Shown here piece after piece: positions 1-32,036 of a DNA stretch of 32,036 nucleotides. How positions within the stretch are numbered: position 1 is the stretch's first letter; the number at the start of each line of letters is the position of its first letter. The DNA comes from Candidatus Geothermincola primus (lineage in GTDB: Bacteria; Actinomycetota; Geothermincolia; Geothermincolales; Geothermincolaceae), in contig JACVIX010000022.1 in the NCBI GenBank assembly GCA_015711725.1, positions 1 to 32,036 of the forward strand. The letters are read 5' to 3'. The notes beneath the pieces were generated by a model. That model was not told the origin of the DNA. It saw only the letters and a list, made by a program, of their open reading frames with translations, and did not search any database. The position numbers were made by a program, and so were the translations under genes.

Positions 1-100
1 ACCGGAACCGGCACCCTCTCCATTAAACCTCCTGCTAATCCACCGGAACCGGCACCCTCTCCATTAAACCTCCTGCTAATCCACCGGAACCGGCACCCTA
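1..100. repeat. 41-bp tandem repeat, 2.4 copies, at the moxR 3' end
   Basis: Two exact 41-bp units (1-41 and 42-82) are followed by a partial third (83-99) that lies inside the moxR coding end. Read on the minus strand, each unit holds AGGAGG, a 4-nt spacer, an ATG, eight further codons and TAG. The encoded peptide MERVPVPVD ends with the same VPVPVD-stop as MoxR. The repeat therefore looks like a duplication of the moxR stop region together with the ribosome binding site and ATG of whatever follows to the left. The array may continue beyond the window edge. Confidence 0.95.
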
Positions 101-1017
101 TTTAAAATGTCCCTGATAATCTCGGCATTGGACGCAAGCCCCCGTCTTCGCAATTTAGGAAGCACCCTGTGGGCGAGCACGGGCACGGCTAACTGTTTGA
201 TGTCGTCCGGTGTGACATAATCTCTCCCGAAAAGAAGCGCCCTGGATTGAGAAGTGCGCAGTAGGAAGATGCTGCCCCTGGGACTGGCTCCTAAGATAAG
301 CCGCTCGTCGGCGCGCGTCTCCTCCACGATGCGCGTGGCGTAATCAACCAAGCTGCCATCCACCTTTTGGCGATGAGCTAGCTCTTGCAGCTCCAGCACA
401 TCCTCCACCGTGAGCACCGGGCGCAGATCGTGGATAGGATGGCGGAGCAGCTGCCTCTCCACCACCTCGCGCTCAAAGGAGCGTGAGGGATACTCCAGGG
501 AGATACACATGCAGAAGCGGTCCAGCTGTCCCTCGGGGAGAGGGTAAGTTCCATGGTATTCGATCGGATTCTGGGTGGCGATGACGAAGAAAGGTTTGGG
601 CAGCATCCTGGCTACGCCGTCCACGGAAACCTGTCCCTCGTCCATGGCTTCCAGCAGGCTGGACTGAGTTCTGGGGGTGGCGCGATTAATTTCGTCGGCC
701 AGCACTATATGGGCGAAGATGGGCCCGGGGTGAAACTCGAAGGCCTCGGTCTTCTGGTTATAGATATTCACTCCGGTGATGTCACTGGGCAATAAATCGG
801 GGGTGAATTGAATACGTTTGAAAGCGCCATCAATGGAAAGGGAGAGGGCTCGAGCCAACATAGTCTTTCCCACTCCTGGGACATCCTCGATGAGCAGTTG
901 GCCGCCTGTGATGAGGGCAATGATGGAGAGTTCCACCTGCTCGCTCTTGCCCAGAATAACCTTTTCCACGTTCTCTTTAAGGAGCAGTAATTTTTCCCTG
1001 GCCGTTGACAGGTCCAC
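76..1017 (-). CDS. MoxR-family AAA+ ATPase
   Basis: This 313-aa protein is a MoxR-type AAA+ ATPase, a family that acts as a chaperone-like ATPase often paired with DUF58 and von Willebrand A proteins. Visible motifs are Walker A (DVPGVGKT, about residues 45-52), Walker B (VLADEINRA, about 105-113), and the following TPRTQSSLLEAMDEGQV segment with the family-typical sensor and arginine regions. The length matches the family (about 310-330 aa). The start is GTG with GGAGG about 8 nt upstream. The usual partner genes would lie downstream, to the left and outside the window, so the substrate cannot be inferred. The last six codons lie in a 41-bp tandem repeat that repeats the stop codon. Confidence 0.95.
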   Translation of the reverse strand: MDLSTAREKLLLLKENVEKVILGKSEQVELSIIALITGGQLLIEDVPGVGKTMLARALSLSIDGAFKRIQFTPDLLPSDITGVNIYNQKTEAFEFHPGPIFAHIVLADEINRATPRTQSSLLEAMDEGQVSVDGVARMLPKPFFVIATQNPIEYHGTYPLPEGQLDRFCMCISLEYPSRSFEREVVERQLLRHPIHDLRPVLTVEDVLELQELAHRQKVDGSLVDYATRIVEETRADERLILGASPRGSIFLLRTSQSRALLFGRDYVTPDDIKQLAVPVLAHRVLPKLRRRGLASNAEIIRDILNRVPVPVD

Positions 1018-1615
1018 GATCTTTTCCTCCGGGGGGCGTCGATTTAACCACGCACAAGCTTACCACGGTTCACACTTCCTATATCGAGAATAATCTTCTT
1101 TCGGTTTAGGTTTCAATGATATCCCCCCTTTTTGGCGATTGCCCTTCGATTAAGGATAATGCTTAGGTGGCTGACATGGCGAGAGAACAATATCCCCTAT
1201 TTATTAGTGAATCTTTGTGGGCGAACATAAGCTTCGGTTGCCAAGAGGAGGGAAAGGCACACTTGTTTATCCAGATTTTTCCGGAGACCTCCGTCTATTT
1301 GCTTAGGTGGCTGACATGGCGAGAGAACAATATCCCCCATTTATTAGTGAATCTTTGTGGGCGAACATAAGCTTCGGTTGCCAAGAGGAGGGAAAGGCAC
1401 ACTTGTTTATCCAGATTTTTCCGGAGACCTCCGTCTGTTAAATAAACCGATATTTATTACCACTTGCCCGGCGGTCGCCAAGCGCACTGAGGGCAATTGG
1501 AGCGGGCACTAATAGATATGCCGATAAGGAGACCGCGCCTATAGGATGGGAATAAGGTGGATAACCGCGATAGCCTACCCTTGCGGACAGACAATCACTT
1601 AAAAAGAGAGAATCC
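1018..1615. other. Non-coding gap between divergent moxR and the glycan operon
   Basis: This gap separates moxR (minus) from the YfhO-GT2 gene (plus). It holds the 136-bp direct repeat at 1161-1436. Short open frames across it change frame between the repeat copies and lack ribosome binding sites, so no gene is called. No tRNA or recognisable riboswitch was seen. Confidence 0.7.
1161..1436. repeat. 136-bp direct repeat, two copies, 140-bp period
   Basis: Copy 1 is 1161-1296 and copy 2 is 1301-1436, separated by 4 bp. I see a single mismatch (T versus C in the CCCCTAT/CCCCCAT stretch). The period is not a multiple of three and no convincing coding frame spans it. Near identity implies a recent duplication. 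Confidence 0.95.
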
Positions 1616-1644
1616 TTACAAGAAAAGAGGATGTGGGGTAAAAT
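1616..1644 (+). promoter_or_regulatory. Sigma-70-like promoter for the glycan operon
   Basis: TTACAA (1616-1621) and TAAAAT (1639-1644) are spaced by 17 bp, about 45 bp upstream of the proposed start codon of the YfhO-GT2 gene. Position and spacing fit a housekeeping promoter. This is a motif match only. Confidence 0.45.
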
Positions 1645-1688
1645 ACTCAAGACGGTGATAAAGAAAGAGCGATATGGGGAGGAATTCC

Positions 1689-4600
1689 TTGGAGCGAATC
1701 GCGCTTTATCGATGGGCGAAAAGAAATTTACCCCTGATCATTTTAGTGGCGGCGGTGCTGGTATTCTTCCGCCACCTGGTCTTCATGAAAAAGGTTCCTC
1801 TAGGGAGCGACCTCCATATATATTACTTCCCCGCGTGGAGTTTTTTCGGAAGGGCTTTCAAAGCGGGACATTTGGCCACGTGGTGCGACTATATATACTG
1901 CGGATTCCCTCTGTTCGCGGATAGCGAGGCGGGGATATTTTACCCCTTGAATTTTTTCTCTTTCTATCTTTCTGCCGCCGCCGGTTTTAATCTGACCATC
2001 TGGCTGCACTATCTTCTCGCTGGCCTCTCTTTCTATGCCTACGGACGTGAGATCGGTATGTCGCGTTGGTCCGCTTCGCTAATGGCCATCCCCTATGCCC
2101 TTTCTGGGTTTACACTAGCCCATTTGGTTCATGTGAACGCGGTTATCACCGTGGCTTGGCTTCCTTTCTATCTAATGTTTATAGAACGTGGCCTGAAGCG
2201 CAGGGAGACGGGGCAGTTCGTCTTCGCAGGCATTGTGTTGGGAATTCAATTTTTGGCGGGTTTTCTCATGGTCCCCCTGTTCGCTTTGTTGATCACCCCT
2301 TTCTATATATTTCTCTATCCTTTGAGGGAAGGGGAGGGTCGAACCCAAGCCCTGACGCTGGCGGTAAAAGGCCTGTTGGCCATATTGGTGGTGGGCTTCG
2401 GACTGGGAATGGTGCAGAACCTCTCCTCTTACTTTCTGGTGAAAGAATCCTATCGGGCGACGGGGCTGAGCCCCACCGCCTCCAATATACTTAACCTCCC
2501 CGCTCCGCAGTATCTCACCTTCTTCTTCCCTAAACTCTTTGGGGAGGGAGTGGATGTGGGCTACTGGGGAGCCTGGTATTTCGAGGATCTCTACGGATAC
2601 GTGGGGCTGTTGCCCTTGTTTCTATCCATCTTTGCGTTGAGGCGGAAGAGGCGGTGGCACGCCACTTTCTTCTTCTGGGTTTTGGTGGTCTCGGCGGTGG
2701 CTGCGCTGGGGAATGCAGGTATATTGTGGAGGCTGATCCATGCCCTCCCGGGATTCAGCATTCTCAAGGCTCCATGCAGGTTCCTGCTGTTGATGGATTT
2801 CTCCCTACTGGTGCTGGGAGGCTTGGGGATGGATCGTCTTCTGGGCTGGACTCCATCCACCAATAACCTTGAGAAAGCGACTAGATGGGTGGTGGGTCTG
2901 GGTGGCGCCTGGATGGGCATTTGGCTGATTGTCGCCCTTTTGCTCAAATTCGACCCGCTGGGATTCCGCACCTTCTACCAGGCCTTTTCTAAGCATATTT
3001 TTTCTCCCCTCCCAGGAGACACTACGCATAAGTACCATATGTGGTCATCCTTCGCCCAACTCAACAATTTTAATTTTCTCATCCCCATACTGCTGGCTTT
3101 CCTCATACCCGCATCATTTTGGATGATGAAGAAGAGATTGATCACCCGAGGGATGCTCATGGGCTTTCTGGTTTTCATAGTCTTGTTCGAGGTTTTTTCT
3201 TGGGGGCAGTCCATGCACAAGTTCTCCCATATAAATGCCGCCAGGAACCAGCCACCGGCGATAGATGTGATCAAGGAGGACAAGGATTCCTACAGGGTCA
3301 CTATTGCCAAGGAGGCCAAAGCGGAACAGGGCGAGGATTTTGTTTTCGCCCCGGACTTGCTTATGGCTTACGGATTGGAGGACCCCCGGGGGCAGTCCAC
3401 CATCCCGCCATTGAAATACGATTATCTTCAGGAATGGATTCAGAGGGTATCTCCGGAGAAAGTCCTCAGTCTGCTGGGGGTGCGCTATTTAATAGCCCAA
3501 CCGGTGCGGGCTGGGGGAAGGACCTACGATGTAAGCAACCCATTGGTTTTGAGTGGTGCCCATCCCCGTGCGGTGTTTCCCTGCGAGGGGAGCCTCACGG
3601 ATGGAATTTACATATTGTCACATGTTCAAGGTGGAGGTCTTCTCCCGGAAGGCACCACGGTGGCGTGGGTGAGCGTCAAGTCGGATGGGTTTACGTTGGG
3701 ACCATATCCTCTGAAGATAGGCAGGGAAACGGAGCAGATAGAAGCGGAAGAGCTGGTGAGAAGAGGAGAACGATCGGCGGATGGGCCCCGCATCTACAAT
3801 TATAAAGCACCGGGGTGGCGCCAGAAGTCCTGGAGTTATGAGGGAAAGATGAGGCTGGGCGTGGAGATGGATTTGGAGTCCTTGGAGATAGAACTGGATA
3901 AGTCCATGTATGATCGGCTTCTGGCGATCAAAGCGTTGAGCCTGCATGCGCCTTCTGGGAGGTTGAGGCCCCTGGAGAGAGGAGAAGTGATTTATGCGGG
4001 ACCCCGGGTATGCGTCTTCAGGAATCCGCGGGCGCTTCCCCGAGCTTTTATGGTGGGGAGCGTTATCGTAGAGGAAAATTGGCAGACCGCAGTGGCGAGG
4101 TCATGCGATCCCTTGCTTGATCTCAATAATCAAATAGTCATAGAGAAAGAGATGCTCGACGCGGACACCCTCGAAAAGGTGGAAAGTTGGCCGTCGGGAA
4201 GATCGGTGGGGGGAGAGGTTGAGGTGGTTGACTTTGAGGGGGAGCGCAAGATCTTCAGGCTGCACGCGGAAGAAGATGGAGTGCTCTTTGTCAGTTTGAA
4301 TTATCTCCCAGGCTGGAAAGGGGTTATGGATGGAAAAAGCGTTACCTTGATGAGAGCCTATGGATGCCTGACTGCGGTATACGTTACCCAAGGGGACCAT
4401 ATTCTGGAACTTCGCTATAAACCGCCTGGCTTAGTGACGGGAGCGGCCATCACCATAACCACTTTGGCACTTCTATTCTTATATTTCGCCTTCCGACTCT
4501 ATAAAAAGAGGGTAGCCAAGAAAGGAAAGGGACTTGTTGCTCAAGGAAGAGAGACTCTCCATGGAGGGGAAGGCTCGGGAAGCTCCCCGCCTCCTTCGCT

Positions 4601-5321
4601 TAGCGAGCGCCCCAGCATCACCGCTTTCTTCCCCGCTTACAACGACCAAGACACCATCGGCATGGTCGTGGAAAAGGCGATATCGGTGCTGGAGGAGTTG
4701 ACCGACGACTACGAGGTCATCGTGATAGATGATGGCAGCACCGATCAGACGGGTCAGGTGATAAGGGAAATCATGGAGCGTAATCCTCGCGTGCGCCTGA
4801 TTTGTCATCAGTTTAATCGGGGCTATGGAGCGGCGCTGAGGTCAGGTTTTGGGGCGGCGACGAAAGACCTGGTGTTTTACACCGATGGTGATGGCCAATA
4901 CGACGTTTCGGAGCTCAAGTCGCTGTATGTCAAGCGCGATGAGGCGGACGTGATCAACGGCTACAAGATCAAAAGGAACGACCCCTTCTATAGAATTTTA
5001 TTAGGAAAGGCATATAATATGGTAGCGAGGCGAATATTCGGATTGGTCATTCGTGACGTGGACTGCGATTTTAGGCTGATCAGGAGAGGAGCTCTTGAGG
5101 CGATAGAGCTGGAATCAGAAGGTGGGGCTATTTGCGTAGAGCTGGTTAGGAAATTACAGGATAGAGGCTTTACATTTGCAGAGCAACCTGTGCATCATTA
5201 TAAAAGAAATTTTGGAAGGTCCCGATTCTTCCGGATCAAGCACCTGACTGCTATGGGGAAGGGAATCTTCCATATGTGGTGGAAATTGATAGTGGCTCCA
5301 CGCCTACAAAAAAGGAGCTGA
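1689..5321 (+). CDS. YfhO-like membrane glycosyltransferase fused to GT2 glycosyltransferase
   Basis: This 1210-aa protein has two parts. Residues 1 to about 940 resemble the YfhO family: many N-terminal transmembrane segments, an early acidic SDLHIYYFPAW loop typical of GT-C folds, a long extracytoplasmic region, and a last transmembrane segment near 915-935. Residues about 975-1210 form a GT2 domain of the DPM1/CsbB type with FFPAYNDQ at its start, VIDDGSTDQT, and a metal-binding DGDGQYD. In Bacillus and Listeria, CsbB-type GT2 enzymes charge undecaprenyl phosphate with a sugar and YfhO transfers it to a wall polymer; here both steps seem joined in one chain. TTG at 1689 is preferred because GGGAGG lies 6 nt upstream; ATG at 1674 has a poorer site. 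The gene heads a sugar operon, 1 nt from the epimerase. The acceptor polymer is unknown. Confidence 0.85.
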   Translation: MERIALYRWAKRNLPLIILVAAVLVFFRHLVFMKKVPLGSDLHIYYFPAWSFFGRAFKAGHLATWCDYIYCGFPLFADSEAGIFYPLNFFSFYLSAAAGFNLTIWLHYLLAGLSFYAYGREIGMSRWSASLMAIPYALSGFTLAHLVHVNAVITVAWLPFYLMFIERGLKRRETGQFVFAGIVLGIQFLAGFLMVPLFALLITPFYIFLYPLREGEGRTQALTLAVKGLLAILVVGFGLGMVQNLSSYFLVKESYRATGLSPTASNILNLPAPQYLTFFFPKLFGEGVDVGYWGAWYFEDLYGYVGLLPLFLSIFALRRKRRWHATFFFWVLVVSAVAALGNAGILWRLIHALPGFSILKAPCRFLLLMDFSLLVLGGLGMDRLLGWTPSTNNLEKATRWVVGLGGAWMGIWLIVALLLKFDPLGFRTFYQAFSKHIFSPLPGDTTHKYHMWSSFAQLNNFNFLIPILLAFLIPASFWMMKKRLITRGMLMGFLVFIVLFEVFSWGQSMHKFSHINAARNQPPAIDVIKEDKDSYRVTIAKEAKAEQGEDFVFAPDLLMAYGLEDPRGQSTIPPLKYDYLQEWIQRVSPEKVLSLLGVRYLIAQPVRAGGRTYDVSNPLVLSGAHPRAVFPCEGSLTDGIYILSHVQGGGLLPEGTTVAWVSVKSDGFTLGPYPLKIGRETEQIEAEELVRRGERSADGPRIYNYKAPGWRQKSWSYEGKMRLGVEMDLESLEIELDKSMYDRLLAIKALSLHAPSGRLRPLERGEVIYAGPRVCVFRNPRALPRAFMVGSVIVEENWQTAVARSCDPLLDLNNQIVIEKEMLDADTLEKVESWPSGRSVGGEVEVVDFEGERKIFRLHAEEDGVLFVSLNYLPGWKGVMDGKSVTLMRAYGCLTAVYVTQGDHILELRYKPPGLVTGAAITITTLALLFLYFAFRLYKKRVAKKGKGLVAQGRETLHGGEGSGSSPPPSLSERPSITAFFPAYNDQDTIGMVVEKAISVLEELTDDYEVIVIDDGSTDQTGQVIREIMERNPRVRLICHQFNRGYGAALRSGFGAATKDLVFYTDGDGQYDVSELKSLYVKRDEADVINGYKIKRNDPFYRILLGKAYNMVARRIFGLVIRDVDCDFRLIRRGALEAIELESEGGAICVELVRKLQDRGFTFAEQPVHHYKRNFGRSRFFRIKHLTAMGKGIFHMWWKLIVAPRLQKRS

Positions 5322-5322
5322 G

Positions 5323-6402
5323 ATGGATGATTTAAAAGCCAGATATTCCGGCGCCCGGGTGTTAATCACCGGGGGGATGGGCTTCATCGGAAGCAACCTC
5401 GCTCATCGCTTGCTAGAGCTAGGGGCCGACATAACCATCGTGGACAGTTGTGTTGAGGGCCAGGGGGCCAACCCCTTCAATGTCGCCGATATAAAGGACC
5501 AAATAAAGCTGTATATTTATGATTTAAGGGATCGTGGCCCTATGGCAAGCGTGGTAAAAGATAAGGAGTATATTTTTAACCTTGCCGCTTTCACCAGTCA
5601 TATCCGCTCTTATGAGAACCCGCTTGAGGATCTGGAGGTCAACTGTAGAAGCCATCTAATCTTCCTGGAGACCTTGCGCAAACACAATCCTGGAGCCAAA
5701 GTAGTCTACACCGGTTCGAGATGTCAGTATGGCAGGGCTCAATATCTGCCAATCGATGAAGAGCATCCCTTCAACGTAGTGGATATCAACGGCGCCCATA
5801 AGGCAGCAGTGGAATATTATCATCGACTGCACGAATTGCATTTTGGAATGAGGTGTCTCCGGGTACGCCTGGCCAATATCTTCGGCCCCAGACACCAGAT
5901 GAACCACTCCAAACAGGGTTTTCTCAACTGGTTCATCAGGGTCGCCATACTCCAGGATACCATCCAGGTATTCGGAGATGGCTCTCAACTCAGAGATTTC
6001 CTCTACGTGGACGATGCGGTGGAAGCGATTCTGCTTCTGGCGGCGCGGGATGAGTGCTACGGGGAGGCTTTCAACCTGGGCTCGGGGAAACCATTGTCAG
6101 TCTTGGAATCGGCTCGGAAAGTTGCCGAGCTCACCGGATGCTCCTATTGCCTCACCCCCTTCCCCAGCGAGTATGCCGCGGTTGAGGTAGGGGACCTTTA
6201 TCTGGATATTGCAAAGATACAGAGAGCTATCCCCTGGGAACCCCAGGTGGACTTCGACGAAGGCTTAGCTCGCACCGTGGATTTCTACCGGCGTTTCGGG
6301 GAACACTACTGGGAATGCGAGGGGTTTGAATCGTTCGACCGTGCGGCGGCTGGATCTTCTGGAAACCCGACTCATTTACCCTACGATGATAAGGTTCGTT
6401 GA
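5323..6402 (+). CDS. NAD-dependent epimerase/dehydratase (extended SDR), atypical YxxxK
   Basis: This 359-aa extended short-chain dehydrogenase probably modifies a nucleotide sugar for the operon. The Rossmann motif GGMGFIG (residues 17-23) binds NAD, NLAAF follows near 86-90, and the serine region is TGSR (130-133). The usual catalytic Tyr-x-x-x-Lys reads Asn156-Gly-Ala-His-Lys160 (DINGAHK), so the tyrosine is replaced; from memory an epimerase-like subgroup with a D-x-NG-x-x-K pattern exists. LRDFLYVDDAVEA and FNLGSG are family-typical. The ATG is 1 nt after the previous stop, with AAGGAG 5 nt upstream. The C-terminal tail after about residue 330 is low in similarity to the family and overlaps the next gene by 17 nt. 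The substrate cannot be told from sequence. Confidence 0.88.
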   Translation: MDDLKARYSGARVLITGGMGFIGSNLAHRLLELGADITIVDSCVEGQGANPFNVADIKDQIKLYIYDLRDRGPMASVVKDKEYIFNLAAFTSHIRSYENPLEDLEVNCRSHLIFLETLRKHNPGAKVVYTGSRCQYGRAQYLPIDEEHPFNVVDINGAHKAAVEYYHRLHELHFGMRCLRVRLANIFGPRHQMNHSKQGFLNWFIRVAILQDTIQVFGDGSQLRDFLYVDDAVEAILLLAARDECYGEAFNLGSGKPLSVLESARKVAELTGCSYCLTPFPSEYAAVEVGDLYLDIAKIQRAIPWEPQVDFDEGLARTVDFYRRFGEHYWECEGFESFDRAAAGSSGNPTHLPYDDKVR

Positions 6403-7486
6403 TTTTTCCCGCCAACACCATCCCATTTCTTCCCAACTCAAAGAGGCTTTTAACCGCGTTTTAACTAAAGGGAGATACGTGTTGGGAGAAGAGGTCCGGT
6501 TGTTCGAGGAGGAGTTCGCCTCCTACTGCCAATGCGGTTATGCGGTTGGGGTGGCCTCGGGTACCGACGCCATCCTGATTGCGCTGAAAGCGCTGGGCGT
6601 GGGGGAGGGGGACGAGGTGCTAGTTCCCGCCTTCACCGCTCCTCCTACGGTGATGGCGGTGGTCTTAAGCGGAGCCAGACCGGTTCTGGTGGATATTGAC
6701 CAGAAAGCCTTCTCCATGGAGCCCGCCATCGCTGGGGATTCCATTACGCCCCGAACCGCGGCGATGGTGCCAGTTCATCTTTATGGGCTCCCCGCCCCCA
6801 TGGAGGAGCTTTGTAGGCTAGCGCAGAGGGTGCAAGTGCCGGTGGTGGAAGATGCATGCCAAGCTCATGGCGCCAAGCTTGGCTCCAAGTCTATAGGCGC
6901 TTGGGGCAAAGTGGGCTGCTTTAGTTTCTACCCCACCAAGAACCTAGGGGCTCTGGGAGACGGCGGGATGATAGTCACCGATGATCCGGAGCTGGCTGGG
7001 GAGATGACCAAGATCAGGGATTATGGCCGGGAGGGAAGGGATATATTCTCCAAAATCGGATTCAACAGCAGGCTGGATGAGCTGCAGGCGGCTTTTTTAA
7101 GGGTGAAGCTCGGGGTCCTCGAGAAGGGGAACGCGAGGCGGCGCGAGCTGGCGAAACGATACATCCAGGGGCTGGGAGATCTGCCGTTGCGCATACCCCA
7201 AGCGGAACCCGAGGCGCAGCCGGCTTACCACCTTTTCGTGGTGGCCACCCGGCGCAGGGACGAGCTCAGCGCCTATCTGGCCTCACGGAATATAGAGACC
7301 TTGGTGCACTATCCCTACCCTATCCATCTACAGCCGGCCTTCGCTTTCCTCGGCTATAAGAAGGGGGATTTCCCCAATGCGGAAAGGGCGGCGGCGGAGG
7401 TGCTCTCCCTGCCGCTATACCCGGAGCTGGAGGATCAAGAGGTGGAGGAGGTAATATCCGCTATCAGAGATTTTTACAAACAGTGA
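6386..7486 (+). CDS. DegT/DnrJ/EryC1/StrS-family PLP sugar aminotransferase
   Basis: This 366-aa PLP enzyme belongs to the DegT family, which transfers an amino group to a keto nucleotide sugar. Visible motifs are the N-terminal MIRFVDFSRQ, SGTDAI (58-63), PAFTAPPT, VEDACQAHGA (with Asp156) and the PLP lysine in FYPTKNLGALGDGG (Lys185). The C-terminal NAERAAAEVLSLPLYPEL is also characteristic. ATG at 6386 is chosen because it gives the canonical N-terminus; it overlaps the epimerase stop by 17 nt and has no clear ribosome binding site, which suggests translational coupling. An in-frame TTG at 6326 is possible but poor. With the upstream epimerase it likely makes an amino-deoxy sugar for the GT2/YfhO protein. 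Confidence 0.92.
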   Translation: MIRFVDFSRQHHPISSQLKEAFNRVLTKGRYVLGEEVRLFEEEFASYCQCGYAVGVASGTDAILIALKALGVGEGDEVLVPAFTAPPTVMAVVLSGARPVLVDIDQKAFSMEPAIAGDSITPRTAAMVPVHLYGLPAPMEELCRLAQRVQVPVVEDACQAHGAKLGSKSIGAWGKVGCFSFYPTKNLGALGDGGMIVTDDPELAGEMTKIRDYGREGRDIFSKIGFNSRLDELQAAFLRVKLGVLEKGNARRRELAKRYIQGLGDLPLRIPQAEPEAQPAYHLFVVATRRRDELSAYLASRNIETLVHYPYPIHLQPAFAFLGYKKGDFPNAERAAAEVLSLPLYPELEDQEVEEVISAIRDFYKQ

Positions 7487-7565
7487 AAATTGATGGTTGC
7501 GGGGAATTATGGTGGGAATCCCGTGTGGGTTGAGCTTTATTGGCCTATGTCTCATTGTGCGGTCA

Positions 7566-8317
7566 TGAAAGATAGTGAGTACCACAAATTATACCGTCTG
7601 GAAGATAGACACTGGTGGTACGTGGGGCATTACCACATCTACGCCAAGCTGTTGGAGTTACATTGTCCCGCGGAAGTCCGGGGCAAGGTGCTGGATGCAG
7701 GATGCGGGACGGGGGGGTTCATGAATTATCTGCGAGAAAGGTACGATCCGCAAAGACTGGTGGGGGTCGATATCAGCGAGGAGGCGCTGGGTTTCTGCGC
7801 CCGCAGGGGGCTGAAGGATACCCGCCTTTGTTCGGTAGAAGAGCTTCCTTTTGGCGAAGGTTATTTTGACCTGGTTATCTCACTAGATGTGCTTTATCAC
7901 GCGAGGGTCCTGGATGATATTGACGCTTTGAGGGAGCTAGCCAGGGTGACCAAAAAAGGGGGTTATCTGCTATTGAACCTCCCCGCCTTTCCCATTTTAA
8001 GGGGAAGGCATGACGTGGCGGTGGAGGGGGCGAGGAGGTACCGAAAAAGGGAGGTGGAAGAGAAACTCAAGAAAACGGGGTTTACCCCTATAAGGATATC
8101 TTATTCCAACTTCTTTCTCTTCCCGGTGATGCTCCTGTATCGCCTCTGGAGCAGGTGGTTCCCTGGGGATGAGGCCGAACCAGTTTCCGACTTGAGTCTC
8201 CCTCCCCAGCGAATCAACCAGGCGCTTTCTTGGCTGTTGAGGCTGGAATCCAAAATGATCGTGCGTTTTCCCCTCCCTTGGGGGGGCTCTCTCACCGCGC
8301 TTGCCCGAAAGCTATGA
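7566..8317 (+). CDS. Class I SAM-dependent methyltransferase
   Basis: This Rossmann-fold methyltransferase of about 250 aa has motif I VLDAGCGTGG, a GVDISEEAL acidic loop, a FDLVISLDVLYH motif and a LARVTKKGGYLLLNLPA strand. The N-terminal EYHKLYRLEDRHWWYVGHY is typical of methyltransferases found in glycan clusters. ATG at 7566 gives that canonical N-terminus; the frame extends to TTG 7490 or ATG 7493, adding about 25 residues with no family look. Neither start has a strong ribosome binding site, so the start is uncertain. As the last gene of the operon it may methylate the sugar or a lipid-linked glycan. Confidence 0.85.
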
Positions 8318-8753
8318 GCACTAGTTCTTCGCATCCCGAGATAATAGGAGAGTCATAATAACCAGAACTTTTCACCACGTAAAAAAGCATGGGCGAGAAG
8401 TGGCGCCTAGATGTTCCTGGATAAAGCATGGAGATGGAGTCGACATGGCGCGAAAAACCCCCTTGATGTGAGTACGGAAATCGATTGCACAAGTCCACTG
8501 TGGCGCAAATGAATGAGGGGTGAAATATTATATGGAAAGCATATTTTGTCAGTGTGAAGAAATCGAAAAATAAATATTGACGTATCGTAAAAATTATTTT
8601 ATGTCTTTAGATATCTCCCAGGCGGGAAGCCAGTCACCTTGACGAGTCGACGCCAAAACAGAACATGGCGACAGCGCGAATTCCGTGAGTGGAAATAGCG
8701 GATGTTCCACGCTCGGAGAAAGTTCTCGCGAGCAGCGGCGGAGATCGTGTAGC
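8318..8753. other. Non-coding gap between convergent operons
   Basis: This 436-bp AT-richer gap lies between the 3' ends of the methyltransferase gene (plus) and the kinase gene (minus). I see no convincing hairpin followed by a T tract, no tRNA, and no open frame with a ribosome binding site. A TTGACG near 8577 lacks a properly spaced -10 box. Confidence 0.6.
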
Positions 8754-10874
8754 TCAATCTCCTTTCAGGGGGATAGTGAAACTAAAAGTAGAGCCCTTAC
8801 CCAGCTCACTCTCCACCCAAATCCTGCCGCCATGGGCCTCCACAATGCCTTTACATATGACCAGCCCCAGCCCTAATCCACCACTATTGCGGGTGGTGTT
8901 GCTGTCCACTTGATGAAATTTGGTGAAAAGCTTCTCCTGGTCTTTTTTCGCGATGCCAGGACCGTTGTCGGAAACGGAGACGATTATGTCTCTCTTCCCT
9001 GGTTCCATGGAGGCGGCGACCTTCACCTTCCCCCCTTCGGGGGTGAACTTGATAGCGTTGCTTAAGAGATTTTCAATCACCTGATGAATGCGCCACACAT
9101 CCACCTTCACCGAGGGCAGACCTTCCTGGACCTCGCTGGTGAGATCTATCTTTTTTCTAAATGCCTCGCTTTCGAATTCAGCCAGTGCGGAGTGGACGAT
9201 CTCGCCTATGGGGGCGTACCATTTCTCCCCTACCATCCTTCCTTCCTCAAGGCGGGTCACGTCCAGGAGGTCGTTGATGATCTTGGTCATCTGGTCCGCC
9301 CGTGCGTTGATGATCTTCAACTTGCTTAATTGGAAGTCGTCAAGCTCGCCCAGTTCCCCGGATAAGAACGCCTCGGCGTAGCCTTTGATAAGGGAAAGGG
9401 GGGTGCGTAGCTCGTGGGAGGTGATGGCGATGAAATCGGATTTCATCTTGTCGAATACCGATAATTCCTCATATGCCTGCTCCAGATCCTCCGTCCGCTT
9501 CTTGAGAGCCTCTTCTAGATTTTTTCTCTCGGTGATGTCGTGAGCGATGGCCACGATTCCCGCGAATTCGCCGTTTTTAATCAAGGGAGCAGAACTAATC
9601 TCCACAGGTAAAAGGGAGCCATTGCTTTTCTTGAGCAGGGTCTCGAAGACCACTTTCTGCCCGCTCTTTCTTTTCTGTAACATCTCTTCCACCAACGGTA
9701 GCTCCTCGGGGGGCACGATATCTTTGGGCTGCAGGGAAAGGAATTGCTCCTCGCTCATCCCTAACATATCCAGCATGCGGTCGTTGCAGAAGACGAATCT
9801 GAAGTCGCGATCCATGGCGTAAAGGCCGTCATTTAGGCTATTAATCAAGAAATTCACGTAGTCGGAGGCCTCTACGAAGGCCCGCCTGAGTCGCATGTAC
9901 TTAGTGAAATCCTGGAGAACCAAAAGCGTCCCCCCAGACTCGCCCTCACTGGCATACATAGGAATAAGAGCCAGATTGAAGAGAGTCTCTTCCCGATCGA
10001 ATCTCGCAAGCAAAGCTTCCCGGCGATATGGCTCCGAGGTGGCCTTGATTTCCTTGAAACCCTCTTGGATCACGGTGGATACCTCCTGGGGGAGCAAGGA
10101 AAGGATATTCTTCCCGGTCAGGTCTTTTTCCCCAGAAGGCGAAGCTTTTTCCATCCATTCCCGCATGCGTTGGTTGGCGTGGTGGACCCGTCCCTCTGGG
10201 TCCAAGAGCGCGGTGCCGATAGGATACCTCTCGCCCCCAATTATCTCCATATATCTATCTAGATAATATAGGAAAGGGTAGTTTTTAAGTATGGATTCGC
10301 TGGAGAAGCGAAGGAAGCAGATGGATCCCTCCACCGTCCCCTTGGAGTCCACCACCCTTTCGGCAAATACCTCCACGGGCAATAGCCCATTTTCCATCTT
10401 GACCAACGCTAGCTTTTCCGCTCGGCCTTCGCTCATAGCGGAGCGGCAAATATCTTCCCAACCCTCGAATGGGGGTAGGAAAATTCTAGTCCCGGCTTCG
10501 GGTGCGAGGGTTCCCCCGTCCCTGGAAGCGAATGATTCGCGGAATAGGGCTCGCATTGAGGGACTCACGAAAGTTATACGGAGATGGGGGTCGGTGGCGA
10601 AGAACCCCCCGCCTCCAGACTGGAGTTGTCTCTCTTCCCCTGTGAATTTGAATTCCTCTGCCGAAGCGGGTTCCAGTCCCTTTCCTTTCCCATTCTTCCT
10701 GGGGAGATAGAGCAGCGGGGCTAGAAGGGGTAAGCTGAGGACGGCAAAGACCAAAGCCGCGATGCGTACATTCAATACCAAAAAGAGGATAACCAGGAAC
10801 CATGCGAGAAGCGCCAGCCCCTGAACCAGGAAGCGAGTTTGCGTATCAGTGAGCGACTTTTTGCCGGTAAACAT
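8754..10874 (-). CDS. Multi-PAS membrane sensor histidine kinase
   Basis: This 706-aa kinase starts with two transmembrane helices (about residues 17-55). Three PAS-like regions follow (about 85-195, 215-325 and 340-455); the last ends in the PAC-like [20 protein letters not shown] coiled coil leads to HisKA ([18 protein letters not shown], near 475) and an intact HATPase_c with N box ([14 protein letters not shown]), G1 ([17 protein letters not shown]) and G2 ([19 protein letters not shown]). It should autophosphorylate on the H-box histidine and probably passes phosphate to the receiver encoded upstream. The ATG has AAGGAG about 8 nt upstream, the site lying inside the last codons of the preceding gene, whose stop is 1 nt away. 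It is the last gene of a five-gene minus-strand operon. Confidence 0.95.
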
Positions 10875-10875
10875 G

Positions 10876-11238
10876 TTATCTCTCCTTAGGTTTATAAAGG
10901 GTGGAACGCAGCTCTGGCCACACCCATTTCCAGTATCTCACCGAGGCGTAGAAAGCCATGCTTGAACCGATACACATAGGCAGAAAGAGCAGAAGGGCTT
11001 TCATTTTATAGACGGTGAGCTCGGGTGGATCGGGCATGCCCCAGACTTTGGCGAAATAAAGGGGTATTCCCACCAGGACCGGAATGCAAAATATGAGCGC
11101 CCCTACCCAATAGAGGAGATAGAATTTAGGCATCTGTAACGCCTCGCCCATGCGCTTTCCGAGGGAGGAGAAGATCAGAAACATGGTTCCCGTAGCTAAG
11201 GGCGATAAAGCACTCAGGATGGCGGCCAAGTACATCAT
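10876..11238 (-). CDS. Small membrane protein of the KaiC-kinase operon (unknown)
   Basis: This protein of about 120 aa has three likely transmembrane segments (starting [17 protein letters not shown], then [19 protein letters not shown] and [18 protein letters not shown]) and a basic C-terminus. I do not recognise a family. ATG at 11238 overlaps the stop of the preceding gene as ATGA; an upstream in-frame start at 11262 would add 8 residues. It ends 1 nt before the kinase gene. Tight coupling suggests it works with the kinase or with the other small membrane protein, for example as a sensing partner, but that is inference. Confidence 0.75.
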
Positions 11239-11540
11239 CTGCCCATCATCACCCCGTAACATTTATAGCTGACCAGCAGGAGCAGGCAGCTGGCGACGCC
11301 CATGGGCAGGCCGTACCAGGCTTTATCTAGGTCCAGGTTGGGGGAAAGCGCCACCGGGAAAGAGGATGCGAACATGATGGCGAAAAAGACGGGCACCAGA
11401 AAGGGATAGGTACCCCTCTCGAATTTAAGCTCGGCTAATCTGCTGACCCCATAGAAATAATATAGCATTGCGAGGAGCGCCAACATGTTGTAGAAGAACA
11501 AGAAGAGCACTAGAATTCGCCACCATGTCAAAGCGTCCAA
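11235..11540 (-). CDS. Small three-helix membrane protein (unknown)
   Basis: This protein of about 101 aa has three hydrophobic segments (WWRILVLFLFFYNMLALLAML, PFLVPVFFAIMFASSFPVA and a C-terminal PMGVASCLLLLVSYKCYG). No family is recognised. TTG at 11540 is preferred because AAGGAG lies 8 nt upstream; the GTG at 11549 would sit directly on the ribosome binding site. Its stop overlaps the next gene by 4 nt. It lies between the receiver and kinase genes, with 70 nt separating it from the receiver, so it is presumably part of the same sensory unit. Confidence 0.75.
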   Translation of the reverse strand: MDALTWWRILVLFLFFYNMLALLAMLYYFYGVSRLAELKFERGTYPFLVPVFFAIMFASSFPVALSPNLDLDKAWYGLPMGVASCLLLLVSYKCYGVMMGR

Positions 11541-11610
11541 TTCCCCCACTCCTTCGAGATGTCAGCGTAAAATGAGATAATCGATATGATTCAGGTAATA
11601 GGCATTGCTT

Positions 11611-12003
11611 TCATTTGTCGGAAGCAGCTTCTAGCATCCTTTTGACCTCATCCAGAAGTTCTTTCTTGCTGAATGGCTTGGTGATGTAACCATCTGCCTT
11701 CATCACTGAGAGGCCGATCATACGGTCGATATTCTGCGTCCTTGCCGTTATGAAGGCGACGGGGATACCCTTTGTCTGGGGATCGTTCTTTAGTCGACGG
11801 AACACCTCCCAGCCGTCTATCTTCGGCATCATGATATCCAAGAGAATGAGGTCAGGTTTGTCGCGAAAGGTCGACTCCAAGGCTTCTTCTCCGGAGAACG
11901 CGCTAATAGTCTCATATCCGGCGTTGGTCAGGAATAGTTGGATCAGCTCCACCATTTCGCGATCGTCGTCGACGACCAGGACCTTCAAGGCCAAGCTTAT
12001 CAC
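11611..12003 (-). CDS. Stand-alone response-regulator receiver domain
   Basis: This 130-aa CheY-like receiver has no output domain. The acidic pair is in VVDDDRE (about 11-14), the phosphoacceptor is Asp56 (LILLDIMMPK), the conserved Thr is Thr86 (FITAR) and the Lys is Lys109 (ITKPF). It should be phosphorylated by the operon's histidine kinase and act by protein contact. The GTG start overlaps the upstream ATPase stop as GTGA, with GGAGGAGGG immediately upstream. Translational coupling to the KaiC-like ATPase suggests the ATPase is its partner or target. Confidence 0.93.
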   Translation of the reverse strand: MISLALKVLVVDDDREMVELIQLFLTNAGYETISAFSGEEALESTFRDKPDLILLDIMMPKIDGWEVFRRLKNDPQTKGIPVAFITARTQNIDRMIGLSVMKADGYITKPFSKKELLDEVKRMLEAASDK

Positions 12004-12806
12004 TCCCTCCTCCGCTTCCCACCCTCCTTCTTGCCGAAGACCTCCATGAATACCTCGACCTCTTTCTTTTTCGGCAAGCCGGAGAGCACTCCTTCCCTGT
12101 CTAGGAATGGCTTTCCCACGATCAGACCGCGGTCGGTGATGCGGTACTCGCGGATGGAGCGGTCGTGATCGCTGGACCTTTGTTTGAGAACCAGTATAGC
12201 CCTGCTTATCGAGGAATCCACTTCCACGTAGCTCAGCTGGATGACCGTGTCCACAATGAAAGGTATGCCCAGCTCTATGGCGTCAGAAGCACCTAAAATC
12301 TCCCTTTCCTCCTGGGTTATCAAAGTGGTTAAGTCGTGTCGCAACAGTCCGTTAACAAAGGTATATGCCACCTCCCTCAGCTCGTGGGGATTCTGGGAAA
12401 CCCTCTCGAAGTGGGATATGGAATCGATGAGAATGCGGCGTATGCCCCCTTCATAGACAAGGGTATCCAGCAGCCCACCTTCTTTCTCCACCTGAGAGAT
12501 AATGATTTCCGGGGAGGTGAAGATGGTACGCAGCTTTCCCTCGCTTTCCATCTTTTGCAGGTCTATGCCGATGGATTGTGCGTCTCTCCTCAATTTTTTA
12601 GGAAAGTGTTCGAAGGTTATTATCGCCCCAGGTTCATCATTTTCAAGCACTCCATTTGCGATGAACTCCAGGCCTATGCAGGTCTTTCCCGTGCCCGGCG
12701 CCCCTTTTACCAGAGTGGTGGAGCCCCTCATGAGCCCACCGCCCAGCATCTCGTCTAGGCCTTCTATTCCCGTGGAGACTCTCTCTATCAAACCTTGCTC
12801 GTTCAT
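12000..12806 (-). CDS. Single-domain KaiC/RAD55-like RecA-fold ATPase
   Basis: This protein of about 268 aa has one KaiC-like RecA domain. It opens with VSTGIEGLDEMLGGG, followed by Walker A GAPGTGKT (about 35-42), a Walker B-like RRILIDSIS, and a C-terminal tail rich in Lys, Glu and Arg. Clock KaiC has two such domains; this is one, as in the many KaiC-like proteins outside cyanobacteria. ATG at 12806 is chosen for the domain boundary, with a weak AGGGAAG just upstream. The frame is open to an ATG at 12893, but that adds 29 unlike residues and lacks a ribosome binding site. It is first in the operon and overlaps the receiver gene, so a phospho-signal probably modulates its ATPase or a partner. 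Confidence 0.88.
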   Translation of the reverse strand: MNEQGLIERVSTGIEGLDEMLGGGLMRGSTTLVKGAPGTGKTCIGLEFIANGVLENDEPGAIITFEHFPKKLRRDAQSIGIDLQKMESEGKLRTIFTSPEIIISQVEKEGGLLDTLVYEGGIRRILIDSISHFERVSQNPHELREVAYTFVNGLLRHDLTTLITQEEREILGASDAIELGIPFIVDTVIQLSYVEVDSSISRAILVLKQRSSDHDRSIREYRITDRGLIVGKPFLDREGVLSGLPKKKEVEVFMEVFGKKEGGKRRRE

Positions 12807-13445
12807 CTTCCCTGATTCGATCAATCCAAGCGAAACGCAACTTTGCGAACAAGCTTTCATCGCTGTCCTCAACCATCCATTTAATATTACCATTTTTTAT
12901 AGGACGAACTAAAGCGGGTGTTGTTTTTCAGGATGTTAGGGTGGTCCTTCAAACTTTTTCAACCCGGAAAGCGCCTGCTGAAACCGCAAAGCATCTTAGT
13001 TTTGGTCGCACAATTTTTATGGAATGGCCAGCGCCTATAATAAAGAGTCAGAGTTTTTCGAATTGAAAATATAAAAAGATATTATAAGGTAGTGAGAAGA
13101 TCACCCCACTTGCCTACCGAAAAAGAAACGCTTAATACATCACCCCACTTGCCTACCGAAAAAGAAACGCTTAATACATCACCCCACTTGCCTACCGAAA
13201 AAGAAACGCTTAATACATCACCCCACTTGCCTACCGAAAAAGAAACGCTTAATACATCACCCCACTTGCCTGCGCAACGAAGAGACTATATTTGGAGTGA
13301 AGAGCCCCCCAAGTTTCTACCTGTAAAACCGGACATATGAGTAGGACTGCGGTAAAGTCAGGGGATGAAATTTTGGAAAATATGCCGAGATCTTTATACT
13401 GCCGGGCGGGCGCTGAGACCTGTGAGAGGGTTGAAAGTCATGTGA
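12807..13445. other. Non-coding gap with a 39-bp minisatellite
   Basis: This stretch between the KaiC-like gene (minus) and the SRP RNA (plus) holds the 39-bp tandem array at 13102-13272 and otherwise AT-rich sequence. No tRNA or riboswitch was recognised. An open frame through the array exists because 39 is a multiple of three, but it has only a poor ribosome binding site. Confidence 0.6.
13102..13272. repeat. 39-bp tandem repeat, 4.4 copies
   Basis: Four identical units start at 13102, 13141, 13180 and 13219, and a partial fifth copy starts at 13258. There are no spacers, so this is a minisatellite and not a CRISPR array. In the plus frame from GTG 13092 each unit would encode the 13 residues SPHLPTEKETLNT, but expression is doubtful. 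Confidence 0.97.
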
Positions 13446-13451
13446 TATAAT
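13446..13451 (+). promoter_or_regulatory. -10 box of the SRP RNA promoter
   Basis: A perfect TATAAT lies 7 nt before G13459, where the 5' strand of the terminal SRP helix begins. No good -35 is 17 bp upstream; TTGAAA at 13431-13436 instead pairs at 16 bp with an alternative TATTAT at 13453-13458. Which is used is unclear. Confidence 0.5.
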
Positions 13452-13458
13452 ATATTAT

Positions 13459-13728
13459 GATCGTGCTAGGCGGGGAGCTAGCGGTGCCCTGAACCCGCAA
13501 TCCGCTACAGCGGGGCTGAATTCCCAACCGAGGCTCTCTGGCTTTGGGAAAGCGTTGTGGCAAGCGGTGTTGAAGGCTGGGTCCTGCGCAACAAGAATTT
13601 GTGAACCCCGTCAGGTCCGGAAGGAAGCAGCGGTAAGCAAACCCTCTTGTGTGCCGCAGATTAACCTGGCTGGAGCAGGCTACCACGATGGCGCCTGGAA
13701 CCAGGAGTCGAAGGCGGGTGCACGATCA
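13459..13728 (+). ncRNA. ffs: Large bacterial SRP RNA (Alu + S domain)
   Basis: This is the RNA scaffold of the signal recognition particle, which with Ffh targets membrane and secreted proteins. The invariant GTCAGGTCCGGAAGGAAGC of the Ffh-binding S-domain hairpin is at 13610-13628. The 5' part carries the Alu-domain signature (GGGGAGCTAGCGGTGCCCTG near 13473-13492), and GGGTCCTGCGCAA precedes the S domain, as in the Bacillus scRNA. The ends GATCGTGC (13459-13466) and GCACGATC (near 13720-13727) pair to close the molecule, giving about 270 nt. Location just upstream of dnaX is common in Gram-positive bacteria. Ends are approximate. Confidence 0.95.
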
Positions 13729-14029
13729 CTTTATTATGGGCAGGAAATTGTCGGCTCGCCCGGACAGTTGAGATCGCTATAACCGCTCAAGAAGATCTTT
13801 ATAACTGGTCTTTGAATCAGGATCGGAGCGATGCCGGCGCCGCTGGCGGTGCTGGGGGAAAAGAGTAGCATAGTGCTTAAAGCGTTAGCTTTAAATCGGA
13901 GGGCGTGAAGAGGGATTTGATTTATTGCCCTGGGAGACCAGCTTATTTAGTCATTAGCCTGTGATAGTATTTTCCCGTGGGAGACGAGACAGAGTTTTTA
14001 TGTCCAGGGATGAGGAAAAAGGAGCGATC
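13729..14029. other. SRP RNA-dnaX spacer
   Basis: About 300 bp with no recognised RNA gene. A weak hairpin (TTGAG and CTCAA arms with a 12-nt loop, near 13766-13788) follows the SRP RNA but lacks a T tract, so I do not call it a terminator. Confidence 0.5.
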
Positions 14030-14146
14030 GTGACAAAGATAAAAGCCCCCAAGTGTGGAGAGAGATGTCGTGGGCGGCGCGCTCTTACCCCAAGGGATTA
14101 CGAGCCTGAATATGAGGAACATAAGGGCTTCACATCTGTCCCGTGA
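14030..14146 (+). CDS. Possible 38-aa small protein upstream of dnaX
   Basis: A GTG at 14030 has AAAAAGGAG ending 5 nt upstream and opens 38 codons before TGA. The peptide is charged, starts MTKIKAPKCGERCRG and has two cysteines but no recognised domain. The frame is open further upstream to GTG 13961 without a ribosome binding site. It ends 30 nt before dnaX, so it might act as a leader ORF. The ribosome binding site is the only positive evidence. Confidence 0.3.
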   Translation: MTKIKAPKCGERCRGRRALTPRDYEPEYEEHKGFTSVP

Positions 14147-14176
14147 CGCCGGTTTGTCGATCAGTGGAGGTAGAAA

Positions 14177-16156
14177 GTGGCATACATGTCCTTATATAGG
14201 AAGTGGCGCCCCCAGAAATTTGAGGACCTAATTGGACAGCGATATGTGGTCCAGACCCTTATCAACGCCTTAAAAAGCGGAAGGTATACCCACGCCTACC
14301 TCTTTGCGGGACCTCGGGGGACGGGAAAGACCAGCACCGCGCGCATCCTAGCCAAGGCGCTAAATTGTGTGGACGGACCTACTCCTTATCCCTGCAACAA
14401 CTGCGAGAGCTGTCGCCGCATCAACGAGGGGAGCGCCGTGGACGTGGTGGAGATAGACGCCGCCTCCAACCGGGGTATCGACGACGTGAGGGAACTGCGG
14501 GAGAAAGTGATATTCACCCCAACCCAACTACGTTTGAAGGTCTACATAATCGATGAGGTACATATGCTTACGGAGCCGGCTTTCAACGCTCTTTTAAAGA
14601 TGCTAGAGGAACCGCCTGGGCATGTTATCTTCGTGTTAGCTACCACCGAACCGCATAAAGTGCTTCCCACCATTCTCTCCCGTTGCCAGCGTTTCGATTT
14701 CAGGCGAGTGTCCACCACAGAATTGGTTGACCACCTGGAGAGGATCGCGGAGACAGAGGGTTTCAAGCTGGAGAGAAAAGGGGCGGTTCTGATCGCGCGC
14801 AGCGCCCAGGGATCGGTGAGGGACGCCTTAGTCACTTTGGATCAGATAGCTTCCTATTCGGAAGGAGAGATATCAGAGGGAACCGTCTCTGGTTTCCTCG
14901 GCTCAGTGGAAGCGGAGGTGTTGTGCCGTCTAGGAGACCTGGTGGCGCAAGGCAACGGCACCGAACTACTGAAAATGGTGGGCGAGCTGGAGGAGAGCGG
15001 CAAGGACTTAAGGCAGTTCGTGAAGGGAGCGATTGAGCATTTCAGGAAGATCTTTCTTTTGCAAAATACCGACGCGGATGCCGGGTTTCTCGATCTCACC
15101 GAGGAGGAATACCGGGAGCTTATCAAAAGCGCCGAGGCAATCCCCCCGCGTATGGTCCCAGTCTACCTGAGCATGCTCCAGGATATCTCCGATCAGATGA
15201 AGTCGACGGGAACGCCCCGTATCGTGTTGGAGACGGGGCTGGTGAGGATGTCCCGCCCCGAGATGGAGCTCTCCCCCCTGATTCTTTCCGAAAGGATGGA
15301 CCGGTTGGAGGAGAAAGTAGATCAGCTGTTCTTCGGTGGCCAGGGCATTTTAGTGGAGCAAGAGGTAGAGGAAAGCTCAGACATGGAAGGGGAGGGGGTC
15401 CTTCCTCAGGCAACTGTCGTGCCACCCCCATTGCCGGAGAGGACAGTGACCGCCCAGGAGGGGAGAAAGCAGGCAAAAGCATCTCAATCTAGAGCGGGGG
15501 AAATGGCGGTGGATATAAGCGAGATCAAGCGAGCTTGGTCGAAAGTAAGGGAAAAGGTTAGGGAGAAGAGTATGCCCACCTATTTTAATCTAATACAAGG
15601 GCAGCCGGTGGCTGTAAAAGGGGGAGAATTGGTTCTCTCTTTCCATGCCAACAGCAGGGTTTCTTGCGAAAAGATGAAAGAGGACGCTCACCGCTTGCCT
15701 GTGGAGGAGAGCTTGAGAGAGATTTTAAGCCTAGACTTAAGGTTGCGGCCGGTGCTGGAAAAGGAGAAGGCGATGCAGGCGAGTTCGGTACAGATCTCCG
15801 AGAATAAGAAGAAAAGCTTAGCGGGGTATAAGACGCGAGATCAGGTGGAAACGGTCGGGAGGGAAGCATCTGAAGAAATAAATTACACAATGTCAAAAGA
15901 TACACAGAAGCTGGAGACGGAGACATATCCTCTTTCCGCGCGGGAGGAGATGAAACCCGGAGGGCAAGCGGGGGAGGAGAAAGAGGTTTCTCCCCAGCCA
16001 CCTAGGATGGAAAAACCCACTCTTTCTGAGGGAGCAGGAGAAGCCCAAGATGAAGATGAGGCGCATAAGGTCAACATGGTCAAAGAGATGTTCAGCGCCG
16101 AGATTGTGGAGGAGACCTATCTGCGGCCGGAGGACGAAAAACCGGGCAATAGGTGA
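14177..16156 (+). CDS. dnaX: DNA polymerase III subunit gamma/tau
   Basis: This 659-aa clamp-loader ATPase loads the beta clamp at replication forks. N-terminal SLYRKWRPQKFEDLIGQ is diagnostic. Walker A is GPRGTGKT (45-52), the zinc site is Cys64, Cys73, Cys76 and Cys79, then come a DEVHML Walker B and the SRC motif (LPTILSRCQRF). Domain III spans roughly 240-370. Residues about 385-480 and 545-659 are Glu/Pro/Lys-rich linkers around a C-terminal region at about 445-540. GTG at 14177 has GGAGG 6 nt upstream and gives the family N-terminus MAYMSLYRKW; the ATG at 14186 is too far from the site. It heads the classic dnaX-ybaB-recR order. Confidence 0.98.
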   Translation: MAYMSLYRKWRPQKFEDLIGQRYVVQTLINALKSGRYTHAYLFAGPRGTGKTSTARILAKALNCVDGPTPYPCNNCESCRRINEGSAVDVVEIDAASNRGIDDVRELREKVIFTPTQLRLKVYIIDEVHMLTEPAFNALLKMLEEPPGHVIFVLATTEPHKVLPTILSRCQRFDFRRVSTTELVDHLERIAETEGFKLERKGAVLIARSAQGSVRDALVTLDQIASYSEGEISEGTVSGFLGSVEAEVLCRLGDLVAQGNGTELLKMVGELEESGKDLRQFVKGAIEHFRKIFLLQNTDADAGFLDLTEEEYRELIKSAEAIPPRMVPVYLSMLQDISDQMKSTGTPRIVLETGLVRMSRPEMELSPLILSERMDRLEEKVDQLFFGGQGILVEQEVEESSDMEGEGVLPQATVVPPPLPERTVTAQEGRKQAKASQSRAGEMAVDISEIKRAWSKVREKVREKSMPTYFNLIQGQPVAVKGGELVLSFHANSRVSCEKMKEDAHRLPVEESLREILSLDLRLRPVLEKEKAMQASSVQISENKKKSLAGYKTRDQVETVGREASEEINYTMSKDTQKLETETYPLSAREEMKPGGQAGEEKEVSPQPPRMEKPTLSEGAGEAQDEDEAHKVNMVKEMFSAEIVEETYLRPEDEKPGNR

Positions 16157-16166
16157 GCTTCACCCC

Positions 16167-16195
16167 CTGACCCCACTATTTCCGCGGGTTATAAT
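16167..16195 (+). promoter_or_regulatory. Promoter-like site upstream of ybaB-recR
   Basis: CTGACC (16167-16172) and a perfect TATAAT (16190-16195) are spaced by 17 bp, just after dnaX ends. Use of this site would give ybaB-recR its own transcript with a leader of about 155 nt. The leader holds a small AGCGAT/ATCGCT hairpin near 16238-16257. Prediction only. Confidence 0.45.
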
Positions 16196-16355
16196 GTTTA
16201 TAACAGGGTAATTGATGGTGACAAGAAAGCGGTTCGCTAGCGATGGAGCTTAATCGCTTGAGCGTGTATACCCGGTTAACACGTCTAGAGCTACATGTTC
16301 GTGGTTGTCGCTTGGTAGAGGAGATTTTACCGAATCGATTTTGGCGGGTGGTGAG

Positions 16356-16670
16356 ATGAACGGAAACATTCAAAAGATGATGAAACAGGCGCAGAAGCTG
16401 CAGAGGCAGATGATGGAAGCCCAAGAGGCTTTGGCGGAAGAAAGAGTGGAAGCCACCGCAGGCGGGGGGATGGTGAAAGTGGTCGCCGATGGGCAGCAGC
16501 ACATCCTTGAAATAAGCATCGATCCGCAAGCGGTGGACCCAGAGGATGTAGAGATGCTGGAGGACATGGTGCTCGCGGCGGTTTCAGAGGCTTTGAAAAA
16601 GTCGCGGGAGCTCTCCGAGGAACGACTGGGAGCTTTGACCAAGGGTTTGAGGATTCCTGGGCTAACCTAA
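16356..16670 (+). CDS. ybaB: YbaB/EbfC nucleoid-associated protein
   Basis: This 104-aa DNA-binding protein dimerises and coats DNA; the gene typically sits between dnaX and recR. NIQKMMKQAQKLQRQMMEAQE, VEATAGGGMVKVVADG and LEISIDPQAV, followed by a helical LEDMVLAAVSEALKKS, match the family fold and its usual length of about 100-110 aa. ATG at 16356 gives the canonical N-terminus; a GGTGGTGAG stretch just upstream is the only ribosome-binding signal. An upstream in-frame TTG at 16305 is not supported. Confidence 0.97.
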   Translation: MNGNIQKMMKQAQKLQRQMMEAQEALAEERVEATAGGGMVKVVADGQQHILEISIDPQAVDPEDVEMLEDMVLAAVSEALKKSRELSEERLGALTKGLRIPGLT

Positions 16671-16728
16671 TTCATAATCGATTTTCAATAAACGATAATC
16701 AAGGGGACATTTGAAGGAAGGTAGCGGA

Positions 16729-17325
16729 TTGTATTATACCCCTCCCATCGAAAGGTTGATCGCGGAGCTGGCGAGGCTTCCAGGTATTGGCCCTAAATCC
16801 GCCCAAAGACTGGCTTTTCATATTATCAAAGTCCCGCTCCAGGAGGCGGAGGATCTAGCCCAAGCCATCGTGGAAGCCAGGAGAAAGGTACAGTTCTGCC
16901 GGAGATGTTTCAATTTGAGCGAGATGGAGCTATGCGAGTATTGCTCGGATAGCCGAAGGGATAGCTCCCTGGTATGCGTGGTGGAGGAAGCCAAAGACAT
17001 AGTTGCCATAGAACGCACCGGGGAGTTCAGAGGTCTCTATCACGTTCTGGGCGGCGCTATCTCACCCATCGATGGGGTGGGACCGGAACAGCTACGCGTA
17101 AACGAGCTAGTTTCCAGAATAAAGGAGGATAAGGTGGAAGAGGTTATCCTTGCCACCAATCCCTCGGTGGAAGGGGAGGCCACGGCCCTCTATATCGCTA
17201 ATCTGATAAGGTCCATGGGGGTGAAGGCGACCAGGCTGGCTAGTGGTTTGCCGGTGGGTGGAGATCTGGAATATGCGGATGAGGTGACCCTTGGAAGGGC
17301 ACTCCAGGGAAGAAGAGAGATTTAG
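16729..17325 (+). CDS. recR: Recombination mediator RecR
   Basis: This protein of about 198 aa helps RecFOR load RecA on gapped DNA. It has a helix-hairpin-helix [14 protein letters not shown] (about 17-30), a Cys4 zinc finger (Cys57, Cys60, Cys69 and Cys72), a Toprim domain from [10 protein letters not shown] (about 81) and the C-terminal [20 protein letters not shown] typical of RecR. TTG at 16729 is preferred because AAGGAAGG lies 7 nt upstream and the resulting [10 protein letters not shown] aligns with other RecR N-termini. TTG at 16711 (AAGGGG 4 nt upstream) would add six residues. Confidence 0.97.
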
Positions 17326-17557
17326 ACCGGGCAAATAAATGTGGAATGGGGAGGTAGAGGCGCACGGGGGATTTATCCGTTTCTTAGGGCTGGAAAGAAC
17401 CGGATTTAGGTTGGAAGGCGAGTAGGGAGGAATGTACCGTATTATAATGTAATTTTAACAATACCGGATAAATCCGGTGATGGGATAGCTTTCGCGAGGA
17501 CTTGGATCAGGCCAATTGAATTGGGCCCGGGTGATTGAGTAAAAGCGGTGAGGGAAG

Positions 17558-18790
17558 TTGTCATTGATCGTGCAGAAGTTCGGCGGCACCTCGGTTGCGG
17601 ATATAGAAAAGATAAAAAGAGTGGCGCAAAGGGTAACACAAACCTATGAACAGGGTAATGACGTAGTGGTGGTCATATCCGCGCTGGGTGATACAACCGA
17701 CCGGTTAATCAAGTTGGCGAAAGAGATCTGCGACCGTCCCCCGGAGAGGGAGATGGACATGCTTCTCTCCACCGGGGAACAGATGTCCGTGGCTTTGTTG
17801 TCCATGGCCATTCACAGCCTTGGTTACCAGGCGATCTCCTTCACCGGCGCCCAAGTAGGTATCGTTACAGATAGCACGCACACCAAAGCTAAGATCATAG
17901 ATATAAAGGTGGCGCGTATACTAGAGGAGCTGTCCAAAGGCAGGATCGTGATAGTCGCGGGATTTCAGGGCGTCTCCTTGGACGATCACATAACCACCTT
18001 GGGAAGGGGAGGATCGGATACGACGGCGGTGGCTCTAGCCGCCTCCCTAGGCGCGGAGGTCTGTGAGATTTATACCGATGTGGAAGGTGTTTTTACCGCC
18101 GATCCCCGACTGGTGCCCGAGGCGCGCAAGATCGACCGCATTACCTATGACGAGATGCTGGAAATGGCTGCCACCGGCGCTAAGGTAATGCAATTACGCA
18201 GCGTGGAATTTGGAAGGAATTATGGGGTGGTGATTCATGTGAGGTCGAACTTCTCCGATAACGAGGGGACCTGGATAACCGATTCCGAGGAACGCATGGA
18301 GAAAGCCATCATCCGTGGGGTTACCCACGATGTGACCGAGGCGAAAATAACTCTTATGGGGGTCCCCGACCGGCCGGGAATAGCAGCTTATCTCTTTCGC
18401 TGCTTAGCAGATGCCAATATAAATGTGGATATGATTATCCAGAACGTGGGCGAGAACAATCAAGCGGATATCTCTTTCACTATTAGCAGGGACGATCTGG
18501 ATAAGGTCAAGTCTATTATGGAGAAAGTGGTGGAAGAGCTGGGCGCCCGCGGTTTCGATTGTGATGAGGAGATCGCCAAGATCAGCCTGATTGGGGCGGG
18601 GATGAAAACTCATCCCGGCGTGGCGGCGGATATGTTCTCCGCCCTGGCGGAGCATAATATTAATATTGAGATGATCAGCACCTCTTCCATAAAGATTAGT
18701 TGTGTGATAAAGGCCTCCGAGGTGCAGAAGGCGGTCCAGGCTGTCCACAGGAAATTCGGCTTGGATAAAGGCGTGGTGATGCATGGATGA
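17558..18790 (+). CDS. lysC: Aspartokinase
   Basis: This 410-aa enzyme phosphorylates aspartate, the first step to lysine, threonine, methionine and diaminopimelate. The kinase domain opens with [10 protein letters not shown], and [26 protein letters not shown] and [15 protein letters not shown] are family motifs. Two ACT domains fill the C-terminus (about 265-335 and 345-405), the second in the [29 protein letters not shown] form linked to feedback inhibition. TTG at 17558 gives the common [12 protein letters not shown] start with GGTGAGGG close by; TTG at 17564 has better spacing from GAGGG and is the alternative. The 230-bp gap upstream has a TATAAT at 17443-17448 but no matching -35 and no convincing lysine riboswitch. 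Confidence 0.98.
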
Positions 18791-18937
18791 GAGAACTATA
18801 TTGTTGATGGTGGGGTTTGCGGTATGGAGGTGAAATACCCCCAGGGGTAAGGCGGTGGAAAAAGAGATAAAATAAAGAATAATTTTGTCTTGTCGTTAGT
18901 GGAAAAATAGGATTGGAGTTCGTAATGGAGGATGAAC

Positions 18938-19945
18938 ATGTCCAGGGGATTTAAAGTGGCTATCGCGGGCGCAACCGGAGCCGTGGGCGATGCCATGCGC
19001 ACTATCCTGGAGGAGCGCGAGTTCCCCGTGGAGGAGGTGCGATTTCTGGCTTCCCACCGTTCCGAAGGAAAAAAGCTGACTTTCCGGGGAGAGGAGATAA
19101 GCGTACAGGTGCTGGGAAACGACTCCTTTCGAGGTATAGATTTGGCGCTTTTCTCTGCCGGGTCGGCTATATCCAAGGAGTTCGCCCCCGCCGCGGTGAA
19201 AGCGGGCGCGGTGGTGGTGGACAACAGCAGCGCCTTCAGGATGGAGGAGGACGTTCCCCTGGTGGTTCCGGAGGTCAACCCCGAGGAGATAGCCAACCAT
19301 CGAGGGATTATCGCCAATCCTAACTGTTCCACCATCCAGATGGTGGTGGCGCTGAAACCTCTGCATGACAAATGGAGGCTATCTCGGATAGTGGTGTCAA
19401 CCTATCAATCCGTCTCAGGAACCGGGAGAAGGGCCATGGCTGAGCTGGAGGAGCAAGTTAGATCCTGGGTGGAGGGTAAGAAATTAGAGTGTCAGGTTTA
19501 CCCCCATCCCATCGCTTTCAACTGCCTGCCACATATAGATGTATTCCTGGAAAACCACTATACCAAGGAAGAGATGAAGATGGTCCAAGAGACCCAGAAG
19601 ATCATGAAACTCCCCAATCTACCGGTGAACGCCACCGCCGTACGAGTTCCGGTGATGGTGGGCCACTCTGAGTCCGTCTATGCGGAGTTCGAGGAGGAGG
19701 TCTCCTCGGAGGAAGCCACACTTTTGCTAAAGGAGGCGCCCGGTGTGGAAGTGGTGGATGACCCGGGCAAGAACGTCTATCCTCTAGCCATTGATGCTGA
19801 GGGCAAGGACCCATGTTATGTTGGAAGAATACGTGTGGATCTTTATAATCGCCGCGCTTTGAGCTTCTGGGTAGTGGCTGATAACCTACGCAAAGGGGCC
19901 GCGCTCAACGCGATCCAGATAGCGGAAGAGCTGATTAAGGAATAG
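18938..19945 (+). CDS. asd: Aspartate-semialdehyde dehydrogenase
   Basis: This 335-aa NADPH enzyme reduces aspartyl phosphate to the semialdehyde, directly after LysC. The nucleotide loop is AIAGATGAVG (about 9-17), the catalytic cysteine is Cys130 in NPNCSTIQM, and QSVSGTGRRAM, FNCLPHIDVF and VPVMVGHSESVYAEF are diagnostic. ATG at 18938 is chosen because GGAGG lies 6 nt upstream; ATG at 18932 abuts that site. The gap to lysC is 147 bp and includes the inverted repeat TACCCCCAGGGGTA at 18836-18849, with no T tract after it. The following CPBP gene starts only 11 nt after the stop. Confidence 0.98.
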   Translation: MSRGFKVAIAGATGAVGDAMRTILEEREFPVEEVRFLASHRSEGKKLTFRGEEISVQVLGNDSFRGIDLALFSAGSAISKEFAPAAVKAGAVVVDNSSAFRMEEDVPLVVPEVNPEEIANHRGIIANPNCSTIQMVVALKPLHDKWRLSRIVVSTYQSVSGTGRRAMAELEEQVRSWVEGKKLECQVYPHPIAFNCLPHIDVFLENHYTKEEMKMVQETQKIMKLPNLPVNATAVRVPVMVGHSESVYAEFEEEVSSEEATLLLKEAPGVEVVDDPGKNVYPLAIDAEGKDPCYVGRIRVDLYNRRALSFWVVADNLRKGAALNAIQIAEELIKE

Positions 19946-19956
19946 GAGAAAGAGAG

Positions 19957-21045
19957 ATTACCGAGGATCAAGCGAGGGTTTATTGCGGGGACCATCCTGA
20001 GCGGCTGGCCATCGCTTGCTGCGTTGAGTGCGGAAAGGCTCTCTGCGAGGAATGCGCCCGGAAGGTCGGCCTCCGCTTCTATTGCTCTGGTTGCGTGGGG
20101 GACGCACAGGTCAAAAAAGAAAGCGTTACCATAGGAGGACAGGTCCAGCCACCCTCCTACCCAGGAAACTTTACTTCTAGCCCCTACCAAGCCCCGTCAC
20201 CCACCAACTATGGATATAACCAGCCATGGGCTCCTAATTACCCCCAGGGGTATTATGGAAGTTATCCTTATCACCAATTCTATCCCTACTCTTATCCACC
20301 TCCCCCACCGCCGGGAACCTTTTTGGATCGGTATGCCAGTATGAATCCCCGGGAGTCCTGGTGGAGATCGATCAAATGGGGGGTGAAAGAAAGCATCCTC
20401 GCCCTAGTGCTCATCTTCGTTCTCTATTACGCGATTTCTCTGATCCCGGCGCTGATTGCCGGCTCCGATTACCGCAACATCTCCGTCTTCTCCTATGTCT
20501 TGCTCATGTGCCCTCTCTTCGCCGCCTCGGCATATTTCATCGCCCGTAGACAGGGCCAAGGGCTTAGGGAGTTGGGCTTGAAGAGCGGATCGCTCAAGCG
20601 TGAGATAGAGTGGGGGACATTGGGAGGGTTTCTCGCGCTCATCGGCAACGTGGGCCTATTCTACATCTTATGGTTAATATATTATCTTTTAACTGGCGAA
20701 CGCCTGGTCAATCCCCAGATGAACGTGTTGAAGTCCCAGAAGGGGCTGATGCTGGTGGTCTATATACTCTCCATAGTGGTTTTCGCCCCCATTTTCGAGG
20801 AACTTTTTTTCCGGGGGGTTCTCTATCCTCCCCTGCGTAACAAACTGGGAAGGACCCAGGGTATGGTATTGCTCGCCTTTATCTTCGCCTTCCTTCACTT
20901 CCAGCCTTCTGGAATGTTCTCCCTCTTTATGGTGGGTCTGATTCTGACCTTTCTCTACGAAGAGACAGAGTCGCTCTACCCCTCTATAATCGCGCACGCC
21001 ATCAATAACACAGTGGTGCTGCTTACCATGCTGCTTTTAGGATAG
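19957..21045 (+). CDS. CPBP intramembrane protease-like protein with B-box zinc finger (ATT start)
   Basis: This protein of about 362 aa starts with a Cys/His zinc finger (Cys10, His13, Cys22, Cys25, Cys30, Cys33, Cys43 and Cys46). A Pro/Tyr/Gly-rich linker (about 65-120) follows, then several transmembrane segments with the CPBP (Abi) motifs EELFFRG (Glu281, Glu282, Arg286), FLHF (His314) and HAINN (His347). CPBP proteins are glutamate-type intramembrane proteases or related membrane proteins. Between the in-frame stop at 19936 and the finger there is no ATG, GTG or TTG. ATT at 19957, with GGAG 8 nt upstream, is the best start. GTG at 20095 is the first usual start but would delete the finger. 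The adjacent paralogue has the same layout with a normal ATG. The substrate is unknown. Confidence 0.82.
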   Translation: MTEDQARVYCGDHPERLAIACCVECGKALCEECARKVGLRFYCSGCVGDAQVKKESVTIGGQVQPPSYPGNFTSSPYQAPSPTNYGYNQPWAPNYPQGYYGSYPYHQFYPYSYPPPPPPGTFLDRYASMNPRESWWRSIKWGVKESILALVLIFVLYYAISLIPALIAGSDYRNISVFSYVLLMCPLFAASAYFIARRQGQGLRELGLKSGSLKREIEWGTLGGFLALIGNVGLFYILWLIYYLLTGERLVNPQMNVLKSQKGLMLVVYILSIVVFAPIFEELFFRGVLYPPLRNKLGRTQGMVLLAFIFAFLHFQPSGMFSLFMVGLILTFLYEETESLYPSIIAHAINNTVVLLTMLLLG

Positions 21046-21136
21046 GGGGCGACGCGGTTTATAATGCTCCCGGAACGGTCGATGATTATACGAAAGCTCA
21101 AACCAAAAACGGAAAAGAGTATGGAGGAAAGTTGGC

Positions 21137-22519
21137 ATGGGTAATGAGCGCGCTGGCATTCCCTTCTGCGTGAATCACCCGGGAGTGAGAGCTCGGGCGA
21201 GATGCGTATCTTGCGGCAACTATATATGCGAGGGATGCCTGCGGGAGAACCATGCAAGAGCCATGTGCCCCTCCTGCTGGGAGAGACTGCGAAGGGCGCC
21301 AGAAGAGATTGGTAGGATATCGACTGAGTCGCGGGAGGCTTCGCCCCAAAGGATTAATGATGAGGGAGGCGGCAAAGGAGCTCCGCCTGTCTACCCCAGG
21401 ACACCTCATGAGACAATAGGAAAGACGAGCCAACCTCGACCGGTGGGACCCACTGTATATGCTTGCTGTTCCTATCACCCAGGGGTAAGGGCGGTGGCCC
21501 GTTGCGTCAATTGCGGTGCCTTCCTATGCGCTCAGTGTCGGAGGATAGATCAGGGAAAGAGATATTGCAAGGACTGCTATAACTTCCTTGTGGATAAAAG
21601 AATGGCGGTGGCTCCTTCTCCAGCCGGAATTTACCCCTATTATCCGAGCGGGCCAAGCTTCCAGCATTCTGAAAGTTCCTCGGGGTATCCTCGGATTCCA
21701 GGCGGGCAGCAAGCGCCAGGATATCCTTATCCCGCCGTCCCAGCACCATCGCCAAAACTCCCTTATCCTTATATATCCGCGCGCCCCCTGGGAAGATCGG
21801 CATTAGAGAACGCCCAGTGGAAGCTTTGGCCAGGGATACTCTTTCTACCGGTACCTTTCATTGCCAGCGGGGCCGTCACCTATCTGATGAACAAGGGCCC
21901 CGAGCTTACCTTGGGAGCGGCGACCCTGCTCCTTTCCATGGTCGTCTATACCATGTTCACCTTCTTCGCGGTGATCACCGTCAGCCGCTATGGCAACGCC
22001 ACAGAATCCTTGGGACTAATCACCTGGGACGTTAAATCCAGTTTGGCAATGGGGTTGGTGGGGGGAGTTGTCTGTTACTGGCTATCCATGGCGTTTGCCC
22101 TGCTTTCGTACGCTTCGCTCCATAACCTGGAATGGGTGGAGAAGTGGCTGGAGGGACTCTTTGAGGTGAATATGAAATCTGGCGTATCAGGTGTCGATCT
22201 GATTATCGCCTTTCTGCTCATAGTAGTTGCCGCGCCCATATGCGAGGAAATCTTTTTTCGCGGCTATCTCTATCCCCCTATGCGACGGTTTATGGGAAGG
22301 GGGGCGGCGATTATCGTTAATGCCTTACTCTTTTCCTTGGTTCACTTCAGTCTTTTTGGGCTAATGAGCAGGATGGTGGCTGGCTGTATCTTCTGCCTCC
22401 TCTACGAATATAAGGAGAACCTGGCGGCGCCCATCGTCGCCCACGCTGTCAACAACTTCATAGCGTTCATGCTCCCCTTGATTACCTTCCAGTCCATGCG
22501 TCTTCTACGCCTGGGATGA
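21137..22519 (+). CDS. CPBP intramembrane protease-like protein with two B-box zinc fingers
   Basis: This 460-aa protein has two N-terminal B-box-like fingers, each with the pattern C-x-x-HPG-VRA-x-ARC-x-x-CG-x-x-x-C-x-x-C (about 11-47 and 111-147). A Pro/Tyr/Gly-rich linker (about 158-220) leads to a multi-pass membrane domain with CPBP motifs EEIFFRG (Glu370, Glu371, Arg375), LVHF (His403) and HAVNN (His436). ATG at 21137 has GGAGG 9 nt upstream. It is a tandem paralogue of the preceding gene, 91 bp away, and probably arose by duplication with gain or loss of one finger. The function is unknown; the fingers suggest cytoplasmic protein contacts. Confidence 0.9.
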   Translation: MGNERAGIPFCVNHPGVRARARCVSCGNYICEGCLRENHARAMCPSCWERLRRAPEEIGRISTESREASPQRINDEGGGKGAPPVYPRTPHETIGKTSQPRPVGPTVYACCSYHPGVRAVARCVNCGAFLCAQCRRIDQGKRYCKDCYNFLVDKRMAVAPSPAGIYPYYPSGPSFQHSESSSGYPRIPGGQQAPGYPYPAVPAPSPKLPYPYISARPLGRSALENAQWKLWPGILFLPVPFIASGAVTYLMNKGPELTLGAATLLLSMVVYTMFTFFAVITVSRYGNATESLGLITWDVKSSLAMGLVGGVVCYWLSMAFALLSYASLHNLEWVEKWLEGLFEVNMKSGVSGVDLIIAFLLIVVAAPICEEIFFRGYLYPPMRRFMGRGAAIIVNALLFSLVHFSLFGLMSRMVAGCIFCLLYEYKENLAAPIVAHAVNNFIAFMLPLITFQSMRLLRLG

Positions 22520-23087
22520 TTTGAGCCCGCCGTTATCGCCTCATACGGAAAATCATAAATAACCCCGAAGAAAAAGACATCTGCGGGACTTCCGTTTACG
22601 CGAATTGATATAGGAATAGAAGAAAACCGTAAACGATCCTCAATGGGAAATGGCGAGGAGCAAGATGAAATTTGACGATGGCTAAGACATTCATTGCCCA
22701 CGCGGGATTCCTAGCGCTTTGGTGGGATGTCGCCCGACCTACTCTCCAGGAGTGGAGAACACCATTTTAACCGAAAAACAGAAGTATTTTCCTTTGAAAT
22801 CGCGGCAAGGACAAGGGCTGCTACCGCGGGCGAAACGCGGCCGCTTTCGCATAGGTGAACGTTGCGCCCTCGAATAGATGGGAGGCATCTGGGTCGTTTG
22901 ATCGGGACTCTTGATATAAGTAGAACCTGGATAAGAGGATTTGCGGGAGAAAAAAAAGAAAGATTAATATGAAATAGGTTTTAGCAGATAGGTGGGAACT
23001 TTATTTTACATTATGTTAATATTGAGTTTGGCTGAGGGTAAAAAGTTTGCGTGGGAAAATGACCGAATGTTGGGGAGGAGGTTGTAG
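22520..23087. other. 568-bp non-coding gap
   Basis: No open frame with a ribosome binding site and no recognised RNA family. CGTTTACG (22593-22600) and CGTAAACG (22628-22635) form an 8-bp inverted repeat with a 27-nt loop and no T tract. A GC-rich segment with several short complementary arms lies at about 22700-22910, and the last 150 bp are AT-rich. Confidence 0.55.
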
Positions 23088-24434
23088 ATGATTTGCCCAA
23101 CGTGTGGGTGGGAGAATCCTGATTACGCCACCTTTTGCGAGATATGCAAGAAGGATTTGCGAAAGGAATTGGAGAGGGGGGCATCTGGGGAAGCCATTGC
23201 GCCACGGATCGCTTCACGGGTGAGCAATCAACATCGGAAAGAGAAGAAGACTCAAGCGCTGAAAAGGACCTCTTATATACGGGAGGCTAACCAGGCTCCT
23301 TCCGCGCCGATACATCTGGAGGTGGAGAGAATCACTCTCGGAGGAGACACAGGCGCGTCATCGCCGACTCCGTTTCCATCGGTTGAGCCAGTCTATCCAG
23401 TCCAGGAGGTCGCTTCCGCGGCGAAAGAGGCGGAGGTGCAGCTTCCGGGAACCGAGGCTTTCAAAGCCATGGGAGCCGGAGAGGAGGGCCAACACCCGTC
23501 TACTTCAATCGGTCCTACGGCGGTCATGCCCCCTCTCCATCAACCCCAGGGCTCGGGTAGATCGGAGAAGGCCGTTTGCCCGCAATGTTATGCGGAGAAT
23601 CCACCGCAGAATCTCTTTTGTCAGGAATGTGGTTCGCCTATGCCCACCGTAACGCCCGGGGCTACCGGCGCTGCCACAATGCGAAGCGGGGCGACCTTTT
23701 ATTCGCGAGGGACAGGGACCGCCCAAGAGCTTTCCAGGCGAGGGGAGATGGCGCCTTCGGCGAGGGAAGCAACCAGGGCAATGGTCCCTGTGGAAGGTGT
23801 GGAAGGAAGAGAGAGGAAAAAGACATTCTCTTTCGCCGATGTATTGGCAATCTTTTCCCTGGTGACTTTGGGCTTGGCGCTATCCCCGATTTTTAAATGG
23901 AGAAAGGGCATGAACGTCTCCATCTTCGGCTATCAGGGGGTAAATCGTCCTGGAGGCCCAGGAATCTTGCCCTATGCGGGATGGGAATGGCTGACCCTTG
24001 GGGTTGTGACGGCTCTGGCCTTAGCCCTGACACTGGCCTTCCTTTTAATTCGCGTGGGCAGGGGCAATATGTTTATTCTGGCGGGATGGATCGCTCTATT
24101 CCCCTTCATCTATCTGGTTGCTCAAAGCCTGCTTCCTTTGAGGACTCAAGGGATGGAGTTGGAAAAAGCGGTTGGCTTCGGCAAACTCTTCTTTGGCGGA
24201 GGCGCCTATCCCTATTCCCTGGAACCAACCGTCTGGCTGTTAGTGGGTGGAGGGGTCCTTCTTCTACTGGCGGGGCTGTTATCTCCCCCTCGAAGATGGC
24301 TGAGGCTGGTAAGCCTTATATCTTTTGGAGCGACCGTGGGAGGATTGGCGATCTTTTGCGCCATGGCCTATAACTGGAACATTTTCATCCCGGAAGCGGT
24401 AAAACTCCTGGGAAAGCCCTCAATCTTCCTGTGA
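23088..24434 (+). CDS. Double zinc-ribbon membrane protein (unknown)
   Basis: This 448-aa protein has two zinc ribbons of identical spacing C-x2-C-x10-C-x2-C (Cys3, Cys6, Cys17, Cys20 and Cys164, Cys167, Cys178, Cys181), separated by a long Pro/Ala/Glu-rich disordered region. About five transmembrane segments fill residues 248-440 (for example ADVLAIFSLVTLGLALSPIF and PTVWLLVGGGVLLLLAGLL). No enzymatic motif is visible. ATG at 23088 has GGAGG 6 nt upstream. The zinc-binding head, disordered linker and membrane tail echo the two upstream CPBP proteins. Its last 20 codons are duplicated downstream by a 151-bp tandem repeat. Confidence 0.85.
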   Translation: MICPTCGWENPDYATFCEICKKDLRKELERGASGEAIAPRIASRVSNQHRKEKKTQALKRTSYIREANQAPSAPIHLEVERITLGGDTGASSPTPFPSVEPVYPVQEVASAAKEAEVQLPGTEAFKAMGAGEEGQHPSTSIGPTAVMPPLHQPQGSGRSEKAVCPQCYAENPPQNLFCQECGSPMPTVTPGATGAATMRSGATFYSRGTGTAQELSRRGEMAPSAREATRAMVPVEGVEGRERKKTFSFADVLAIFSLVTLGLALSPIFKWRKGMNVSIFGYQGVNRPGGPGILPYAGWEWLTLGVVTALALALTLAFLLIRVGRGNMFILAGWIALFPFIYLVAQSLLPLRTQGMELEKAVGFGKLFFGGGAYPYSLEPTVWLLVGGGVLLLLAGLLSPPRRWLRLVSLISFGATVGGLAIFCAMAYNWNIFIPEAVKLLGKPSIFL

Positions 24435-24672
24435 AAGAAATTGTCTTTGCCCGAGCGAGCATGTCTTGAAGAAGAGATAAGTGGGCGCTGACCTCCCCAT
24501 ATCACCAAAATTCCTCGTTCGCAACTGGAACATTTTCATCCCGGAAGCGGTAAAACTCCTGGGAAAGCCCTCAATCATCCTGTGAAAGAAATTGTCTTTG
24601 CCCAAGCGAGTATGTCTTGAAGAAGAGACAAGTGGGCGCTGACCTCCCCATATCACCAAAATTCCTCGTTCG
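24372..24672. repeat. 151-bp tandem duplication of a gene's 3' end
   Basis: Copy 1 (24372-24522) includes the last 20 codons and stop of the zinc-ribbon gene; copy 2 (24523-24672) repeats them and the downstream spacer with about four mismatches. Copy 2 carries a silent gene tail (NWNIFIPEAVKLLGKPSIIL-stop, one residue changed) with no start codon. The rest of the gap up to 24748 shows no gene. Confidence 0.95.
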
Positions 24673-24748
24673 TCCTAATTCCATTTTGGAAAGGGCGCAG
24701 TCCTTTGGTCTAAAGCTATGCGAAGGCCGCCTGCATGTCACCAGCATA

Positions 24749-24777
24749 TTGACTTGCCACCTCCTCTCAGTTAAAAT
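24749..24777 (+). promoter_or_regulatory. Promoter of the marR-macAB operon with overlapping operator candidate
   Basis: TTGACT (24749-24754) and TAAAAT (24772-24777) are exactly 17 bp apart. The inverted repeat AATATTT (24775-24781) / AAATATT (24791-24797) with a 9-bp gap overlaps the -10 box and the expected start near 24784. An AT-rich palindrome at this place is a good candidate for autoregulation by the MarR protein encoded next. Confidence 0.65.
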
Positions 24778-24829
24778 ATTTAGCAATACAAAATATTAGC
24801 GTCATAAAACATTTATTCCTCGAGAAAAA

Positions 24830-24841
24830 AGGAGCGCTCCT
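24830..24841 (+). promoter_or_regulatory. Palindromic ribosome binding site of the marR gene
   Basis: The perfect palindrome AGGAGCGCTCCT contains the GGAG ribosome binding site and ends directly before the ATG at 24842. Intermolecular or cruciform pairing could mask the site, and it could also serve as a protein-binding site. Confidence 0.5.
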
Positions 24842-25297
24842 ATGAAAGGCAGTCATTTACTGGAATACGCCAGTCAGTTGGAATCTATGATTCCGGTTTT
24901 CATCCGGGTGGGAAGAAATCTTGAGACCAAGAGACTCTCCCGTTATTCCCTCACCCTCCCACAGTTTTTCGCTCTAGCGGTTTTGGAAAATAATGGTCCA
25001 TGCAAGATGAAAGAACTAGGTTTGGAGTTGGGCCTTTCTCTGGGAACAGTAACCGGCATCGTCGACCGATTAATAAGAGAAGGACTGGTGGAACGTTATA
25101 CCGACCAGCGCGATAGACGGGTGGTGAGAGTGAAGCTTTCCTCCAAGGGAGAAGAAATCCTGAGGAAGATTCATGAAGACAGAAAAAGAGCCCTGGCGGA
25201 AAGGATAAGTGGGCTAAGCGATTCGGAATTGAATCAGTTGATAGAAACCTTGTCCAGTATCGGCGCGCTCTTTTCTCAAGACGGCGCGGACCAATGA
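24842..25297 (+). CDS. MarR-family transcriptional regulator
   Basis: This 151-aa winged helix-turn-helix regulator has LTLPQFFALAVLENNGPCKMKELG leading into the recognition region LSLGTVTGIVDRLIREGLVERY, and the wing DQRDRRVVRVKLSSKGEEIL. Length and layout match MarR dimers that repress efflux operons and release DNA on ligand binding. It is the first gene of the operon, 10 nt before the MacA-like gene, and sits behind a promoter with an overlapping AT-rich palindrome, so autorepression and control of the exporter are likely. The ligand is unknown. Confidence 0.94.
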   Translation: MKGSHLLEYASQLESMIPVFIRVGRNLETKRLSRYSLTLPQFFALAVLENNGPCKMKELGLELGLSLGTVTGIVDRLIREGLVERYTDQRDRRVVRVKLSSKGEEILRKIHEDRKRALAERISGLSDSELNQLIETLSSIGALFSQDGADQ

Positions 25298-25307
25298 GAG
25301 GTGGCAG

Positions 25308-26699
25308 ATGAGAAAAAAGGTATCGCTTTATCTAGCGTTTCTACTACTCGCGGTGGCTTTGATGGGGTGGAGCGTCTCGGGTTGTGGATCGGACTCTCTT
25401 CGGGAGATAAAAATGGCGGAGGTGGAGAGGGGGGACTTTTTCGAGAAAATCTCGGCGATTGGAAAGACCGGATTAGCGGATTTGGTGGATGTCCCGCCGC
25501 ATACCGATGGCACAATCGCCCAGTTGATGGTGGAGGAGGGCGACGAGGTGGCAGCGGGCGACATACTAGCCGTGCTCGACCGCGCTGAACTGGAGAGGGC
25601 GGCGGAAGAAGCCCGGGCTAATTACCTGGCCATCGCTTCTCTGGGGGATTCCTTGATTTCCCTTGGGGAGCTTTCCCAGAGTAGCTATCAGGCCATCTCC
25701 AGTTCGGTGCAGGGTTTCAACTATCTGATATCTCAAATGGACAATCTGGTGCTCACCCTCTTCGATCTGGCTCCCCTGCTGATCATATATCTTCCACCGG
25801 AACAGCAGGAATATGTGAAAGAAATTCTTGCGCGAGAGAAGGCTCAATATCTGGCCAGTATGAATAGCAGGGTGATCCCGCAGATCCCCCTCCCCAGCGG
25901 AAGCGTGGCGAGCGCCCTTCAAGCTAGCGAGGCGATGAGGGATCTGGCGTATAAACAATACCAAGAGGCTTTGCAGGCATTGCAGAAACCTTACATCCAG
26001 GCTCCGGTGGCGGGAGCGGTTATCTTTAACCCCCCATCGGGGATTTTCCCCTCTAATCTCGCCGCCAGTCTATCCAGCAGCCTGGCGTCCTTGACTAGCG
26101 GTTTGGGCATCTTTGGCGCAGGAGTGGGAGGAGGAGGTATTAACGAGCTTTTGGGGAGCCTGATCCCACAGACCGAGATAAAAGCTGGAACCAGGGTTAC
26201 CAAGGGCCAGCCTATCTTTCAGATCGCGGACCTGCGCAACGCAACGGTGGAGGCGGAAGTGGAGGAAGGGGATATCCCAAAAATCAAGAAGGGCCAGAAG
26301 GTCAAAATATATCTTGATGCCTACCCTGACCGTGATTTCACTGGAACGGTTTCCCACGTGGGAATAAAAGCCAGAAGTGGATCAACAGGAGCCACAGTCT
26401 TCCCGGTGATAGTGCGTCTGGACCGCTTGGAGATACCTTTGAGGATGGGATTCAACGCCACGGTGGATATCGAGTTGCTGAGCAAACCAGAAGTACTCAT
26501 CGTGCCAGCGCAGGCTTTGGTAAAGGAGGGGGGAGCCGAATATGTTTGGGTGGTTGAGGATGGCGTGGCTCACCGGCGACAGGTGGTTAGCGGCGCGGAG
26601 TCAGACGAGGAAGTTGAGATCGTGGAAGGGCTGGAAGCGGGTGAGACGGTGGTGACGGAAGGCATATCCCTCCTCACCGAAGGAAAGAAGATAAAGTAG
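25308..26699 (+). CDS. MacA-like lipoprotein adaptor (HlyD/RND-type membrane fusion protein)
   Basis: This 463-aa exporter adaptor begins with a lipoprotein signal peptide whose lipobox VSGC puts the acylated cysteine at residue 26, so it should be anchored on the outer face of the membrane. The first lipoyl half contains VPPHTDGTIAQLMVEEGDEVAAGDILAVLDRAEL, then come a helical hairpin (about 85-220) and the second lipoyl half (IQAPVAGAVIF ... KAGTRVTKGQPIFQIADL). The beta-barrel and membrane-proximal regions follow. A Ser/Gly/Leu-rich stretch of about 45 residues (about 240-285) is inserted inside the second lipoyl half, where most homologues have a short turn. The ATG has a GAGAGGTGG site upstream. 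It is followed by MacB-type ATPase and permease genes and no TolC, as in monoderms. Confidence 0.9.
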   Translation: MRKKVSLYLAFLLLAVALMGWSVSGCGSDSLREIKMAEVERGDFFEKISAIGKTGLADLVDVPPHTDGTIAQLMVEEGDEVAAGDILAVLDRAELERAAEEARANYLAIASLGDSLISLGELSQSSYQAISSSVQGFNYLISQMDNLVLTLFDLAPLLIIYLPPEQQEYVKEILAREKAQYLASMNSRVIPQIPLPSGSVASALQASEAMRDLAYKQYQEALQALQKPYIQAPVAGAVIFNPPSGIFPSNLAASLSSSLASLTSGLGIFGAGVGGGGINELLGSLIPQTEIKAGTRVTKGQPIFQIADLRNATVEAEVEEGDIPKIKKGQKVKIYLDAYPDRDFTGTVSHVGIKARSGSTGATVFPVIVRLDRLEIPLRMGFNATVDIELLSKPEVLIVPAQALVKEGGAEYVWVVEDGVAHRRQVVSGAESDEEVEIVEGLEAGETVVTEGISLLTEGKKIK

Positions 26700-26752
26700 A
26701 GGTCAGTCTCTAGTCTTAGCGATCGTGGTCAGCATGCGAGGTTGGAATAGAT

Positions 26753-27511
26753 ATGGGTGAGCAAAAGGACTCAGATGGTAAACGCGAGAGAGGTATACGA
26801 AGTTTCGAGGAAGCCCCTTTAATTGTAAAGTTACATAATGTAGTAAAAATATATCCCATGGACGGCGTGGAAGTCTTCGCTTTGAGGGGCGCGTCGCTAG
26901 AGGTGAGGAAAGGCGAGTTCGTCGGCATAATGGGCGCATCCGGTTCGGGCAAGTCCACCCTTATGCATATCACGGGCTGTCTCGATCGCCCCACCGAGGG
27001 AGAGGTATATATCGATGGGGAAGATGTGAGTAAGTTAAACGACAACCAGCTGGCGGACATTCGCAACGGCAAGATCGGTTTCGTCTTTCAATCCTTCAAC
27101 CTACTGCCCCGCACCTCCGCTATTTCCAACGTGGAGCTTCCCTTGCTTTACGCCGGGGTGTCTCGAGGGGAGCGGCGCAAGCGCGCCAAGGAGGTGTTGG
27201 AGAGGGTTGGGCTGGGTTCTCGTCTGGACCATTACCCCTCTCAACTTTCCGGCGGGGAGCAGCAGAGGGTGGCAATTGCTCGGGCTTTGGTTAACCATCC
27301 CTCCCTGATTCTGGCGGATGAGCCCACTGGCAACCTGGATTCCAAATCCGGAAAAGAGGTGATGAATATATTAAAGGAATTGAATGGTCAGGGAATAACC
27401 CTGATCTTGGTAACTCACGACCGGGAAGTTGCCGAGCATGCCCACCGTATCGTGCATATTCGGGATGGCGAGATTATAGGCGAGGAGGAGGTTTCGAAAG
27501 ATAACGAATGA
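26753..27511 (+). CDS. ABC transporter ATP-binding protein (MacB/LolD type)
   Basis: This 252-aa ATPase powers the exporter with the downstream permease. Walker A is GASGSGKS (61-68), the Q loop is FQSFNLLPR (Gln113), the signature is LSGGEQQR (165-172), Walker B is LILADE (185-190) and the H loop is THD (His222). The fold and the LPLLYAGVS segment are typical of the MacB/LolD/FtsE branch. ATG at 26753 is the first available; a GAGG lies 11 nt upstream. It follows the adaptor by 53 nt. A hydrophilic N-terminal extension of about 20 residues precedes the domain. Confidence 0.95.
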
Positions 27512-27683
27512 TTGGTCGGAAGGAGGATTGCTTTTAAGGAGAGCGGGGGCGAAAAAGATTGTCGAAGATTTTGGCTTGGGTGGGGGATAATCGGGGCTTT
27601 GTCAAAGCTAGTGACGGATGGGAACGAGCGGCTGAAGACAAGATGGTACATGCCTGTAAAGAATAGGTGAAGGAGCGGGATAG

Positions 27684-28904
27684 ATGAAGATTCTGGAAGG
27701 CTTGCGCATGGCCTTCATCTCCCTCAAAGCGAATAAGATGCGCTCACTCCTTACCATGTTGGGAGTGATTATCGGAGTGGGAGCGGTTATTATGCTCATC
27801 TCCCTGGGGTTGGGGGCTAAAGAGGAAATAGGCTCCAGCATAGAGGCGATAGGTTCCAACCTTATCGCCGTGGTGCCCGGCAAGATCGATTTAAAGAGCG
27901 TTTTTGGGAAAAATCCCTCGGAGATGAAAGGCGGAGTGGGTTTTCAAGCCAACAAACTCCGCCCAGAGATGGCCGAGTTCATTCAAGAAAAGCTACCTGA
28001 GGGCTTCTACGTTGCCCCCATTGTTATCGATACCCGAAACATTAGTTATGGCTCCAACAAACACTTCACCTCGGTGGTGGGGACCACGGAAAATTATCCG
28101 CGGGTGAGGGGCTACGAAATGGAACGAGGGCAGTTCTTCACCGCCACGGAGATCAATCGCGACATCTGTACCATCGGACCCGAGGTTGCCAAAAGCCTCT
28201 TCGGGGAACAGGACCCTCTGGGAAAGCAGATTCTCATAGGTGGCCATCGCTTTATGGTGATAGGCGTGACTGCCCCCAAGGGAAGCACATTTTTTATCGA
28301 TAACGACGATATCGTGCAGATTCCCTATACCAGGATGTCCCGCTATTTTGGGAAGAACAAGCCGGACAACATCCTGGTGCAGGCCCCCAGCAAGGAGAGC
28401 GTCCCCGGCGCGGTGACCCAGATCCAGCGTTTACTCGAGGACTTAAAACTGGAGGATTACGAGTTCACCGTGATAACCCAGGAGGACTTAGTGGGGTTCG
28501 CCGATTCGATTCTACGCATTCTCACCTATCTGCTTGGCGCCATAGCGGGAATTTCGCTCTTGGTAGGAGGGATAGGCATTATGAATATCATGCTGGTGTC
28601 GGTAACGGAGAGGACGCGGGAGATCGGGATTCGCAAGGCGGTGGGAGCGAAGACCCGCGATGTGATGTTCCAGTTCCTGATGGAAAGCGTCTCCATCAGC
28701 ATTGTCGGAGGAATCCTGGGGATTATCCTGGCTTTTGGCGGAGCCACCCTTATCAGCCGGATACTGGGGATACCCAACCAGATGACCTTATGGGCAATCA
28801 TCTTGGCATTCTTCTTCTCCGGGGGAGTTGGGGTCTTTTTCGGGGTATATCCGGCGATGAAGGCTTCTCGCCTTGATCCCATCGCCAGCCTACGCTACGA
28901 GTGA
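27684..28904 (+). CDS. MacB/FtsX-type ABC transporter permease
   Basis: This 406-aa permease has the MacB/FtsX layout. An N-terminal transmembrane segment (about 20-42, with LRMAFISLKANKMRSLLTML before it) is followed by a large extracytoplasmic MacB_PCD domain to about residue 265. Three C-terminal helices come next, with the coupling motif ERTREIGIRKAVGAKTRDV between the first two. It lacks a fused ATPase, so the preceding gene supplies it. The ATG has AAGGAG about 9 nt upstream. The 172-bp spacer from the ATPase gene is longer than the other gaps in the operon and contains no supportable gene. The substrate (drug, peptide or lipid) cannot be told. Confidence 0.95.
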   Translation: MKILEGLRMAFISLKANKMRSLLTMLGVIIGVGAVIMLISLGLGAKEEIGSSIEAIGSNLIAVVPGKIDLKSVFGKNPSEMKGGVGFQANKLRPEMAEFIQEKLPEGFYVAPIVIDTRNISYGSNKHFTSVVGTTENYPRVRGYEMERGQFFTATEINRDICTIGPEVAKSLFGEQDPLGKQILIGGHRFMVIGVTAPKGSTFFIDNDDIVQIPYTRMSRYFGKNKPDNILVQAPSKESVPGAVTQIQRLLEDLKLEDYEFTVITQEDLVGFADSILRILTYLLGAIAGISLLVGGIGIMNIMLVSVTERTREIGIRKAVGAKTRDVMFQFLMESVSISIVGGILGIILAFGGATLISRILGIPNQMTLWAIILAFFFSGGVGVFFGVYPAMKASRLDPIASLRYE

Positions 28905-29020
28905 CGGGGAAATATACCGGTTAAGATAGCCTGAAAACCCCCTTTCCAGAAGCGATTTTACAGAAGCTACGCGCCAATTGCGGTTGGTATCGCATCGTGA
29001 GCTATTACACCACGGAAACA

Positions 29021-29965
29021 TTACGTTAAATTGGGAACGGAGAACCACACGATAAATTCCCTTCCATTGAGCTCAGCCCAGATCTCGCCACCCAGTAGGT
29101 CCACCAGGTTCTTGGCGATGTACATCCCCATGCCGGTGGAGTCGCTTCTGGCCGCGCTATCCTTGCCGGCGAGGTAGTACCTCTCGAAGATGTGGGGAAG
29201 ATCTCTCTGGTCCAGGATACCTTCTTCCATCAAGCAACGAACCCCCACCGTCACCCAGCCGTTTTCTCCCTCCTTCACAATCAGAGCCACGATGGATTTT
29301 TGGTTCCCATAGCGCAGGGCATTGGAAAGCAAGTTGTTGATGATCCGCTCGAACTTGAAGCGGTCGGTATGCAGCGTCAAGGGAGCATGAGATTCCTTTA
29401 GTCGCGTGGAGCGCTTCAGCATGATCTGATGTCTTCCCACATCCAAGATCTCAAACTGCTTGATCTGATGACGCAGCGCCTCCAGGACATCGAAGTCTTC
29501 CAGCCAGAAGTCCCTGAGTCCGCTCTCGATACGAGTTATATCCATAAGGTCCTCGATGATGTTGAGCATTTGCGCCGTCTCTAACTCCAGGGCTTTCACG
29601 ATCTCCAGCTTGCTTTCGTCGGAGAGGGCGTGGAAACGTTGATGCAATAAAGAAACTCCGGAACGGGCGGCGTACAATGGGTTGCGTATATCGTGATCGG
29701 CTATGGCCATGATTTCTTTTTGCATGAGGTAACCACGGTGGATCTTCTTATTCAGCAGCCAGAAGGTGATGTACCAGCCGATGGAAAAGACTAGTAGGAG
29801 AAAGATGGTAGTGAGCAAGGGGAGCCAGTCATTATTTACAGATCGCAACATAACGAAGGAAAAAGCGGTAAGCATGATGGAAAGCAGGATGAGGATCAGG
29901 TTGAAGAACATGATCCTCGCGAAATCCATCCAGTTGAAGATCTTGCCTTCCGTCTTTCCCACCAA
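29021..29965 (-). CDS. Membrane histidine kinase with degenerate G1 box
   Basis: This 314-aa kinase has two transmembrane helices (about 18-40 and 50-72) with almost no external loop, then HisKA with His91 in ADHDIRNPLYAA and an N box (FERIINNLLSNALRYG, Asn215). The G1 region, usually DxGxG, reads VGVRCLMEEGIL (about 240-251) and lacks the conserved Asp and glycines, while DLPHIFERYY and the G2 box (STGMGMYIAKNLVDLLGG) are kept. ATP binding may be altered. TTG at 29965 has GGAGG 7 nt upstream. No receiver gene is adjacent, so it is an orphan kinase here. It is convergent with the MacB permease gene, 116 bp away. Confidence 0.9.
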   Translation of the reverse strand: MVGKTEGKIFNWMDFARIMFFNLILILLSIMLTAFSFVMLRSVNNDWLPLLTTIFLLLVFSIGWYITFWLLNKKIHRGYLMQKEIMAIADHDIRNPLYAARSGVSLLHQRFHALSDESKLEIVKALELETAQMLNIIEDLMDITRIESGLRDFWLEDFDVLEALRHQIKQFEILDVGRHQIMLKRSTRLKESHAPLTLHTDRFKFERIINNLLSNALRYGNQKSIVALIVKEGENGWVTVGVRCLMEEGILDQRDLPHIFERYYLAGKDSAARSDSTGMGMYIAKNLVDLLGGEIWAELNGREFIVWFSVPNLT

Positions 29966-30208
29966 TCTATTACCTCCCCGGTTTGTCTTAAGTTCAGTAG
30001 TATTTTAATCGTCATCCCTCCCTAAATACTGAATAATCCAGCCCCACTTGGACTAAGAGCGGGTGAAAAAACCGCCCATTCTTCGATTGCTTCAAGGGGC
30101 TGAAAGTGTGAGATTATCCCATGGATTGAGGTAAGTGAATTAGTTACGCCTTGATAGTGAATATTCCCCCATGCAAAGAGGGTGTGAAACTTTCTTGACG
30201 AAGTTGGT
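29966..30208. other. Upstream region of the orphan kinase
   Basis: No gene is visible. A hairpin candidate GGGTG/CGCCC with an A-rich loop sits near 30060-30080, without a T tract on either side. The right end carries the -35 box of the promoter described separately. Confidence 0.5.
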
Positions 30209-30222
30209 AAAAATTATAGAAT
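30195..30222 (+). promoter_or_regulatory. Promoter reading into the first 66-bp repeat copy
   Basis: TTGACG (30195-30200) and TAGAAT (30217-30222) are 16 bp apart. The -10 is inside the repeat and the -35 just outside it, so only this copy keeps the full promoter. The second copy has only a weak TTTTAA at the matching place. Confidence 0.45.
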
Positions 30223-30274
30223 GAAGGGAAACCTTGGATCGAGCAGGTTTCCAGGTGTTCGAGCGACAACGATT
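30209..30274. repeat. 66-bp direct repeat, left copy
   Basis: Identical over 66 bp to 30798-30863. It holds a hairpin with GGAAACC and GGTTTCC arms and a 12-nt loop, and a repeated TCGAGC. Together the two copies bracket an AT-rich insert of 523 bp. Confidence 0.95.
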
Positions 30275-30367
30275 TATTTCTTTCTGAGAATCAATATAGG
30301 CAATCTATATATGCTCCTTTATATCCTTTCTCCCCCTAAATTCTTTTAAAGAAAATTTTTTCTCAAT
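30275..30367. other. AT-rich left arm of the insert
   Basis: Short AT-rich sequence between the left repeat and the end of the 118-aa gene. No inverted terminal repeats or integrase remnants were seen. Confidence 0.5.
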
Positions 30368-30724
30368 CTATCTTTTCTTTTCTCTTTGATAAATCTTCTC
30401 CATTTCATGTCTTACTAAATCTTTTGTTACTATTGTGATCAGAAAATCTTCTGGAATATTTTCTATTTGCCCTAGGAATTTTATTTCATCTAAACAATTA
30501 GTCAATTTTCCTAATGCATCAAGTAAAGCCATATATATTCTTTCTACCTCTTGTTTGAATTCTTCGGCATCTTTTGGATTTAAATTTTTTAGCTTGATAA
30601 AGTCCCTTTTGCTTATCCACTGTCCCCGCCTTACCTCGCATCTTTCCACGTACTCTAACGCCAATTTTCGTATTCTCTCCCTCTTTTTACTTTCCATTTC
30701 TGGTCTTTCTATTTTGTTTTCCAT
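30368..30724 (-). CDS. 118-aa charged protein in an AT-rich insert (unknown)
   Basis: This 118-aa protein is rich in Lys, Glu and Arg, predicted mostly helical, with no transmembrane segment or recognised domain. ATG at 30724 has AAAGGAG 4-5 nt upstream. A TATAAT (minus strand, 30760-30765) lies about 35 bp before it with a weak TTAAAA 18 bp further up. Base composition is much more AT-rich than all neighbours (AAA, ATT and TTA codons dominate), which points to foreign origin. It is the only gene inside a 523-bp insert bracketed by perfect 66-bp direct repeats. Function is unknown; a cargo gene or small defence or regulatory protein is possible but unsupported. Confidence 0.7.
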   Translation of the reverse strand: MENKIERPEMESKKRERIRKLALEYVERCEVRRGQWISKRDFIKLKNLNPKDAEEFKQEVERIYMALLDALGKLTNCLDEIKFLGQIENIPEDFLITIVTKDLVRHEMEKIYQREKKR

Positions 30725-30797
30725 TTTTCTCCTTTGTTTTCTTTAATTCTCCTATTTTTATTATACTTCTATATGTAAAAAAATTTTAACATCGCTA

Positions 30798-30863
30798 AAA
30801 AATTATAGAATGAAGGGAAACCTTGGATCGAGCAGGTTTCCAGGTGTTCGAGCGACAACGATT
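30798..30863. repeat. 66-bp direct repeat, right copy
   Basis: Identical to 30209-30274. Downstream sequence (30864-31185) differs from that after the left copy and contains AGAGGGTGAGAGCCCC at about 30885-30900, a string reminiscent of 23S rRNA domain I. No gene is called in 30864-31185. Confidence 0.95.
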
Positions 30864-31066
30864 GCCCGATGGAAGCGAATATCTAGAGGGTGAGAGCCCC
30901 TGAGTCTTACCAAAGAAAAAAAAGAGAAAGGAAGCTTTCCACTAAAATATACACATTTAATGATCAATCTAAATGTCGGGCTGTGAGGATTTCTACTCTT
31001 TTGAAGAGAAAGCACGCGAGAAGTCGATTGGGATAACCAGGGATACCGGGCTTCGGCCTTATTTTG

Positions 31067-31095
31067 TTGACTACGAATGAGGGGCGATTTATCAT
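31067..31095 (+). promoter_or_regulatory. Promoter of the 80-aa gene
   Basis: TTGACT (31067-31072) and TATCAT (31090-31095) are 17 bp apart, about 90 bp before the ATG at 31186. A small GGC-TTCG-GCC hairpin followed by TTATTTT at about 31048-31065 could end transcription coming from the left. Confidence 0.5.
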
Positions 31096-31185
31096 AGAGT
31101 TAAGTAATCTACATGTGTTAGATAAGTCTTCGGATATGCGTCCTCGTTCCGATTGAGGTTACGGGTGGGGATAAAGGAGGGTCAC

Positions 31186-31428
31186 ATGCACATAGAAAAA
31201 CAGAAGATGCGAATAGAAATCCTAACCAATTCACACCGCATCCTGGCGGATATTCACATATTTTCTGGCGCTCGCCTGACCGATATATTAGCGGCTAGGG
31301 AAGCCCAGTCCTTTATAGCCCTCACTGACGTGGTGGTTTATGATCTCCAATCAGGCGGCGAGATCTTCAGCGCCGATTTTATCAATATCAATAAGAACCA
31401 TATCGTGATGGTGCGTCCCGCGGAATAA
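31186..31428 (+). CDS. 80-aa conserved-looking small protein (unknown)
   Basis: This soluble 80-aa protein has alternating strands, KMRIEILTNSHRILADIHI and a SGARLTDILA turn, then a hydrophobic FIALTDVVVYDLQSG strand and a C-terminal NKNHIVMVRPAE. The layout resembles small beta-rich domains of unknown function; I cannot name one with certainty. ATG at 31186 has AAAGGAGG 5 nt upstream, one of the best ribosome binding sites in the window; an upstream in-frame start at 31153 is not needed. It has its own promoter and appears monocistronic. Confidence 0.8.
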   Translation: MHIEKQKMRIEILTNSHRILADIHIFSGARLTDILAAREAQSFIALTDVVVYDLQSGGEIFSADFININKNHIVMVRPAE

Positions 31429-32036
31429 TCGGTCCTCCCTTGTTACGGCAGGGGAAGCGAAAAACGATGAAGCTATTTGGTGGCGCGTCCGGCGAATCGA
31501 TTAACCTTTCCTATTGCCACCCATCTTAGAAGATACGATGGGGCGCAGCTACTCGCGTGTATCTCCATATCGCCTAAATCTCGGAGAAATTGCGAACGGA
31601 GAGACTGAAGCATCTGGAAAGGGAAGAGTTAAATCCCGCAATCAGTTCTTCCATGACTTTGGAATGAAATATGGCGCCATATGGCGCCATCGCGTTGGCG
31701 TTGAGGCATACGCTTTGGGGGTTTTCCTCTCTTATGAGTTTGCCGCACGGATAGAGAAGCTTCATCCGCTCCCCAAACGCTTGCATAAAACCGTTTATCT
31801 CAGTATGTCAAATCCCGGGTGATGCTATGAGTCGCTTCGGTATAGGGAGCTAGAAAACTGATATTTTCGAAGAGATAGGTTCTCTTAGAGAAGCTTCATC
31901 CGCGCTCCCCAAACGCTTGCATAAAACCGTTTATCTCAGTATGTCAAATCCCGGGTGATGCTATGAGTCGCTTCGGTATAGGGAGCTAGAAAACTGATAT
32001 TTTCGAAGAGATAGGTCCTCTGGATGTTTCGAATGG
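31429..32036. other. Non-coding right edge with a palindrome and a tandem duplication
   Basis: No gene is supported; a 102-codon frame from TTG 31514 lacks a ribosome binding site and runs into the duplicated segment. The decamer palindrome ATGGCGCCAT occurs twice in tandem at 31671-31690. The 134/136-bp duplication fills 31752-32021. Confidence 0.55.
31752..32021. repeat. 134/136-bp tandem duplication
   Basis: Copy 1 is 31752-31885 and copy 2 is 31886-32021. They differ by a 2-bp insertion (CCGCT versus CCGCGCT) and one T/C change near the end. The sequence continues past the window, so more copies or a gene may follow. Confidence 0.95.

Follow-up and report, generated by a model that had tools for sequence, protein, structure and literature searches.

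What does a KaiC-family ATPase do in an operon that also encodes a stand-alone receiver, two small membrane proteins and a sensor histidine kinase? This combination lies in a 32,036-nucleotide stretch of DNA from Candidatus Geothermincola primus, a member of a little-studied group of Actinomycetota, referred to here as the window. The five genes are confirmed at positions 8754–12806, all on the minus strand, in the order ATPase, receiver (RR), M1, M2 and histidine kinase (HK). The parts are ordinary, the combination is uncommon but well conserved, and its role is probably membrane-linked signalling, not timekeeping. Among the papers searched, none dealt with this five-gene operon or with KaiC proteins of these lineages. 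The features of the operon are as follows.

12000–12806, minus strand: KaiC-family ATPase, single domain, 268 residues (PF06745, 168 bits)
12258–12263, minus strand: site equivalent to S431/T432 of KaiC, P182-F183 in the window ATPase (alignments and motif scan)
12027–12071, minus strand: conserved C-terminal tail of the ATPase, KKKEVEVFMEVFGKK, placed where KaiC has its A-loop and KaiA-binding peptide
11611–12003, minus strand: RR, stand-alone receiver, 130 residues (PF00072)
11235–11549, minus strand: M1, 104 residues, three hydrophobic helices, without a Pfam or NCBIfam match
10876–11238, minus strand: M2, about 120 residues, three hydrophobic helices, without a Pfam or NCBIfam match; the reading frame can start at 11262
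8754–10874, minus strand: HK, sensor histidine kinase, 706 residues (Pfam PAS, HisKA and HATPase_c)
9522–9842, minus strand: best-defined PAS domain of HK, residues 345–451
9240–9446, minus strand: HisKA domain of HK, dimerisation and phospho-acceptor, residues 477–545
8763–9095, minus strand: HATPase_c domain of HK, catalytic, residues 594–704

The ATPase starts at the ATG at 12806; a longer reading frame starting at 12893 is unsupported by aligned relatives. The 4-nt overlap of the ATPase and RR genes given in the original prediction requires RR to start at the GTG at 12003, and the aligned relatives favour instead the TTG at 11994 as the likely true start, leaving a gap of 5 nt; in most relatives this gap is 0. 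The overlap of M1 and M2 stands, with an extent of probably 4 nt rather than 28 nt, as M2 most likely starts at the ATG at 11238, and an ATGA overlap of M1 stop with M2 start is common to most relatives. HK begins 1 nt past the M2 stop, as predicted. Promoter and terminator scans of the locus gave no useful excess over shuffled expectation.

At the head of the operon is the ATPase, which matches PF06745 with 168.4 bits (cut-off 26.6) and aligns over its full length with orthologues at 60–67% identity. Its named close relatives come from MAGs of Actinomycetota, Candidatus Solincola (Candidatus Geothermincolaceae) among them. The solved structures closest to it are those of KaiC, in which the CII half gives the best alignment. 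Retained in the nucleotide site are the Walker A motif GAPGTGKT, nearly invariant across the ATPase alignment, and the invariant catalytic glutamate E66, Walker B D128 and inter-subunit K-x-R residues K208 and R210. In KaiC, the K-x-R motif reaches into the neighbouring subunit. Owing to the retention of these residues, the protein is likely to be a working hexameric ATPase, with a predicted ring.

The likeness to the Kai clock output that was originally proposed does not extend beyond the fold. As had been noted, there is a single KaiC domain (one PF06745 match in 268 residues), and the score for the NCBIfam circ_KaiC equivalog is 137, far short of the cut-off of 546. Judged from the alignments, the dual Ser-Thr phosphosite of KaiC is absent: the equivalent pair is Pro-Phe in the window ATPase, whereas the examined relatives have Ser-Tyr and a degenerate copy (genome G015) has Ser-Cys. 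KaiB was predicted to be missing, and PF07689 indeed matches nothing in the window’s genome or in any genome of its order; two copies are present in G002, from another order, adjoining a two-domain KaiC. The ATPase is therefore, by these sequence features, a KaiC-family protein and not a Kai clock, a reading ruled out by the domain number, the phosphosite pair and the search for KaiB. The cyanobacterial system of KaiABC, SasA and RpaA likewise combines a RecA-fold KaiC ATPase with a kinase and a response regulator, and the tail of the window ATPase occupies the A-loop and KaiA-binding position; in contrast, the operon described here has one KaiC domain, no S431/T432 pair, no detected KaiB, an RR without a DNA-binding domain and two additional membrane proteins, and no KaiB-like (SasA-type) domain was detected on its kinase, for which Pfam shows just PAS, HisKA and HATPase_c. 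KaiA, for its part, includes a pseudo-receiver domain. Identity as the archaellum protein ArlH was considered and rejected (equivalog score of 50 bits, cut-off 215).

The two-component parts have their conserved residues intact. HK comprises an N-terminal hydrophobic segment (residues ~12–60), the PAS region and HisKA and HATPase_c domains, with the acceptor histidine H487, N602 and the glycine-rich boxes invariant in the kinase alignment. Also invariant, in the receiver alignment, are the phospho-acceptor D56 of RR, its acidic pair D12/D13, T86 and K109; the description of RR as a stand-alone receiver holds, with its phosphorylation residues in place and no attached output domain. RR is 77–82% identical to its relatives, above RecR (69%), LysC (75%) and Asd (69%); for CheY from these genomes the figure is 87%. 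Receivers that act by protein contact tend to be this conserved.

M1 and M2 are each modelled by AlphaFold2 as three helices (pLDDT of 84 and 79, respectively). A fold search with the two models gave no usable match to solved folds (best E values of 6.6 and 1.0), and homology between M1 and M2 was not detected. Profiles of M1 and M2 each match 18 of the 396 genomes of the phylum sample, and exactly the same 18: 17 in the window’s order, including G015 with degenerate copies, and one, G206, in another class. In the class sample, M2 is present in 16 of 31 genomes, every one within the window’s order.

The prediction of one conserved five-gene arrangement is borne out, with conservation far above chance: ATPase–RR–M1–M2–HK is kept in all 16 genomes of the order that were examined closely. 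In G017 (locus L017), the contig starts at RR and the ATPase is located at the end of a separate contig, C59. The outlier G206 has the arrangement ATPase–M1–M2–HK–RR, its ATPase being known from the last 32 residues only, at the start of contig C23. In place of PAS, the G206 kinase has a Tll0287-HAMP sensor, and the neighbourhood is a different one, rpsF–ssb–rpsR. The RR profile scores 167 bits with the G206 orthologue and 118.5 bits with the next best receiver in either this or the window’s genome, which places the G206 protein in the same distinct receiver subfamily and argues against it being just any receiver. Across the genomes compared, the five-gene set is shown to be co-inherited, and, as the set is constant despite a new arrangement and a new kinase sensor, joint function is the best explanation; the comparison is strong evidence that the five genes work together.

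In other Actinomycetota classes are sister operons (L123, L126, L128, L129, L131, L133, L135 and L136) that likewise encode a related single-domain ATPase and, after it, a pair of small 3-TM proteins (~103 and ~131 residues), and in which a protein of ~122 residues, P121, replaces HK and RR. P121 matched several helix-turn-helix models weakly (HVO_A0114 in 7 of 14 members, best E value of 1.2e-4) and is therefore likely to be a winged-helix protein, putatively DNA-binding. Other layouts of related ATPases have P121 before the ATPase and mostly one membrane protein after it, or the ATPase followed by a single 6–7-TM protein. Homology of the sister 3-TM pair to M1 and M2 was not detectable (hhalign E values of 0.13–0.49, shallow alignments), so the two pairs agree just in position, size and helix number. 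The common theme seems to be an ATPase with 3-TM proteins and a partner that is either HK/RR or winged-helix-like, HK/RR being one exchangeable partner. As G206 swaps the kinase sensor and retains M1 and M2, and the sister operons have a 3-TM pair without HK or RR, the M1/M2 pair appears to be tied to the ATPase and not to the kinase. Geothermincolaceae carry a separate paralogue ATPase with P121; in the window’s genome, just the end of such a paralogue is seen, at a contig edge (end of C32); P121 had no match in this genome, and no winged-helix partner follows the truncated paralogue. The original prediction of no DNA-binding output is matched here by an RR with no attached output domain; the sister systems do carry a likely DNA-binding (winged-helix) partner.

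The sequence of the C-terminal ATPase tail varies with partner class. ATPases linked to HK/RR share the consensus REGVLSGxPRKKEIDAFMEVFGKK; the tail of the G206 ATPase on contig C23 (ARAFVEAFGKRR; REGILTGSPRSMPARAFVEAFGKRR) is nearest to the HK/RR type. The paralogue ATPase (54% identical) has REGILSGNPYVTRRLKKAEEFFK and those of the sister operons have HQGILTGFPSRxISGKTLLEEGLIRKKR. In the ATPase tree, too, each partner class has a clade of its own (support for the HK/RR clade of 96/92), and because the tail pattern matches the tree, descent and partner choice are inseparable by tail pattern alone; the pattern may reflect descent, not partner choice.

Taken together with these comparisons, we tentatively favour, at a little under an even chance, a reading in which the ATPase, linked to the membrane via M1/M2, is the output of the two-component system. 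The PAS kinase would sense a signal and autophosphorylate on H487, and the phosphoryl group would pass to D56 of RR. Phosphorylated RR would then dock on the ATPase, possibly via the partner-specific C-terminal tail, and alter its nucleotide or oligomer state, with the ATPase acting onward via M1/M2 or another partner. The hexamer, the membrane link of the ATPase, its contact with RR and the direction of control are what we infer. This direction is favoured because RR is intact, highly conserved and without an output domain, and because fusions and complexes of KaiC folds with receivers exist. KaiC–REC fusions are found in six genera of Methanosarcinaceae (PMC5847659). In BcsE of Escherichia coli cellulose secretion, a KaiC-fold domain is joined to a degenerate receiver, and membrane recruitment is helped by the small protein BcsF (PMC7439463); BcsE is a single chain in which the REC and GGDEF domains are degenerate, comes without a kinase and serves as an analogy only.

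The main alternative, though less likely, reverses the direction: M1 and M2 would pick up a signal at the membrane or envelope, the ATPase would integrate this signal with the ATP/ADP state and tune the kinase, and RR would act on an unlinked target. The sister operons are most simply read as membrane sensor, then ATPase, then transcription, since their winged-helix-like partner suggests the ATPase as the upstream element, and by analogy it may be upstream in the window’s operon too. The clock output, in which KaiC acts on SasA and then RpaA, provides a precedent; the kinase described here, however, lacks a detectable KaiB-like domain. RR could address a motility target, as the operon ancestrally adjoins a che cluster. 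Downstream of the operon in Geothermincolaceae and G015 come a PG_binding–Amidase_3 gene and a convergent cheW–cheY–cheB–cheA–cheC–cheD–asp23 cluster, but this link is lost in the window’s family; in the window’s genome and G014, the amidase gene and che cluster lie together on another contig. The chemotaxis link is therefore an ancestral linkage and no requirement, nor is RR linked to any second target gene. The amidase gene itself was rejected as a sixth member of the operon: it follows the kinase in Geothermincolaceae and travels with the che cluster, away from the operon, in the window’s genome and G014.

M1 and M2 could instead be two pieces of a membrane sensor for the kinase, leaving the ATPase as a separate partner of RR. 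Their genes adjoin that of the kinase, whose N terminus is also hydrophobic, and the 7-TM protein adjacent to KaiC at L120 has a weak match to HisKA_4TM (E value of 0.0025, below cut-off). We consider this arrangement improbable, since the G206 kinase has a Tll0287-HAMP sensor of its own and M1 and M2 are nevertheless retained beside the ATPase, and since ATPases of other classes have 3-TM neighbours and no kinase.

Very little probability attaches to the proposal that the five genes share a transcript and not a pathway, their co-location having been handed down within a syntenic region next to SRP RNA and dnaX. The upstream neighbourhood of SRP RNA, dnaX, ybaB, recR and lysC is indeed syntenic across the order, yet G206 has the same five genes, reordered, in another class and another neighbourhood, and M1 and M2 co-occur exactly. 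Least probable of all is a reduced timekeeper in which the ATPase cycle serves as a slow timer and HK/RR as its output, an idea drawn from the KaiC fold, the clock KaiCs among the closest solved homologues and the presence of HK and RR, and opposed by the single domain, the Pro-Phe or Ser-Tyr phosphosite pair and the failure to detect KaiB in any genome of the order.

Among the known systems closest to the operon are the KaiC-like ATPases of archaea, for which a role as signalling hubs has been proposed (Makarova, Galperin and Koonin 2017, as cited in PMC5847659). As in those hubs, a KaiC-family ATPase is tied here to two-component parts, HK/RR in the window’s order and G206, or to a helix-turn-helix candidate, P121, in the sister operons. 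Different from the archaeal hubs are the bacterial (Actinomycetota) host, the separate receiver, the two dedicated 3-TM proteins and the fixed operon.

KaiC relatives are widespread outside Cyanobacteria, and their roles there are largely open. The operon may represent a bacterial KaiC-type ATPase targeted directly, at the membrane, by a phosphorylated stand-alone receiver, as part of a non-clock Kai module whose exchangeable partner slots (receiver and kinase, or winged helix) are read by a partner-specific tail in several deep Actinomycetota lineages; we put this forward as a possibility, with more doubt than confidence. The five-gene set offers a small, testable system for control of a KaiC ATPase by a phosphorylated receiver. 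It also suggests a way in which a KaiC domain could be connected to membrane proteins and interchangeable partners without KaiB or clock phosphorylation, which is relevant to how a signalling ancestor came to be recruited as the clock KaiC.

Between the start of the operon, on the minus strand, and the gene for signal recognition particle (SRP) RNA is a tandem array of a 39-bp unit, present in 4.4 copies at 100% identity. The SRP RNA gene lies upstream of dnaX and diverges from the operon. Besides the 39-bp array, the window contains four more near-perfect tandem arrays or duplications, with matches of 97–100%; several such arrays within one 32-kb window may reflect recent duplications or assembly effects.

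Features of the window outside the operon.
1–99, tandem array or duplication, 41-bp unit
1160–1436, tandem array or duplication, 140-bp unit
13100–13271, tandem array, 39-bp unit
13461–13725, SRP RNA, bacterial large type, divergent from the operon (210.6 bits)
24372–24672, tandem array or duplication, 151-bp unit
31752–32021, tandem array or duplication, 136-bp unit

Another class of the phylum has an operon that unites a KaiC-like ATPase, two proteins with three transmembrane (TM) segments and a winged-helix-like protein, P121 (loci L123, L126, L128, L129, L131, L133, L135 and L136); this is apparently the sister system of the window's operon. Two genes downstream of P121 at one of these loci (L136:1317-2273, genome G335) is a peptidoglycan (PG)-binding protein, 46% identical over 162 residues to the amidase that follows the histidine kinase gene in the Geothermincolaceae. 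At loci L083–L088 of this family, an additional KaiC-like ATPase, which shares about 54% identity with that of the window, is followed by P121 (121 residues) without membrane proteins.

At six further loci (L122, L125, L127, L130, L132 and L138) the KaiC-like ATPase bears a C-terminal extension of ~200 residues, for which a scan of a single member, L125, gave no match in Pfam; upstream are an ECF-type sigma factor-like gene and a one-TM protein, both named by eye. Downstream of another KaiC-like ATPase is a seven-TM protein (L120:5766-6455), with a weak, below-cut-off match (E = 0.0025) to HisKA_4TM, the archaeal four-TM region of histidine kinases.

A more clock-like set is found in the window's own class, in a genome of a different order (L093, G002:C3), where a two-domain KaiC precedes a pair of KaiB genes and a histidine kinase.
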